From: Levilactobacillus fujinensis
GTDB lineage: Bacteria; Bacillota; Bacilli; Lactobacillales; Lactobacillaceae
Reading direction: 5' to 3'
NCBI RefSeq assembly: GCF_003946335.1
Contig: NZ_RHNX01000005.1
Location: forward strand, 1-64,000
DNA length: 64,000 nt
Shown in pieces: positions 1-64,000 of this stretch. Both the position numbers and the translations under genes were made by a program. Every line of letters starts with the position of its first letter. The first letter of the stretch is position 1. A model generated the notes under the pieces. The model made no database searches. It was given only the letters and a program-made list of their open reading frames with translations, and was not told where the DNA came from.

Positions 1-126
1 TCATTCTCACTTTCAATTAGTTTTGGTCGACGATGTTGATGTGGGGCAGTGTGCCCCTTTTATTATACAGAAAATGGCGTCGACAGATTTCTCTATCAAC
101 ACCAAATATCATAGAACCAATAAAAG

Positions 127-172
127 TTGCTCCTTTCAGAGTCGTTATATTCTGAAAGGAGCAATTTTTTTT
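127..172. terminator. Rho-independent terminator, probably bidirectional
   Basis: A 14-bp perfect stem (127-140 with 151-164) with a 10-base loop is followed by a T run at 165-172 on the plus strand. The other flank also carries a short A run, so it could end the minus-strand operon too. The left arm closely resembles the hairpin at 17938-17982. The gene it would serve on the plus strand lies outside the window. Confidence 0.85.
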
Positions 173-246
173 GAGTTATGGCCCAGTCTCTTTCGTGCTG
201 AAGCTGGAGCAATATTTGCCAAAGTATCAAGCATACATGGCGGTTT

Positions 247-723
247 CTACCAACTAGACCCAAAGCCGGCATCCAGGTCTTGAATGTAGTGTGGCGACCG
301 ATTTGGTTGGAGGTAAGGTTGGAGCTCTGCTGGTTGGAAATCAATCTGGGCTAACCGTTCCGGTGTTTGCCAGAGTAGATGGTCGCCGTTACAGGTGGCT
401 TCCGGTAGCGTTGACGTCGTTTCAACTTGAAATAAAAGCACGATTTGTTGCCACGTTTCTCCCGGAATCGTCACCTGATGATCAGCCGCCGCCAGTAGGT
501 GTATCGGCGTCACAGAAACACCGAGCTCCTCTTGAAATTCACGGGTGATGGCCGCTGCGGCTGACTCATGTAATTTGACGCGACCACCGATCAGGACGGC
601 AGCAGCTGTGGTCGATGTGGTGACAAGAATGCGGCCGGTCGAGTCAAAAATGGTACCGGCTGCGCGATAGTTGAAATTTCCGTTGGCGGTTTCTAGTGTG
701 ATATCATTTGGTTCGTGTTCCAT
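247..723 (-). CDS. NUDIX hydrolase
   Basis: 158 aa. The NUDIX box is visible around residues 46-69 as G-x5-E-x7-REF-x-EELG, the metal-binding signature of enzymes that cleave nucleoside diphosphates linked to another moiety. The substrate cannot be told from sequence. It is the last gene of a four-gene minus-strand operon behind an ABC-2 type exporter; the gap to the permease gene is 9 bases and an AGGAG Shine-Dalgarno sequence precedes the ATG. The box sits unusually early and its first arm is relaxed (Lys-Leu-His before the Glu), but the catalytic REx2EE core is intact. Family assignment is secure; a role linked to the exporter is only inferred from operon position. Confidence 0.88.
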   Translation of the reverse strand: MEHEPNDITLETANGNFNYRAAGTIFDSTGRILVTTSTTAAAVLIGGRVKLHESAAAAITREFQEELGVSVTPIHLLAAADHQVTIPGETWQQIVLLFQVETTSTLPEATCNGDHLLWQTPERLAQIDFQPAELQPYLQPNRSPHYIQDLDAGFGSSW

Positions 724-732
724 GAGTTCTCC

Positions 733-1500
733 TTAGTTGGCCGAGACGTACTTGAGTAGGCCGCGTTGCCATTCAACGTATGAGATAACTAATAGTAAAC
801 CAGTGACTAGTGTTGTCCAGAGTAGTAGCCATGTGGGCCGATTGTGGCCGAACTGAGCCGGAACGTTAGTAATAGCCAGTGAGGGGATGACCCACAGAAA
901 TAATTGCTGAATCACGCGTGGGTAAATTTTAGCCGGTCTAGCGGAGGCACTCATCAGGTCTTCTGGCAGACCATTGAGTGCGGTCAAGCCGTCAACCCAA
1001 AAGGCAAGTGTTACCATGATTTGATTGAGAGTGAAGACAAAGGCGATTCCGACAATCACTGCTACTAAGTAGAGCAGTAGGTTGAGTGGTGTCGGATGTA
1101 GTCGAGCTAAGATGACCCCCTCGATGATTCCGGTTAGAAGCAACGTGACTAGTGAGGGAAAGTCTACCCGGTAACAAGCATGGAACCAATAGGAATTTAC
1201 TGGCCGTAACAGGGAGTAATCCAAGTTACCCGACAAGATTTGGTCGGTGAGGTCCTCATGAGCGGCGACAAATAAGAATTGGTAGCCATAACTGATGAGG
1301 TTGGCCGTTGTGATGAGATTTAAGTAATCTAGGAAGCTCCAGCCATAAATAGTTGGTGTAAAGGAAAAGTAGACGCCGCCGGTGATCAATTCAATGACAT
1401 AGAATAAGATTCCGAACAGTGCGGTCAAAACGGTTGTTACACGGTAGGTCATGGTTTCTGCAAGACTTTGTGTGACTAACACGCGATAAATTTTGAACAT
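733..1500 (-). CDS. ABC-2 type transporter permease subunit
   Basis: 255 aa, very hydrophobic, with about six predicted membrane segments and no signal peptide. It resembles the permease pairs annotated as an uncharacterised ABC-2 family (DUF990-like). It is the second of two membrane subunits and shares one base with the upstream permease gene (TAATG junction), so translation is probably coupled. The conserved early segment ending near DQILSGNLDYSLLRPVN, in the first third of the protein, is typical of this family. Together with the ATPase at 2273-3241 it should form an exporter in the cytoplasmic membrane. The substrate is unknown. Confidence 0.85.
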   Translation of the reverse strand: MFKIYRVLVTQSLAETMTYRVTTVLTALFGILFYVIELITGGVYFSFTPTIYGWSFLDYLNLITTANLISYGYQFLFVAAHEDLTDQILSGNLDYSLLRPVNSYWFHACYRVDFPSLVTLLLTGIIEGVILARLHPTPLNLLLYLVAVIVGIAFVFTLNQIMVTLAFWVDGLTALNGLPEDLMSASARPAKIYPRVIQQLFLWVIPSLAITNVPAQFGHNRPTWLLLWTTLVTGLLLVISYVEWQRGLLKYVSAN

Positions 1501-2276
1501 TAGCTCCCCACCCCCTCATAGGAACGAATTCCGCGATGCCAGGTTAATTTGAGCAGAGCCAAAGTAACGACGGTCCACAGCATGGCCCAGCTCCCAGCAG
1601 TCGCTACTTGACGGAGGGAAAGCTTTCCTAAAAGCAGTAAGGTTAGCTGGTTACCGGCTAAGGAAAAGGGATTATAGATTAACCAGGAAAATGCTGGTGG
1701 CAGGACTTGTAACGGAAAGGCTTGACCACCCAAAAGCAAGAAGAGTGCACTTAAAACGGGGCGTAGCGGCCAGACCTGCACTAACCAAAAGGTGCAAAGG
1801 CTAATGGCAGTGACTAATAAGAAGAACATGCCATAGGTGATGACCATGAGCAAGAAACTACTGAGGCCGTACAATAGACCCCGGTGAAAGACGGGACTGA
1901 CAATGGCGGTCGCAAGCCCATAGACGAATAGGTAGGGGATGGCGCGCCCCAGGTAGTCCCAGAAACTTTGAATGAAATAGTTGATCGGTCGCATGAGGAC
2001 GACTGAGAGGTTACCACTGCGAACCAGACCGCTAAACTTAAAGATTGGCTCCGCGGAGAAAATCAAAGCCAAGACGTTGACGACAATCAGGTAGAGCACC
2101 ATTTGGTTGGGACGAATACCAGCAATGTCGGAACGTCCACTAAAATTGTAAACGGCTAACCACATAAAAATTGTAACTAAGACATTGATAGCAGTGGTCA
2201 ACAGGTGTAAAAATAGGTTGCCCCGATAAGCCAATGTCGTCATCAGGGCATTTTGACAAGTTACCCAGTATTTCAT
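1500..2276 (-). CDS. ABC-2 type transporter permease subunit
   Basis: 258 aa with about six hydrophobic segments. It is a paralogue of the following gene: both carry the motif (V/L)RSGNLSVVLMRP or SGNLDYSLLRP near residues 90-100, just after the second hydrophobic segment. The start ATG overlaps the TGA of the upstream ATPase gene by four bases (ATGA), a typical coupled arrangement. Two different permeases plus one ATPase suggest a heterodimeric membrane channel. No substrate can be inferred. Confidence 0.85.
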   Translation of the reverse strand: MKYWVTCQNALMTTLAYRGNLFLHLLTTAINVLVTIFMWLAVYNFSGRSDIAGIRPNQMVLYLIVVNVLALIFSAEPIFKFSGLVRSGNLSVVLMRPINYFIQSFWDYLGRAIPYLFVYGLATAIVSPVFHRGLLYGLSSFLLMVITYGMFFLLVTAISLCTFWLVQVWPLRPVLSALFLLLGGQAFPLQVLPPAFSWLIYNPFSLAGNQLTLLLLGKLSLRQVATAGSWAMLWTVVTLALLKLTWHRGIRSYEGVGS

Positions 2277-3241
2277 CGCTTTGGCGCCTCCTCAGAAAAG
2301 AGCTGCGTGAGGATGGCATCCAAATCGCTGTTGCGGCGGTTGACACTCAAAATTTGTCGCGGGTCGATCGGTAAAGTAGCCAGTGTGGTAGCGTCGACTT
2401 CGTAATGGGTCGGATCCACTTGGCGGACGTGCACAGGGATGTGTGTCAGGGGACCATCTGTCACGATTTCTAGGATTGGTACAGTAGCATAGCGACTGAT
2501 CAGACCGGTTGTAGTACCTTCGAAAATCTTTTTGCCATGGTTAACGACGGCCACGCGTTGCGCCAGCGCCTCGATATCCTTGGTATTGTGGCTAGTCAAG
2601 ATAATCGTCATTTGGGTGTCATGATTCAGCTGTTTCAAGAAACGGTAGATATTGGCTTGACTACTGACATCGATTCCAATCGTGGGTTCGTCCAAGAAGA
2701 GAATCTCTGGCCGATGGATTAGCGCGCAAATCAGTTCGAACTTGATGCGCTGGCCTAAAGATAATTTGCGAACCGGAACGTGTAACTGAGGTGTGACTGC
2801 CAATTCTTTGGTGAGAAAGGCCAGCCAATTGTTGAACTGGTCGTGGGGAATATGATAGATCTCTCGCAGTAACACCAGGGTATCCAAGGCTGGCAGGTCC
2901 CAGGCCAACTGACTCTTTTGACTGAGCATGACGCCAATCCGTTGTAAAAAGGCGGGTTGCTTGCGAAAGGGTACTTGGTCGGTGAAAAGGCGAACGTCAC
3001 CGGTATTAGCTGGGAGAATGCCAGTCATGAGCTTGATGAGGGTCGTTTTACCTGCACCATTGGCCCCTAGTAGGCCGAGAATTTCGCCCCGGTTCACTTG
3101 TAAGGAGATATCTTGAACGGCGGCAACGGTGCTTTTTTGGCGGTGAAATAGGTCGTGCCAAGCACCACTGAAACCGGATTGCTTGGTAAAGGTCACGTAG
3201 CTGAAGTTGGCGTGATCAATGGAAATGATGGGTGAGGACAT
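2273..3241 (-). CDS. ABC transporter ATP-binding protein (ABC-2 exporter)
   Basis: 322 aa. Walker A GANGAGKTT at residues 59-67, Q-loop Gln near 108, signature LSLGQ at 160-164, Walker B ILFLDE at 180-185, and a switch His in LTSHN near 220. It begins with about 40 residues that are not part of the core ATPase fold and ends with roughly 80 residues beyond it, a layout seen in ATPases paired with DUF990-type permeases. It is the first gene of a minus-strand operon (ATPase, two permeases, NUDIX hydrolase). A TGATATAAT extended -10 box lies upstream at 3294-3302. It should power export of an unknown compound. Confidence 0.92.
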   Translation of the reverse strand: MSSPIISIDHANFSYVTFTKQSGFSGAWHDLFHRQKSTVAAVQDISLQVNRGEILGLLGANGAGKTTLIKLMTGILPANTGDVRLFTDQVPFRKQPAFLQRIGVMLSQKSQLAWDLPALDTLVLLREIYHIPHDQFNNWLAFLTKELAVTPQLHVPVRKLSLGQRIKFELICALIHRPEILFLDEPTIGIDVSSQANIYRFLKQLNHDTQMTIILTSHNTKDIEALAQRVAVVNHGKKIFEGTTTGLISRYATVPILEIVTDGPLTHIPVHVRQVDPTHYEVDATTLATLPIDPRQILSVNRRNSDLDAILTQLFSEEAPKR

Positions 3242-3293
3242 AAATATCGCTTCCCTACTTATGAAATTGTTATGTAATTCTAATCTTTTTTTA

Positions 3294-3302
3294 ATTATAT
3301 CA
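3294..3302 (-). promoter_or_regulatory. Extended -10 promoter of the ABC-2 operon
   Basis: On the minus strand the sequence reads TGATATAAT, an extended -10 box, about 53 bases before the ATPase start. No good -35 is seen at 17 bases, which is tolerated for extended -10 promoters. Confidence 0.55.
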
Positions 3303-3369
3303 CTGATTGGGCAACCTGTTTACTTGAAAACAAGTAGAGTGGGCGAAATGGTGAAAGGAAACACCAGGC

Positions 3370-3398
3370 TTGCAAAACGGTTAGAAAATGGGTAAACT
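3370..3398 (+). promoter_or_regulatory. Sigma-A promoter of mnmA
   Basis: TTGCAA (3370-3375), 17-base spacer, TAAACT (3393-3398). It lies about 70 bases before the mnmA start, with no other gene between. Confidence 0.55.
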
Positions 3399-3400
3399 AA

Positions 3401-4597
<1,197 letters not shown>

Positions 4598-4603
4598 ACA
4601 GGT

Positions 4604-4642
4604 AAGGGCTTCCCCACTGTAAATGTTGGGGAAGCCCTTTTT
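4604..4642 (+). terminator. Rho-independent terminator of mnmA
   Basis: A 13-bp perfect GC-rich stem (4604-4616 with 4627-4639) is followed by TTTTT. It begins seven bases after the mnmA stop. Confidence 0.92.
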
Positions 4643-4734
4643 GTGGATAACAACTAGCTTCTGGGAGCTAGCAATCATGAGAAAATTGTATTTTCTGGCA
4701 GAGTTTCTTTGAAATGAATCACAAAACTGGCATA

Positions 4735-5075
4735 ATATATAGGATGTGTAGTGATGGTTCCTTCACCTTACCGGCCAGAAAATATGGGCTGGAACGGTGC
4801 CAACATAATTTGAAATTTCGAAAATGCCAAGCCTACAAGCTTGTTTTCTACTAAGCCAGTGAAGAAAACACCCACTGACTTAGTAGAATGTCGCGCCTAA
4901 GTCCATATCTGCTGTCGACCTCTCGGCTTACGTGGCTGTTCTGAGACAGCATATACTTAGGTTCTAGCAACTATTTGGGATTTAGCGCTTGAAATTGACG
5001 TGCACAATTTGAGCCAGCGGAGTCTCTGGCGGCCGGAGTGCGGCTGTTTTCACTAAGCTGGCTTTCAATTTTTAG
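4735..5075. repeat. Intergenic repeat, copy A (long, with two large hairpins)
   Basis: This fills most of the 550-base gap between mnmA and the phosphatase gene. Segments align with 60860-61040: TTACCGGYCAG followed by GGGCTGGAA, a stretch matching TAGCAACYAYTTGRGATTYAG, then TTGAAATYGACRTGCACAAT and CCGGAGTGCGGC. It holds a 16-bp hairpin with one mismatch (4846-4861 with 4873-4888) and a second imperfect long hairpin (4896-4961). No open reading frame of note. Many copy-to-copy differences are transitions. Confidence 0.65.
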
Positions 5076-5151
5076 TTTTTAACCTTTACGCAGTAACCAA
5101 ATAACCAGTGCAAAGTAGTAATGAAGAGAGTGGAGAAGGGAAGATTACACG

Positions 5152-5808
5152 TTGAAATTATACTTTATTCGTCACGGGAAGACCCAGTGGAACCTGGAAG
5201 GTCGTTTCCAAGGTGCCGGGGGAGATTCGCCGCTGTTGACCGAAAGCTATCAACAAATGGTACAGGTCGGCCATTTCTTGCGAGATACATCATTTACGCA
5301 CGCGTATGCGAGTCCCATCAAGCGGGCACGGGTAACTGCTCGCCGCGTCGTTCGTGAACTTCATCAACGGGTGCCATTGACATTGATGAGCCGACTGGAA
5401 GAGTTTCATCTTGGACAAATGGAGGGGATGGCTTTTGAAGACGTCCGGAAACAATTTCCAGCTGAGCTGGATGCCTTCCGTAATCATCCGGATCGGTACG
5501 ACGCGGCGAGCATTGGTGGGGAAACCTTTACCGAGGTGATCGCGCGAATGACACCTGCGATTCAAACCATTGTGGCAGCCAATTCTCGGCCAACAGATAA
5601 TGTGTTGGTCGTCAGTCATGGGGCGGCCCTGAACGCTGAAATTAATGCGCTCTTGGGTACGCCGCTCACTGATCTGCGGAAACGCGGTGGCATTCGGAAC
5701 ACCAGTGTGACCATTTTGGAGACCACTGATGGGCAACACTTTGACTTGATTGATTGGAATGATACGAGTTTTCTAACGGCCGCGGCAACGCCGACCGATA
5801 CAATTTAG
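5152..5808 (+). CDS. Histidine phosphatase family protein (phosphoglycerate mutase-like)
   Basis: 218 aa. The catalytic RHG triad is at residues 7-9 (IRHGKTQWN) with the second histidine at His156 (VVSHGAAL) and acidic residues near 83-84. These define the branch 1 histidine phosphatase fold, which forms a phosphohistidine intermediate. It is shorter than glycolytic phosphoglycerate mutase, so it is more likely a small-molecule or sugar phosphatase. The start is TTG at 5152, preceded by GGAGAAGGG at 5132-5140. It heads a run with the TPR protein (10-base gap) and recD2. Substrate unknown. Confidence 0.9.
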   Translation: MKLYFIRHGKTQWNLEGRFQGAGGDSPLLTESYQQMVQVGHFLRDTSFTHAYASPIKRARVTARRVVRELHQRVPLTLMSRLEEFHLGQMEGMAFEDVRKQFPAELDAFRNHPDRYDAASIGGETFTEVIARMTPAIQTIVAANSRPTDNVLVVSHGAALNAEINALLGTPLTDLRKRGGIRNTSVTILETTDGQHFDLIDWNDTSFLTAAATPTDTI

Positions 5809-5818
5809 GTGATAAATA

Positions 5819-6502
5819 ATGACAGATAAAAATAAAAAGAGCCGTGACGCAGATAAACAGCGTTCAGAACGATTGGTCCACCAATTAGTTCAGAAAATCA
5901 ATACCAACCCCGGAGACGCCGATGCCTATTATGATTTGGCTACAGTGCTGGTTGATCTCAATTCTTTTGCTCAGGCTGAAGAGCTGCTAATGAAGGCGCT
6001 TGGGCTATTCGCCGCTCAAAAGGATGTGGTAGAGAAGCTACGGTATGGTTTGGGTAACGTCTATTATGCTGCTCAAGACTACACCAAGGCGATTCAACAG
6101 TTTGACCAGTTAGGTAATCAGTGGAAGGGTGCCGGCTACCTTATGTTGGCCCAGAGTTACATGGCAAATGGGGACCATAAACGGGCATTAGCGTTTGCAT
6201 TAACGGCACTAACTAGTCAACCACAGGACACGGCAACCATACAAATCGTAGCCGACAACTTGCTGGCATTGGGAAATATGGCGCAAGCAGCACAGTACTA
6301 TGATCAAGTGTTGGCGTTAGATCCTGAGAACGGTCGAGCAAACTTTGACCGGGGGTTAGTGGCGATGGTTCAAGGTGAGTCCTACGGCACCTACTTTGAT
6401 TTGGCCAAACGACAGGACCCCACCTACTTTGAGAAGGGGCAGCAGCGGCTGGCTGATATTGAACGGTTTGTGCAGACGCAACAAGGTAAGCCGGATAAAT
6501 AG
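5819..6502 (+). CDS. Tetratricopeptide repeat protein
   Basis: 227 aa, soluble, no signal peptide. The N-terminal 20 residues are charged. TPR-like helical pairs follow, for example the segment around residues 35-60 (AYYDLATVLVDLNSFAQAEE) and that around 170-190 (AAQYYDQVLALDPENGRANF). Such proteins are scaffolds for protein-protein contact. It sits directly upstream of recD2 (17-base gap), an arrangement common in lactobacilli and bacilli, and is probably co-transcribed with it. The partner is unknown. Confidence 0.85.
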   Translation: MTDKNKKSRDADKQRSERLVHQLVQKINTNPGDADAYYDLATVLVDLNSFAQAEELLMKALGLFAAQKDVVEKLRYGLGNVYYAAQDYTKAIQQFDQLGNQWKGAGYLMLAQSYMANGDHKRALAFALTALTSQPQDTATIQIVADNLLALGNMAQAAQYYDQVLALDPENGRANFDRGLVAMVQGESYGTYFDLAKRQDPTYFEKGQQRLADIERFVQTQQGKPDK

Positions 6503-6519
6503 CGGAGGGAGGCAAGCAG

Positions 6520-9078
6520 ATGGCAACCGAATCACTGGATTTATTTGCGGCAGATAGTGCTGGACAAGCCGATTATGTGGTCGGCACCGTCAGTGCAGTC
6601 TTCTTTGCCAGTAACGATAGTTTTTACAAGGTCATGTTGGTCAAGGTCTCAGAGACGAGCTTGGATTGGCATGAGGACGAAATCGTTGTGACCGGAAATT
6701 TCGCGGACATTAAGGATGACGTCACGTACCGATTCACCGGGAAACGGGTTGAGCATCCGAAATACGGTGTACAGTTTCAGGCAGATAATTATCAAAATGA
6801 GACGCCGACCTCTCGTAGTGGGCTCATTGCTTATTTGAGTGGCGACGATTTTCCTGGGCTAGGTAAGAAAACGGCGGAGAAAATTGTCGATAGTCTTGGG
6901 ACGAACGCCATTGAGAAAATTTTAAACGACAGCAGTGTTTTGACACCACTCAGTCTGTCGCCAAAGGTTGTGGCCACACTGGTTAACCAGCTTCAGACCA
7001 ATAACGGGATGGAACAGATTATCATTGGTCTCAATGGATATGGTTTCGGAAGTACCTTGGCGGCGGCTATTTATAATCGGTACCAGGAAAAAACATTGGA
7101 CGTGATTCACAACGATCCCTATCAATTGGCCGAGGATATTACTGGGGTCAGTTTCAAGCGGGCCGATCAGATTGCCACGCAGTTAGGCTATGCGGCAGAT
7201 CGACCAGAACGACTACGGGCGGGACTCTTGCAGACGCTTAATGACTTATCGGTTGCAAATGGGGACACTTACACGACAGCCAAGCCGCTGTTGAACAATG
7301 CCTTGAGTCTGCTTGAGAACTCGCGGAATGTGCGGTTAAATCCACAGAGCCTTGCGGACCAATTACTTGAATTAGCCAAGCAGCAGAAGGTCGTTGGTGA
7401 CGAACAACGAATCTATTTGAAGTCATTGTATGATGCAGAATGGCAGATTGCTGAGCATTTACAGCGATTGCTGCAAGCCGATGATCACCGACCGGAATTT
7501 AGCGAGGCGGCCATTAAGAAGCAGCTCCGTATCGTGGAAAAACAGGAGGATATTGTGTACGATGATTCGCAAACTTCTGCTTTAACGGCGGCAATTCGGG
7601 CCAAAATGCTGCTCTTAACTGGGGGACCTGGTACCGGCAAGACCACGATTATTCGTGGCCTGGTCAACCTTTATGCCCGCTTGTACGATGTGTCATTGGA
7701 TATTAACGACTACAAGGACAAACCCTTTCCGATTCTGCTAGCCGCACCGACTGGCCGAGCTGCCAAACGAATGAGCGAATCGACGGGATTACCCGCCAGT
7801 ACCATTCACCGCTTGTTAGGATTGACTGGTCGTGAAAATGATTTAGATGCCGCGGCAACCAAGGACCTTGAAGGTGGATTGCTGATTGTCGATGAAGTCT
7901 CGATGGTCGACGTTTACCTGATGAAGACATTGTTGCGTGCCGTGCCAGATAGCATGCAGGTCATTCTGGTGGGGGATAAGGATCAGCTGCCATCGGTTGG
8001 TCCCGGACAGGTTTTCCATGACTTACTGGACAGTGACCACTTGGACAAAATTCAGCTGGATACGATTTACCGACAGGGAGATGGCTCGTCGATCATTCCA
8101 CTCGCACATGCTATTAAGCAGGGGCAACTCCCAGCCGATTTTACCAAAAATCAACCAGATAGGTCGTTTATTGCATGTCATGCGGGTCAAGTGCCAGATG
8201 TGATCGACCAAATCGTTGCGAAGGCCCACGCCAAGGGATTCTCTGCCGCAGATATTCAGGTGTTGGCACCAATGTACCGGGGAACTGCCGGCATTGACCG
8301 CTTGAACGTCGTTTTGCAGGACATTTTAAATCCTAAGAAAAGTGAACGGTCCAAGGAAGTTGAGTTCCGTAATCAACATTTTCGGATTGGTGATAAGGTC
8401 TTACATCTTGTGAATAGTCCCGAAAATAACGTCTTTAATGGCGATATCGGGACCATCACAGGTATCGAGTTGGCTAGTGACAAGCACAGCGAGGTTAAAA
8501 CTGACGCGTTGACGATTGCGTTTGAGCAGACCGAAGTGACCTATTCACGGAATGATTGGAACCGGTTGACGTTGGCCTACTGTATGTCGATCCATAAGTC
8601 GCAGGGGTCGGAATTCAAGCTAGTCATCTTGCCGATGGTCAATCAGTACAGTCGAATGTTGCAGCGGAACTTACTCTATACGGCAGTGACGCGGGCAGCA
8701 GACATGCTGATCTTGATTGGAGAGTCCCAGGCGTTTGAGACTTGTGTCACTAATCTATCGGTCAATCGACATACCACGTTGACCTTACGAATTCAGTCGG
8801 TGATTGCACCGGATGAAAAGACAACTGGGAAAGTGCCAGCAACTGAGAAAACTGATGAGGTGACAAGGGCGCCGGTAGTGGCGACACCACAAGTCGTTGA
8901 AACCGTTGAAACGCCGTCTGCTGAGGAAACACCGGCTGCTGGGGTGGACGCAAAACCAACCGAGCCACAGAATTATCGGTTGACACCGGCACTCGTTTTG
9001 GCGGGAGGTATCGATCCCATGATTGGTATGCAAGGCGTTACCCCACAACAATTTATGCCATCAGACCAAAATAGCTAG
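6520..9078 (+). CDS. recD2: RecD2-type ATP-dependent DNA helicase
   Basis: 852 aa. It belongs to the RecD2 class of 5'-3' superfamily 1B helicases found without RecBC. An N-terminal OB-like region is followed by helix-hairpin-helix motifs (FPGLGKKTAEKIVDSLG near residues 112-128). Walker A GGPGTGKTT is at 368-376, Walker B LLIVDEVSMVD follows, and the late motif MSIHKSQGSEF is near residue 690. After the helicase core comes a Pro/Thr/Glu-rich, probably disordered tail of about 55 residues, closing on a short conserved-looking segment (IDPMIGMQGVTPQQFM). Start ATG 6520 has GGAGGGAGG upstream. Confidence 0.95.
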   Translation: MATESLDLFAADSAGQADYVVGTVSAVFFASNDSFYKVMLVKVSETSLDWHEDEIVVTGNFADIKDDVTYRFTGKRVEHPKYGVQFQADNYQNETPTSRSGLIAYLSGDDFPGLGKKTAEKIVDSLGTNAIEKILNDSSVLTPLSLSPKVVATLVNQLQTNNGMEQIIIGLNGYGFGSTLAAAIYNRYQEKTLDVIHNDPYQLAEDITGVSFKRADQIATQLGYAADRPERLRAGLLQTLNDLSVANGDTYTTAKPLLNNALSLLENSRNVRLNPQSLADQLLELAKQQKVVGDEQRIYLKSLYDAEWQIAEHLQRLLQADDHRPEFSEAAIKKQLRIVEKQEDIVYDDSQTSALTAAIRAKMLLLTGGPGTGKTTIIRGLVNLYARLYDVSLDINDYKDKPFPILLAAPTGRAAKRMSESTGLPASTIHRLLGLTGRENDLDAAATKDLEGGLLIVDEVSMVDVYLMKTLLRAVPDSMQVILVGDKDQLPSVGPGQVFHDLLDSDHLDKIQLDTIYRQGDGSSIIPLAHAIKQGQLPADFTKNQPDRSFIACHAGQVPDVIDQIVAKAHAKGFSAADIQVLAPMYRGTAGIDRLNVVLQDILNPKKSERSKEVEFRNQHFRIGDKVLHLVNSPENNVFNGDIGTITGIELASDKHSEVKTDALTIAFEQTEVTYSRNDWNRLTLAYCMSIHKSQGSEFKLVILPMVNQYSRMLQRNLLYTAVTRAADMLILIGESQAFETCVTNLSVNRHTTLTLRIQSVIAPDEKTTGKVPATEKTDEVTRAPVVATPQVVETVETPSAEETPAAGVDAKPTEPQNYRLTPALVLAGGIDPMIGMQGVTPQQFMPSDQNS

Positions 9079-9086
9079 CTCAGACG

Positions 9087-9115
9087 TTGCGTTTCGCGAC
9101 AAAGATTGCGATAAT
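9087..9115 (+). promoter_or_regulatory. Sigma-A promoter of the prs paralogue
   Basis: TTGCGT (9087-9092), 17-base spacer, GATAAT (9110-9115), just after the recD2 stop and about 50 bases before the next start. Confidence 0.5.
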
Positions 9116-9166
9116 ATAGACAGTAAAAATTAACGAATTGTGGGTAACCCCCACTGGGAGGCTGTT

Positions 9167-10150
9167 ATGGCAGAACACGTCGAAGCTGGTAGAATGAAAG
9201 TCTTTGCCTTGAACTCAAACCGACCACTCGCAGACAAGATTGCGAAGGCCGCTGGGGTTGAATTGGGAAAAGCAACGATCAAGCACTTTAGTGACGGTGA
9301 AATTCAGATCAGTATTGACGAAAGCATTCGGGGGGATGAGCTGTTCATCATTCAATCCGTCTCTGATCCGGTCAACACCAACCTGATGGAACTTCTGATC
9401 ATGGTCGATGCAGCACGCCGAGCAAGTGCGGATAAGATCAACGTGGTCATTCCGTATTATGGTTACTCACGAGCTGACAGAAAGGCCCGCTCGCGGGAAC
9501 CCATTACTGCAAAGTTGATTGCATCACTCATGCAGATGGATGGGGTGAGTCGGGTCATTGCGTTGGACTTACATGCAGCACAATTACAAGGTTTCTTCGA
9601 TATTCCGGTCGACCACTTACAAAGCGATCGTTTATTGACCAGTTACTTTGAAAATAGCACGATGGCCGATGAAGATATCGTCGTGGTTGCGCCAGATCAT
9701 GCTGGTGTGAGCCGGGCCCGGCGGTTAGCGGAATTGTTAAGTGCACCAATTGCCATTATTGATAACCGAGACGATGCCGAAAATGCGGCCCATCCAGAAG
9801 CCGTTATCGGGGACGTTAAGGGTAAGCACGCCATCTTGGTGGATGATATTATTGATACGGCCGTTCGGATCACTATTTCGGCGGATGCCCTCAAGAAGGC
9901 CGGCGCTGCGGATGTGTATGCCTGTGCAACGCACGCCGTATTGTCCGGAGATGCAACTCAACGGATCAATGATTCCGTTTTGAAGAAGGTCGTTATTACC
10001 GATTCCATCCAATTGCCAGAAGATAAGCAGAGCGATAAGTTCGTTGTGATGTCTGTGGGTGAGTTATTCGGGAAAGCCATCGATTTGATTTACCATGAGG
10101 AACCGGTGGATTCCTTATTTCATCCAGTACCAAAGCGCCAAGAACAGTAA
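9167..10150 (+). CDS. Divergent ribose-phosphate pyrophosphokinase paralogue (Prs2-like)
   Basis: 327 aa from ATG 9167; the in-frame GTG at 9140 is rejected because GGGAGG at 9156-9161 is correctly spaced only for 9167. The fold matches PRPP synthetase throughout, including [16 protein letters not shown], the metal-binding DLHA and the VDDIIDTA strand. Two active-site elements differ from the standard enzyme. The flexible catalytic loop that reads D-K-R-R in B. subtilis Prs (catalytic Lys197, Arg199) reads D-N-R-D here (199-202). The ribose-5-phosphate loop DTAGT reads DTAVR (230-234). Gln is also replaced by Ala in RQDRK. It may have low activity or a regulatory role beside a standard Prs encoded elsewhere. 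Confidence 0.88.
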
Positions 10151-10173
10151 AATGATTTTGAACCAAATAAAAG

Positions 10174-10209
10174 CACCGAAATTGTCTGAAAAATAATTTC
10201 GGTGTTTTT
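10174..10209. terminator. Bidirectional terminator between prs paralogue and ABC permease gene
   Basis: A 10-bp perfect stem (10174-10183 with 10195-10204) with T run on the plus strand and A-rich flank upstream, giving TTTT on the minus strand. It separates two convergent genes. Confidence 0.85.
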
Positions 10210-10292
10210 AATTTAGGTTATTATCCAATATAAAATTGAAGACAAGTGTAATGTTGGCTGGCGTTGTACGGCCATTCTTAATTAATACCTGT

Positions 10293-10982
10293 TTACAACA
10301 ACTTCAGATGTTCTTTCGGCCGATCATAGTCCAACCAGCGTTCCAATTGATTCTGTCCAGCCGTAATGATGACACAGCAGAGCCAATACAGGATGGCAAT
10401 CGTGATGTAAATCGTCATGTAATCCTGATTGGCTCCGGCGACAATCTTAGCCTGCATGAACATTTCGGTCACGGTAATCATGGCCGCAAGTGAGGTACCT
10501 TTGAACATGTCGAGCAGAATATTGCCGAGGGCAGGAATGCTGATGCGAAAGGCCTGCGGAATGATAATGAAGCGCATGACCTTGCGGTAGGGCAGACCAA
10601 TCGAATAGGCAGCCTCATACTGACCGGGGTCAATGCCCATAAAGGCGGAGCGAAAGACCTCGGAGATAAAGGCGGCTGCACCAATCGTAAACGAGAGAAT
10701 GGCAGCCGGCATGGCGTCTAGACCAAAACCAAAGTAGACGATAAACAGAACGACCAACATAGGGACACCGCGCATAAACGAAATATAGGCACGGGCTAGC
10801 CAGTGGAGCAGCTTAATGTGACTCAGCTGCGCCAGTGTCAGTAACATCCCAAGAATCGTTGCTAAAACAAATGCCATGGCGGTCAGATAAATTGTCATTG
10901 GTAAGCCACTTAGGATTTGGGGGATGGATGACCAAGCTAACCGCGCATTAAAAAAGCCAGGAATTGAGATATATTTTAACAT
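10293..10982 (-). CDS. Amino acid ABC transporter permease
   Basis: 229 aa from ATG 10982. A GTG three codons upstream overlaps the GAGGGG Shine-Dalgarno sequence and is rejected. It is hydrophobic with about five membrane segments and has the EAAY-type loop (QYEAAYSIGLPYRKVMRFIIIP) that contacts the ATPase in His/Glu/Gln-type polar amino acid transporters. It lies 20 bases downstream of the binding lipoprotein gene, as an operon. No ATP-binding subunit is encoded next to it. Probable amino acid import; specificity unknown. Confidence 0.9.
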   Translation of the reverse strand: MLKYISIPGFFNARLAWSSIPQILSGLPMTIYLTAMAFVLATILGMLLTLAQLSHIKLLHWLARAYISFMRGVPMLVVLFIVYFGFGLDAMPAAILSFTIGAAAFISEVFRSAFMGIDPGQYEAAYSIGLPYRKVMRFIIIPQAFRISIPALGNILLDMFKGTSLAAMITVTEMFMQAKIVAGANQDYMTIYITIAILYWLCCVIITAGQNQLERWLDYDRPKEHLKLL

Positions 10983-11001
10983 GGGTGACACCCCTCAATT
11001 C

Positions 11002-11883
11002 CTATTGACCAGTCGACGTGGACTTGATCGTAAAGTTCTTGGAGATGTGCACGTTGGGCTTCTTTGTGACGTCGGCGCCATAGTACTTTTCAGAGATTTT
11101 CTTGATGGTGCCATCCTTCAGGAGTTTCTTGATTTCTTTATCAATTTCTTGTTTGAGCTTGGTGTTGCTCTTCTTCATCAAGATACCGACACCCTGACCG
11201 TCATCGGTGGTCGTGAAGTACATGTTCTTCACGATGTGTAAGCCGTTATTCGGCACGGCGGCTAACGCCAATTTCTGCAGATAATAGTCGTTCATGATGA
11301 CATCGGTCTTACCTTTTTCCAGGTCTTTTAAGTAGACATCGTTGGAGACGTTGTCGTAGTTCACCAATTTAGCGCCTAGCTGCTGAGCAAGTCGTTGATA
11401 ACTTGTACCTGCTTCGCCAGCGGCTTTTTTACCCTTGATATCGGCCCAATTATGGATGCCAGAGTCGTCCTTGTTCCGTACGACAATACTGTTAAATGAG
11501 TGTTTGTAGACCGTTGATAGGGCAAATTGTTTCTTTCGTGCCGGAGAGAGACCAAAGTCGTTCGCTGCCATGTCAGCCTTACCGGAACTGACCGCCGTTA
11601 ATTGACCATCGACACTGAGTTCTTGAAACTTGACCTTTTTACCCAAACCTTTGGCAACAGCGCGCACAACCTCCACGTCAAAACCTGTTAATTTACTGTT
11701 CTTGGACATGTGAAATGACGTGGGATACAATGTTCCCGAGGTTGCGACAATCAATGTTTTCTTGTCGGCAACCTTGGCATTTGTTGACTTCGACGATGAG
11801 GTCTTCCCGCAACCAACGAGACCGAGACTCATCACTAAACTTAACCCTAACCCTAAAACCAACCATTTCTTCGTCTTATTCAT
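11002..11883 (-). CDS. Amino acid ABC transporter substrate-binding lipoprotein
   Basis: About 293 aa. The N-terminus is a lipoprotein signal: KK, a hydrophobic stretch and the lipobox LVGC near residues 23-26, so it is anchored outside the membrane through a lipidated Cys. The body matches the SBP_bac_3 family (segments TGFDVEVVRAVAKGLGKKV and DMAANDFGLSPARKKQF), which binds polar amino acids. The start is ATG 11883 or the adjacent in-frame TTG 11886; an AAGGA lies upstream. A cre-like site lies about 55 bases upstream. It is the first gene of a two-gene operon with the permease; the ATPase is missing. Confidence 0.92.
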   Translation of the reverse strand: MNKTKKWLVLGLGLSLVMSLGLVGCGKTSSSKSTNAKVADKKTLIVATSGTLYPTSFHMSKNSKLTGFDVEVVRAVAKGLGKKVKFQELSVDGQLTAVSSGKADMAANDFGLSPARKKQFALSTVYKHSFNSIVVRNKDDSGIHNWADIKGKKAAGEAGTSYQRLAQQLGAKLVNYDNVSNDVYLKDLEKGKTDVIMNDYYLQKLALAAVPNNGLHIVKNMYFTTTDDGQGVGILMKKSNTKLKQEIDKEIKKLLKDGTIKKISEKYYGADVTKKPNVHISKNFTIKSTSTGQ

Positions 11884-12284
11884 CAAGTATTCAGTCCTTT
11901 CAATTGTGACCTAAGACGGTTTTAAGTATAACTACTTGAAAACGCTTTTACAACCGGGTATTGTGAAAATTAAATAGGCACTGTTTTTCAGTGAAAATCA
12001 GACCAGATTTGATCATTTATGAACATTAGCCGAGTAGCCGAGTCGGTAGCCCAGTAATGATACAGTGGTAATCAACAATCCGTGAAGGGGGTTAGGTTTC
12101 TCATTTTACAATGTATTCGCTTAAATTTCACAAAGCGAGTAAATTAAGGCAATTGTTGACTTGACGTGAGGAGTATTTGGGACGTCAACGATACTTGGTG
12201 GCCGTAGTGTGATGTTTAGTGGTAATTCACCTTATGTAGTGGTAGGTGTGATCGGGGCCAGTTAACTTTTAGGAGGCTATGGAA
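11884..12284. other. Divergent intergenic region with inverted repeat
   Basis: About 400 bases between divergent genes. It holds the cre-like site (11937-11950) and a perfect 7-bp inverted repeat TTGACGT...ACGTCAA (12161-12167 and 12182-12188) whose arm centres are 21 bases apart, the spacing expected of an operator bound on one helix face. Short direct repeats of GCCGAGT occur near 12029-12047. No convincing promoter for the amidase gene was found. Confidence 0.4.
11937..11950 (-). promoter_or_regulatory. cre-like site upstream of the binding-protein gene
   Basis: TGAAAACGCTTTTA matches the catabolite-responsive element TGWAANCGNTNWCA at 13 of 14 positions, suggesting CcpA control. Position relative to the true promoter is uncertain. 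Confidence 0.45.
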
Positions 12285-13772
12285 ATGAGTCAGTTAGAAT
12301 GGATCGGGGTTCCAGCATTGACGTGGGCCAAACGGGTTCGTAATGGTGAAGTCACCAGCCAGGAGCTGGTGGCAGCGGCGTTTGAAGAGATAGATCGACA
12401 AAATCCACAGTTAAATGCGGTCATTACAACGCGTAAAGAAAAGGCATTACAAGAAGCAGCCGCACAGGTCGATACGGGCCAGCCATTTTTGGGTGTCCCG
12501 TTGTTACTGAAAGGACTGGGACAACAGCTACAAGGCGCACCGAGCACAAGTGGATCGCGACTCTTACGGGACAACGTGGCGACACAGACAAGTTTCTTCG
12601 TTAAAGCATTGCAACGGGCTGGTTTCGTTATTATTGGACAGACCAATTTCCCTGAGTTTGGGTTTAAAAATATTACGGATGCTGAAATTTATGGACCAGC
12701 GCGTAATCCGTGGAATTTAAGTTATCAACCGGGTGGCTCGTCCGGTGGTGCTGGTGCCAGTGTCGCTGCTGGGTTTGTCCCAATTGCTGCCGGAAGCGAT
12801 GGTGGGGGATCGATTCGAATTCCATCTTCATGGTCTGGGACGATTGGGTTAAAGCCAACTCGTGGTCGCGTGCCAGTTGGTCCCAACGATTGGCGTTCTT
12901 GGCAAGGAGCAGCAATTGACTTTGCACTGACCCGGTCGATCAAGGATACCGCCGCACTGCTAGATAGTTTACAAACGATTCAACCAGCCGCGGTTTTTCA
13001 GACACCATTAGAAAAATCCGGCTATCTGGCGCAACTGAATCAACCCATGAAACACATCAAGGTAGGGTATACGACAGAGTCACCAGTGGAAACACCGGTT
13101 AGCCCAGAGGCTATTCATGCAGTCGAAATGGCAGCCCAATTTCTCAGCGAGCAAGGGTTCGATGTCGAGGAGGTCCACGTGCCAATTGATGGGGTAGCGC
13201 TCATGGAGAGCTATTACACCATGAATGCTGGAGAAACGGCGGCCTTTATGAGCGAACTCGCAGAGGATATTGGGCGATCACTGAATCGAACCGATATGGA
13301 ACTTCTGACGTGGGCACTGTATCAGACAGGATTACATACGAGTGCGGCCGACTACAGCTTGGCGTTGAGCAAGTGGGATCAAGCGGCTTGGACAATGGCT
13401 AAATTGCACGTGAATTATCCAATTGTTTTGACGCCAACAACGGCTTGGCCAGCACCCAAGGTAGGCGACACGCTGGTTTCAGCGGAAAATGAAATGAAAA
13501 TGGCTTCCATTGAGAGTTTTAGTCCCCGGTCACAAAAGCAGCTAATCTATGATCAATGGCTACCAGCATTAACACGGTCGCCATTTACGCAGCAAGCCAA
13601 TTTGACTGGTGAACCTGCCATTAGCTTGCCAACAGCAGTCACCAAGGAAGGATTGCCCCTTGGAATTCAATTTAATGCGGCAAAAGGACAAGAATTGGCA
13701 TTATTGAGGCTTGGCGCTTTATTTGAAGGCGCCGGAAAGTTAAAATGGTTACATGCAACTAAATTGGAATGA
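12285..13772 (+). CDS. Amidase family protein (GatA-like)
   Basis: 495 aa from ATG 12285; AGGAGG at 12271-12276 is 8 bases away, whereas the in-frame ATG at 12279 is only 2 bases from it. The amidase signature lies around residues 140-185: Gly/Ser-rich GGSSGGAGASVAAG holding two of the Ser-cisSer-Lys triad residues, then GSDGGGSIRIP; the Lys is in the LLLKGL segment near residue 70. It hydrolyses an amide, but no gatB/gatC is near and it is not the tRNA amidotransferase. It is followed after 12 bases by an oligopeptide-binding lipoprotein, hinting at use of an imported peptide or amide. Confidence 0.9.
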   Translation: MSQLEWIGVPALTWAKRVRNGEVTSQELVAAAFEEIDRQNPQLNAVITTRKEKALQEAAAQVDTGQPFLGVPLLLKGLGQQLQGAPSTSGSRLLRDNVATQTSFFVKALQRAGFVIIGQTNFPEFGFKNITDAEIYGPARNPWNLSYQPGGSSGGAGASVAAGFVPIAAGSDGGGSIRIPSSWSGTIGLKPTRGRVPVGPNDWRSWQGAAIDFALTRSIKDTAALLDSLQTIQPAAVFQTPLEKSGYLAQLNQPMKHIKVGYTTESPVETPVSPEAIHAVEMAAQFLSEQGFDVEEVHVPIDGVALMESYYTMNAGETAAFMSELAEDIGRSLNRTDMELLTWALYQTGLHTSAADYSLALSKWDQAAWTMAKLHVNYPIVLTPTTAWPAPKVGDTLVSAENEMKMASIESFSPRSQKQLIYDQWLPALTRSPFTQQANLTGEPAISLPTAVTKEGLPLGIQFNAAKGQELALLRLGALFEGAGKLKWLHATKLE

Positions 13773-13784
13773 GGAGAGAAGATT

Positions 13785-15434
13785 TTGAAGGGAAAGCAAT
13801 TTGGAATTTTAATGGGATTGGCGTTACTGGTTGTGGGCGGATTGGCCGCTTGTGGCAAGGCAACGTCATCAAATGGAAACTCGGGTCAGTTGGCAGCGAA
13901 GCAAGTCGTTAAGCTGTCGGCAAAGTCCGAAGTGACCACGTTGGACGTCTCAAAGGCAGCTGATTCGACGAGTCTAACTATGCTCTACCATACGCAAGAG
14001 GGATTGTATCGGTTGGGTAAAAATGAGAAGCTCATCAATGCGATGGCAACCAAGACAACGGTGTCTAAGGATGGGAAGACCTACGTCTTTAAGCTCCGGT
14101 CGAACAACCACTGGAACGATGGTCGTGCGGTCACTGCAAAAGATTATGTGTATTCTTGGGAACGGACGGTCAACCCAAAGACCGCATCTGAGTATGCTTA
14201 CCTGATGGCGGGCATCAAGAATTATAACCAGGTGCAGAGCGGTAAAGTGGCCCCGAGTCAGTTGGGCGTTAAGGCGTTGAACAAAAATACGTTACAAGTC
14301 ACGTTGAGTAAACCGGTGGCCTACTTTAAGTTATTGCTCGCCTTTCCGACGTTCTTCCCACAAGAACAAAGCGTGGTTGAACACTATGGTAGTGATTACG
14401 GTCACACGAGTGGTAAGACAGCCTACGATGGGCCGTTTGTTATGACCAAGTGGCAAGGAACCAATCAGAACTGGGAACTCGTTAAGAACACGCACTTCTG
14501 GGACAAAAAGCACATCACATTACAAAAAATGAACTTCCAAGTCGTGGCTGATCCATCGACTGGATTAAGCTTATTCCAGAAGAAGGACCTCGACGCCACG
14601 ATGTTGGATGGCACGCAGGTCGCCAACTTGAAGAATAATTCTAGTCTGAAGACGTTCGTCGGTGGGACAACTTACTACATGCAGATGAACCAGAAAAAGG
14701 TCAAGGCTTTACGGAACTTAAAGGTTCGTCAAGCTCTGTCCATGGCCATCGATAAGCAACAGTTAGCCAAGAGTGTTTTGCGTGACGGGTCTAAGGCACC
14801 ACTTGGATTCGTGTCACAAAATCTGTCGCGGAACCCGAAGACTAAAAAGGACTTTGCGTCAGATGCTTACGTTAAGAGCGGGGTTACCTATAATCTGAAG
14901 CAGGCTAAGCAACTGATGAAGGCCGGGTTAAAAGCAACCGGGACGAAGAAATTGAATCTGACATTAATGGCGGATGATATTTCCGTAACTAAAACGGTGG
15001 CTCAGTACATCCAGGCCGAACTACAGAAGCTACCAAACGTGAAAGTTACGATCAATACCTTGCCGTACAAGACGCGGCTGAGTCGTTCGAACTCTGGTAA
15101 CTTTGAATTAGTTCTTTCAAGTTGGGGTGCTGACTTTGCTGACCCCATCAACTTCTTATCATTGATGAGCACGGGAAACACCAATAACAATGGTGATTTC
15201 TCCGATGCCCAATATGATGCGGCTATCAAACGTTCCGAGAACCAGGATGCCAATGATCCAACCGCTCGCTATAATGATTTGGTCACGGCGGAAAAACGGC
15301 TTATGACGCAACAAGGGGTCGTACCACTGTACCAACCAGCAACGGCTGAGATGTGGAATCCCAAGGTCAGTGGCTACGTATGGAATCCAGCAGGAATGAG
15401 TCGTGGTTACCAGTGGATGAAGGTCGAGAAGTAG
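13785..15434 (+). CDS. Oligopeptide ABC transporter substrate-binding lipoprotein (OppA-like)
   Basis: 549 aa. The lipobox LAAC near residues 21-24 follows a hydrophobic signal, so it is a membrane-anchored extracellular binding protein. It belongs to the SBP_bac_5 family: VFKLRSNNHWNDGRAVTAKD and the conserved region around YVYSWERTVNP. The start is TTG 13785 with GAGGAGAGAA directly upstream. No OppBCDF permease or ATPase genes are adjacent, so it must share a transporter encoded elsewhere. It forms an operon with the amidase gene and is followed by a terminator. Confidence 0.92.
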   Translation: MKGKQFGILMGLALLVVGGLAACGKATSSNGNSGQLAAKQVVKLSAKSEVTTLDVSKAADSTSLTMLYHTQEGLYRLGKNEKLINAMATKTTVSKDGKTYVFKLRSNNHWNDGRAVTAKDYVYSWERTVNPKTASEYAYLMAGIKNYNQVQSGKVAPSQLGVKALNKNTLQVTLSKPVAYFKLLLAFPTFFPQEQSVVEHYGSDYGHTSGKTAYDGPFVMTKWQGTNQNWELVKNTHFWDKKHITLQKMNFQVVADPSTGLSLFQKKDLDATMLDGTQVANLKNNSSLKTFVGGTTYYMQMNQKKVKALRNLKVRQALSMAIDKQQLAKSVLRDGSKAPLGFVSQNLSRNPKTKKDFASDAYVKSGVTYNLKQAKQLMKAGLKATGTKKLNLTLMADDISVTKTVAQYIQAELQKLPNVKVTINTLPYKTRLSRSNSGNFELVLSSWGADFADPINFLSLMSTGNTNNNGDFSDAQYDAAIKRSENQDANDPTARYNDLVTAEKRLMTQQGVVPLYQPATAEMWNPKVSGYVWNPAGMSRGYQWMKVEK

Positions 15435-15498
15435 ATTCTTTCGCAAATTGAGTTGTAATGATGCAATCTTTACGTTGAAATTGAACGAATTTTCTTGA

Positions 15499-15528
15499 AA
15501 GCGGACGGCCTTAGTCGTCCGCTTTTTT
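15499..15528 (+). terminator. Rho-independent terminator of the amidase-oppA-like operon
   Basis: A 9-bp perfect stem (15499-15507 with 15516-15524) leads into TTTTTT. Confidence 0.9.
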
Positions 15529-15573
15529 GCGGCCTTGGAAAATATTTCACCCAGGCAATTTATAAATTCGGAA

Positions 15574-15602
15574 TTGAAATTAGTTATGAAACATGTTATA
15601 CC
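15574..15602 (+). promoter_or_regulatory. Promoter of murQ
   Basis: TTGAAA (15574-15579), 17-base spacer, TATACC (15597-15602) preceded by TGT, giving an extended -10. Confidence 0.6.
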
Positions 15603-15666
15603 AGAGGTAGTCATAATGAAAGCGAATACATATAGAAATAGTTGATGAAACTTGGAGGCTGACACC

Positions 15667-16572
15667 ATGCAATTTGATGACTTACTTACTGAACAACGGA
15701 ATCACCGCTCGACGCACATTGATCGGGAGTCTACGTTAGAAATGGTTGCAACGATCAACCGGGAGGACCACCGGGTTGCACGAGCCGTACAAAAGCAGTT
15801 GCCCCAGATTGCGGCAGCCGTTGATGCTGCGTACCCAAAATTTGATGAGGGTGGACGCCTAATTTACGTGGGGGCTGGAACCTCTGGCCGTTTAGGCGTG
15901 ATTGACGCAACGGAGTTACAACCAACTTATGGGTTGACAGCACAACAGACATTTGGGTTGATTGCCGGGGGCACTCAGGCTCTGACGACGACGGTTCAAG
16001 CCGCCGAAGACTCACCGGAATTGGCACAGGCTGACCTGGGCGCCGTTCATTTGACCAGCAAGGACGTGGTGATTGCCAGCGCGGCATCCGGTCAAACCCC
16101 GTATACGTTGGCCGCACTACAGTTCGCGCAGGACCAGGGAGCACTAGGAATTGGTTTTTCTTGTATCGAGGGGAGTCCACTGTCTGAGTTGGCAAACTTC
16201 CCAATCACACCAGTTGTGGGGCCTGAAATTATTACGGGAGCCACGTTATTGAAGGCGGGTACTGCGGAAAAGATGGTACTCAATATGCTGTCAACGGGAA
16301 TCATGATCAAGACAGGAAAAGTTTATCAAAACCTGATGATCAACGTGGTTCCAACCAATGGCAAGACCTTTGAACGAGCTAAGAAGATTATTGCGGAAGC
16401 AACTCAAACATCAACGTTAGCGGCAGAACGAGCCCTGGATCGCGCGGGGAACAATGTCCCGTTAGCAATTGTCTTAATTGAAACCAAGGGAACAATTGCG
16501 GAGGCCAAGTCTTTGTTGGATGCGACGAATGGTCATGTTTCTCAGGCAGTTAAGCTGAGCGATAAGGGCTAG
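15667..16572 (+). CDS. murQ: N-acetylmuramic acid 6-phosphate etherase
   Basis: 301 aa from ATG 15667, with GGAGG at 15654-15658; the upstream in-frame TTG is rejected. MurQ removes the lactyl ether from MurNAc-6-phosphate to give GlcNAc-6-phosphate, a step in peptidoglycan recycling or MurNAc use. The SIS-domain signature GAGTSGRLGVIDATELQPTY is at residues 70-89 and includes the catalytic Glu83. It is transcribed alone, without the usual murP PTS transporter or murR regulator nearby. Confidence 0.96.
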   Translation: MQFDDLLTEQRNHRSTHIDRESTLEMVATINREDHRVARAVQKQLPQIAAAVDAAYPKFDEGGRLIYVGAGTSGRLGVIDATELQPTYGLTAQQTFGLIAGGTQALTTTVQAAEDSPELAQADLGAVHLTSKDVVIASAASGQTPYTLAALQFAQDQGALGIGFSCIEGSPLSELANFPITPVVGPEIITGATLLKAGTAEKMVLNMLSTGIMIKTGKVYQNLMINVVPTNGKTFERAKKIIAEATQTSTLAAERALDRAGNNVPLAIVLIETKGTIAEAKSLLDATNGHVSQAVKLSDKG

Positions 16573-16597
16573 CTTCAACACATATAGCGTAAGTTAA

Positions 16598-16630
16598 GGA
16601 AGTTCAGAAAATTTTCTGAGCTTCTTTTAT
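16598..16630 (+). terminator. Rho-independent terminator of murQ
   Basis: Stem GAAG-t-TCAGAAAA with TTTTCTGA-g-CTTC, followed by TTTTATTTT. Confidence 0.75.
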
Positions 16631-16855
16631 TTTGGTGAAAATCCGGTATAATCGCAGCTTTGCATAATACAATTCGCTGATATTGGCTGAAATGACAGCA
16701 CAACAGAAAGTAGAGACGCTCTGATTTGCTGACGAATCTTGTGGCAAGTACAAGCCAAAACAATGCATGTATTAGACAAGCAAAACGATACTGAGGGCAT
16801 TTAAGTGGAGACAACCCGGCATTTCACAGTGGTTAGACCAATCTTACGTGGAAAC

Positions 16856-16884
16856 TTGACTGGTCCACACCAATTCTCTATAAT
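16856..16884 (+). promoter_or_regulatory. Strong sigma-A promoter of the aldo/keto reductase gene
   Basis: TTGACT (16856-16861), exactly 17 bases, TATAAT (16879-16884). It lies downstream of an in-frame GTG at 16805, which therefore cannot be the translation start of transcripts from here. Confidence 0.85.
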
Positions 16885-16921
16885 TTACCTTAGGTATAAC
16901 TGGAAGGGAATGTGGCAAGAC

Positions 16922-17911
16922 ATGTATTTAGCAAATGAACACCGTTACGAGAAGATGCCGGTTCGGCGCGCAGGGAACACCGGGTTTCAACTACCGGCAA
17001 TTTCTTTTGGTATGTGGCACAGTTTTGGCGAAAACGCCAATTATGGAGACACACGTGATGTGATTTTGAAGGCGTTTGACGCAGGTATCTTTAGTTTTGA
17101 CCTCGCCGCCAACTATGGTCCGGGTTCTTACGCAGCCGAAAGTCTCTTTGGTCAAGTTCTTCAGCGCGAATTGATGCCTTACCGTGATGAATTGGTCATC
17201 AGTAGTAAGGCTGGTTTCCACATGTGGCCAGGGCCTTACGGACAAATGAGTTCTCGTAAGGCATTGACGGCTTCTCTGGACCGCTCATTGCAGGCTATGC
17301 GGTTGGATTATGTTGATATTTACTACAGTCACCGATTTGACCCAGAAACCTCACCAGAAGAAACGGCTGTTGCCTTAGATAACTTGGTTCGCCAAGGCAA
17401 AACGTTGTACGTTGGGATTTCAAATTACACGGAACCACAGGCCGCAGCGATGATCAAAATATTTAAGGACTTGCATACGCCATTCGTCGTCGATCAAGTG
17501 TCTTACAATATGCTGAATCAGACAGCTAACGATGATGGTCTATTCGACATGTTGACTAAAAACAATGCCGGAGCAATTGCTTACGGTCCCTTGGCGGAAG
17601 GTCTCTTGACTGACAAGTATTTGAACGGTATTCCAGAAGACGTGGCTATTCACTGGTCGAATGAGTTTGTCTTGGACAACGGTCGTGACAAGATGGTACA
17701 GAAACTACAAGCACTCAATCAGATTGCGCAGAGCCGTGGTCAAAAATTATCTCATATGGCGTTAGCTTGGTTATTACACAATCCGGTTATTACGAGTGTC
17801 ATTACCGGGGCGTCTAAGCCAGCTCACTTGAAGGAAAACATCAAGGCCGTGCAAAACCTGACCTTTGATGACGATCAATTACAAGCAATCGATAAAATCT
17901 TAAAGGCTTAA
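16922..17911 (+). CDS. Aldo/keto reductase
   Basis: 329 aa from ATG 16922. A longer in-frame ORF begins with GTG at 16805, but that lies upstream of the promoter; ATG 16910 is possible but sits almost on the GGAAGGG Shine-Dalgarno sequence. The AKR tetrad is visible: Asp60 and Tyr65 in FDLAANYG, Lys96 in ISSKAG, and His in IYYSHRFD. NADPH-dependent reduction of carbonyl compounds is expected; it resembles the YghZ/Kv-beta-like branch that acts on small aldehydes such as methylglyoxal. Single-gene unit with its own terminator. Confidence 0.92.
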   Translation: MYLANEHRYEKMPVRRAGNTGFQLPAISFGMWHSFGENANYGDTRDVILKAFDAGIFSFDLAANYGPGSYAAESLFGQVLQRELMPYRDELVISSKAGFHMWPGPYGQMSSRKALTASLDRSLQAMRLDYVDIYYSHRFDPETSPEETAVALDNLVRQGKTLYVGISNYTEPQAAAMIKIFKDLHTPFVVDQVSYNMLNQTANDDGLFDMLTKNNAGAIAYGPLAEGLLTDKYLNGIPEDVAIHWSNEFVLDNGRDKMVQKLQALNQIAQSRGQKLSHMALAWLLHNPVITSVITGASKPAHLKENIKAVQNLTFDDDQLQAIDKILKA

Positions 17912-17937
17912 ACATTGAGTCTGGAACATAACCCCAA

Positions 17938-17985
17938 AAGTTGCTCCTTTCAGAATCTAACGATTCTAAAAGAAGCAGCTTTATT
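17938..17985 (+). terminator. Terminator of the aldo/keto reductase gene
   Basis: An imperfect stem of about 20 bp (17938-17957 with 17962-17982, several G-U pairs) is followed by TTTA. The left arm is nearly the same as that of the terminator at 127-172. Confidence 0.7.
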
Positions 17986-18346
17986 TGCGTTGTAAGGTGG
18001 AAACGTTGTAATCAAAGCGTTTGACACTGATGTGGCGTAAACTATGATCAGTATTAGGGATACCGTAAGCATTGGGGGATTCCTGCAAAGGTGTTATCCA
18101 ACTGGTTGCAAGGGGGCTTTGTGTCAGAGAAGTCCAGAATGAAATCAGTTGTGCGTAAGAAAGTGTGTAAGGAATCCGTTTCTCAGGCTGAAGCAGACCC
18201 ACAGTCGGCAGAATATTTGGCGACCAGAGTCCGTTAATTTTACACTGACTTTGTGCAACCTTTAGACGAACCTAAATTGACCGTAGATATCGCAGCCTGG
18301 TGGGGTATAATAAGATTTAGTATGAAAACGGATGATGGAGGTTGCT
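17986..18346. other. Intergenic region before the LacI-type regulator
   Basis: About 360 bases without a credible gene. A TATAAT box is at 18306-18311, about 36 bases before the regulator start, but the nearest TTGACC (18277-18282) is 23 bases away, so the promoter is only partly matched. Nothing else recognised. Confidence 0.4.
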
Positions 18347-19354
18347 ATGACACGCAAAGTAACGATTCGGGACCTTGCTGAAGCAGCGGGTGTTTCGGTA
18401 ACAACGGTTTCACAAATTTTAAATGGTAAAGGTGAACGCTTTAGTCTCGATACGCGGCGGCGCGTCCATCAATTGCAAGAAGAATTGGGTTATGTTCCAG
18501 ATTTTAATGCCCGGAACCTTATTATGAAGTCTGCGCAGACTATTGGTGTCTTAGTTCCTAACCTGGGGAACCCCTTCTTCAGTATGTTTATTCGGGGTGT
18601 CCAAGAGGCCAGTCGTGAACAGCACTTCATTCCTCTTATTTTTGGTGCCAATCACGATGAGAAGCTTGAAAGTTACTACGTAGAAGAGTTGATTAAGCGG
18701 GCTGTAGATGGCCTGATCATTGCCAGTGCGTCGATCACGGCGGAGGCTATTGATAACATTCTCAAGAAAAATGGGATTCCTTATCTGTTAATCGACCAGA
18801 ACGGTGGTCCTAGTTTGGACCGAATTCGAATCGATGACGAACGGGGGGGCCAACTTGCGGCTGAGCACCTACTGTCATTGGGGCATCGTAAAATTGCGGT
18901 CGTGATGCCAGAACATCCGACTGACAATTTGGTGATTCGTTTGGCTGGATTTAAGGAACGCCTAGCCGAGTCTGGTGTCATGTTACCAGATTCAGCAGTG
19001 GTCATCTCACCCATGACCAAGCTGGGTGGTTATCAGGCGACGGCTGGCGTGATGACCCAAAAGCCAACCGCAGTCTTTGCCATTAACGATGAAACGGCGC
19101 TGGGACTGATGCGTGGTCTGCATGAACAGGGGCTAAATGTTCCCACGGACATTTCCGTGATGGGGTACGATGATATTGATTTGGATGAATATGTGGTGCC
19201 CAAGTTAAGTAGTATTCGTCAACCGGTAGTTACCATGGGTCAGCAGGCAACGACGTTATTGATCAACCGAATTCAAGATCAACGCCAAGCTGCTCAGCTG
19301 GTAGACCTCCCCGTGGAGCTTCGTCAGCGGGAGAGTACAGGACCCGTGAAATAA
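18347..19354 (+). CDS. rbsR: LacI-family transcriptional regulator (probable ribose regulator)
   Basis: 335 aa from ATG 18347 (ATGGAGG at 18335-18341 gives 5-base spacing; two upstream in-frame ATGs are rejected). The N-terminal helix-turn-helix is typical of LacI: VTIRDLAEAAGVSVTTVSQIL at residues 5-25, followed by the hinge helix around NARNLIMKSA. A periplasmic-binding-like effector domain starts with IGVLVPNLGNPFFS. It lies directly upstream of ribokinase with a perfect palindrome in between, so it probably represses rbsK in the absence of ribose. The rbsR name rests on this context. Confidence 0.88.
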   Translation: MTRKVTIRDLAEAAGVSVTTVSQILNGKGERFSLDTRRRVHQLQEELGYVPDFNARNLIMKSAQTIGVLVPNLGNPFFSMFIRGVQEASREQHFIPLIFGANHDEKLESYYVEELIKRAVDGLIIASASITAEAIDNILKKNGIPYLLIDQNGGPSLDRIRIDDERGGQLAAEHLLSLGHRKIAVVMPEHPTDNLVIRLAGFKERLAESGVMLPDSAVVISPMTKLGGYQATAGVMTQKPTAVFAINDETALGLMRGLHEQGLNVPTDISVMGYDDIDLDEYVVPKLSSIRQPVVTMGQQATTLLINRIQDQRQAAQLVDLPVELRQRESTGPVK

Positions 19355-19438
19355 ATTTCATTTTTTTCTTGTAAGCCTTTTCGAAACATGATACGCTAGG
19401 GATAAGCAAAAACAGATTGTCCAGCGTGTCGGCAATAC

Positions 19439-19452
19439 GTAAAACGTTTTAC
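19439..19452. promoter_or_regulatory. LacI-family operator or cre upstream of rbsK
   Basis: Perfect 14-base palindrome GTAAAACGTTTTAC with central CG, the classic form of LacI/CcpA-family operators. It is 36 bases before the rbsK start and 85 bases after the regulator gene. Confidence 0.75.
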
Positions 19453-19487
19453 AAATGGATAAATTGGTTAAGGAGTGAAGGTTAATT

Positions 19488-20405
19488 ATGTCAAACAAAG
19501 TTACGGTTCTAGGTAGTCTCAACGTTGATACGACATTGCGGGTTGCCCGGATGCCACAGCCAGGAGAAACGCTATCCACTGAAAACAAGAGTAGTGCCGC
19601 TGGTGGGAAGGGCGCTAACCAAGCCGTTGCTGCAGCCCGTGCCGGTGCTGAAACGCGGTTCATCGGTAAGGTTGGTAACGATGATGCAGGTCGTTTTATG
19701 GTTGAGTCTTTAAAAGATGATGGAATCGATACGAGTGCCATCATCACCGACCCAACGATTGGAACGGGGTCTGCTTTTATCTTACTTGACGAAGCGGGTC
19801 AAAACAGTATCTTGGTCTATGGTGGGTCTAATCAACAGATCAAGGCTGAAGAAGTTACAGCTGTTGAAGACGAAATTGCTAAGGCTGACTTCTTGATCAC
19901 GCAATTTGAAACGCCACAAGATGCGACTTTGGCTGCCTTTACGGTTGCCAAGAAACACCACGTGACGACTATCTTAAACCCAGCGCCCGCCGCTAAAATT
20001 GATCCTGAAATCTTAAAAGTTACCGATTTAGTGGTACCAAACGAGAGTGAAAGTGCTATCTTAACTGGTATCGAAGTTACCGATGAGGCGTCGATGGACG
20101 CTAATGCTGCCAAGTTCCGTGAATTGGGTGTTAAGAATCTTATTATCACCATCGGGAGCAAGGGAGCTTACTACGCAACTGCCGATGGTTCTGGTTTTGT
20201 ACCAGCCTTCAAGGTCAACGCCGTAGATACCACGGCTGCTGGAGACACCTTCATTGGCGCATTGAGCTCACAACTCAAACCGGACCTCAGCAACATTGCC
20301 ACAGCCTTGGTCTTCGCACAACGGGCTAGTTCCTTGACCGTTCAGGGACTGGGCGCAATGCCATCGATTCCGACGCTGGCTCAGATTGAAGCAGCCAGCA
20401 AGTAA
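19488..20405 (+). CDS. rbsK: Ribokinase
   Basis: 305 aa. It phosphorylates ribose to ribose-5-phosphate. PfkB signature 1 (GGKGANQAVAAARAG) is at residues 40-54 and signature 2 with the catalytic Asp (VDTTAAGDTFIGAL) near 243-256. NPAPA near residue 165 is also typical. Preceded by AAGGAG and an operator palindrome, followed by a terminator. No ribose transporter or rbsD is next to it. Confidence 0.95.
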   Translation: MSNKVTVLGSLNVDTTLRVARMPQPGETLSTENKSSAAGGKGANQAVAAARAGAETRFIGKVGNDDAGRFMVESLKDDGIDTSAIITDPTIGTGSAFILLDEAGQNSILVYGGSNQQIKAEEVTAVEDEIAKADFLITQFETPQDATLAAFTVAKKHHVTTILNPAPAAKIDPEILKVTDLVVPNESESAILTGIEVTDEASMDANAAKFRELGVKNLIITIGSKGAYYATADGSGFVPAFKVNAVDTTAAGDTFIGALSSQLKPDLSNIATALVFAQRASSLTVQGLGAMPSIPTLAQIEAASK

Positions 20406-20435
20406 TTCTTTTCAGAAAATAAAATAGTTTTTGAG

Positions 20436-20476
20436 ACGACCTATACCAATTTTTATGGTAAAAGGTCGTTTTTTTG
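20436..20476 (+). terminator. Rho-independent terminator of rbsK
   Basis: ACGACCT (20436-20442) pairs with AGGTCGT (20463-20469), with an inner TACCA/TGGTA pair, then a T7 run. Confidence 0.85.
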
Positions 20477-20487
20477 TATCTTGAGAA

Positions 20488-20524
20488 CAACCGGTTGCAA
20501 CATCTTTGAATTGGTATATCCAAT
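20488..20524. promoter_or_regulatory. Two inverted repeats upstream of the transketolase gene
   Basis: CAACCGGTTG (20488-20497) is a perfect palindrome and ATTGG-TATAT-CCAAT (20510-20524) a second one, both upstream of the transketolase promoter. ATTGGTATA recurs at the -10 region. They are candidate operator sites; the regulator is unknown. Confidence 0.4.
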
Positions 20525-20577
20525 ATATCTGTTTTTGCAACTCACAAAAGCCCATTTAATAAGTTTTACAAAAGGGG

Positions 20578-20606
20578 TTGCATGATGACAATTAAATTGG
20601 TATAGT
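20578..20606 (+). promoter_or_regulatory. Sigma-A promoter of the transketolase gene
   Basis: TTGCAT (20578-20583), 17-base spacer, TATAGT (20601-20606). The resulting leader of about 105 bases has a short hairpin TCATCT/AGATGA (20661-20681). Confidence 0.65.
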
Positions 20607-20719
20607 TATAAAAGTCGATGGTGAGCGTCGATTCTACCGGTATGATTAACGTATAAAAACTCATCTACCAATAACAGATGATCAGAATGGTCTGGTCACT
20701 TAAAGTGAGGTTATTTCGG

Positions 20720-22741
20720 ATGTTGAATGAAAAAGTAATGAAACAAGTAAGTTTTGATGACACGGACAATTTAGCAGTAACGGCGGTCCGGATGTTAAGC
20801 ATGGATATGATTTCGCGGGCCCGCTCAGGTCATCCAGGACTCCCATTAGGGGCTTCGCCAATGGCTTATGTTTTATTTTCCCGCCATTTACGGGTCGATC
20901 CTTCATTTCCACAATGGTTCAATCGGGATCGATTTGTCCTTTCTGCTGGCCACGGTTCGGCTATGCTGTACAGTCTCTTACACCTGAGCGGCTTTTCACT
21001 GAGTCGAAGCGACTTGATGAACTTCCGACAATTAGGTAGTAAGACCCCGGGGCATCCAGAGTATGGTGTGACACCTGGAGTGGACGCGACGACCGGTCCT
21101 TTAGGTCAAGGTATTGGAATGGCCGTGGGGATGGCCATGGCTGAAGCTCATTTAGCCGCGGATTACAATCAACCGAATCTAAACGTCGTTGATCACTATA
21201 CATACGCCTTATGTGGGGATGGTGATTTGATGGAAGGGGTTGCGGCTGAATCTGCAAGTTTAGCTGGCCAATTAAAATTAAATAAGTTAATCGTATTGTA
21301 CGATTCTAATGACATTTCACTTGACGGACCGTTGAGTAATGCTTGTCATGATGATGTAGCGGGGCGTTTCTTAAGCTATGGTTGGAACTATTCACGAGTG
21401 GCGGACGGAAATGACCTGGACGCTATCGATGATGCAATTACTGCAGCTAAGCAGAATCAAGACGGGCCAACTTTGATCGAGGTCAAGACACAGATTGGGG
21501 CGGGGAGTCCGAACGCCGGCACAAATAAGGTTCACGGTGCACCGTTGAATGCAGCCGATTTAGAGGCTACACGGAATACCTATGGTTGGAACAACGATCC
21601 CTTTACAGTACCAGCTGAGGTTCATGAACGATTTATGACGACGATCAAGGCACGGGGCTGGGCCAGCCACCAAGAGTGGTCAAACTTAATCACCCGTTAT
21701 GCAACGGTTGAGCCAGAACTGGCTAGCCAATTTGCCAAAGGATTGAGCCAAGAAGCACCGGCTGACTTGACAGATCAACTGCCAATCTATTACAAGAAGG
21801 ATAGTTTGGCTTCTCGGGCAAGTGGCAGCGAAGTTCTACAGAAGCTAAGTGCAGCCCTGCCAAACTTATGGGGGGGATCAGCCGATCTCTTTAGCTCAAA
21901 CAAGACGGCAATTGCCGAGGATGATCGGTTTAGTGCCGAAAATCCACAAGGTAGAAATTTATGGTTTGGTGTACGTGAGTTTGCCGAGGCCGCTGCCATG
22001 AACGGAATCGCTTTGCACGGGGGGAGTCGGGTTTATGGGTCGACATTCTTTGTCTTCTCTGACTACATGAAGCCAGCAATTCGGTTGGCAGCACTCCAAA
22101 AATTGCCAATCATCTACGTCTTCACGCATGATTCGTTGGCCGTCGGGGAGGATGGCCCGACTCATGAACCCGTAGAACAGTTAGCTGCTTTACGAGCAAT
22201 CCCAGGCTTAGCGGTCTTTCGGCCAGCGGATGGGAATGAAACCGTGGCGGCTTGGCAGACAGCACTCCAATCAGTCGACCATCCAACGGCCATCATCCTT
22301 TCACGTCAGGGCTTACCAACGCTACCACAAGCAGCTGCGCGTGTTCGTAGCGGTGTAAAGCGGGGTGGCTACGTGGTTCGCGATGCTCAAGGGGATGCGG
22401 AAGGTATTTTGATGGCATCGGGGTCAGAAGTTAAATTAGCATTAGGGGCACAAGAACAACTAGCAGAAATGGGTCACGACGTACGGGTCGTATCCGTACC
22501 AAGCTTTGAACAATTCAATATGCAGTCCACTGCTTACCGTGAACGTATCATGCCAATTAAGCTGCGCCGTAGAGTGGCAATTGAAATGGCGAGCGGCCTG
22601 GGATGGTGTCAATATGTTGGCCTCGATGGCGCGATGCTGACGCAGGAACAGTTCGGTGCTAGTGGTCCTGGTGAGCAGGTCATGGAAATGGCTGGATTCA
22701 CCGTTGACCGCGTCGTTCAAGCATACTTGGGGTTGAACTGA
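20720..22741 (+). CDS. tkt: Transketolase
   Basis: 673 aa from ATG 20720 (AAAGTGAGG at 20702-20710); in-frame ATGs at 20678 and 20738 are alternatives. It moves two-carbon units in the pentose phosphate pathway using thiamine diphosphate. The ThDP-binding motif [16 protein letters not shown] is near residues 160-175, [15 protein letters not shown] is near the N-terminus, and the pyrimidine-binding domain includes [16 protein letters not shown] near 480. Following ribokinase, it would feed ribose-5-phosphate into central metabolism, though each gene has its own promoter. Confidence 0.95.
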
Positions 22742-22889
22742 AGAATGCAGTCGGAATGACTACGCCTCAGCTTAGAATGGTCTTTATCCTAGCAAGGGCT
22801 TAATGAAGGAGTCGAATCAACAGGGTTCTATCTGTGGAGTGGTCCCGTGTTCATCTTTAGGATATCCAGTCATATATTTTAGCAAGTAA

Positions 22890-22932
22890 AATGAGGGACA
22901 CGAGCAGGCAATAGGTTCGGGTCCCTTTTATG
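22890..22932 (+). terminator. Weak terminator after the transketolase gene
   Basis: AGGGAC-acgagc pairs imperfectly with GTTCG-GGTCCCT and is followed by TTTTAT. It lies 150 bases after the stop; the stretch between shows no gene. Confidence 0.5.
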
Positions 22933-22939
22933 ATTCTAA

Positions 22940-23065
22940 CTGAGGTTGAAAGGTCTAAAATACCCATTATGACGGTTATAACAATAATACTGAGACCAAA
23001 AATGGACAACTTGGTCGGCTGTTGCCATATTGACCGATGAATATGGGGTGTAGCAACACTGTCCG
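22940..23065. repeat. Intergenic repeat, copy C (left part)
   Basis: 22944-23010 aligns with 60778-60845 nearly without gaps: GGTTGAAA, then MCCMATTATGACGGTTATMACAA, then GAGACYAAAAWTGGACAAC. The next 50 bases are a weaker match to the TTACCGGTCAG / GGGCTG module. No gene is seen in the surrounding 440-base gap. Confidence 0.65.
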
Positions 23066-23185
23066 ATAGAACGAAGCCGCCGCGTCCGGCAGTTTTACAA
23101 GAAATATTGCAAACGTTTCCCGAAAATCTAGTAAGTTCGTAAAATTATTGGTATATTGGGGGTAAAGGAACTGGAGGCGGTTTTA

Positions 23186-24077
23186 ATGGAAATTCGGCGG
23201 ATCAAGGTGCCAACGGCGTTAGTGTGGTCAGCACCCTCGGCGGTGACTAAGACCGATCAGACTTATTTGAAAACTGGCGATTTGACGACGTGGCTGGCAG
23301 CGCTTAAACCAACGGATAAAGACCGGTTGGCTGACAATGACAGTATCGTCACGGAGGCATTGTTTAACGACCGTGTGGTATTGGATCGCGTTGAGGGTGA
23401 CTGGGCCCACGTGTTTGTGACGCGGCAAGGTAATCGGCAGGAACGACGAGGCTATCCTGGCTGGGTGCCTTTGGCGCAACTGACGACGGCTGATGAAGAA
23501 CTGGCCTACCCCACGACAACGGTTCGGCTGGTCCATGCCGAGACGACGTTGTTAAATGAGGACCGCCAACCCGTGTCGATCTTACCATTGGGAACACTGT
23601 TGACGACGACTGGTCAGGACAGTGAGTGGATTCAAGTCGTCACGCCTCTAGGCCAAGGGTGGATTGCGGCCGCTGCCGCCAAACTTGGTGTGACGGGGGC
23701 CGATGATGGCGACCGGCTATTAGCACTGGGCCAACAGTTCATCGGGACACCCTATCTGTGGGGGGGGGATCACACCGCAAGGATTTGATTGTTCCGGCTT
23801 TATCTATGCGTTACACCGGGCACTCGACTACTATATTCCCCGGGATGCGCAGGACCAATTTGCCAATGGATATCCGGTTGCACCGGAAAATTTGGCTGCT
23901 GGTGACCTTGTCTTCTTTGCTCGTGAACACGGGACTGGCGAGATTCATCATGTGGGTGTGTATGCGGGGAATGGTAAGATGCTACATGCACCTAAGCCAG
24001 GTGCGGCCGTTCAATTGGCACCGCTGACCGGAAAGCTAGCACCAGAATACGTGGGGGCTCGGCGGTTCTGGCAATAA
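23186..24077 (+). pseudogene. SH3-NlpC/P60 endopeptidase (YkfC-like), frameshifted at a G9 tract
   Basis: Start ATG 23186 with GGAGG at 23173-23177. The first 195 residues carry bacterial SH3-like domains (YPGWVPLAQL, GQGWIAAAA). The frame then breaks in a run of nine G (23760-23768) and stops at 23786-23788, giving about 200 aa. Removing one G restores WGG-ITPQGFDCSGF and reads on to 24077: 296 aa with catalytic Cys202, His in IHHVGVYAG and a third polar residue in MLHAPKPG, a complete NlpC/P60 domain. There is no signal peptide, so it would act in the cytoplasm on imported muropeptides like YkfC, a gamma-D-glutamyl endopeptidase. The break is a real lesion, a phase-variable state or a sequencing error. 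Confidence 0.88.
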
Positions 24078-24138
24078 ATGGAAGTTGAAGAATTTTGTAA
24101 GGTCATGGTCAAACCTCATCCGCTGACTAGGGACATGC

Positions 24139-24163
24139 TATACTGCTTCATGGGAGCAGTATA
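24139..24163. promoter_or_regulatory. Inverted repeat at the DUF1002 gene promoter
   Basis: TATACTGCT (24139-24147) and AGCAGTATA (24155-24163) form a perfect 9-bp inverted repeat with a 7-base centre, 27 bases before the start codon. The left arm contains a -10-like TATACT. It could be an operator or an RNA hairpin. Confidence 0.5.
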
Positions 24164-24189
24164 ATGAAAGCGAAAAGAGAGGGATAACC

Positions 24190-25206
24190 ATGAAATTAAA
24201 ACAAATTTTGCTTGGGGTCGTAGCCGTAACTTTAGCGATTACTTTGGGCAGTCGCGCGGTATCCGCTGCTGCTGACACCACGGATACAGGGAGTACCAGT
24301 AGCTCAGCAACCAGTGGCAGTACCGTTCAAACTAAGGCACTCTCCAAGGCTTATGTGGTCTATGGGGCTGGTTTGGCCAGTGAAGACAAGGATACGGTTG
24401 CCTCAGCATTGGGCGTAAAATCGAATTATACGGCATTGACCGCAACCGGGACCGACTACGCAACGTATCTGAACTCGGCTGGAACCACTGATGCCAGTAT
24501 GATCAGTTCGGTGGCATTGGCACCGGCGGATCCTGGGACTGGGGTTAAGGTTAATATTGCCAAATATAATGGAAATAACAATATTACTGAAGTAACCGCC
24601 CAACAATACGCCATGGTCGCAACTATGGCGGGGGTCAAAGATGTCATTATTACGGTGACAGCTGACAAGACCGTTTCTGGAGAATCCGCCTTGACCGGTG
24701 TCTACAAGGCTTTAGCAGCAGATGGGTTAACGTTGAATTCAGAAAATACGCAAGCCGCTAACAGCGTCTTGGATGCGACTCAGCCAGCCATTGATTCTAA
24801 CAATGATGATAGTAAGTATCCCGGTAAATTAATGTCTGCTGTGGGTTCTGTTTCTTCAGATCTGGCTAAGCAACGACAGAACGGAAATGATTTAGCAACT
24901 AAGGCCGATATTGAAACGATGTTGCAAAAAGCTTTGGCTAAACAGGGCATTGATGGTAAGACGAGTTCAACTCAGATTACCAACATCTCAATTGCCCTCA
25001 GTAAGGTTCAACAAGCACCGGTCTCAACGAGTAAGACGTACGTGACGAATGTCACCAACGTTGCCAATAACCTTGCCAACAGTATTGGGGATAAAATGGC
25101 TAGCGTGAAAGATTTCGCCAACAGTGCGGATGCAAAAAAAGCTGAGAATTTCATTGTGCAATTCTGGAATAAAATCGTTAGTTTTTTTAAAGGATTACTA
25201 GGCTAA
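24190..25206 (+). CDS. Secreted DUF1002 family protein
   Basis: 338 aa. The N-terminal signal peptide (MKLKQ, hydrophobic stretch, cleavage near VSA-A at residue 27-28) indicates export. A Ser/Thr-rich segment follows, then the region from AYVVYGAGLASEDKDTVASA to about residue 280 matches my recollection of the DUF1002 family, whose function is unknown. It has no LPxTG anchor or membrane segment. An internal Gly/Asn-poor helical part and a C-terminal hydrophobic stretch (IVQFWNKIVSFFKGLLG) could contact the membrane. It lies between two NlpC/P60 genes, which suggests an envelope role. Confidence 0.8.
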   Translation: MKLKQILLGVVAVTLAITLGSRAVSAAADTTDTGSTSSSATSGSTVQTKALSKAYVVYGAGLASEDKDTVASALGVKSNYTALTATGTDYATYLNSAGTTDASMISSVALAPADPGTGVKVNIAKYNGNNNITEVTAQQYAMVATMAGVKDVIITVTADKTVSGESALTGVYKALAADGLTLNSENTQAANSVLDATQPAIDSNNDDSKYPGKLMSAVGSVSSDLAKQRQNGNDLATKADIETMLQKALAKQGIDGKTSSTQITNISIALSKVQQAPVSTSKTYVTNVTNVANNLANSIGDKMASVKDFANSADAKKAENFIVQFWNKIVSFFKGLLG

Positions 25207-25236
25207 AAGTGAGTAAGAACGGTGAAATAACAAAGT

Positions 25237-25264
25237 AACGGGAGATTTCTCCCGTTTTTTTTTT
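25237..25264 (+). terminator. Rho-independent terminator of the DUF1002 gene
   Basis: An 8-bp stem AACGGGAG/CTCCCGTT (25237-25244 with 25249-25256), 4-base loop, then a ten-T run. Confidence 0.95.
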
Positions 25265-25692
25265 GCACTTTTTTTAATTTCACAAGCAGAACAAGACACT
25301 TGACAGTTGTAAAATACAAAAAGCGTTTTCAATAATATCTTGTACCGTACAACTGCTTACACTTTGGAAAAGGTGGATAAATATACGCCACCCGCATCGG
25401 TTTTGATTGAATCTTACATAGAACAAACGTTTGCTAGCCAACAAACTGGAAATGCTGATATTATCAGATTACAGTAGTACCTGGGAAATTGGAAACGCTT
25501 AAGGGGAACATATATTCAGAGCTTAAATTCTGTTAATAATTCCTTAATATTTCACAAGAAACTGGGAAAACGTGTGGTAAGATTAATTTGTGATTCGTAT
25601 TTACTGTGAACGAACGTAAATGCCACTGGGTCTGAAGAGCAATTTGCGTTTCATGATGAGTTTGAAATCTTAAGTCATAAAAGGACGTGTTG
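25265..25692. other. Long AT-rich leader region of the LysM-NlpC/P60 gene
   Basis: About 430 bases without a gene. It holds a TTGACA (25300-25305) lacking a properly spaced -10, a cre-like AAAAAGCGTTTTCA (25318-25331; 12 of 14 positions on the minus strand), and TGGTAAGAT (25575-25583), which could be an extended -10 box about 110 bases before the start. None is conclusive. Confidence 0.4.
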
Positions 25693-27384
25693 GTGAAGAT
25701 GAGTACAGGACAACGAAAAACCAAAGCAGTTGTTGGCGTCGTTGGGGCCATTGGTGCTTTAGCGGCTGGAGCATCCATGACCGCTAATGCTGATACCATT
25801 CAAGTTAAGCAAGGGGACACCGTTTGGGGTCTTTCACAGCAGACTGGCGTTTCTATTCAAGATTTAGAACAGCAGAATTCGATTGACGCAAAGACCGATT
25901 TAATTTTTGTCGGTCAACGGCTTCAAGTAAAATCAGCTAAGACAACGCAGACATATTCGGTTAAATCCGGTGATACGCTTTGGGATTTAGCCCAGACGTA
26001 TCATTTGACGGTGGCACAATTACAAAAGGCAAATGCCTTAACTGGTGACATGTTAAGCGTTGGCCAAAAACTAGAAATTCCACAAGCTAGTCATGTTAAG
26101 GACAATGCCACAACGCAGACAACGACACCAAGCAGCCGACAGCAAGCAACGCAAAAGGCGAGTGCTGTTCAGGCACAGATTGTCGCTGAACAACAGGCCG
26201 CAGCTAGCAAGCAAAAACAGCAAACGGCTGCAGCAACCTCTAGTTCAGTAGTTACTGGTAGTCAAGAAGCAAGTTCAAGTACGACGTCACAGACGTCGTC
26301 CAAGACCAGTGCGAGTGAGCAGACGCCAGCCGTGACACCTGCAACGGGTCAAAGTACAACACCCAAGGCATCTACCAGCACGACGACAGCTAGCCAAACG
26401 AGTTCTTCAACCAGTAGTTCGGTTGTTAGCCAACCTGCAACTAAGATGAGTCAGGCGAGTGCCCAGAGTAAAACCAGTAGCAGCGTCGAAGGCAGTTCGG
26501 TCGCTCAGAACAGCTCGGTTAAGAGCCAATCAACGAGCAGTAGTGCAACGGTTGGTCAGACACAGAAGAGCCAAGCACCGGTTAGCTCAACCAGTCAATC
26601 CGTAACGACACCAACGCAAAGTAGCAGCTCTGTTACTGAGGCGAGTTCCGATACCACAACGTCAACGTCTCGTGCCACTGCGACGAAAGCCGTACAGCGG
26701 AAGCGGGTGACACGTTCGGCGTCTAATGTGACAAGTCAGTCACAGTCCCAGGCGACTAGCAGCAGTCAGGTAACGACCCAGGCCGCCACGACAAGTCAGG
26801 CCGTCTCGTCTAGTTCGCAGAGCGCAACGGTCAATCAGGCTAGTGCTGGTGCAACAGCGACGACTAAGGCTAAGAAGACAAAGCGGATTCGTACAACGAC
26901 CCAAGCGGCCGTCAAGAAAGCCGCGCAGTCAAGCCAACAGACGACCAGTAGCAGTTCCACGTCTTCCGCAACTGCCACCACGAGTAGCAGTAGTGCCAAG
27001 GCAACAACGAACAGTAACTTGACCACGGGTTCTGTGACAAGTTTGGCGTTAAAATTGGCATCAGCGAACATTCCTTACGTTTGGGGTGGCTCATCTCTCA
27101 GCGGGATGGATTGTTCTGGCCTGGTTGCCTACGTTTACCAGCACGCACTGGGGATTAGTTTGCCGCACAACACGGTTTCGCAAGAAGCACGGGTATCGAC
27201 ACATTCCGTTGCGTCTGCTAAGCCGGGGGACATCTTGTTCTGGGGGTCTAAGGGTGCAACCTATCACGATGCCATCTACATTGGTAATGGTCAGTACGTT
27301 GCAGCACCAACGCCAGGTCAAAATGTCGAAGTTGAATCGATCAGTCAATACTTTATGCCTTCGTTTGCAGGAACCGTGAAATAA
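25693..27384 (+). CDS. Secreted LysM and NlpC/P60 domain peptidoglycan hydrolase
   Basis: About 563 aa. AAGGA at 25681-25685 fits GTG 25693 best; ATG 25699 and GTG 25687 are alternatives. Order: signal peptide ending near TANA-D, LysM 1 (TIQVKQGDTVWGLSQQTGVS), LysM 2 (TYSVKSGDTLWDLAQTYHLT), about 300 residues rich in Ser, Thr, Gln and Ala, then a C-terminal NlpC/P60 domain (IPYVWGGSSLSGMDCSGL, catalytic Cys near 474; His in the TYHDAIYIGN segment). It should bind and cut cell-wall peptides outside the cell, probably in growth or daughter-cell separation. The linker contains two basic patches (KAVQRKRVTRS and KAKKTKRIR). Confidence 0.93.
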   Translation: MKMSTGQRKTKAVVGVVGAIGALAAGASMTANADTIQVKQGDTVWGLSQQTGVSIQDLEQQNSIDAKTDLIFVGQRLQVKSAKTTQTYSVKSGDTLWDLAQTYHLTVAQLQKANALTGDMLSVGQKLEIPQASHVKDNATTQTTTPSSRQQATQKASAVQAQIVAEQQAAASKQKQQTAAATSSSVVTGSQEASSSTTSQTSSKTSASEQTPAVTPATGQSTTPKASTSTTTASQTSSSTSSSVVSQPATKMSQASAQSKTSSSVEGSSVAQNSSVKSQSTSSSATVGQTQKSQAPVSSTSQSVTTPTQSSSSVTEASSDTTTSTSRATATKAVQRKRVTRSASNVTSQSQSQATSSSQVTTQAATTSQAVSSSSQSATVNQASAGATATTKAKKTKRIRTTTQAAVKKAAQSSQQTTSSSSTSSATATTSSSSAKATTNSNLTTGSVTSLALKLASANIPYVWGGSSLSGMDCSGLVAYVYQHALGISLPHNTVSQEARVSTHSVASAKPGDILFWGSKGATYHDAIYIGNGQYVAAPTPGQNVEVESISQYFMPSFAGTVK

Positions 27385-27385
27385 G

Positions 27386-27436
27386 TCAAGCGACATGAAT
27401 CCGCTTTTTTGACCATTTTCGGCAATCCGCCGAAAA
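27386..27436 (+). terminator. Hairpins after the LysM-NlpC/P60 gene
   Basis: A weak AAGCG/CGCTT stem leads into TTTTTT at 27404-27410. A stronger 8-bp hairpin TTTTCGGC/GCCGAAAA follows (27416-27423 with 27429-27436) but has its T run only on the minus strand. Confidence 0.45.
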
Positions 27437-27546
27437 AAGTTAAGATAATCGTTAACAAATCCAATGGCAAGTGTTATGATTTCTCGTAGTCATTTAGAGA
27501 TGAGTCAACATAATTAAATTTTCTTGTTAAAGGAGTTGTCAAAAAG

Positions 27547-27753
27547 GTGAGTAATCGTATGGAGATTCTGGAAGAGTATCGTCAGGCTAATTCACAGTTG
27601 GCTACGTTAAAACGGAAGGAATCTGAGAGCGTTCAGTGGAGCTCGGAGACAGTGCAGATTGAACCGCGCTACGGCAAAGAAATGAACGACTTATCCGATA
27701 AGTGCGCTCAGCTCGACATGATTCTGGAAGCAATGGACGCTTCAGAAGACTAA
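27547..27753 (+). CDS. Small protein of unknown function
   Basis: 68 aa, starting at GTG 27547 with AAAGGAG at 27529-27535 (11-base spacing; ATG 27559 is an alternative). It is acidic and mostly helical, with heptad-like spacing in EILEEYRQANSQLATLKRKE and in the C-terminal MNDLSDKCAQLDMILEAMD. No signal peptide or membrane segment. It is placed alone between the surface hydrolase gene and a bidirectional terminator. I do not recognise the family. The good ribosome site and terminator argue that it is a real gene. Confidence 0.65.
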   Translation: MSNRMEILEEYRQANSQLATLKRKESESVQWSSETVQIEPRYGKEMNDLSDKCAQLDMILEAMDASED

Positions 27754-27784
27754 AAATAACCTGCGGGTGGTTTTGATCACACGC

Positions 27785-27821
27785 AAAAGCCCCACCGCTA
27801 AAACTAACGGTGAGGCTTTTT
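27785..27821. terminator. Bidirectional terminator between the small gene and the lipid kinase gene
   Basis: AAAAGCCcCACCG pairs with CGGTGaGGCTTTT, followed by T run on plus and preceded by AAAA on plus (T run on minus). It separates convergent genes. Confidence 0.85.
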
Positions 27822-27828
27822 ATTGGCT

Positions 27829-28788
27829 CTAAATGGTGATATCGAACCAGAACGGGTAGGATTTGACGCCAACGTAGACATCAAAGAACCGACCACCCAT
27901 TTCTTCGCCGTCTAACTGCCCGTATTCGATGGCTGGAACGGTTAGGTGGACTTGTGTAGCTTGATAGTAGTGAACGGCCTTAGACGTTAAATGACGCTTA
28001 AATACTAAGCGTAAGGCTAGCCAAAGTAATTTGAAGAAATGTGGTTTTTCAATTACGACCAGATGTAGCTTGTGATCCGTGATGGTTGCGCCAGGAGCAA
28101 TACCGACACCGCCACCGAAGTAGGGATGATTGGTCGTGGTAACGAGAAAGGCATTGGGATAGATATCCCGTTGATTACCCACGTGAACGGTGAGGGTAAA
28201 GCCTGTTTGGTTGTAATAAACATCAAGTGCCGACGCTAAATAGGACAAAGACCCCATGTGATGTTTGTTGAGCCAAACCTTAGCTTTCGACTGATTCGCT
28301 TGTGAAATGATGGCCGCATCGAACCCAATGCCTAGGTTGTTGGTGAAGACACCACGTTCTTGCTTGATGGTTTCATCGTAACTGCCAATGTCGTAGTTGG
28401 TCGTGTGCGTACACTGAATAATCTGTTTCAGCGCATCTTCCCACTTCAAGGCCATTCCAGCTCCCCGGGCGAAATCGTTACCGGAACCAATGGGTAAGTA
28501 AGTCACCGGAATCGGGTATTGTCGTTGGAGCTGCGTTAGACCGTTAAGCGCCTCATGTAAGGTCCCGTCACCGCCAACGGCTAAGACGACCCAGTTTTGC
28601 TGGGGGTCATCCGGGATACGTTTGGCAAATTGCTCGCTCAAAAGGACGGCATGATTCGGATATTCCGAAATTGCTAGCTGGTAGGAGACCTGGGCGGCAT
28701 CGAGCTGCTCTTTGATTTCTGGCCACAGTGTACCGGCGCGGCCACTTCCTGCGTGCTCGTTTAGAATGATATAGAACTGGACACTCAC
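27829..28788 (-). CDS. Diacylglycerol/lipid kinase (YegS/DgkB family)
   Basis: 319 aa starting at GTG 28788 with AGAGGAG upstream. The ATP-binding motif GGDGTLHEALNGL is near residues 73-85 and LPIGSGNDFARG near 99-110, both typical of the DAGK catalytic domain. It phosphorylates diacylglycerol or a related lipid at the membrane, returning it to phospholipid synthesis or to lipoteichoic acid turnover. Transcribed alone on the minus strand. A -10-like TATAAT lies at 28821-28826 on the minus strand. Confidence 0.92.
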   Translation of the reverse strand: MSVQFYIILNEHAGSGRAGTLWPEIKEQLDAAQVSYQLAISEYPNHAVLLSEQFAKRIPDDPQQNWVVLAVGGDGTLHEALNGLTQLQRQYPIPVTYLPIGSGNDFARGAGMALKWEDALKQIIQCTHTTNYDIGSYDETIKQERGVFTNNLGIGFDAAIISQANQSKAKVWLNKHHMGSLSYLASALDVYYNQTGFTLTVHVGNQRDIYPNAFLVTTTNHPYFGGGVGIAPGATITDHKLHLVVIEKPHFFKLLWLALRLVFKRHLTSKAVHYYQATQVHLTVPAIEYGQLDGEEMGGRFFDVYVGVKSYPFWFDITI

Positions 28789-29066
28789 CGTACTGCTCCT
28801 CTCAAAATTTAATCCTTTTCATTATAAACGAAAACTTTAGTGGTGCCTAGTGATTCCAGCATAACTTTCCTTGGTCATAAGAAATTATGTAAAATTACAC
28901 CGGATTTTGCTTAGAATGACTGCAGTCCAACTCGGGTTGGGGGACTGTCACAATCGCGTGGAAAAGTTTAAGATGGTCAGGGGTTCAACACTTGTTGTAA
29001 AGAAAGACAAGTTTAAACGTGAGGGGACCAGAGATGAAACCAGATGCAGCTGGAAGGTGTGAACAC
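28789..29066. other. Intergenic region between lipid kinase and rnjA
   Basis: Upstream of the minus-strand lipid kinase gene is a TATAAT box on the minus strand (28821-28826). A 63-codon plus-strand ORF (28871-29062) has no ribosome site and no recognisable product. Otherwise nothing is seen. Confidence 0.4.
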
Positions 29067-29097
29067 AAAAAGAGCCTGAGCACTGAACTCAGACTCC
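29067..29097 (-). terminator. Rho-independent terminator of rnjA
   Basis: On the minus strand GAGTCTGAG and CTCAGGCTC flank a 7-base loop and lead into TTTTT. It lies 13 bases after the rnjA stop. Confidence 0.9.
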
Positions 29098-29109
29098 TAC
29101 TAACCAAAA

Positions 29110-30789
29110 TTACTTGGTCATAATAAACATTGGTAAAATCATTGGGTGCCGTTCCGTCTTTTCAAACAGGAAGTTTTGCAGATCATCGATAACGGCGTTA
29201 CGAATCGAAGCTTCGGTAGCCTTCGGATTGCGCATGGCCCGACGAATCGTCTGGAAGACGCGACGCCGACCTTCGTTAAGGAGCTCACCTGATTCACGCA
29301 TGTAGACAAATCCACGTGAAAGTAGGTCAGGGCCCGCCTTGATTTCCTGGTTCTTCAAATCGATGGTGGCAACGACAACGACAAGTCCTTCTTCGGACAA
29401 GAGTTGACGGTCGCGCAAGACGACATTTCCAATATCACCGATACCGGAACCGTCAATATAGACGTCCCCAGCGGTAAAGTGTCCCGCAACCCGGGCTGAG
29501 TCCTGAGTTAATGCCAGAACGTCCCCGTTTTGCAGGATGAAGCTGTGATCCAATGGCACACCGCACTGTTCTGCGAGCTCCGTGTGGATCTTTAACATCC
29601 GGTACTCACCGTGAATGGGCATAAAGAACTTAGGCTGCATGAGACGCAGCATTAACTTTTGCTCTTCTTGACCACCATGACCAGATGTATGAATGTTGTT
29701 GACCTTACCATGGATAACGTTAGCGCCGGCTTCTTCTAGTTCGTTGATGACCCGGTTGACCGAAATGGTGTTCCCAGGGATCGGGTTACTGGAGAAGACG
29801 ACCGTATCACCAGGTTGAATGGAAATTTGTCGGTGGGTACCGTTCGCAATTCGTGATAAGGCAGCCATAGGTTCACCTTGCGACCCGGTACATAGGATCA
29901 TGACCTTGTCAGCAGGAAGGGAACGAATAGCATTTGCATCGACTAAAGCCTCATCGGGGATGTTGAGATAACCCAGTTCCCGACCGTTAACGATGGCAGC
30001 TTCCATAGACCGACCAAAGACAGCAATCTTGCGTCCATGGGCCAACGCCGTTTCACAGGCGGTTTCAATCCGGGAAATGTTGGAAGCGAAGGTAGCAAAG
30101 ATAACCCGCCCTTCAACTTGGTCAAAAATCCGTCGAATCGATTTACCAACCCATTTTTCCGACTTGGTCCAGATTGGTCGTTCAGCGTTTGTGCTATCAG
30201 ACATTAAGCACAGCACGCCTTCTTCACCCAATCTAGCCATCTTTTGAAGATCAGGCGGCTGGTTCGTAACGGGAGTTAAGTCGAACTTATAGTCTCCCGT
30301 TTCCACGATTGTTCCGACCGGGGTATGAACGGCGACACCTAGAGTATCAGGAATCGAGTGAGTGGTTCGGAAGAAGGTGACGCTCATCTTCCGAAATTTG
30401 AGCACAGTGTCATCGTCAATTGTGTGTAGTTCAGTCGATTTAAGTAATCCGTGTTCTTCAAGCTTGTTCTTGATCAGTGCCAAGGCAAGCGGACCTGCGT
30501 AAACAGGAACGTTGAGTGCCTTTAATAAATAAGGAATACCGCCAATATGATCTTCATGGCCGTGGGTAATCACAAGCGCCTTGATTTTGGCTTGGTTTTC
30601 AACGAGGTATTGATAATCCGGAATGACATAGTCAATTCCAAGTAACTCGTCTTCGGGGAACTTAATTCCGGCATCAATCAGGATAATCTCGTCCTGAAAT
30701 TGAATGCCGTAAGTGTTTTTCCCAATTTCACCAAGTCCACCCACGCCAAAGATAGCGGCTTCGTTATTTTTGACGTTTAACTTGTTCAT
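29110..30789 (-). CDS. rnjA: Ribonuclease J1
   Basis: 559 aa. RNase J1 is a metallo-beta-lactamase/beta-CASP ribonuclease with 5'-3' exo- and endonuclease activity, the main mRNA decay enzyme of Firmicutes. The zinc motif HGHEDH is intact at residues 76-81, and later motifs ([21 protein letters not shown]) are complete. The start ATG overlaps the stop of rpoY (ATGA), an arrangement conserved with B. subtilis ykzG-ykqC, which supports the J1 assignment. The paralogue rnjB is at 51823-53676. Confidence 0.96.
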
Positions 30790-31004
30790 TCATTGAACTC
30801 CGTTAATTTGTAATTCGGATTCTCTTGTTCGTAAGCCAATGTTTTACCTTCGATGGCTTCGATGAATTCGATATTGTGTTCCGTATGAGCTTCCACAAGT
30901 GCCCGGGCTTCAACTTCTGCTGGGGCTTCCAGGTAAAGTGAATGCGTATCCTCGCGCTTAGGATTCCGCTTTTTATCATTTTGGTAATAGACTTTGTAAA
31001 TCAC
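30786..31004 (-). CDS. rpoY: RNA polymerase epsilon subunit
   Basis: 72 aa from GTG 31004, giving [12 protein letters not shown] as in other family members; AAGGAG lies 8 bases upstream. The in-frame TTG at 31010 is too close to that site. It is the small auxiliary subunit (formerly DUF1447/YkzG) that binds the core RNA polymerase of Firmicutes. The protein is short and charged with the typical [19 protein letters not shown] core. Overlaps rnjA by four bases and is co-transcribed with it. Confidence 0.93.
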
Positions 31005-31112
31005 AGACAAAACTCCTTTTAATTTTAAACGATTTAACTCGCTAATCGTGAGTGAACAGCGAATTATTTATGTCCTGCCGAACTGCGGGTTGCTTACACA
31101 ACAATTAGCACA

Positions 31113-31121
31113 ATTTTAGCA
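31113..31121 (-). promoter_or_regulatory. Extended -10 promoter of rpoY-rnjA
   Basis: On the minus strand the sequence reads TGCTAAAAT, an extended -10 box, about 110 bases upstream of rpoY. No strong -35 is seen. Confidence 0.45.
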
Positions 31122-31206
31122 TAATTTCAGCCACTTGTATAGAAGTACCCCTAGACGACAAAACATGCTATGATTAAACTAGCGTGAAGTGAACGGAGGA
31201 GACGCC

Positions 31207-31704
31207 ATGGCTCTAATAGTAGAAGTCATTATTGGCATCATCATTGCCTTTATTATTTATGAAATGATTCGCCGTATGATTGTTCAGCGAGCGACGCGAA
31301 TGGTGCGGCGGTCTGCAGAGGATGATACGGATGTGGCAGTTAAAGCAGCTTTACAGCGCCTGGTGAACGATGATGTTTTATCAGAAGACGAGTGTGTACT
31401 GCAGCCAACAGAGACGGTCGCCGATGTGTGGGGCCGTGGAGTCATGGCCTTTGAGTACACAATGCCCAGTGGTATCGACACGGAACGGCGGTTGTCCGCA
31501 CTCGAAGCGGCTTTCAATGAAGCTTTGGCCAGTTTTAGTGCGGATCATCAGGTCAAAGCGGTGGTTGCGGGACCGGCTTTTGTCGTCAGCGATATTTGGG
31601 TCTATGAAGGGCACCTCCACGTCGACGTGGCAAACTTAATGAACGAGTCAACGGTTGAATATTTAAAAGACCTCAAGAAGTTAAATGATCCTGCTGTGAA
31701 ATGA
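31207..31704 (+). CDS. Membrane-anchored protein of unknown function
   Basis: 165 aa from ATG 31207 (GGAGGA at 31195-31200; an upstream in-frame start is rejected). Residues 2-20 form one hydrophobic segment (LIVEVIIGIIIAFIIYEM) followed by a basic stretch (RRMIVQRATRMVRR), so the C-terminal domain should be cytoplasmic. That domain mixes helices and strands and has no motif I recognise. It is transcribed away from rpoY and converges on def, with its own terminator. Function unknown. Confidence 0.75.
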   Translation: MALIVEVIIGIIIAFIIYEMIRRMIVQRATRMVRRSAEDDTDVAVKAALQRLVNDDVLSEDECVLQPTETVADVWGRGVMAFEYTMPSGIDTERRLSALEAAFNEALASFSADHQVKAVVAGPAFVVSDIWVYEGHLHVDVANLMNESTVEYLKDLKKLNDPAVK

Positions 31705-31764
31705 TGCACTATATATGGAAGAAACAGGTTTATCTTTTCGTAATAAAAAGAGTTCTGCTATTGA

Positions 31765-31820
31765 AAATAGGCATCGTAATCGATTGTTCCTAGGGAACTT
31801 GATTACGATACCTATTTTTT
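31765..31820. terminator. Long terminator hairpin between the membrane protein gene and def
   Basis: A 17-bp stem with a single G-U pair (31765-31781 with 31801-31817) encloses an inner GTTCC/GGAAC hairpin and ends in TTTTTT. It probably serves both convergent genes. Confidence 0.9.
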
Positions 31821-31982
31821 TAATTGGGAACTGATAACATAGGTGAAAACTTACGCAAGCTAGATCGTGAAACACACAGTAGGGGAATATCCTTACTAAA
31901 CGGTAGGGAAGTTTACTTACCTACTATGAGATGTAAGCCACCTAAAAATATTGGTGTCAGCCACAAACAATTTGTGCATAAA

Positions 31983-32543
31983 TTACTCAATCATAATCAT
32001 GTCATCGTCATGTGTAAACGGTTGGTCTTTATTGATGTGATCGTAGAAGAGCATCCCGTGCAAGTGATCGATTTCGTGCTGACAAACGATAGCCGGGTAG
32101 TTCTTCAAGCGTAACTGGTGCTTTTCGCCGTTCACATCATAGTAGCGTAAAGTGATGCGATCGTGACGGCGGACAAATCCGGGAACGTCTTTGTCGACGG
32201 AAAGACAACCCTCACCTTCAGTCAAAGCACCTTCCTGAACGGATTCAGAGACGATGACTGGATTGATGATGACATCGGTAAAGGGTGACTTGCCATCTTT
32301 TTCGGTAGGTGGAACCAAGACGGAGGCCATCTTTTTGGAGACGCCAACTTGCGGCGCTGCCAAGCCAACACCGGCCCGCAAACCGTATTCTTTACATTGT
32401 TCGGGGTCCTGAGAGACCACCAAATATTCCATTAAGTCCTTAGCGAGCTGTTGATCTTCCTCTGAGAGAGGGAAGATCACGTCTGCTGCTTCTTGTCGTA
32501 AGACGGGATCACCGTCGCGGACAATATCTTTCATGAGAAACAA
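31983..32543 (-). CDS. def: Peptide deformylase
   Basis: 186 aa if translation starts at TTG 32543 (MFLMKDIVRDGDP), which is 7 bases from GGAGGT; ATG 32549 is only 1-2 bases from it and ATG 32534 is 16 away. It removes the formyl group from the N-terminal Met of new proteins. The three metal-site motifs are present: GVGLAAPQ, EGCLSV and QHEIDHLHG, with insertions typical of the type 2 enzyme of Gram-positives. It is transcribed alone, divergent from the pdh operon. Confidence 0.95.
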   Translation of the reverse strand: MFLMKDIVRDGDPVLRQEAADVIFPLSEEDQQLAKDLMEYLVVSQDPEQCKEYGLRAGVGLAAPQVGVSKKMASVLVPPTEKDGKSPFTDVIINPVIVSESVQEGALTEGEGCLSVDKDVPGFVRRHDRITLRYYDVNGEKHQLRLKNYPAIVCQHEIDHLHGMLFYDHINKDQPFTHDDDMIMIE

Positions 32544-32618
32544 AAGCATTACCTCCGCAAAAAAATATTGTTAGTTACCATTCATTTTAACATACCCACT
32601 GGGAGAAATGAAATGAAA

Positions 32619-32632
32619 AGAAAACGGTTTCT
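32619..32632. promoter_or_regulatory. cre-like site in the def-pdhA spacer
   Basis: AGAAAACGGTTTCT matches the cre consensus at 12 of 14 positions and is itself a near palindrome. It could mediate CcpA control of pdhABCD or def. Confidence 0.4.
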
Positions 32633-32674
32633 ATTTTCAAAAAAAGTGGAAAGTAAAAAATCACAACGCGCCGT

Positions 32675-32694
32675 AGGGATTTAGCCTAATCCCT
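32675..32694. promoter_or_regulatory. Hairpin upstream of the pdh promoter
   Basis: AGGGATT and AATCCCT form a 7-bp perfect inverted repeat with a 6-base centre, 22 bases upstream of the -35 box; possible operator. Confidence 0.35.
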
Positions 32695-32716
32695 TTATCT
32701 GTCCACATGAAAGGGC

Positions 32717-32745
32717 TTGCATGGCTTCTGAAAAAATGGTACTTT
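32717..32745 (+). promoter_or_regulatory. Promoter of pdhABCD
   Basis: TTGCAT (32717-32722), 17-base spacer, TACTTT (32740-32745) preceded by TGG, so an extended -10. It gives a leader of about 70 bases. Confidence 0.55.
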
Positions 32746-32822
32746 ATAAACGTAGTCAGGAAACGCAACGTTAACTCACTCTGGTTAACAATTTCATATC
32801 AAGTGAAAGGAAAGTGTTACTT

Positions 32823-33938
32823 ATGGCTAATGGAAGCAAACAGATTGTAGACTTTGCCAAGATCAAAGCTACGATGGCTGACCCATATAAGCACCCAGTT
32901 CAAGTCATCGATCGTGAAGGCAAGGTTGTTGATCCAGACACGTTGGCGAAATATTCAGATGACCAACTTGTTGACTTCATGAAGAAAATGGTTTGGGAGC
33001 GTACGTTACACGAACAAACAATGAACTTCTCACGTCAGGGTCGCCTCGGTTTCTATGCTCCAACTGCCGGTGAGGAAGCTAGTGAAATGGGAAGTGTTAC
33101 TGCATTTAAGGAACAAGACTTCCTGTTACCAGCTTACCGTGATTTGCCACAAATGATTCAACACGGGACTACCGTTGCAAAAGGTTTCTTATGGTCCAAA
33201 GGTCATGTTGAAGGCAATCAACATGAAAATCCAAACATGTTATTCCCACAAATCATCATTGGCGCGCAATACGTTGAAACCGCCGGTGTTGCTTTAGGGA
33301 TTAAGAAGAACAAAGATGAAGACCGCGTTGCCTTCGTCTACACCGGTGATGGTGGGACATCACAAGGTGACTGGTACGAAGGGGTTAACTTTACCAGTGC
33401 TTTCCAAGCACCAGCTGTCTTCTTCGTTCAAAACAATGGTTGGGCAATTTCCGTACCACGTCGCAAGCAAACCGCAGCTGAGACGTTGGCACAAAAAGCC
33501 GTTGCCATGGGTGTTCCTTCCGTCCAAGTTGATGGGATGGATATCGTGGCTGTTCACGAAGTTTCTAAAGCTGCTCGTGAATTTGCTGCAGCCGGGAATG
33601 GTCCAGTTGTTATTGAAACATTGACTTACCGTTACGGTGCTCACTCCTCTGCTGGTGATGATCCTTCTCGTTACCGGACTAAGGAAGAAGAAAAGCCTTG
33701 GTTCGATGCTGATCCACTGATTCGTTTACGGAAGGTCTTAACTGACAAGGGCGTTTGGTCACAAGATCAAGAAGACAAGTTAGTTGACGAATACAAAGAC
33801 GAATTTAAGGGAGCAATGAAGGAAGCTGAAGCAGCACCTGCACAAAAGGTTTCTGACTTCTTGAAGTGGACTTACAATGTGCCTACTCCAGCTGTTAAGA
33901 AGCAAATTGCAGAATTCGAAGCAAAGGAGTCGAAGTAA
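32823..33938 (+). CDS. pdhA: Pyruvate dehydrogenase E1 component, alpha subunit
   Basis: 371 aa from ATG 32823. With PdhB it decarboxylates pyruvate using thiamine diphosphate and passes the acetyl group to the E2 lipoyl arm. The ThDP motif GDGGTSQGDWYEGVNF lies near residues 178-193, and the phosphorylation-loop-like segment YRYGAHSSAGDDPSRYR near 270-286. First gene of a four-gene operon; the codon use is that of a highly expressed gene. GAAAGGAAA precedes the start. Confidence 0.96.
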   Translation: MANGSKQIVDFAKIKATMADPYKHPVQVIDREGKVVDPDTLAKYSDDQLVDFMKKMVWERTLHEQTMNFSRQGRLGFYAPTAGEEASEMGSVTAFKEQDFLLPAYRDLPQMIQHGTTVAKGFLWSKGHVEGNQHENPNMLFPQIIIGAQYVETAGVALGIKKNKDEDRVAFVYTGDGGTSQGDWYEGVNFTSAFQAPAVFFVQNNGWAISVPRRKQTAAETLAQKAVAMGVPSVQVDGMDIVAVHEVSKAAREFAAAGNGPVVIETLTYRYGAHSSAGDDPSRYRTKEEEKPWFDADPLIRLRKVLTDKGVWSQDQEDKLVDEYKDEFKGAMKEAEAAPAQKVSDFLKWTYNVPTPAVKKQIAEFEAKESK

Positions 33939-33940
33939 TC

Positions 33941-34918
33941 ATGGCTAAAATGACGTATATCAAAGCGATCACTTCTGGTCTGGATCAAGTTTTGAAAGAC
34001 GATCCTAAGACGTTGATCTTCGGTGAAGACGTTGGTAAAAACGGTGGTGTGTTCCGGACAACTGTTGATTTACAAGACAAGTACGGTGAAGACCGGGTTT
34101 TCGATACGCCATTAGCTGAATCTGGGATTCTTGGATTAGCTATTGGGTTATCTTTAACTGGTTGGCGGCCAATTCCTGAAATTCAATTCATGGGCTTTAC
34201 GTTCGAAGCAATGGATGGGATTGTTGGGCAATTAGCTCGTGATCACTACCGTTTTGGTGGCCAAAAGAACTTCCCTGTTACTGTACGGACACCATTTGGT
34301 GGTGGGACTCATACCGCTGAAATGCATGCCGACAACTTGGAAAACTACTTCGTTAGTACCCCAGGCCTGCGGGTTGTAACACCTGCTAACCCATACGATG
34401 CTAAGGGATTAGTTATCTCCGCTGTTGAAAGCGACGATCCAGTTCTATTCATGGAAAACTTGAAACTTTATCGTTCAATGAAGGATGAAGTTCCAGATGA
34501 AAAGTATACGGTTCCGTTAGATACTGCCAAGGTTGTTCGCGAAGGTACTGATGTAACGATCGTTGCTTACAGTGCTGAAGTTAACGAATCCTTAGCCGCT
34601 GCTGATGCTTTGGCAAAAGACAACATTTCCGCTGAAGTTATTGACTTACGTTCACTGTCACCAATTGACACGGACACGATCTTTGCTTCTGTTGATAAGA
34701 CCCACAAGGTTGTTATTGTGCAAGAAGCACAGCGGATGGCTGGTGTCGGTGCCGTAGTGGCTTCTGACATTGCTGAAGAAAAGATCATGTCCTTGGACGC
34801 CCCAATCGGCCGGGTAGCTGCGCCAGATAGCATTTACCCATTTGCCCAAGCTGAAAATGATTGGATTCCAAATGCCGATGACATTGAAGCCAAGGTACGC
34901 GAAATCGTCAACTACTAA
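33941..34918 (+). CDS. pdhB: Pyruvate dehydrogenase E1 component, beta subunit
   Basis: 325 aa, standard length. It holds the pyrimidine-binding half of the ThDP site (FGEDVGKNGGVFRTT near residues 26-40, FDTPLAESGILGLAIG near 59-74) and the C-terminal transketolase domain (EAQRMAGVGAVVASDI). It starts 3 bases after the pdhA stop. The AAAGGAG Shine-Dalgarno sequence lies inside the end of pdhA. Confidence 0.97.
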   Translation: MAKMTYIKAITSGLDQVLKDDPKTLIFGEDVGKNGGVFRTTVDLQDKYGEDRVFDTPLAESGILGLAIGLSLTGWRPIPEIQFMGFTFEAMDGIVGQLARDHYRFGGQKNFPVTVRTPFGGGTHTAEMHADNLENYFVSTPGLRVVTPANPYDAKGLVISAVESDDPVLFMENLKLYRSMKDEVPDEKYTVPLDTAKVVREGTDVTIVAYSAEVNESLAAADALAKDNISAEVIDLRSLSPIDTDTIFASVDKTHKVVIVQEAQRMAGVGAVVASDIAEEKIMSLDAPIGRVAAPDSIYPFAQAENDWIPNADDIEAKVREIVNY

Positions 34919-34991
34919 TTTAAATCTAATTAAACGATAAAAAACGATGTGGGAGACATCCTGCATTAGATGAAAGAAAGGAAGTTTTCCC

Positions 34992-36326
34992 ATGGCTTAT
35001 ACGTTCAAACTCCCTGAGCTTGGTGAAGGAATGGCCGAAGGTGAAATTTCTTCATGGCTTGTTAAAGAAGGAGACACTGTTAAGGAAGACGACACATTAG
35101 TCGAAATCCAAAACGATAAGTCTGTTTCGGAATTACCATCACCAGTTGATGGCACTATTTCACAAATTGTTGCACAAGAGGGGGACACCGTTGAAATTGG
35201 TGATCCACTGATTGTGATTGATGACGGTTCAGATACACCACCTGACTTAGGCAAGGGTGGGGATGAAGCCGCTGCTGCTCCAGCTGAAGAAGCTGCTCCA
35301 GAACCAGCTGCTGCCCCAGCACCTGCTGCCGCACCTGCTCCAGCTCCAGCCGCTGCACCTACGGGTGTTCCAGCTGCTTCTGACCCGAATAAGTTAGTTT
35401 TGGCAATGCCTTCCGTTCGTCAATACGCACGGGACAAGGGCGTTGACATTACCTTGGTTGCCCCAACTGGGAACCATGGTCAAATCTTGAAGGCTGACAT
35501 CGACAACTTTAATGGTGCCGCTGCACCTGCTGCACCTGCTGCAGCCGCTGCTCCAGCTGCTACTTCTGAAGGCAAAGCCACTACTGGCCAAGCTATCAAG
35601 CCTTGGAAGTCTGACCAACCAGATCTGGAAACTCGTGAACCAATGTCAGCTATGCGGAAGATCATTGCCAAGAGCATGCGGACCTCCAAAGATATTGCGC
35701 CACATGTTACCTCATTCGATGAAGTTGAAGTTTCTGCTTTGATGGCTAACCGGAAGAAGTACAAGCAAGCCGCTGCTGATAAGGACATTCACTTGACCTT
35801 CTTACCTTACATGGTTAAGGCTTTGGTTGCCGTTATGAAGGAATTCCCTGAATTGAACGCATCTATCGATGACACGACTCAGGAAATTGTTTACAAGCAC
35901 TACTACAACATTGGTATCGCTACCAACACTGATGATGGTCTTTACGTACCAAACATCAAGGCTGCCGATTCCAAGGGTATGTTTGAAATTGCTAAGGAAA
36001 TTAGTGATAACACCCAAGCTGCTTACGACAAGAAGTTGAGTCCTGCTTCCATGGCCGGTGGTTCAATCACCATCAGTAACGTTGGCTCAATTGGTGGTGG
36101 CTGGTTCACACCAGTTATCAACCAACCTGAAGTTGCTATCTTAGGTGTTGGCCGGATTGAAAAGGCACCTTACGTTAACGATGATGGTGACATTGTTGTT
36201 GGCCGGATGTTGAAGATTTCCTTGAGTTACGACCACCGTTTGATCGATGGCGCCTTAGCTCAAAATGTTTTGAACAAGTTCAAGGCATTGCTTCACGATC
36301 CAGAATTACTGTTAATGGAAGGGTAG
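34992..36326 (+). CDS. pdhC: Dihydrolipoamide acetyltransferase (PDH E2)
   Basis: 444 aa. Order: one lipoyl domain (residues 1-80, lipoyl Lys43 in IQNDKSVSE), an Ala/Pro-rich swinging linker (about 88-130), the E1/E3-binding domain (about 137-178, [15 protein letters not shown]), a second Ala/Pro linker, and the catalytic domain with the active-site His415 in [10 protein letters not shown]. It forms the core of the complex. It follows pdhB after 73 bases with its own GAAAGGAAG site. Confidence 0.97.
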
Positions 36327-36333
36327 GAAAAAT

Positions 36334-37761
36334 ATGGCAGATGTTGAAAAAAAGGACACCGTCATCATCGGTGCCGGACCCGGCGGCTACGTTGCCGCAA
36401 TTCGGGCTTCTGAATTAGGCCAAAAGGTCACTTTAGTCGAAAAATCCGATACGCTTGGTGGTGTCTGCTTAAACGTTGGCTGTGTTCCTTCTAAGGCCTT
36501 AATTCAAGCCGGTCACCGTTTGGAACAAGCTAAAGACGGTTCGACTTACGGAATTTCTACGGAATCAGCCGTTATTGACTTTAAGAAGACACAAGACTGG
36601 AAGCAGACTAAGGTTGTTGATCGGATGACCAGCGGCGTTAAGATGCTGATGAAGAAGCACCACGTTGACGTTGTTAACGGGGAAGCTGTCTTTTTAAGCG
36701 ATACCCAATTACGGGTAATGCCTACGGGCGAAAAGCAGTTCATGTCTACTGATACTGGTCAGACTTTCGAATTCAATAATATTATTATTGCTTCCGGGTC
36801 ACATCCAATCGAAATCCCTGGCTTCAAATTTGATGGCCGGGTTATCGACTCTACTGGTGGTTTGAACTTGCCTGAAATTCCTAAAGAATTCGTTGTTATT
36901 GGTGGGGGTTATGTTGGGACCGAATTAGCTGGTGCTTACGCTAGCTTAGGTGCTCACGTAACAATCATTGAAGGAACGAAGTCAATTCTGCCTAACTTCG
37001 AAAAGGACATGGTTTCCGTTGTCTTGAAGAAGTTGAAGAAGAAGGGCGTTGATGTCATCACCAGCGCTATGGCTAAGGGTTCTACCCAAGACGACAAGAG
37101 TGTTAGTGTGACTTACGCCGTTGACGGTAAAGAATCTACCATCAAGGCGGACTATTGCATGGTTACCGTTGGTCGTCGGCCAAACACTGATGACTTAGGC
37201 TTGGAATACACCAAGGTTAAGTTGAATGACCATGGTCAAATCGAAGTTGATAACCAAGGTCGGACTGCCTCAGAACACATCTGGGCAGTTGGTGACGTTG
37301 TTCCTGGTGCTGCATTGGCTCACAAGGCCTTTGCTGAAGCTAAGACTGCCGCTGGCGCTATCTCTGGTAAGAAGACGGCTAATGACTGGTTAAGTGTTCC
37401 AGCTGTTTGCTTCTCCGATCCTGAAATTGCAACGGTCGGTTACAGCGAAGCTGCTGCCAAGGATAAGGGTATCAAGGTTAAGACTGCGAAGTTCCCATTT
37501 GCTGGGAATGCACGTGCCGTTTCATTGGATGCTCCTGATGGCTTTGTTCGGTTCATCTACACGGATGACGACAACAAGAACATCGTGGGTGCCGAAGCGG
37601 TTGGCCCTGAAGCTAGCACGATGGCCGGTGAACTCTCAATCATCGTTAACGACGGCTTGAACGTTGAAGACGTTGCGTTGACTATTCATCCACACCCAAC
37701 GTTAAATGAACCAATCCAAGAAACCGCAGATATCGCGATGGGCTTCCCAACGCATATCTAA
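36334..37761 (+). CDS. pdhD: Dihydrolipoamide dehydrogenase (PDH E3)
   Basis: 475 aa. It reoxidises the lipoyl arm of E2 with FAD and NAD+. FAD-binding GAGPGGY is at residues 13-19, the redox disulfide is Cys45/Cys50 (GGVCLNVGC), the NAD site is IGGGYVGTE near 190, and the C-terminal catalytic His is in IHPHPTLNE. Last gene of the operon; 7 bases after pdhC and followed by a terminator. Confidence 0.97.
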   Translation: MADVEKKDTVIIGAGPGGYVAAIRASELGQKVTLVEKSDTLGGVCLNVGCVPSKALIQAGHRLEQAKDGSTYGISTESAVIDFKKTQDWKQTKVVDRMTSGVKMLMKKHHVDVVNGEAVFLSDTQLRVMPTGEKQFMSTDTGQTFEFNNIIIASGSHPIEIPGFKFDGRVIDSTGGLNLPEIPKEFVVIGGGYVGTELAGAYASLGAHVTIIEGTKSILPNFEKDMVSVVLKKLKKKGVDVITSAMAKGSTQDDKSVSVTYAVDGKESTIKADYCMVTVGRRPNTDDLGLEYTKVKLNDHGQIEVDNQGRTASEHIWAVGDVVPGAALAHKAFAEAKTAAGAISGKKTANDWLSVPAVCFSDPEIATVGYSEAAAKDKGIKVKTAKFPFAGNARAVSLDAPDGFVRFIYTDDDNKNIVGAEAVGPEASTMAGELSIIVNDGLNVEDVALTIHPHPTLNEPIQETADIAMGFPTHI

Positions 37762-37779
37762 AGCGACTATTGAATTTGA

Positions 37780-37808
37780 AAAGGATCTCCGCTTGCGGGG
37801 GTCCTTTT
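37780..37808 (+). terminator. Rho-independent terminator of pdhABCD
   Basis: AAGGAtcTCCGC pairs with GCGGgggTCCTT, followed by TTT. Confidence 0.75.
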
Positions 37809-38296
37809 TGTGGTTGGAAATAAAGGCAATTTGGCAACACGTCAACGCTGACTGCGTCAGACATTGAAATTGAGCTACGGCTATGTGCTTCTGCCCTGAC
37901 AGTTGACAATCATTACGACTATTGGCTTATTATCATGGAATAACAACGTCAGACGAGAGACCGCTTGATGTGGGGCTCAGATATATCCGGAGCAGTCGCC
38001 TTCAAATCTTTCAGGGATGAGGCGTGAGCGATGAGCGGTAGATGAGTGTGTAGATTATTTCAGAACTGCAGCGAACAGAATCTTAAAGATAACGGTTACG
38101 GCTTGCTATCCCCAATGGTTCACTTATAATGGAGCTATGACGGTATCGACGTGGGATTGAAGAGCATGACGCACGTGGATATTGACACAGTGTTTCGTCA
38201 GAAAAGTCGGTTGCTGAGAATCCCTTGATGTGAGTGGTAGCTGACAAATTGGCGCGGCGAAAATCAGGCTTTAGCTTGAAAGAGGAGGTCATCACG
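37809..38296. other. Long intergenic region before the LDH-like gene
   Basis: About 490 bases without a credible gene. A TTGACA at 37902-37907 has a TTATTA 18 bases on but no gene close behind. The better promoter is at 38103-38130. The stretch between promoter and start (about 160 bases) is long for a leader; no riboswitch was recognised. Confidence 0.4.
38103..38130 (+). promoter_or_regulatory. Promoter of the LDH-like/UPF0223/SuhB operon
   Basis: TTGCTA (38103-38108), 16-base spacer, TATAAT (38125-38130). Confidence 0.55.
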
Positions 38297-39199
38297 ATGC
38301 CGACGTTACTTATTCAGGGAAACTTTGATCAGGCAAATCAACTGCTTCAGCAATTATTGGTGGCAGACTTGCCACTTGATTGTGTCATCATGCCAAATAC
38401 GACTGATGACACACCGCGCTATCAACCGTTGGTAGTGGCAAGTGCATTGTGTCCACAACTAACGATTCGAGTAGGAACAACGGCAGATTATGGTCAGGCA
38501 ACTTGGCTGGTCGTCTTGGATCGGGATTCAGCGGAGGCGCCAGTTAATGAGCGGGTAGCGGATCTCCGGCTCTTGATGAATCGAATCGTTGAGAATGGAT
38601 TCGGTGGCCAACTGATCTTTTGTGGCCAGCAAGATGAAATTTTGACGTATTTTGCCTGGAAGTTTTCTGGCTTTCCACGACAACAGATTTGGGGACTTGG
38701 CACTTATCCGCTGGCACGGTTGATAACAGCACGGCTGGCAGAACGTCTGCATGTGGGGCATTCAATGGTCCAAGCGACCGTAGTGGGGACAGCAAGTGAG
38801 CCCATTGTTGCGTGGAGTCGGACATACATTGGGCCGACGCCACTGCTGATGTATTTGGCAAATGCAGATGCGAAATTTGGAGCGGATGACTTATCTAAGA
38901 TGGGAACCTGGTTAGCGCGTGAGGCTGGGGAGAAGCAAGTCACGTTACGATTTTTGGCGTTGATTCATTTGCTTCAAGCAGCAGTGACTAGCCAGCCAAT
39001 TATTGCGACGGTGACGCATGTTTATCCTGAAGAACTTGGATTTGCGGCTGCCGCACCCGTATTGGTTGCTAAGACTGGGGTGAAAGATTTGATGCCGTTA
39101 GCTCTGTCTGAGGATGAACAGCAGGATTATGCGGCACGGGCAGCTGAATTGCGAGAGACGATTCAAGCGATTGAGAATCAACAGACGGAGGGAAAATAG
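38297..39199 (+). CDS. Degenerate lactate/malate dehydrogenase-like protein
   Basis: 300 aa from ATG 38297 (GAGGAGG, 8-base spacing; the upstream in-frame GTG 38234 is rejected). Residues 88-176 align with lactate dehydrogenase through EILTYFAWKFSGFP (114-127) and the following GLGTYPLAR. Key sites are lost: the nucleotide-binding GxGxxG is replaced by IQGNFDQANQ (6-15), the substrate Asn of ANPVD by GQQDE (110-114), the Asp partner before the AR pair by Leu, and the catalytic His of GEHGD by GTASE (164-168). NAD-dependent catalysis is therefore unlikely; a structural or regulatory role is possible. It overlaps the UPF0223 gene by one base. Confidence 0.8.
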   Translation: MPTLLIQGNFDQANQLLQQLLVADLPLDCVIMPNTTDDTPRYQPLVVASALCPQLTIRVGTTADYGQATWLVVLDRDSAEAPVNERVADLRLLMNRIVENGFGGQLIFCGQQDEILTYFAWKFSGFPRQQIWGLGTYPLARLITARLAERLHVGHSMVQATVVGTASEPIVAWSRTYIGPTPLLMYLANADAKFGADDLSKMGTWLAREAGEKQVTLRFLALIHLLQAAVTSQPIIATVTHVYPEELGFAAAAPVLVAKTGVKDLMPLALSEDEQQDYAARAAELRETIQAIENQQTEGK

Positions 39200-39492
39200 T
39201 GGCAGAAGAAGACTATGCGTACCCGTTGCGAGCAGATTGGTCAACGGCCGAAATTGTGACGGTTACCACGTTTTACCAGATGATAGAAGCAGCTTATGAG
39301 CGGCCACAGGGTGTGCAGTCGGCAGATTTAATTGCGGCTTATCGAAAGTTTCAGACCATTGTGCCCCAAAAATTTGAAGAAAAAAGTATAGACCAGGAAT
39401 TCGAAGCAGTTTCCGGTTATAGCATTTATCACACTATGAAGCAGGCACGACAGCAAGATGGTCAAGTCAAGATGAAAGGGACGACAAGGTAA
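39199..39492 (+). CDS. UPF0223 family protein (YktA-like)
   Basis: 97 aa starting at GTG 39199, with GGAGGG at 39187-39192. The family core is visible: YPLRADWSTAEIV, then IVPQKFEEKSIDQEFEAVSG and the closing YSIYHTMKQAR. Function is unknown. In Bacillus the homologue yktA lies near the inositol-monophosphatase-family gene yktC, as here. Start and stop codons overlap with both neighbours (TAGTG, TAATG), so the three genes are translationally coupled. Confidence 0.9.
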   Translation: MAEEDYAYPLRADWSTAEIVTVTTFYQMIEAAYERPQGVQSADLIAAYRKFQTIVPQKFEEKSIDQEFEAVSGYSIYHTMKQARQQDGQVKMKGTTR

Positions 39493-40283
39493 TGAGTTTG
39501 GATTGGCAGCAGTTGAATCGAGACGTTACGGCACTATTGAAAGAGGCTCGGCAGCGCGTTCTAGAGAAAATGCAGGTACCATTGACCGTTGACGAGAAGA
39601 CGGGGCGCAAGGATTTAGTTACCAACGTCGATAAAGGAAATGAGCAATTTTTAATTGCCGGTATTCGACGTATCGATCCTGATGCGAAGGTATTGGGGGA
39701 AGAGGGATTTGGAGACCAACTCACAGATGTCAAAGGCCGTGTTTGGATCGTTGACCCCATTGATGGCACCATGAATTTTGTTAAGCAGCAAGATAATTTT
39801 GCCATTATGATTGGAATTTACCAGGATGGCGTTGGCCAGCTGGGCTATATTTATGATGTGATGCGTGATGTTTTATACCACGGTGGGCCGCGACTGGGGG
39901 GCGTTTGGGCCAACCAAAAGTCGGTTTCAGCACCGGCTGATCTGGCCTTGTGTGACGGCTTGATTGGCGCAAGCGGGCCTCTAGTTATTCACGATGTCGC
40001 CCACATGCAGGCCATTGTTCATGCGAGTGCTGGGATGAGGATCTATGGAAGCGCCGGGATTGAAATGATCAACGTGATGTTAGGGAAGACTCTCGGTTAC
40101 ATTTCGCATCTCAAGCCATGGGACTTTGCAGCGGGTCAAGTTTTGCTGAATACCTTGGGTGTTCGGGTCTCAACTATTGACGGCCAGCCGCTGAATATGC
40201 TATCATCTAACCTTGTACTAGTAGCGACGGAAAAAGCGCAACGTGATATTCTCCAAATTGAAGAAGATGACGTCTCACTGTGA
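39492..40283 (+). CDS. Inositol monophosphatase family protein (SuhB/YktC-like)
   Basis: 263 aa. The Mg-dependent phosphatase motifs are present: GEEGFGD near residues 73-79, WIVDPIDGTMNF near 90-101, and KPWDFAAG near 211-218. It hydrolyses a sugar or inositol phosphate; the physiological substrate is not clear from sequence. Third gene of the coupled LDH-like/UPF0223 set. Its stop codon lies inside the stem of the following terminator. Confidence 0.92.
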   Translation: MSLDWQQLNRDVTALLKEARQRVLEKMQVPLTVDEKTGRKDLVTNVDKGNEQFLIAGIRRIDPDAKVLGEEGFGDQLTDVKGRVWIVDPIDGTMNFVKQQDNFAIMIGIYQDGVGQLGYIYDVMRDVLYHGGPRLGGVWANQKSVSAPADLALCDGLIGASGPLVIHDVAHMQAIVHASAGMRIYGSAGIEMINVMLGKTLGYISHLKPWDFAAGQVLLNTLGVRVSTIDGQPLNMLSSNLVLVATEKAQRDILQIEEDDVSL

Positions 40284-40303
40284 CACCTGTCACAGTTTTT
40301 TTA
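40279..40303 (+). terminator. Terminator overlapping the stop codon of the SuhB-like gene
   Basis: CTGTGAC (40279-40285), ACCT loop, GTCACAG (40290-40296), then T7. The TGA stop (40281-40283) is inside the left arm. Confidence 0.9.
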
Positions 40304-40323
40304 TGCGGCTGGCTGGTACGGAT

Positions 40324-40352
40324 GGACTTTACCAGCTAGAAAAGCTACAATA
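40324..40352 (+). promoter_or_regulatory. Promoter of typA
   Basis: TGGACT (40324-40329), 17-base spacer, TACAAT (40347-40352). An inverted repeat GCTGGTA/TACCAGC (40313-40337) spans the -35. Confidence 0.55.
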
Positions 40353-40421
40353 AGCGTACTTACTGAGGTAAGCATGCCGTGATCCATCTAATTTCACCAA
40401 GCACGAAAGGAAGAAATACAC

Positions 40422-42266
40422 TTGAAAATCAGAGATGATATCCGCAACATTGCCATCATTGCCCACGTTGACCACGGGAAGACGACCCTTGTTAACGAAA
40501 TGTTAAAACAATCCGATACGTTGGATGAGCACGCGTCAATCGAGGACCGTGCCATGGATACAAACGCTATCGAAAAGGAACGGGGCATCACGATCTTGTC
40601 CAAGAACACCGCTGTGCGGTACGGTGACAAGCAAATTAACATCTTGGATACCCCAGGACACGCCGACTTCGGTGGTGAAGTTGAACGGATCATGCGCATG
40701 GTTGACGGCGTTTTGTTAGTTGTCGACGCCTATGAAGGTACGATGCCTCAGACCCGTTTCGTTTTGAAGAAAGCCTTAGACCAACACTTAACGCCAATCG
40801 TTGTGATCAACAAGGTTGACCGTGAAGGCGCACGCCCTAGCGAAGTTGTTGATGAAGTCTTGGACCTCTTCATCGAATTAGGTGCTGACGAGGACCAACT
40901 GGACTTCCCAGTGGTTTATGCTTCTGCTATGAACGGGACCTCTAGCTACGAGCCAGAACTTGACACGCAGGATCACACGATGAAGCCAATCTTTGACACC
41001 ATCGTTAAGCACATTCCAGCACCAATCGACAACACTGATGAACCCTTACAATTCCAAGTTGCCATGCTGGACTACAACGATTTCGTTGGTCGGATTGGGA
41101 TCGGCCGGATTTTCCGGGGTAAGATCAAAGTCGGTGACAGCGTTACTGTTATGAAGCTTGACGGCTCAAAGCAAAACTTCCGGGTTACCAAATTATTTGG
41201 TTTCTTTGGTTTGAAGCGTTTGGAAATCAAGGAAGCCAAAGCTGGAGACTTGATTGCCGTTTCTGGGATGGAAGAAATCAACGTTGGAGAAACTGTTGTT
41301 GCTCCTGATACGTTGGAACCACTACCAGTTTTACGGATCGACGAACCAACGTTACAAATGACTTTCCGGACTAACGACTCACCATTTGCTGGCCGTGAAG
41401 GTAAGTTTGTCACATCTCGTCAAATCGAAGAACGGTTGAAGCGTGAACTGCATACCGATGTTTCTTTACGAGTTGATGATACCGATAATCCTGGTGCCTG
41501 GGTCGTTTCTGGTCGTGGTGAGCTTCACTTGTCCATCTTGATCGAAACGATGCGTCGTGAAGGCTTTGAATTACAAGCTTCTCGTCCAGAAGTTATCTAC
41601 AGAACAATCGATAACGTTCGTTGTGAACCATTCGAATCTGTTCAAATCGATACGCCTGACGAATATACCGGTTCAATCATTGACACACTTTCTCAACGGA
41701 AGGGTGAAATGAAGAACATGGAGGCCGTTGGTAATGGTCAAACACGTTTGACTTTCTTGGCCCCATCTCGTGGGTTGATTGGTTACTCAACTGAATTCTT
41801 GTCATTAACTCGTGGATACGGGATCATGAACCATACTTTCTCTAAGTACCTGCCTGTTATCAAGAACTGGAACCCAGGTCGCCACAACGGGACTTTAGTT
41901 TCCATCAACTCTGGTAAGGTAACGACTTACGCTATCATGGCCGTTCAAGACCGTGGGATCGTGTTTACTGACGCCGGGACTGAAGTTTATGAAGGAATGA
42001 TTATCGGCCAAAACAGCCGTGATAATGACATTTCTGTTAACATCACGCGTGGTCGTAACCAAACCAACGTCCGTGCCGCTGGTTCAGAAGATATTGCTAA
42101 GGTTAAGACGCCGTTGAAGATGTCTCTGGAAGAATCACTTGAATTCATCAACGAAGATGAATATTGTGAAATCACCCCAGACCATGTTCGTCTGCGGAAG
42201 CAAATCTTGAACACGAGCGAACGGGAAAAAGCTGCCAAGAAGCGAAAGACTGCTGCTCGGAAGTAA
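40422..42266 (+). CDS. typA: Translational GTPase TypA/BipA
   Basis: 614 aa, starting at TTG 40422 with GAAAGGAAG upstream. It is an EF-G-like ribosome-binding GTPase involved in 50S assembly and stress or cold growth. G1 is HVDHGKTT at residues 15-22, G3 DTPGHADFGGEVER near 71-84, and G4 NKVDREGA near 128-135. The domain III-V and C-terminal domain are complete (GRGELHLSILIETMRREGFE; KSPL-like TPLKMSLEESLEFI near the end). Transcribed alone. Confidence 0.97.
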   Translation: MKIRDDIRNIAIIAHVDHGKTTLVNEMLKQSDTLDEHASIEDRAMDTNAIEKERGITILSKNTAVRYGDKQINILDTPGHADFGGEVERIMRMVDGVLLVVDAYEGTMPQTRFVLKKALDQHLTPIVVINKVDREGARPSEVVDEVLDLFIELGADEDQLDFPVVYASAMNGTSSYEPELDTQDHTMKPIFDTIVKHIPAPIDNTDEPLQFQVAMLDYNDFVGRIGIGRIFRGKIKVGDSVTVMKLDGSKQNFRVTKLFGFFGLKRLEIKEAKAGDLIAVSGMEEINVGETVVAPDTLEPLPVLRIDEPTLQMTFRTNDSPFAGREGKFVTSRQIEERLKRELHTDVSLRVDDTDNPGAWVVSGRGELHLSILIETMRREGFELQASRPEVIYRTIDNVRCEPFESVQIDTPDEYTGSIIDTLSQRKGEMKNMEAVGNGQTRLTFLAPSRGLIGYSTEFLSLTRGYGIMNHTFSKYLPVIKNWNPGRHNGTLVSINSGKVTTYAIMAVQDRGIVFTDAGTEVYEGMIIGQNSRDNDISVNITRGRNQTNVRAAGSEDIAKVKTPLKMSLEESLEFINEDEYCEITPDHVRLRKQILNTSEREKAAKKRKTAARK

Positions 42267-42289
42267 GTCTAAATTTTAAATGAATCTTT

Positions 42290-42334
42290 ACCGGTAGGAT
42301 AAGTGGGCTAACCACGTGTCCTACCGGTTTTTTT
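42290..42334 (+). terminator. Rho-independent terminator of typA
   Basis: A 10-bp perfect stem ACCGGTAGGA/TCCTACCGGT with an inner GTGG/CCAC pair, then T7. Confidence 0.93.
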
Positions 42335-42357
42335 GTCGTAAAATTGCTAGGGAGCTA

Positions 42358-42366
42358 TGCTATAAT
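42358..42366 (+). promoter_or_regulatory. Extended -10 promoter of ftsW
   Basis: TGCTATAAT with a perfect TATAAT (42361-42366) and no clear -35; about 50 bases before the start. Confidence 0.65.
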
Positions 42367-42418
42367 ATAACCATTCGATTATCGCCGTTAACGCGGTAGG
42401 CTTGGGGCGACTGAACGT

Positions 42419-43573
42419 ATGCAAAAGTTAAAATATTTAGATTACTGGCTATTGGTACCCTACTTGGTACTCAGCCTCTTTGGAATTGTAATGGTGTATT
42501 CGGCCAGTGCCGATATTGGGAGTCAAAATGGGGGGAGTCCCGGAAGCTACTTGGTAAAACAGGCCATTTATGTGCTACTGGGAATCGTGATTGTGACCTT
42601 CATGTTCAAGTTGAACTTGAATAAGTTACGTGACAAAACAATCTTAAAATATGCAGGTTACTTGGCCTTGGCGGCGCTATTGCTCCTGCTGGTACGGGGT
42701 CAAACGATTAACGGGGCTGCAGGGTGGTTCCGCTTAGGACCAATTGGTATTCAACCCGCTGAATTTGTTAAATTTTATCTTATTGTTTGGCTGGCCAACG
42801 TGATTGATCAACGACAGGATGCAATTATTGAGGATGGCTGGTGGTCTACGATGTTGCGGCCAGTTATTATCTGTTTTGGAATTGTTTTCTTGATCTTTTT
42901 GCAGCCTGACTTAGGAGGGGCAACGATTAATGCGGCCATTATATTTGTCATGATTCTGGCAAGTGGCTTCAATTGGCATCGGGCAGTTGCCTTCTTCGGC
43001 GGTGCCTTCTTGCTGGTAGTCGCGGTGATTTTCCCCTTAGTGGTCAAGGTATCCGAGATGAGTTTTGCTAAGAATGTCTATCAGTTACAGCGAATCGTGG
43101 CATTTATAAATCCATTTAAACACTCACAGACGGTCGGCCAACAGTTAGTCAATTCCTATTATGCGCTCAGTAACGGGGGTATCTTTGGGGTTGGCTGGGG
43201 AAATAGTATTCAAAAGACCGGGTACTTACCGGAACCGAACACAGACTTTATTATGGCGATACTAGCGGAAGAGCTGGGCTTGATCACAGCATTGGCAGTG
43301 ATTACGTTGCTTTTCTTGATCATTGTGCGGACGGTACTCATCGGTATCCGTAGTAATTCGGCCTATCAGGCCTTGGTTTGTTATGGGGCAGCAACTTATT
43401 TGACGGTTCAGACGCTATTTAACTTGGGTGGCGTCTTAGGCATGTTGCCTATTACCGGGGTGACATTTCCATTTATCAGTTATGGTGGGTCCAGTACCTG
43501 GACGCTTGCGCTAGTGATGGGAGTCGTCTTAAATATTAGCGCCCGGCAGAAACATTATCGGGCAAATCAGTAG
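42419..43573 (+). CDS. ftsW: Cell division glycosyltransferase FtsW
   Basis: 384 aa with about ten membrane segments, a SEDS-family peptidoglycan polymerase. Marks of the family are YLVKQAIYVLLG near the start, GLGP-like FRLGPIGIQPAEFVKF near 100-116, PEPNTDFIMAILAEELG near 271-287 and GITFPFISYGGSS-like TGVTFPFISYGGSS near 343-356. Division (FtsW) rather than elongation (RodA) is favoured by gene order upstream of ylbG-rsmD-coaD, as in Bacillus and lactobacilli. The ribosome site is weak. Confidence 0.92.
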   Translation: MQKLKYLDYWLLVPYLVLSLFGIVMVYSASADIGSQNGGSPGSYLVKQAIYVLLGIVIVTFMFKLNLNKLRDKTILKYAGYLALAALLLLLVRGQTINGAAGWFRLGPIGIQPAEFVKFYLIVWLANVIDQRQDAIIEDGWWSTMLRPVIICFGIVFLIFLQPDLGGATINAAIIFVMILASGFNWHRAVAFFGGAFLLVVAVIFPLVVKVSEMSFAKNVYQLQRIVAFINPFKHSQTVGQQLVNSYYALSNGGIFGVGWGNSIQKTGYLPEPNTDFIMAILAEELGLITALAVITLLFLIIVRTVLIGIRSNSAYQALVCYGAATYLTVQTLFNLGGVLGMLPITGVTFPFISYGGSSTWTLALVMGVVLNISARQKHYRANQ

Positions 43574-43603
43574 AGTAATGGAATCCAATAAGGAGGTCAG
43601 AGA

Positions 43604-43891
43604 ATGGCATTTGAAATTCAACCACGGCAGAGTTTGATTGTGTATACTTACAGTTTGAAACAAACACGGCAGCTGAAACGCTATGGTACGGTGATGTACG
43701 TCTCTAAGAAGATGCGTTATGTCGTCTTGTATGTTAACAGTGACGCCGTTCCAAGCTTGACAGAACAATTGAATCACTTGCGATTTGTAAAACGAGTCGT
43801 AGCATCAAAGCGTCCCGAAATTAGTGAAACGTTCAACGGGGTGGCTGAGGAAGTTAACCCGACAATGGCAATAGAGGATGATGACGAATGA
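43604..43891 (+). CDS. ylbG: YlbG family protein (UPF0298/DUF2129)
   Basis: 95 aa with AAGGAGGT ideally placed upstream. It is a small cytoplasmic protein of unknown function conserved in Firmicutes; the core RQSLIVYTYSLKQTRQLKRYG and the ferredoxin-like pattern up to VKRVVASKRPEISETF are clear. The acidic tail overlaps the start of rsmD by four bases. Confidence 0.92.
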   Translation: MAFEIQPRQSLIVYTYSLKQTRQLKRYGTVMYVSKKMRYVVLYVNSDAVPSLTEQLNHLRFVKRVVASKRPEISETFNGVAEEVNPTMAIEDDDE

Positions 43892-44451
43892 GAATTGTAG
43901 CGGGAGATTTTGGTGGTCGCCGACTAAAGGCAGTCCCCGGAATGGCAACGCGGCCAACGACGGATAAAGTCAAGGAAGCACTTTTTAATATTATCGGACC
44001 GTACTTTGATGGTGGACGTAGTTTGGATTTATTTGCCGGGTCCGGTGGGCTCAGTATCGAGGCTGTCTCGCGGGGAATCGAACAGGCTGTCTTGATTGAT
44101 CGGCAGTACGCCGCAATTCAAACGATTAAGGATAATGTGGCCGTTACGAAAGCCCCAGAACGCTTTGATATTTTAAAACGGGATGCCAATCGGGCACTAG
44201 ATGAATTAGCACAGCGAGGTGATCAGTTCAATCTGGTCTTCTTTGATCCGCCGTATGCGCAGCAGAAAATCGTTGATGAGATGGTAAAACTACGTGAATT
44301 GAATCTCCTAGCGGTTGATGCACGAATCGTCTGTGAAACGGACCAAAAAGCAGAACTGCCCGATGATGTTCCTGGCTTTTCGTTTATGGAACGGCGGGAT
44401 TATGGTATCACTGAATTAACTATTTATGCATTGGGAAGTGAAATGGCATGA
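43888..44451 (+). CDS. rsmD: 16S rRNA (guanine(966)-N(2))-methyltransferase
   Basis: 187 aa. SAM-binding DLFAGSGGLSIEAVSRG is near residues 47-63 and the catalytic NPPY-type motif DPPYA near 127-131. RMTGGxxRG-like GDFGGRRLKAVPG and TRPTTDKVKEALFN near the N-terminus are typical. It modifies G966 of 16S rRNA in the 30S subunit. Overlaps both ylbG and coaD by four bases (ATGA), so it is part of a tight operon. Confidence 0.95.
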   Translation: MRIVAGDFGGRRLKAVPGMATRPTTDKVKEALFNIIGPYFDGGRSLDLFAGSGGLSIEAVSRGIEQAVLIDRQYAAIQTIKDNVAVTKAPERFDILKRDANRALDELAQRGDQFNLVFFDPPYAQQKIVDEMVKLRELNLLAVDARIVCETDQKAELPDDVPGFSFMERRDYGITELTIYALGSEMA

Positions 44452-44933
44452 CAATTGCAGTGTTTCCAGGAAGCTTTGATCCTTTAACCAACGGACACTT
44501 AGACCTGATTGCGCGGGCAAGCCGGATGTTTGATCAGCTAGTCATCGCGGTTGGTCAGAATACGTCTAAACAGGGCGTTTTTTCACCGGCAGAACGTGTG
44601 GCCTTTATTGAAGCTAGTGTGGCGACACTGCCTAATGTGAGCGTTCAGATTGAAAGTGGTCTGACCGTGGCCTTCATGCAAGAGATTCAGGCTACCGTAC
44701 TGGTTCGGGGGTTGCGCAACAGTGTTGATTTTGAATACGAACAGGGAATCGCGGGAATGAACCGTGCTTTAGATGCTAACATTGATACGGTTTGCTTGAT
44801 GGCAGACCCCCAATATCAATTTGTTTCCTCCAGTCTGTTGAGAGAAGTGGCCCGGTTTGGCGGTGATTTAACGAAGCTTGTACCACCAGTGGTTGCTCAT
44901 GCCTTGAACGCCCGTCTAGAAAGCGAGGGGTAG
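44448..44933 (+). CDS. coaD: Phosphopantetheine adenylyltransferase
   Basis: 161 aa, standard length. It catalyses the fourth step of coenzyme A synthesis. The nucleotidyltransferase motif GSFDPLTNGHLDLI (T/HxGH) is at residues 8-21 and the second motif QYQFVSSSLLREVARFGGD near 124-142. Follows rsmD with a four-base overlap, the common Firmicute order. Confidence 0.97.
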   Translation: MTIAVFPGSFDPLTNGHLDLIARASRMFDQLVIAVGQNTSKQGVFSPAERVAFIEASVATLPNVSVQIESGLTVAFMQEIQATVLVRGLRNSVDFEYEQGIAGMNRALDANIDTVCLMADPQYQFVSSSLLREVARFGGDLTKLVPPVVAHALNARLESEG

Positions 44934-44935
44934 TC

Positions 44936-45985
44936 ATGCGTAACTGGATTCGTTGGTCTTGGCGAGAGCTTGTGTTAACTGCGGTGATTGTGGCTGCGAT
45001 TTTAGCCTTTTTCTTTCTGCCACTACCCAAGTATATCGAGGGTCCGGGAGAAGCGAACGATTTAAAGACATTCGTGACGATTAAGGATCATCCTGATAAG
45101 GATAAAGGGAAGTTTATGATTACGTCTGTAGCGCTATCTCAGGCGCGTCCGGCGACGTATTTGTATGCCAAGTTTAATTCGTACGATAGCATTGAGAGTG
45201 TGGACAGTGTTACTGGGGGCGAAAGTAATGCCACCTATGACCGTGTCCAAGACTTTTACATGCAAAGTGCCATCAACGAGGCCATCTATACGGCTTATCG
45301 TGCAGCCAATAAGCCCGTTAAGCGGCAATACTTGGGTATCTATGTGTTGAGTGTCGATGCTAAGTCACCGTTTGCAAAGAAACTTAAGGTGGGCGATACG
45401 GTTACTAAAGTCGACGGACATCACTTTAATGCGATGACCGGCTACCAACGTTATATTCAAAAACAGCGGGTTGGTAAAATGACGACGATAACCTACCAGC
45501 GCAATGGCCATGATCACAAGGCAACGGCTAAGCTGATGCGGTTACCAACGAAGAAGGCTGGCATTGGCATAATTCTGACCGACAACGTGAAGGTGACGGC
45601 TAAGCCTAAGGTCAAGGTCGATCCCGGTGAAATTGGCGGACCATCTGGTGGACTGATGTTTAGTTTACAAATCTATAATCAGGTGACGGGAAAAAATTTA
45701 CGTCACGGCCAGAAGATTGCTGGAACCGGGACCGTCGATGGAGACGGTAACGTTGGCGAAATTGGTGGGATCGATAAGAAAATCATTGCGGCTAAACGGG
45801 CTGGCGCGACCGTGTTCTTTGCACCGTATGTGAAGCCATCAAAACTGCTATTGAAATATGAGGAGCACCATATGACCAATTATCAGCTGGCTAAGGCCAC
45901 TGCTAAGAAGTATGCCCCAAATATGAAGGTAGTTCCTGTGAAAACGTTTAATGACGCTGTTAAGTACTTGGAAACACACAAGTAG
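44936..45985 (+). CDS. ylbL: PDZ-Lon family protease YlbL/SepM
   Basis: 349 aa. One N-terminal membrane segment (residues 14-31) anchors an extracytoplasmic part: a PDZ domain (about 120-200, VLSVDAKSPFAKKLKVGD) and a Lon-type S16 protease domain. The Ser in IGGPSGGLMF (near 240) and the Lys in EIGGIDKKIIAAKRAGA (near 280) form the catalytic dyad. Streptococcal SepM processes a competence pheromone and B. subtilis YlbL degrades a division inhibitor, so the substrate here is open. Starts 2 bases after coaD. Confidence 0.93.
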   Translation: MRNWIRWSWRELVLTAVIVAAILAFFFLPLPKYIEGPGEANDLKTFVTIKDHPDKDKGKFMITSVALSQARPATYLYAKFNSYDSIESVDSVTGGESNATYDRVQDFYMQSAINEAIYTAYRAANKPVKRQYLGIYVLSVDAKSPFAKKLKVGDTVTKVDGHHFNAMTGYQRYIQKQRVGKMTTITYQRNGHDHKATAKLMRLPTKKAGIGIILTDNVKVTAKPKVKVDPGEIGGPSGGLMFSLQIYNQVTGKNLRHGQKIAGTGTVDGDGNVGEIGGIDKKIIAAKRAGATVFFAPYVKPSKLLLKYEEHHMTNYQLAKATAKKYAPNMKVVPVKTFNDAVKYLETHK

Positions 45986-46019
45986 TCGCTTAAGTCGCTC
46001 AGGCATTGTCTTACCGTTA

Positions 46020-46078
46020 GTTTGACGGTGACAATTTATACTGTTGCAAGAGTAAAGCGAAGATTTTAGGGTTCAACC
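46020..46078. repeat. Intergenic repeat, copy D (right part only)
   Basis: 46025-46075 aligns with 61057-61106: CGGTGACAATTT, then a TACKGTTRCAAGAGTAARG-like segment, then ATTTT and a TTCAA end. It sits between ylbL and the terminator. Confidence 0.6.
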
Positions 46079-46087
46079 GATTGTAGA

Positions 46088-46121
46088 AGCGAGTTACGGG
46101 ATTAGCTGTAGCTCGCTTTTT
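46088..46121 (+). terminator. Rho-independent terminator after ylbL
   Basis: AAGCGAGTTAC pairs with GTAGCTCGCTT (one G-U) around a 9-base loop, then TTTTT. Confidence 0.88.
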
Positions 46122-46203
46122 GACGTGGATTGAAAAAAGTTTTGCAGATAAAAAAATATTTCCCCAACTTTTACGGAGTTAAGCGTAAAGGGGGCAAATG
46201 CAG

Positions 46204-46887
46204 ATGGAACGACTTATCGAATGGTGGCAGGACTTCTCATGGAGACAGCGTCTATTGGCGGTGAGTGTGGGACTCGCGATTCTGAGCTTGGGGTGGTGGT
46301 TAACGGTAGCACGCGCCAGTCCGGAACCGTTACCGGCAGCAATTCCGCCGGCAACCAACGTTGGCTCGCCTGAGAAGAGTGGGAGTCGCGTCGCTAGTAG
46401 TGGGCGTGGTTCCAGTCAAGCTAGTTCGCATGATACCCGGGTCTTCGTTGATGTACAGGGGGCCGTGAAGCAGCCGGGACTTTATCAGTTTGGACCGGAG
46501 ATGCGGGTTGCAGACGCTGTAAAGGCCGCTGGTGGGCTCAGTGCACATGCTGACCGCCAACAGGTCAACTTGGCGACCCGGCTGACGGATCAACAACAAC
46601 TTTATATCCCAGAAAAGGGGGAGAAAGCAACAGAAACAGTGTCAACGCCAACAGGTGCGGCTAAGGCGACCGGAAGTCAGTCAACGAGTCAGGTGGCAGT
46701 AGTGAATTTGAATACTGCGACCGTCGCAGACTTACAACAACTGACGGGGATTGGTGAAAAAAAGGCACAGAAAATTGTGGACTATCGTACAGAACATGGG
46801 GCGTTTAAGGCGGTCACTGACCTAACACAGGTCCCAGGATTTGGTGAAAAAACGGTTGCCAATTTGCAGGATCAACTGACGACATAA
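46204..46887 (+). CDS. comEA: Competence protein ComEA (DNA receptor)
   Basis: 227 aa from ATG 46204 (AAAGGGGG, 9-base spacing; ATG 46198 is too close). One membrane segment near residues 18-34, a Ser-rich spacer, an SLBB domain (VDVQGAVKQPGLYQFGPEMR near 78-97) and two C-terminal helix-hairpin-helix motifs (LQQLTGIGEKKAQKIVDYR, VPGFGEKTVANLQDQL) that bind double-stranded DNA. It captures DNA at the cell surface and delivers it to ComEC. First gene of the comE operon. Confidence 0.96.
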   Translation: MERLIEWWQDFSWRQRLLAVSVGLAILSLGWWLTVARASPEPLPAAIPPATNVGSPEKSGSRVASSGRGSSQASSHDTRVFVDVQGAVKQPGLYQFGPEMRVADAVKAAGGLSAHADRQQVNLATRLTDQQQLYIPEKGEKATETVSTPTGAAKATGSQSTSQVAVVNLNTATVADLQQLTGIGEKKAQKIVDYRTEHGAFKAVTDLTQVPGFGEKTVANLQDQLTT

Positions 46888-46932
46888 AGCAGTGGTATAC
46901 TGGAAAATAAATTTAGAAATGAGGGCATTAAC

Positions 46933-47412
46933 ATGAAACGAGAGAGAATTCCTTGGGATCAATACTTTATGTTGCAGGCACTGGTGATTTCGACGCGTAG
47001 CACCTGTAACCGGCTGTCAGTCGGGGCGACCATCGTGCGGGATAAACGAATTATTGCTGCTGGTTATAATGGTTCCGTCTCGGGCGATGATCATTGTCTA
47101 GATGAGGGCTGTTACCTGGTTGATGGTCACTGTGTCCGCACGATTCATGCGGAAATGAATGCCGTTTTGCAGTGCGCTAAATTTGGTGAAGCAACGGATG
47201 GCTCTGAAATCTACGTTACGGATTTTCCTTGTTTGCAATGTACGAAGATGCTACTTCAAGCGGGGATTCGCAAAATTACTTATTTGCGTAATTATCATAA
47301 TGATCCGTATGCTCAAAAATTGATTGAACTGAAGCACGTGGAATTGAATCAAGTCGAGGTTGATCCTAAGTTGCTTGCGACGCTGTCATTTGATCAACCA
47401 CAACACGGTTAG
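46933..47412 (+). CDS. comEB: ComEB, dCMP deaminase family protein
   Basis: 159 aa. Zinc-binding cytidine-deaminase motifs are present: HAEMNAVLQ near residues 75-83 and PCLQCTKML near 102-110. An additional Cys/His-rich segment (DDHCLDEGCYLVDGHC) near 57-72 matches the dCMP deaminase insert. In the comE operon it is not strictly needed for uptake in Bacillus. Its stop overlaps the comEC start by one base (TAGTG). Confidence 0.95.
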   Translation: MKRERIPWDQYFMLQALVISTRSTCNRLSVGATIVRDKRIIAAGYNGSVSGDDHCLDEGCYLVDGHCVRTIHAEMNAVLQCAKFGEATDGSEIYVTDFPCLQCTKMLLQAGIRKITYLRNYHNDPYAQKLIELKHVELNQVEVDPKLLATLSFDQPQHG

Positions 47413-49697
47413 TGGCGTCTAACCACTTTTTCTTTATTAGCCTGGGAATAGCGGCCGTTAGTGTCAGTGCTGGCGGCCATCTTTGGGGCGGAATGATCTT
47501 ACTCTTAGTGGTGATCAGCCGAATTATTCGATTGGATAATCGTGTCACTTGGGGTCTGCTGTTCATGAGCTTAGTGATTTTTGGAAGTCATTTATGGTTA
47601 CAGGAGCAACGACTCAGTCAGCGACAGTTGCCTTTATTGGCACCGGCACAGACGACGGAACTGGCCGTACGGGTGCAACCGGATGCGATTACGATTCGCG
47701 GTTCTCTGTATTATTTAGTTGCCACTAAGATAAGTAATGAGGAACGAGTGATCTTGCGGGGACGACTAACCTCGGCCGCACAATTACAGGATCTTCAACA
47801 CGTCCAGCGTGCCGAAGTCTGGCAGATTACTGGCCAGCAGCAACGTTTATTGCCAGCGACAAACTTCAATCAATTCGATTCGGCGAACTATTGGCGCCAT
47901 CGCCAAGTGGTAACTGAAATCATGGTAACAACTTTGACAAGTCGGAAGCCAGCGTTGCGTCATTGGTGGCAGGGCTTTGGTGACTGGTGGCATGCTCGCC
48001 GGGCACAGTTGATTCGTTATTGTGAACGGTTGCCAGGGGCACTAAAGGTCTACGCGTTAGGCTTGCTGCCTGGAGCCAAGGCGGCGGAGTCGATGGTGGA
48101 ATTGCAGGGGATGCAACGGCTGGGGCTACTACATTTGTTTGCAATTTCTGGACTTCACGTAGCCTTACTCTTAACGGCCGCGGAATGGTTACTAGTCCAC
48201 TTACGTCTGCAACGGGAACATTGGGAATGGGTGTTACTGTTCAGTCTGCCGGGGTATTGGATCTTAGCTGGCGCAAGTAGTGGCGTCTTGCGTGCTTGTT
48301 TGATGCGCGGTCTACAGTTGGCTGGTAAACGCTGTCCATTTTATCTGAGTACGTTGGATACGTGGGCAGTAGCACTTGTGGCTGGCCTGTGGTTGAATCC
48401 AGGGCTTCTATTTGAACTTGGCGGTCAACTGAGCTATGGGTTGTCGCTAGCGCTTATTTTATTGCAGTCGGAGACCTGGTGGTGGCGTCAGGTGGGATTG
48501 ACGTTTTTAGGGCTGCCGAGCCTGCTAACGGGCATTTTTCAGTGGCACAGCTTGACATTATTGGCAAATTGGATCGTGGTGCCGCTATTTCCGGTAGTCA
48601 TTTTGCCAGCGACACTGATTGGCACATTGAGCTATGCTTGGTTACCAGCGCTCAGCCGGGGATGTGCTCAGGTATTGGGGGTGTTTGACACTGGCCTGCA
48701 GTGGGTCGCTCAGTTACCGGGAAATGTGTTGTTTGGGCGACCACTCTGGTGGGTGACCTGGATCTGGGTTGCTGGCACGTGGTGGCTGTTTAGTCGGCCG
48801 GTGGGGAAAAGGCGTCGGTGGCTAAGTTTACTTGCGGTGAGCTATGCGGTGATGTATGGCGTAATTCATTACCCATTGACGGGGGAAGTCGCGTACTTTG
48901 ATGTTGGTCAGGGTGACAGCATTTTAATTCGTGAGCCGTTTAATCGGCACGTCACACTGATCGATACGGGTGGGCGATTAGCCTTGCCACAGCCAGAATG
49001 GGCGGCTACACCGCCTGTAACCTACAACGCAGAGCGGACGAGCATCAATTACTTAAAGAGTCGGGGTATTGATCACGTGGATGACCTGTATTTAACCCAT
49101 CATGACGCGGATCATATTGGTGATCTACCAGCATTCTTAAAGGATCTGCAGGTAAAACGAGTGCTGGTTCCGGCGGGGATGGAACAGGAGCCAGGATGGG
49201 CACGATTGTTGGCAAATAGTGCGACACCAGTAAGCGTGCAGCCAATTCAGGTCGGTAGTCTGGTTGGGTTACACGTGTTGCATCCGTTTGAAGCAGGACC
49301 AGCAGATAACGCGGGGTCATTGGCCCTACAGGGAACTTTTGGTCGCTTGAACTTTATGTTCATGGGCGATTTAGACCAAGCGGGTGAACGGAAAATTCTG
49401 ACGACTGCCCCACAGCTACGAACGGACGTGTTAAAATTAGGACATCATGGGAGTAAAACAGCTACGGCGCCGGCATTTGTTGCACAGTTACAGCCACGCT
49501 TAGCGATAATTTCGGCTGGCCGGCAAAATCGATATGGGCATCCGAATCCAGAAACCTTGGCAACACTTCACCGAGCTACTGTGGCGGCGATGAGCACACA
49601 AACGAGGGGGATGATTCGGTATGTGTATACTGATAACCGACAAGGGACTTGGCAAACAAAATTAATTTCGAAGGGGAATGCTCGTGACAATCAATGA
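47412..49697 (+). CDS. comEC: ComEC/Rec2 DNA-uptake channel protein
   Basis: 761 aa from GTG 47412. An N-terminal membrane pair and OB-like domain, then the competence domain with several membrane segments (GLLHLFAISGLHVALLLTA near 237-255) and a C-terminal metallo-beta-lactamase-like domain (YLTHHDADHIGD near 561-572, KLGHHGSKTA) proposed to degrade the non-transported strand. It forms the channel for single-stranded DNA across the membrane. The length and motifs are intact, so the uptake machine seems functional here. Confidence 0.96.
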   Translation: MASNHFFFISLGIAAVSVSAGGHLWGGMILLLVVISRIIRLDNRVTWGLLFMSLVIFGSHLWLQEQRLSQRQLPLLAPAQTTELAVRVQPDAITIRGSLYYLVATKISNEERVILRGRLTSAAQLQDLQHVQRAEVWQITGQQQRLLPATNFNQFDSANYWRHRQVVTEIMVTTLTSRKPALRHWWQGFGDWWHARRAQLIRYCERLPGALKVYALGLLPGAKAAESMVELQGMQRLGLLHLFAISGLHVALLLTAAEWLLVHLRLQREHWEWVLLFSLPGYWILAGASSGVLRACLMRGLQLAGKRCPFYLSTLDTWAVALVAGLWLNPGLLFELGGQLSYGLSLALILLQSETWWWRQVGLTFLGLPSLLTGIFQWHSLTLLANWIVVPLFPVVILPATLIGTLSYAWLPALSRGCAQVLGVFDTGLQWVAQLPGNVLFGRPLWWVTWIWVAGTWWLFSRPVGKRRRWLSLLAVSYAVMYGVIHYPLTGEVAYFDVGQGDSILIREPFNRHVTLIDTGGRLALPQPEWAATPPVTYNAERTSINYLKSRGIDHVDDLYLTHHDADHIGDLPAFLKDLQVKRVLVPAGMEQEPGWARLLANSATPVSVQPIQVGSLVGLHVLHPFEAGPADNAGSLALQGTFGRLNFMFMGDLDQAGERKILTTAPQLRTDVLKLGHHGSKTATAPAFVAQLQPRLAIISAGRQNRYGHPNPETLATLHRATVAAMSTQTRGMIRYVYTDNRQGTWQTKLISKGNARDNQ

Positions 49698-50718
49698 ACT
49701 TTTAAAAACATTAGCGACGGGCGGACATTTGGCTAATGTCTACCTGATTTTGGGTCAGGCAGATTACTTACAACGACGACTAAAGATAGGATTTAAGGCC
49801 AGTGTGCCAGTCGATGAGCAGACAATGAATTTCGCAGGCTACGACATGGACACCGTGCCCTTGGCTGTGGCCTTAGATGATGCCATGGCGGCACCATTTT
49901 TTGGTGAGCGCCGGGTCGTTTGTATTGATAATCCCCAGTTTTTGACTGGTGAGACCAAAAAGCAGAAGGTTGAGCACGATATCGACAGCTTACAAACGTA
50001 CTTGGGTGCACCGATGGACAGTACAGTATTAGTCTTCTTTGCACCCTATGAGAAGTTAGATGGTCGTAAAAAGGTAGTCAAACAGTTAAAAAAGGTAGCA
50101 ACCACCATTGAAATCGACAACTTTTCTGAACGAGATGTCCGCCAATTTGTGAATGATCAGCTGAAGCAGGATGGCTATAGTATGGTACCGGCCGCTCTCA
50201 ATGAGCTGATTCAGCGGACCGATGCAGATTTAACGCTAATGATGAGCGAATTGCCGAAGCTGGAGCTCTTTACCCATCCCGAAAAGACAATCGCTATGGA
50301 TGCGGTGACGGGATTAGTGAAGCAGACGTTGACACAGAATGTTTTTGACCTTGTGAACAAGGTGTTGGCTAAGGATACGGCTGGGGCAGTGACGCTTTAT
50401 CGAGAACTGCTACAGGCCAAAGAGGAGCCCTTGAAAATCAATGCGATCTTACAGGGGCAATTCCGTTTATTGATTCAGACAAAAGTATTGGCAAAACAGG
50501 GCTTCAGTCAGGGCCGGTTGGCGAGCGAACTAAAGGTCCACCCGTATCGCATCAAACTAGCACTGCAGATGCATCATCACTTTAAACTGACCGATCTGAA
50601 CCGTGCCTATCTGGGGCTGTTCCAGGTGGAGCGGCAGATGAAATCGACGGCCATGGCGCCCGAAATGCTATTTTCACTGTTCATGACCCAGTTTGCCGGG
50701 TACCAGGTACCAGCTTAG
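49684..50718 (+). CDS. holA: DNA polymerase III delta subunit
   Basis: 344 aa from GTG 49684 (AAGGGG 7 bases upstream; ATG 49678 lies almost on it). Delta opens the beta clamp in the clamp loader. The sequence shows the delta fold: NVYLILGQADYL near the start, the FFGERRVVCIDNP segment, VLVFFAPYEKLDGRKK, and the C-terminal helical collar domain. It overlaps the end of comEC by 14 bases, the common Firmicute order. Confidence 0.94.
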   Translation: MTINELLKTLATGGHLANVYLILGQADYLQRRLKIGFKASVPVDEQTMNFAGYDMDTVPLAVALDDAMAAPFFGERRVVCIDNPQFLTGETKKQKVEHDIDSLQTYLGAPMDSTVLVFFAPYEKLDGRKKVVKQLKKVATTIEIDNFSERDVRQFVNDQLKQDGYSMVPAALNELIQRTDADLTLMMSELPKLELFTHPEKTIAMDAVTGLVKQTLTQNVFDLVNKVLAKDTAGAVTLYRELLQAKEEPLKINAILQGQFRLLIQTKVLAKQGFSQGRLASELKVHPYRIKLALQMHHHFKLTDLNRAYLGLFQVERQMKSTAMAPEMLFSLFMTQFAGYQVPA

Positions 50719-50732
50719 ATTTAAAATTAGAC

Positions 50733-50770
50733 AAAAAAAGGGGGTCGACCAAGTTCATGGTCGACCCCCT
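50733..50770 (-). terminator. Rho-independent terminator of rpsT
   Basis: A 13-bp perfect GC-rich stem (50739-50751 with 50758-50770). The A7 run on the plus side becomes T7 on the minus strand. It also separates rpsT from the convergent holA. Confidence 0.95.
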
Positions 50771-50802
50771 GATTGCATCATCTAATCGCGTTGATTAATT
50801 GA

Positions 50803-51057
50803 TTACTTAGCTAAACGTGCAGCCATCCGTGACTTGTCACGAGCAGCCTTATTGCGCTTGATTAAGCCCTTTGAAGCGGCCTTGTCAACTGCAGCACTAG
50901 CAGCGCGGAATAAGTCTTCTACGTTGTCGGCGCCAGCCGTCTTGGCTTGTTCGAAACGCTTAACGGTAGTACGCATCGCACTCAGTTGAGCTGAGTTACG
51001 TTCGTTTGCCTTGATGTTCGTCTTTGCACGTTCGATTGCTGATTTGATAATTGGCAT
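50803..51057 (-). CDS. rpsT: 30S ribosomal protein S20
   Basis: 84 aa, very basic and helical, starting [20 protein letters not shown] as in the S20 family. It binds 16S rRNA early in 30S assembly. The usual order holA-(convergent) rpsT is kept. It has a perfect-looking promoter and its own terminator. Confidence 0.97.
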
Positions 51058-51117
51058 GAAAATTTCACCTCCGAATGAGAAATCCTAGTACCGGAAATCT
51101 TAATTTCAACGTATGTT

Positions 51118-51146
51118 ATTATACAGAAGCCACGGGGTGAATGCAA
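51118..51146 (-). promoter_or_regulatory. Sigma-A promoter of rpsT
   Basis: On the minus strand TTGCAT, exactly 17 bases, TATAAT (plus-strand 51141-51146 and 51118-51123). Confidence 0.85.
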
Positions 51147-51204
51147 TAGGTTAGCTCGATAAATGTAAAGTAATTTTACTTGATAGGCAATGTGGCAAAA
51201 ACGC

Positions 51205-51233
51205 TTGCTATTTAATCGTGACTCCCGTATGAT
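51205..51233 (+). promoter_or_regulatory. Sigma-A promoter of rpsO
   Basis: TTGCTA (51205-51210), 17-base spacer, TATGAT (51228-51233). The leader of about 95 bases before rpsO could hold an S15 autoregulatory structure; none was identified with confidence. Confidence 0.7.
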
Positions 51234-51334
51234 AGATAACTGTGCTAAGCACAAACCCTTAACTTAGTTTATCTGGCGGCCACCGCCGACTCACTCAGTT
51301 TTGGGCACTTATATTGAAGGGTGGTATATTTACC

Positions 51335-51604
51335 ATGGCTATTAGTCAAGCAAAGAAAAACGAAATCATCAAGCAATACGCACGTCACGAAGGCGACACG
51401 GGTTCTACTGAGGTCCAAGTTGCTGTTTTGACCGCTGATATCAACGAAATCAACGTTCATATGCAACAACATCGTAAAGACTTCCATTCCCAACGTGGTT
51501 TGATGAAGAAGATTGGTCACCGTCGTAACTTGTTAGCTTACTTACGGAAGACTGATCTCCAACGTTACCGTGAATTAATCAAGAGCTTGGGTCTGCGTCG
51601 TTAA
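51335..51604 (+). CDS. rpsO: 30S ribosomal protein S15
   Basis: 89 aa from ATG 51335, exactly the family length; the upstream in-frame start at 51314 is rejected (GAAGGGTGG lies between). It begins [20 protein letters not shown] and contains [19 protein letters not shown]. It binds the 16S rRNA central domain and commonly represses its own translation. Followed by a terminator. Confidence 0.98.
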
Positions 51605-51619
51605 TTCGCCGCGCCACTC

Positions 51620-51654
51620 GGTCCATTTCCTTTATTGGAGATGGGCTTTTTTGT
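51620..51654 (+). terminator. Rho-independent terminator of rpsO
   Basis: GTCCATTTCC pairs with GGAGATGGGC (two G-U or mismatch positions), then T6. Confidence 0.8.
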
Positions 51655-51822
51655 TGGCCTCAGGCAAGCTTAACCATCTTGGTTCTTTAAAATGACAAAG
51701 TATGGTAAAATGAAAGAAGTTTAATCATGGACGAATTTAGGCTATTTGGCCTACAAGAAAACGCTGATTGACTACTGATCAGAGATTGAATTGAAACTAT
51801 CAAAGATACTTGAGGTGAACTT

Positions 51823-53676
51823 ATGAGTGCAAAGATCAAGATTATCCCGTTTGGCGGTGTTCGCGAAAACGGTAAGAACATGTACGCCGTTGATGTAAAC
51901 GGTGGAATTTATATTTTAGATTGTGGGTTGAAGTACCCAGAAAATGAGTTATTGGGAATTGATGTCGTTATTCCAGATTGGGCCTATTTACGTGAAAACA
52001 AAGACCGAATTGTTGCTGTTTTCTTAACCCATGGTCATGCTGATGCAATTGGGGCACTCCCTTACTTTTTAAGCGAGTTCAATGTCCCTGTGTTTGGTTC
52101 AGAGATGACAATTGCTTTAGCAAAGATCGACGTTGCTGCCGAACCTAAAGTGAAAGATTACGATGATTTTCACGTGATCGATGAAAAGACGGAAATTGAT
52201 TTCGGCGACGTGGTCGTTTCCTTCTTCTCGACGACGCACTCAATCCCAGAATCACTCGGCATTGATTTGAAGACCGATGAAGGTCAAATCATTTACACTG
52301 GGGACTTCAAGTTTGATCAGACGGCTAAGCCCGGCTATCAAACTGATTATGCGCGACTGGGAGCCATTGGTCAGGCAGGGGTCTTGGCCGTGTTAAGTGA
52401 CTCTGCTAATGCTGAAAATCCAGCGATGAACGCTTCAGAACAAACTATTGCGGAATCCATCGAAGAAACGTTCCATTATCGGGACGGCCGCGTCGTTGTC
52501 GCTTGTGTTGCGTCGAATATTTTACGGATTCAACAAGTCTTTGACGCTGCCGCTAAGACGGGACGGAAGGTTTGTCTGACTGGACAAGACCTTGAGGCCA
52601 TTGTGAATACGGCAATGAAGCTGGGAAAGCTGTCCTTTGATGACGATCTCCTGGTTACCACGGAACAATTGGATCAGTTGACGCCATCTGAAATCGTTAT
52701 TTTACAAACGGGTAAGATGGGTGAGCCCATCAAAGCTATTCAACGGATGGCAAACAAGCAAGAAAAAGATTTGAATATCCAGGAGGGTGACTTGGTCTAC
52801 ATCACGACGACTCCTTCACACGCAATGGACACCACCGTTGCTCAGACACGGGACATGATTTATCGTGCTGGTGGGGAAGTTAAGGCCATTTCTGATGAAT
52901 TGAATTCATCAGGCCACGCCTACAAACGGGATCTACAGTTAATGCTGAACCTGTTAAAGCCAAAGTACTTGGTTCCTATTCAAGGGGAATACCGGCTATT
53001 AAATGCCCATGCTAATGCTGCGATGGAATTAGGCATACCAGCTGATCACATCTTTATCTTGGCTAAAGGGGACGTCTTAACCTATGCCAATGGTGAAATG
53101 GGACTCGGCGAAGGTATTGACGTCAGTGATACCATGATTGACGGTATCGGTGTTGGTGACATTGGTAATATTGTGTTGCGCGATCGGAAGGTTTTGGCTG
53201 ACGATGGGATCTTTATTGCCGTTGTGACGATTGACCGGAAGAAAAAACAGATTGTGGCGGATCCTAAGATTACGTCACGAGGCTTCGTCTACGTTAAGGC
53301 CAACAAGGACCTGATGCAGGAGAGTGCCCAAATCATTCGCAAGGCCGTTCAAAACAATTTAGACAATAAGGAATTTGATTGGGGCCATTTAAAACAGGAT
53401 GTGCGTGAACACTTGAGCCATTATTTGTTTGAGCAAACCCACAGACGGCCAGTTATTTTACCAGTTATCATGGAAGTTAACCAACATCATCGCCGAACGA
53501 CTGGGAAGGAAAAGGCGCCAGTAGACCAGACGACACCGACTAAGGCAACTAAAGCATCAAAGTCGGCGGATAAGTCGGTGCCCAAAAAAGATGCGGCGGA
53601 TAAGCCGGCACATAAACCACACCGGAACCGAAAACGTCGGCGGACGCCAAAACCAACGACACCTGATAAAGCATAA
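51823..53676 (+). CDS. rnjB: Ribonuclease J2
   Basis: 617 aa, a paralogue of the J1 protein at 29110-30789. The zinc motif HGHADA at residues 70-75 lacks the last His of HxHxDH, which J1 retains. This fits the known weak activity of RNase J2, which acts with J1 in a complex. The beta-CASP and C-terminal domains are complete, and a Lys/Pro/Ala-rich tail of about 60 residues (from near 558) ends in a basic cluster (HRNRKRRRTPKP). Location after rpsO matches Bacillus and lactobacilli. GAGGTG precedes the start. Confidence 0.94.
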   Translation: MSAKIKIIPFGGVRENGKNMYAVDVNGGIYILDCGLKYPENELLGIDVVIPDWAYLRENKDRIVAVFLTHGHADAIGALPYFLSEFNVPVFGSEMTIALAKIDVAAEPKVKDYDDFHVIDEKTEIDFGDVVVSFFSTTHSIPESLGIDLKTDEGQIIYTGDFKFDQTAKPGYQTDYARLGAIGQAGVLAVLSDSANAENPAMNASEQTIAESIEETFHYRDGRVVVACVASNILRIQQVFDAAAKTGRKVCLTGQDLEAIVNTAMKLGKLSFDDDLLVTTEQLDQLTPSEIVILQTGKMGEPIKAIQRMANKQEKDLNIQEGDLVYITTTPSHAMDTTVAQTRDMIYRAGGEVKAISDELNSSGHAYKRDLQLMLNLLKPKYLVPIQGEYRLLNAHANAAMELGIPADHIFILAKGDVLTYANGEMGLGEGIDVSDTMIDGIGVGDIGNIVLRDRKVLADDGIFIAVVTIDRKKKQIVADPKITSRGFVYVKANKDLMQESAQIIRKAVQNNLDNKEFDWGHLKQDVREHLSHYLFEQTHRRPVILPVIMEVNQHHRRTTGKEKAPVDQTTPTKATKASKSADKSVPKKDAADKPAHKPHRNRKRRRTPKPTTPDKA

Positions 53677-53685
53677 CTAAATTTG

Positions 53686-53720
53686 ACGGACCGATAGCCA
53701 TTCAGGCCTCGGTCCGTTTT
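53686..53720 (+). terminator. Rho-independent terminator of rnjB
   Basis: ACGGACCGA (53686-53694) pairs with TCGGTCCGT (53709-53717), then TTTT. Confidence 0.85.
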
Positions 53721-53744
53721 GAGTCAAAGAAAGGGGAGACTACC

Positions 53745-54701
53745 ATGTCAGAATTCACGAGTCCAGCGGCCCGAGAAAAAGCCCTGGAGGCTGCTCGAGT
53801 AGCCTTTGAAACACAAAACTGGTCAGTTGCGGCGGCCGGATTTGAACGACTGTATCAAGATCAACAGACGGCTGAGCTGAATCGGTACTTAGTCGCAAGT
53901 TTGTACCATGATCAGCAATATGCAGCCGCTGAGCAGGTGGCCGCTGAACAGGATGGTATTTATTTGCAGTCCAGTCAAACTTTTCAGCTACGGTTAGATG
54001 TGGCGTTAAAAAATCAACAGTTTATTTTTGCACGTGAATTTTGTGAACTTCCCGTTGCTCAGGATTGGCGTGCAGGAGGGCTCGCACAGATAGTATCGGC
54101 TGAAACGGCCAGCCAGACGACGCTGGGAACCACGCAGCGCGTAATTGCCAAGCAATTCTATCATTTAGGGGATGTGTCGTTTGCAGAACAACGGCAGCGG
54201 TTGGAACGGGCTCGGCAATTACCGTTATCGCAATTCATGCAGGGCGTCCAATATTTATTAGTTGATCCCTTTCTGCATCCCTTAATGCGATCGACATTGC
54301 TTGAAGAATTATTACGTTTGCGGACCACCGAGCCCGTTCAGTTGCACTGGCTGGATGATCAGGTTTACACTGTACAAACGAAGAACTTACGACCAGTAAA
54401 TGCAAGTTTAGCTGCTGCTGAGATGCAGCATTTCTTACAGGACCAGTTAGGGCAAAGCAATCCGGTCTTGGCTGCAAACGTCCAACAGGTGGTGACGTTA
54501 CAGTTGATGATGCTTTATCCGTTTATCGACAAGGTCGTCACACTACCGGTCTTGTGGGTGCAAATTTTAGCAGGGTTACCATTGCCTACTGAAGTATCGT
54601 CGACGGATTTGAATCGAATTTCTGACTGGCAGGAGCGTTTAAATCACTATTCGGCGGAACTTTTTGGGGCAATTGGGGACGAAAAACACGAAAAACCGTA
54701 A
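53745..54701 (+). CDS. TPR-like protein of unknown function
   Basis: 318 aa, soluble, no signal peptide. The first 100 residues form helical pairs of TPR type (EAARVAFETQNWSVAAAGFE, then LNRYLVASLYHDQQYAAAEQ). The rest is mainly helical with a hydrophobic stretch near 255-280 that is more likely buried than membrane-spanning. AAAGGGGAG precedes the ATG. It is placed between rnjB and tuf with its own upstream terminator. I do not recognise a specific family, so function is unknown. Confidence 0.75.
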   Translation: MSEFTSPAAREKALEAARVAFETQNWSVAAAGFERLYQDQQTAELNRYLVASLYHDQQYAAAEQVAAEQDGIYLQSSQTFQLRLDVALKNQQFIFAREFCELPVAQDWRAGGLAQIVSAETASQTTLGTTQRVIAKQFYHLGDVSFAEQRQRLERARQLPLSQFMQGVQYLLVDPFLHPLMRSTLLEELLRLRTTEPVQLHWLDDQVYTVQTKNLRPVNASLAAAEMQHFLQDQLGQSNPVLAANVQQVVTLQLMMLYPFIDKVVTLPVLWVQILAGLPLPTEVSSTDLNRISDWQERLNHYSAELFGAIGDEKHEKP

Positions 54702-54779
54702 ATTCAGCGATTTTTTAGTTTACAAATAATTCCGCAGCATATATACTGGTCAAGGATTCTTTTTTGGGAGGGTTCCAGC

Positions 54780-54808
54780 TTTCCCTTTCCGAAAAGAAGT
54801 AGTATAAT
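54780..54808 (+). promoter_or_regulatory. Promoter of tuf
   Basis: TATAAT (54803-54808) with a weak TTTCCC -35 (54780-54785) at 17 bases. It gives a leader of about 70 bases. Confidence 0.6.
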
Positions 54809-54881
54809 TTTACGCAAAGGGTGATTAATTTTCGTTAGAAGGTTAGTTACGCTTGCGATAAAATACAGGAGGGTTTCATTA

Positions 54882-56072
54882 ATGGCTGAAAAAGAACATT
54901 ATGAAAGAACTAAACCCCATGTAAATATTGGTACTATTGGCCATATTGACCATGGGAAAACGACGTTGACTGCTGCAATCACTAAGGTACTTGCTAGCAA
55001 AGGTTTAGCAAAAGCCGAAGATTACGCTGACATTGATGCTGCTCCAGAAGAACGTGAACGTGGTATCACGATCAACACTGCCCACGTTGAATACGAAACT
55101 GAAAAGCGTCACTATGCGCATATCGATGCTCCAGGACATGCTGACTACATCAAGAACATGATTACTGGTGCTGCCCAAATGGACGGTGCTATCTTGGTTG
55201 TTGCTGCTACTGATGGCCCTATGCCACAAACGCGTGAACACATTTTGCTTGCTCGCCAAGTTGGTGTTGAATACATCGTTGTCTTCTTGAACAAGACTGA
55301 CCTTGTTGACGATGACGAATTGATCGACTTAGTTGAAATGGAAGTTCGTGAGCTGTTGTCTGAATACGATTACCCTGGCGATGATATTCCAGTTATTCGC
55401 GGTTCAGCTTTGAAGGCTCTTGAAGGCGACGAAGAACAAGAAAAGGTTATCCTTCACTTGATGGATGTTGTTGATGATTACATCCCAACTCCAGTTCGTG
55501 AAAACGACAAGCCTTTCTTGATGCCAGTTGAAGATGTCTTCACGATCACTGGTCGTGGGACTGTTGCTTCTGGTCGTATCGACCGTGGGACTGTTAAAGT
55601 CGGTGACGAAGTTGAAATCGTTGGTTTACATGACGACGTATTGAAGACTACTGTTACTGGTCTTGAAATGTTCCGTAAGACGTTGGACCTTGGTGAAGCC
55701 GGGGACAACATCGGTGCTTTGCTTCGTGGGATTAACCGTGAACAAGTTGTTCGTGGACAAGTTCTGGCACAACCAGGCTCGATCCAAACGCACAAAATGT
55801 TCAAGGGTGAAGTCTACATCTTGAGCAAAGAAGAAGGTGGCCGTCATACGCCATTCTTCTCAAACTACCGTCCACAATTCTACTTCCACACCACTGATAT
55901 TACTGGTGTTATTGAATTGCCTGATGGTGTTGAAATGGTTATGCCTGGTGACAACGTGACGTTCACTGTTGAACTGATCCAACCAGCTGCCATTGAAAAG
56001 GGTACGAAGTTCACTGTCCGTGAAGGTGGCCACACTGTTGGTGCCGGTACTGTTACGGAAATTGACGACTAA
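54882..56072 (+). CDS. tuf: Elongation factor Tu
   Basis: 396 aa, standard length. It brings aminoacyl-tRNA to the ribosome. G1 GHIDHGKTT at residues 19-27, G3 DAPGHADY near 82-89, G4 NKTD near 137-140. Codon use is strongly biased, as for a very highly expressed gene. GGAGGG precedes the start. Transcribed alone between its own promoter and terminator. Confidence 0.99.
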
Positions 56073-56099
56073 TTAATCTAATTAATTAATTGTACCGCG

Positions 56100-56133
56100 A
56101 GGCCCGAAAAGTATATCTTTTCGGGCCTTTTTG
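56100..56133 (+). terminator. Rho-independent terminator of tuf
   Basis: A 12-bp perfect stem AGGCCCGAAAAG/CTTTTCGGGCCT with a 5-base loop, then T5. Confidence 0.95.
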
Positions 56134-56173
56134 TTTACCATGATTCAATTGTGGCAAGTTCACTGAAATTTCT

Positions 56174-56217
56174 GAAAGCGGGGTCGCTTTCATTTTCAGT
56201 TCTTTTGGACTGAAAAT
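56174..56217. other. Tandem hairpins between tuf and tig
   Basis: GAAAGCG/CGCTTTC (56174-56180 with 56185-56191) is followed one base later by ATTTTCAGT/ACTGAAAAT (56192-56200 with 56209-56217). Both are perfect, neither has a clear T run, and both lie upstream of the tig promoter. Confidence 0.5.
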
Positions 56218-56261
56218 TCGAAACAATCCCCCGTCATTCACGGACTTTAGGCAAAAACCAT

Positions 56262-56290
56262 TTTACAATTTGGATAGCATAAGGTACACT
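56262..56290 (+). promoter_or_regulatory. Promoter of tig
   Basis: TTTACA (56262-56267), 17-base spacer, TACACT (56285-56290). Confidence 0.6.
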
Positions 56291-56351
56291 AATACAGTAT
56301 GCAATTGATAGAATTGTAAATAGTAATATCTTTCATTTCGGAGGGAAAATA

Positions 56352-57662
56352 ATGGCTGCAAAGTGGGAAAAAAAGGGCACTAATCAAGGCGAACTGACCT
56401 TTGAAATTGCTCCTGATAAGATTAAAGAAGGCTTGGACAAAGCTTTCCAACAGACCAAGAAGAACCTGGCTGTTCCAGGATTCCGTAAGGGCCGTGTACC
56501 GCGTCAGATTTTCAACCAAATGTACGGTGAAGAAGCACTCTACCAAGATGCTTTAAACATTGTTTTACCAGAAGCTTACGATGCTGCTATTAAAGAAGCT
56601 GGCATCGAACCCGTTGACCAACCCCAAGTGGACGTTGAATCCATGGATAAGGGTAAGGCTTGGGTTCTGAAGGCTGTTGTTACGGTTAAGCCAGATGTTA
56701 AGCTAGGCGAATACAAGGGCTTGAGTGTTACGAAGCAAAATACTCGGGTTTACCAAAAAGACATCGATGCTGAATTAGAAAAGCAACGTCAACAACAAGC
56801 TGAATTAGTTTTGAAGGAAGACGAAGCTGCTGCTAAGGGCGATACTGTTGTGATCGACTTCGACGGTTACGTTGATGGCAAACAATTCGACGGTGGTAAG
56901 GCTGATAACTACTCTTTGGAATTAGGCTCTAACTCCTTCATTCCTGGTTTTGAAGACCAATTAATTGGTCACAAGGCTGGCGAAGATGTTGATGTTAAGG
57001 TTACTTTCCCTAAGGACTACCAAGCCGAAGACTTACGTGACAAGGAAGCAACCTTCAAGGTTACCATCCACGAAGTTAAGGAAAAGCAATTGCCTGAATT
57101 GGACGATGAATTCGCTAAGGATGTTGACGAAGAAGTTGACAGCTTGGAAGAATTACAAGCCAAGACTAAGGATAGCTTGAAGGATCAAAAGACGACTGCT
57201 GCGCACGATGCAATCGAAGACGAAGCCATTAGCGAAGCTGTTGACAACGCTGAAATTGCCGAAGTGCCAGAAGCCATGATCAAGGAAGATATCGATCGTC
57301 AAATGGATCAATACCTGGCTAACATGCAACAACAAGGTATCGAACCTAAGATGTACTTCCAATTGACTGGGACGACCCAAGACGACTTGCGTAAGCAATT
57401 CACTGACGGTGCTGAAAAGCGGGTTAAGACTAACCTGGTTCTGGAAGCCGTTGTTGACGCTGAAAAGATCGAACCAACGGAAGACGAAGTTAGTGCTGAA
57501 GTCAAGGATTTAGCTGGCCAATACGGTATGGAAGAAAGCGCCGTACGGAGTGCCCTTTCCGATGACATGTTAAAGCACGACATCGCTATCAAGAGTGCTG
57601 TTGACTTGATTGCTGATTCCGCTAAGCAAGACAAGAAGAAGGATGCCGAAGACGACGAGTAA
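56352..57662 (+). CDS. tig: Trigger factor (ribosome-associated chaperone)
   Basis: 436 aa. It binds nascent chains at the ribosome exit. The ribosome-docking signature [11 protein letters not shown] is near residues 40-50, the PPIase domain lies at about 160-245 ([20 protein letters not shown]), and the helical C-terminal arms follow. It ends in a Lys/Asp/Glu-rich tail. A GGAGG site precedes the ATG. The order tig-clpX-engB is the usual one in Firmicutes lacking lonA at this place. Confidence 0.98.
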
Positions 57663-57683
57663 TCGTTAACTTACGACAACTTG

Positions 57684-57717
57684 ACCGGGATGACAGGCGG
57701 CTGTTGTCCCGGTTTTC
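57684..57717 (+). terminator. Rho-independent terminator of tig
   Basis: A 13-bp stem with two G-U pairs (57684-57696 with 57701-57713), GCGG loop, then TTTT. Confidence 0.85.
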
Positions 57718-57777
57718 GTATAAAGAAGTGCGGATTATCGGTGCCGAGGCGAAATAATTTTCTCGCGGCGTCAACTG

Positions 57778-57786
57778 TGGTATAGT
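57778..57786 (+). promoter_or_regulatory. Extended -10 promoter of clpX
   Basis: TGGTATAGT with TATAGT at 57781-57786; only a weak -35 (TTTTCT, 57758-57763) at 17 bases. Confidence 0.55.
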
Positions 57787-57874
57787 ACACGATTGATAGG
57801 TAATCTGGTTAGTTCGATGGGTTTACTGACCAAAATAATGTGTAAATAATTAGGCTTAAGCCTGGAGAGAAAGG

Positions 57875-59137
57875 GTGAGTTTATTGTTTGAAAACACCGA
57901 AACGAATGGCTCAGTAACTTGTTCATTCTGTGGTAAGTCACAGGATCAAGTTCAAAAGATTGTTGCCGGACCGGGTGTTTACATCTGTAATGAATGTATT
58001 GACCTGTGTAAGGAAATTATTGACGAAGAATTCAGCCAAGATGCCACACAAGAAACTTTAGAGGTACCAAAGCCAGTCGATATCGTTAAAACACTTAATC
58101 AATATGTAATTGGCCAAACTGAAGCCAAGCGGACCCTTTCCGTTGCGGTTTATAATCACTACAAGCGGGTCAATGAAATGGCACAGGCTGACGATGATGG
58201 TCCTGAGTTACAGAAGAGTAACATCGCCGTTATTGGACCAACTGGTTCTGGGAAGACTTACCTGGCGCAAAGCTTGGCAAAGATTCTCAACGTGCCGTTT
58301 GCCATTGCAGATGCCACGACGTTAACTGAAGCCGGCTATGTCGGTGAAGACGTCGAAAATATTCTTTTGAAGCTCCTACAAAATGCCGATTACGACGTTG
58401 ATCGGGCTGAAAAGGGCATTATCTACATCGATGAAATCGATAAGATTGCTAAGAAATCCGAAAACGTTTCGATTACGCGTGATGTTTCCGGTGAAGGGGT
58501 TCAACAGGCTCTTTTGAAGATCTTGGAAGGAACGATTGCTAACGTGCCGCCTCAGGGTGGTCGTAAGCATCCCCAACAAGAATTTATTCAAATCGATACT
58601 ACCAACATCTTATTCATCGTGGGTGGGGCGTTTGATGGTATTGACGGCATCGTTAAGCGGCGTTTGGGTGACCAAACGATTGGTTTTGGTGCCGACACCA
58701 AGGAGCAAAACGTACTGGCTTCAGGTGATAGTATGATGCAACACATCATCCCAGAGGACCTTTTGCAGTTCGGATTGATTCCTGAATTTATTGGGCGGTT
58801 GCCAATCTTAACGGCTTTGGAAAAGCTTGACGAAAACGATTTGGTTCGGATTTTAACGGAACCTAAGAACGCTTTGGTCAAGCAGTATGAGAAGCTGTTG
58901 TCTTTGGATGGTGTGGAACTTCAATTCCAGCCCGCTGCACTGCGTGAAATGGCTAAACTAGCAATTTCACGGAATACTGGTGCCCGGGGGTTGCGGTCGA
59001 TCATTGAAGACGTCATGCGTGACATCATGTTTGACTTGCCAAGCCGTAACGACGTGGAGAAGGTCATCATTACCGCTCAAACGGTAACGGATCATGCCGA
59101 ACCAGAATTAGTTTTGAAGGATCAAAAGGCGTCATAA
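57875..59137 (+). CDS. clpX: ClpX, ATP-binding subunit of the Clp protease
   Basis: 420 aa from GTG 57875 (GGAGAG at 57864-57869). TTG 57884, giving MFENTETNG, is a good alternative that matches homologues better. Zinc-finger domain CSFCGK...CNECIDLC near residues 17-45, Walker A GPTGSGKT near 114-121, Walker [10 protein letters not shown] near 181-189, and the RLG-type and IGF-like GFGADTKE loops. It unfolds substrates for ClpP. Followed by a terminator. Confidence 0.97.
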
Positions 59138-59151
59138 TTTTAGTGACGGGA

Positions 59152-59180
59152 AAAGATCAGCTGTGGCTGGTCTTTTTTTA
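59152..59180 (+). terminator. Rho-independent terminator of clpX
   Basis: AAAGATCAGC (59152-59161) pairs with GCTGGTCTTT (59166-59175, one G-U), then a T run. Confidence 0.88.
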
Positions 59181-59278
59181 ATGAACTTGTAAAGTAGGGT
59201 AAGGGCAATAAGTTTGTAAGCTGTATAAGTGCTAATAATAGTGAAACGAGTTTGCCTTGGATTAGGCACTAAGATTAT

Positions 59279-59385
59279 CCGACCAATTTAGGGCAATCAA
59301 CTAAGTTGGTCGGCAGATGTGGGCTGGAACCGGGTGAAGACAACTTAAGACCGCGAAAATACCGAGTCTTCAACCTCATCTTTAG
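59279..59385. repeat. Intergenic repeat, copy E (middle module with hairpin)
   Basis: It opens with a 13-bp hairpin (59279-59291 with 59301-59313, one G-U). GGGCTGGAACCGGG and the segment CGAAAATACCGAGTCT match 4786-4835 of copy A (GGGCTGGAACGG, CGAAAATGCCAAGCCT). The remaining part of the 390-base gap before engB shows no gene. Confidence 0.55.
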
Positions 59386-59528
59386 AAATTAATTTAAAAA
59401 CAACTAAAAGACCGGATGCACTGCTTTTGAACCGTTTTCCAAGCGTTCAGCAATCAAGAACAGACTGCTGTCACTGGAAATTCTGTGTTAGAATGGTGAA
59501 AGATATTTTGGAGAGGATGGCACAACTA

Positions 59529-60122
59529 ATGGAAGTAAATCACGTGGAATTAGTCATGAGTGCGGTTGACCCCGTACAATATCCAACGACGGGGTACCCA
59601 GAAATCGCCTTTGTTGGGCGGTCTAATGTGGGGAAGTCGTCACTGACTAATGTCCTCATCAATCGACGTTCGTACGCTCGGACCTCGAGTCAACCAGGTA
59701 AGACCCAAACCCTTAACTTTTATAACGTAGAGGATCAACTCTACTTTGTCGATGTTCCTGGCTACGGTTACGCAAAGGTTTCCAAGTCAGAACGTGAGAA
59801 GTGGGGCCAAATGATTGAGACGTATCTGACGCAACGCGACCAACTGCGTGGTGTTGTTTCATTAATTGATGCCCGTCACGCGCCGACTGCGGATGACATT
59901 CAAATGTACCAATGGCTAGCCTACTATGACTTACCAACGTTGATCGTTGCAACTAAGAGTGACAAGATTGCGCGCGGTAAGTGGAATCAGGCTATTAGCC
60001 AAATTAAAAAATCCATGGGCTTGCAGAACACCAACAACATCATTATGTTCTCGGCCCCCAAAAAGATTGGCAAGGATGCCGTCTGGAATTGGATCGAAGA
60101 ACAAGCCTTTGGGGAGGAATAA
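59529..60122 (+). CDS. engB: Ribosome biogenesis GTPase EngB/YsxC
   Basis: 197 aa from ATG 59529 ([13 protein letters not shown]), matching homologue starts; ATG 59517 abuts the GGAGAGG site and longer in-frame extensions are rejected. It is an essential GTPase for 50S subunit assembly. G1 GRSNVGKSS near residues 31-39, G3 DVPGYGYAK near 75-83, G4 TKSDK near 144-148. It is followed 2 bases later by a MazG-like gene. Confidence 0.95.
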
Positions 60123-60124
60123 AC

Positions 60125-60424
60125 GTGGAATTTAATGATTATCAAAAAGCTGCTAACCGGACGTTGTACGGTAATGAGCAGGTTCTAACGAATTGTGCAC
60201 TAGGCCTAGCTGGTGAATCTGGTCAAGTCGTTGAGCTGGTCAAACGCTATACCTTTCATGGTAAGGACCTCGATCATGATGCACTCGTCAAGGAAATGGG
60301 CGATGTGTTGTGGTATCTGAGTCAAATCGCCCAGTGGGCAGACATTGACTTTGATGAGGTGGCTCAAGATAACATTAAGCGACTGAACGAGCGTTATCCA
60401 CATGGATTTCAACCAACCCGATAA
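60125..60424 (+). CDS. MazG-like nucleotide pyrophosphohydrolase
   Basis: 99 aa from GTG 60125 with GGGGAGGA at 60111-60118. It has the all-alpha NTP pyrophosphatase pattern: LGLAGESGQVVELVKR near residues 27-42 and KEMGDVLWYLSQIA near 57-70, providing the Glu/Asp metal ligands (ExxE...ExxD). It probably hydrolyses a non-standard or surplus NTP. Two bases after engB, so co-transcribed, ending at a shared terminator with the convergent small gene. Confidence 0.9.
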   Translation: MEFNDYQKAANRTLYGNEQVLTNCALGLAGESGQVVELVKRYTFHGKDLDHDALVKEMGDVLWYLSQIAQWADIDFDEVAQDNIKRLNERYPHGFQPTR

Positions 60425-60429
60425 AAATT

Positions 60430-60470
60430 AAAAGGGGCCCACGGCGATGTTGTCGTGAGTCCCTTTTGTT
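60430..60470. terminator. Bidirectional terminator after the MazG-like gene
   Basis: AAAAGGG-gcc-CACG pairs with CGTG-agt-CCCTTTT; T run on plus and A run upstream give termination in both directions between convergent genes. Confidence 0.75.
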
Positions 60471-60658
60471 TAGTCTGTGGCGTGGTCTTTGTCGAGTTTA
60501 GTCTGGTCTTCCTTGGTTAGACCTTTGGGCCGCTTGTCGTCCTTGTGGGCGTCTTGACGCTTGAGAAACTTGTCACGCTTAACGTCGGTGGGGTCCATTT
60601 GAGCAAACTTACCGAACATGGAGTCCAAGTCATCTTGTCGTTTAACTTTAAGTGCCAA
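60470..60658 (-). CDS. Small basic protein of unknown function
   Basis: 62 aa if started at TTG 60658 (MALKVKRQDDLDSMF), 8 bases after a perfect AGGAGG; the longer frame from 60685 would read through that site. More than a third of the residues are Lys, Arg or Asp (KRDKFLKRQDAHKDDKRPKG), so it should be highly soluble and possibly disordered. No motif recognised. The strong ribosome site supports it as a real gene; function unknown. Confidence 0.7.
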   Translation of the reverse strand: MALKVKRQDDLDSMFGKFAQMDPTDVKRDKFLKRQDAHKDDKRPKGLTKEDQTKLDKDHATD

Positions 60659-60769
60659 TTCAGCCACCTCCTTGCTTGTTTGCAATTATCATAGCAGAAT
60701 TATGGTCGTTTGTCATTTTTCGGCTAGGTTTCGAACGGTGGCTGATTAAATTTGCAACTATTGAGCTTC

Positions 60770-61110
60770 AAGCTGAAGGTTGAAAAGTTCCCAAATACTC
60801 ATCATGACGGTTATCACAACGATATGGAGACTAAAATTGGACAACGTCGCTCAAACATCGCCTTACCGGTCAGTAGATAAGGGCTGAAAACCGGGCGGAT
60901 GCTACCTACCTTGACATAGTTAGTTTGAGGCAACACAGCTTATGCCTGCTAGAAACGCTGCTGAATTACGCTTAAGCTTTAGCAACCACTTGAGATTCAG
61001 TGATTGAAATCGACATGCACAATCAGAGCCGGAGTGCGGCCGTTGCCATTCATTTAGCGGTGACAATTTCTACGGTTACAAGAGTAAGGTGAATATTTTG
61101 GCTTTCAATC
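60770..61110. repeat. Intergenic repeat, copy B (most complete)
   Basis: This fills most of the 550-base gap before uvrC. Its left part (60778-60845) matches copy C, the middle (60863-61040) matches copies A and E, and the right part (61057-61106) matches copy D, so it links all five sites into one family. No open reading frame is seen. Confidence 0.7.
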
Positions 61111-61143
61111 TCGCAGCTTCAAGTAGGTTAGGGAGTGAATTGC

Positions 61144-61180
61144 TTGCACCAAACACGCATTCGGCTTATACTTTATAAGC
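61144..61180 (+). promoter_or_regulatory. Promoter of uvrC with palindrome over the -10
   Basis: TTGCAC (61144-61149), 17-base spacer, TATACT (61167-61172). GCTTATA-CTT-TATAAGC (61164-61180) is a perfect inverted repeat covering the -10 box and could be an operator. Confidence 0.7.
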
Positions 61181-61211
61181 TATTTATTGGACGAAACGGG
61201 AGGGATGCGCC

Positions 61212-63029
61212 TTGGCATCAGAGTATCTAGAACATAAGCTGGCATTATTGCCAGGACTTCCCGGCTGTTACCTCATGAAGAATATTAACAGCCAGATTAT
61301 TTACGTGGGGAAGGCAAAGAATTTAAAGAATCGGGTCCGCTCTTACTTTAAAAGTAGTCATACTGGGAAGACTGCGCAATTAGTCAGCGAAATTGTGGAC
61401 TTCGAGACGATCATTACGTCGACCGACAAGGAAGCGTTTTTGCTTGAAATTACGCTGATTCAAAAGCACCAACCTTACTTTAATATCAAGCTTAAGCGGG
61501 GAACGGGATATCCCTACATTAAGATTACGAATGAACGTGATCCCCAGCTTATCTTGGTCAGTAACATCAAGAAAGATGGGGCATACTATTTTGGGCCTTA
61601 TCCCAACGTGTATGCGGCTGAAGAAACGATTCACTTTCTTCAGAAGGTTTATCCTTTACGGCGATGTACCGGATTTCAAGGCCGCCCATGTCTGTACTAT
61701 CACATGGGCCAGTGCTTGGGTGCCTGTTTCAAGGAAGTTCCAGAAGAGGCGTACGCCAAGCAGATTCGTAAGATCAAGTCCTTCTTGAATGGAAACGTGG
61801 GTCGGGCCGAAAAAGAATTGACGACCCGGATGAACAAGGCAGCGGCCGACATGGAATATGAGCGGGCTGCAGATCTGCGAGACCAGATTCGTTACATTGA
61901 AGCCACGGTTGAAAAACAAAAGATCATTTCCAACGACAGTACACCGCGGGATATCTTCAATTTCTACTTGGATAAGGGCTGGTTGTCGATTCAGGTCTTT
62001 TTCATTCGGCAGGCCCGGTTGATGAAACGGGAGAAGCGTCTCTTTCCAATCGTGAACACTGCAGAGGAGGAATTGGCTAGTTTTATCGTTCAATTTTATC
62101 AGCGAAAGAACACGGTTTTGCCGCGGGAAATTCTAGTACCCAGTAGTATTGACGGGGATGTCATTGAGGAAATTCTGCATGTGCCGGTGCGGACGCCACA
62201 ACGTGGGACTAAGCGTGATTTGCTTGAAATGGCTGGGAAAAATTCCCGACTTGTTTTGGAGGAAAAATTCCGACTGCTTGAACTAGATGAAAGCAAGACA
62301 ACGGGTGCCATGCAGGAAATTACCGATGCTTTGGGAATTGCGCCCGGACATAAAATCGAAGCTTTTGACCATTCGCACATTCAGGGGGCCGATTTGGTTT
62401 CAGCAATGGTAGTCTTCATAGATGGTCAGCCCAATAAGAAGTTATATCGAAAATATAAATTGCGGACAGTCGACCATGCTGACGAAACGGCTAGCACGTT
62501 GGAAGTTATTCGGCGCCGGTACACGCGTTTGCTGAAGGAACATGGTCAGATGCCAGATCTCATCTTGATGGATGGTGGGGATATTCAGATGAACGCAGTC
62601 AAGGAAGTGCTTGAAGACGAACTGGACCTGCACATTCCGGTTGCTGGGATGGTTAAAAATGATCATCATAAGACGGCTGACTTGTTATTTGGTCCGGATG
62701 ATCACCACATTCAATTGGATCCAAAGAGTCAGGGATTTTACCTGGTACAGCGGATTCAAGATGAGGTTCACCGGTTTGCGATTACCTTCCATCGACAAGT
62801 TCATTCCAAACATTCGTTGAGTTCACGATTGGACCTGATTCCCGGTGTTGGTCCCAAGACGCGGAATAAACTGTTGCGTAAATTTGGTTCCACTAAGAAA
62901 ATCAGTGAGGCTAGTATCGATGATTTACGGGGACTGGGCATTAGCAAAGAGGTCGCTCAGACCGTTCACATTACGTTGTCAGCGGAGACGGCGGAAATCA
63001 AAAGTCCGCGGACCCCATCCCAACTTTGA
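61212..63029 (+). CDS. uvrC: Excinuclease ABC subunit C
   Basis: 605 aa starting at TTG 61212 with GGGAGGG 7 bases upstream. It makes both cuts in nucleotide excision repair. Order: GIY-YIG nuclease (GCYLMKNINSQIIYVGKAKN, residues 17-36), Cys-rich loop (CTGFQGRPCLYYHMGQCLGAC), UVR helical domain near 205-230 that contacts UvrB, RNase H-like nuclease domain (DHSHIQGADLVSAMVVF near 385), and two C-terminal HhH motifs (LIPGVGPKTRNKLLRKFG). Complete and full length. Confidence 0.97.
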   Translation: MASEYLEHKLALLPGLPGCYLMKNINSQIIYVGKAKNLKNRVRSYFKSSHTGKTAQLVSEIVDFETIITSTDKEAFLLEITLIQKHQPYFNIKLKRGTGYPYIKITNERDPQLILVSNIKKDGAYYFGPYPNVYAAEETIHFLQKVYPLRRCTGFQGRPCLYYHMGQCLGACFKEVPEEAYAKQIRKIKSFLNGNVGRAEKELTTRMNKAAADMEYERAADLRDQIRYIEATVEKQKIISNDSTPRDIFNFYLDKGWLSIQVFFIRQARLMKREKRLFPIVNTAEEELASFIVQFYQRKNTVLPREILVPSSIDGDVIEEILHVPVRTPQRGTKRDLLEMAGKNSRLVLEEKFRLLELDESKTTGAMQEITDALGIAPGHKIEAFDHSHIQGADLVSAMVVFIDGQPNKKLYRKYKLRTVDHADETASTLEVIRRRYTRLLKEHGQMPDLILMDGGDIQMNAVKEVLEDELDLHIPVAGMVKNDHHKTADLLFGPDDHHIQLDPKSQGFYLVQRIQDEVHRFAITFHRQVHSKHSLSSRLDLIPGVGPKTRNKLLRKFGSTKKISEASIDDLRGLGISKEVAQTVHITLSAETAEIKSPRTPSQL

Positions 63030-63054
63030 CGTGACACCCATTTGTCGGTATACT
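63026..63054 (+). promoter_or_regulatory. Promoter of obg overlapping the uvrC stop
   Basis: TTGACG (63026-63031), 17-base spacer, TATACT (63049-63054). The -35 box contains the TGA stop of uvrC (63027-63029). Confidence 0.75.
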
Positions 63055-63113
63055 AGCAGGAGTCGAATTGAGAAAGCAGCGCAGGCTGGTTTAGAAAACG
63101 AGGAATAAAAAAT

Positions 63114-64000
63114 ATGTTTGTAGATCAAGTTAAAATTAGCGTTAAGGCTGGTAACGGTGGCGACGGAATGGTTGCTTTCCGGCGTGAAAAATTTGTGCCT
63201 AACGGTGGACCAGCTGGTGGTGACGGTGGTCGCGGTGGAAACATCGTCTTCGCCGTTGATGAAGGTTTGCGGACACTGATGGATTTCCGGTATCAACGGA
63301 AGTTTAAGGCCAAGCACGGTGGCAATGGGGGTATCAAGCAGATGACTGGTCGCGGTGCCGAGGATACGATTATTAACGTACCTCAAGGAACAACGATCAT
63401 TAATGCCGAGACGGAACAGGTCATGGGGGACTTAGTAGCTCCCGACGACTCGGTCATTATCGCACATGGTGGTCGCGGTGGTCGTGGTAACATTCATTTC
63501 GCATCCCCTAAGAATCCCGCACCAGAAATTGCTGAAAATGGGGAACCAGGACAGGAATTTGAAATTCGGTTGGAATTAAAAGTTTTGGCCGATGTTGGCC
63601 TGGTTGGTTTCCCATCCGTTGGGAAGTCAACATTACTCGCCACAGTTACTAGTGCCAAGCCTAAGATTGCGGAATACCATTTCACGACGTTAGTTCCTAA
63701 TCTAGGGATGGTGCGTTTGCCAGATGGTCGTGACTTTGTAATGGCTGATTTGCCTGGACTGATTGAGGGGGCCGCTACCGGTGTTGGATTAGGATTCCAA
63801 TTCTTACGGCACGTTGAACGGACCCGGGTCATTCTCCACTTGATCGATATGAGTGGGTTGGAAGGCCGTGATCCTTACGAAGACTTTGAAAAAATCAATC
63901 AAGAATTGATGACGTACGATCCAGATATCCTCAAACGGCCCCAAATCGTGGTGGCTAATAAGATGGATATGCCAGATTCTGCGGATAATTTAGCCCAATT
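63114..64000 (+). CDS. obg: GTPase Obg/CgtA (5' part, cut by the window end)
   Basis: About 295 codons are present; the gene runs off the right edge. The N-terminal glycine-rich Obg fold ([24 protein letters not shown]) covers residues 1-158, followed by the GTPase domain: G1 GFPSVGKST near 165-173, G3 DLPGLIEGA near 212-220, and NKMD (G4) at the very end near 283-286. It is an essential ribosome-assembly and stress GTPase. ACGAGGA precedes ATG 63114. Confidence 0.97.

Follow-up and report, generated by a model that had tools for sequence, protein, structure and literature searches.

One extra base at a nine-G run breaks the frame of a predicted YkfC/LytC-type peptidase gene in Levilactobacillus fujinensis: most likely a recent mutation or a miscall rather than an evolved switch

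Introduction

The 64,000-nt stretch of DNA analysed here (the window) is part of a 3.0-Mb draft genome in 103 contigs, and holds an SH3b-NlpC/P60 gene whose reading frame is lost at a run of guanines just before the codon of the catalytic Cys. Such a run raises the question of whether the enzyme is switched on and off by changes in tract length, whether this isolate carries a recent lesion, or whether the tract was miscalled, and a sequence-only reading of the window had left these three options side by side. In order to weigh them, we compared the gene with its counterparts in genome sets with one genome per species, including 34 Levilactobacillus genomes besides this one (the nearest named relatives are Levilactobacillus, including L. 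enshiensis, L. koreensis and L. brevis). A lesion or a miscall fits all of the findings presented below, whereas the switch goes unsupported. An ordinary mutation of recent date, or a miscall in sequencing, is thus the most likely cause of the frame break, ahead of an on/off device shaped by evolution.

Results

The interrupted reading frame

The frame that opens with the ATG at 23186 runs into the stop codon 23786-23788, shortly after a run of nine G that was read directly from the sequence (Table 1). In the other frame, positions 23763-24074 are open and match the NlpC/P60 family (PF00877, E 9.6e-22) in a profile search, and an alignment places D, C, H, H and H at the active-site columns of this out-of-frame stretch. 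The SH3 hits in the truncated ORF are weak, just under the Pfam cut-offs. The sequence-only reading had described nine G within the WGG codons just before the catalytic Cys, a frame stopping at 23788, and, for a tract of eight G, a full-length product of 296 aa with all catalytic residues; the run, the ORF check, the residues at the active-site columns and the intact 296-aa protein of a relative (L038, from L. enshiensis) all agree with this description, and every coordinate of it that was rechecked proved correct.

Table 1 Features of the interrupted gene and its surroundings (positions in the window), and leader sites at three loci of Levilactobacillus relatives (positions in the named locus)
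Feature	Position	Strand	Remarks
Transketolase-like ORF	20678-22741		upstream; named by eye
Shine-Dalgarno-like sequence	23173..23180	+	5' of ATG 23186; by eye
Truncated ORF, 200 aa	23186..23788	+	SH3b-like part to WGG, six off-frame codons, stop
Nine-G run, frameshift site	23760..23768	+	spans both Gly codons of WGG
Out-of-frame NlpC/P60 catalytic domain	23769..24077	+	Asp-Cys, His-His and His kept; normal stop
DUF1002 protein	24190-25206		directly 3' of the peptidase gene; PF06207, E 1.2e-44; N-terminal signal-like stretch, by eye
Leader sites, L245	7805-7813, 8395-8405, 8986-8995
Leader sites, L246	7312-7320, 8038-8047
Leader sites, L247	6973-6981, 7606-7614

Runs of at least eight G or C are found four times in the whole 3.0-Mb genome, two of them being of length nine. 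Shorter tracts are not in excess in the window, where five overlapping seven-G matches compare with a shuffled mean of 6.83, and since GGG makes up 21% of the Gly codons in its long ORFs, two consecutive GGG codons are unremarkable. As to the surroundings of the gene, the transketolase-like ORF also adjoins it in two relatives (G007 and G013), and a search of the 1.5 kb flanking the gene in a third (G002) did not reveal it, so that the gene neighbourhood varies.

The encoded protein and its known counterparts

The gene product is predicted to be an SH3b-SH3b-NlpC/P60 endopeptidase of the YkfC/LytC muropeptide-recycling type. The intact L. enshiensis protein matches the NLP/P60 family protein of PDB entry 3h41 over its full length (residues 6-294, E 5.5e-46); we take this entry to be the YkfC of Bacillus cereus, with its Asp and Cys presumably numbered 237 and 238. 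The two N-terminal SH3b domains were recognized through this alignment, the SH3 models themselves being weak and below the Pfam cut-offs, while PF00877 detects the C-terminal NlpC/P60 domain with its Cys-His-polar triad in the 3' frame as well as in the intact relative. The catalytic C and H columns are identical in all 34 relatives and in the window, and the pair of adjacent His and the His further on are likewise present in 34/34, the window having each residue in one or the other frame. Both the Tyr and the Asp that restrict the enzyme to free stem peptides occur in the window gene; among the relatives the Asp stands next to the Cys in 34/34 and the SH3b Tyr is found in 33/34 (one gap).

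B. cereus YkfC has a Cys-His-His triad, two SH3b domains and the residues Glu83, Thr84 and Tyr118 (PMC9928106). Besides the full-length match, the likeness extends to the Tyr of GYPGW, Asp-Cys, His-His and His, which are conserved across Levilactobacillus. The differences are one S2-site residue, for which the alignment shows Val in place of the Glu of YkfC, and the broken state of the window copy. The other counterpart is LytC of Lactobacillus plantarum (Lp_2520, 297 aa), described as a YkfC-type member with SH3b domains, in a family where Tyr and Asp are the marks of recycling enzymes (PMC6473061). Compared by that description, LytC is alike in size, in its SH3b and NlpC/P60 layout and in belonging to the YkfC subfamily; LytC, however, is predicted to be extracellular (PMC6473061), whereas a simple hydropathy window gave no clear signal peptide on the protein studied here, which is therefore not an obvious surface protein.

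The gene across Levilactobacillus

A DNA search located the peptidase gene in 35/35 Levilactobacillus genomes, this one included, and its frame is open in full length in 32 of the 34 relatives (at least 298 aa from stop to stop), which rules out that two separate SH3 and NlpC genes had been read as one. Both exceptions are interruptions in sister species. In G005 (locus L250), the gene is interrupted near codon 20 by an insert that measures about 1.7 kb and bears transposase ORFs (rve, HTH_Tnp_1). In G013 (L251/L252), the gene is spread over two contigs with foreign sequence at their gene-side ends, and a 32-base piece of one foreign end has nine copies in that genome and none in the four other genomes searched. 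The ends of the G013 element look like those of a group II intron; an Rfam search of the split relatives and L008 returned no match. If the element is a self-splicing intron, the G013 copy may be working.

Ahead of the catalytic Cys, G runs reach a maximum of four in 29 of the relatives and of seven in the other five, and a run of at least eight G is seen at the site in 0/34, which makes the tract peculiar to this genome. A conserved contingency locus is thereby ruled out. On a wider scale, the Tyr-Leu/Phe-Trp-Gly-Gly motif is spelled with eight G in two of 397 family genomes, one being the window and the other lying in AT-rich sequence.

Age of the damage and the extra base

The dN/dS of the 3', out-of-frame part is 0.029 against G002 and 0.025 against G007 (0.014 for the G002-G007 pair), and that of the upstream part is 0.058, 0.050 and 0.049 for the same three comparisons. 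The out-of-frame part is under strong purifying selection, and the damage is therefore either very recent or not real. An old pseudogene is ruled out, with a 3' dN/dS of about 0.03 and no stop before the normal end. Private amino-acid changes are more numerous in this genome than in the two relatives both upstream (8 vs. 3 and 4) and downstream (2 vs. 0 and 0), which makes it conceivable that selection on the gene may be slightly relaxed here.

The sequence-only reading had counted the extra base as a ninth G. One extra base relative to the relatives is indeed present, but the sequence itself cannot tell which, and it may be the A at 23769. The residue after WGG is Val in the three nearest relatives, with a codon that begins with G, and Ile or Leu in the other 31, so the extra base could be an A after the run or a G inside it: one inserted A would suffice if the ancestor had Val, and one inserted G would suffice if it had Ile. 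In a locus tree drawn for the ancestral residue, this genome tends to fall in a nested place, with low support values (49 and 69). Of the two kinds of change, slippage within a run is generally the commoner.

Quality of the assembly

The strongest competitor of a genuine mutation is a miscall, in which the cell would have an intact gene and the assembly a wrong tract; we regard it as possible, though clearly less probable than the mutation. Only one other G/C run in the genome is as long as the tract, a nine-G run is the likeliest kind of place for a read or assembly error, and an artefact would give the same purifying selection without decay in the 3' part. The literature points the same way, in that one class of singleton frameshifts is expected to be sequencing errors and not genuine indels (PMC3711429), and G-tract lengths in databases can differ from those obtained by deep sequencing (PMC9187656).

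To set against this, we compared ORFs of at least 80 aa in a sampled 459 kb of the assembly with the nearest relative, G002. Among 273 matched ORFs (250 kb), 16 rows from 15 queries were flagged: one was the peptidase gene, ten were inspected and five (up to 96 aa) were set aside by size. Inspection revealed one real break, and the other nine were mostly ORF overlaps or pre-start sequence, one at the edge of L220 being ambiguous. Clear broken genes thus numbered two, the peptidase gene and an Antibiotic_NAT-type gene (PF02522, E 1.6e-57; L157:9253-10042, G000:C10), which has a short deletion close to the start and not at a homopolymer. The comparison with G007 flagged three of 39 matched ORFs, namely the peptidase gene and two of 81-93 aa that were set aside by size. 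In the reverse direction the raw flags numbered 13/274 (G002) and 8/42 (G007); among them, the split of a 243-aa frame is possibly a genuine break in G002.

The sample therefore shows no general homopolymer problem, and the notion of an assembly full of homopolymer errors is unsupported in these 459 kb. An 8-G run at C8:20649 sits within an open 766-aa frame, and 127 homopolymers of at least six, of which 24 are of at least seven, were counted across 218 ORFs matched in a single frame, although this count alone is a weak control because the ORFs were selected for a one-frame match. Even with a sample that is clean at runs of six to eight, there may be an error at nine.

Possible tract-length switching or recoding

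Phase variation, in which slipped-strand mispairing at the tract would reversibly switch the enzyme on and off, has in its favour that the G tract is long and coding and that the domain in the other frame is intact, and a precedent in Bifidobacterium breve, where pilus genes are split by length-varying G tracts of 11-12 (PMC9187656). What is shared with those loci is the interruption of an ORF by a G tract in coding sequence; the tract here is absent from the relatives, is known in one length and does not lie in an evident surface gene. Poly-G phase-variable loci are recognized by long tracts shared by, or varying among, close relatives, and none of the 34 offers one; the rarity of the 8-G spelling in the family and the lack of a clear signal peptide further speak against a switch. 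A published survey links clustered frameshifts to phase variation and programmed shifts, and singletons, such as the present one among the genomes compared, to indels and sequencing errors (PMC3711429). A literature search combining Levilactobacillus and phase variation, judged by title and abstract, found nothing relevant. We consequently hold phase variation to be improbable, and marginally more so the specific version of a slippage switch that has newly evolved at the tract and controls a muropeptide-recycling endopeptidase within this species, giving mixed populations.

Recoding, by which RNA polymerase or ribosome slippage on the run would restore some full-length enzyme from a leaky gene, is very unlikely: a tRNA on GGG could by reasoning re-pair one base further inside the run and the selection on the 3' part is kept, but the tract is missing from all 34 relatives, hence there is no conserved recoding signal, and the zero-frame stop lies six codons downstream of the slip site and not at it. 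Internal initiation offers no way round, as no ATG, GTG or TTG codon occurs in the 3' frame from the stop that precedes it to the catalytic Cys.

G-tract leaders in other loci

A different arrangement of long G runs was observed at three loci of Levilactobacillus relatives (L245-L247, Table 1), where a Shine-Dalgarno sequence, an ATG and about ten codons lead to a run of 9-11 G. The regions look by eye like prophage tail regions, in which genes of about 150-210 aa follow one another, and the leaders sit in some, not all, of the gaps between them; genuine G-tract switching is more plausible for the short leader ORFs than for the peptidase gene. Neither a PHROG search with four of these 150-210-aa proteins nor a phage tblastn with two of them gave a match. 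A narrower version of the leader pattern was absent from all 61 family genomes searched and present in two viral contigs. The pattern of AGGAGG, ATG and then at least nine G after 20-36 bases occurs in at least 120 stretches in viral contigs, against 27 with C, and 80 of these stretches make up the loci L267-L346; a script showed the leader to be open up to the tract at 82 of the 86 sites in L265-L346. Some of the viral-contig matches are simply Gly-rich proteins.

Discussion

Taken together, we favour, with moderate confidence, a recent single-base frameshift in a probably dispensable YkfC/LytC-type peptidase gene of this isolate. Silent changes would have turned both Gly codons of WGG into GGG and so built a long G run, after which replication slippage at the run, or an A gained beside it, would have shifted the frame; translation would then end past the SH3b part, and the catalytic domain would not be made. 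If the extra base is truly in the cell, its loss-of-function effect is presumably tolerated. That the gene is probably dispensable is suggested indirectly, by its interruption in G005 and G013, and by L. plantarum mutants in lytC, lytD or both, which are reported to have no visible defect (PMC6473061).

Were the tract to act as a switch after all, mixed populations would differ in the cell-wall peptides that are kept or released, and phase variation would become linked to peptidoglycan recycling in food lactobacilli. On the preferred reading of a recent frameshift, the locus carries a more general caution: because the conserved WGG of NlpC/P60 proteins is spelled TGG-GGN-GGN, a slip-prone run can arise by silent drift immediately ahead of the catalytic Cys, and a lone frameshift at WGG should not be taken as a switch before the relatives have been compared.
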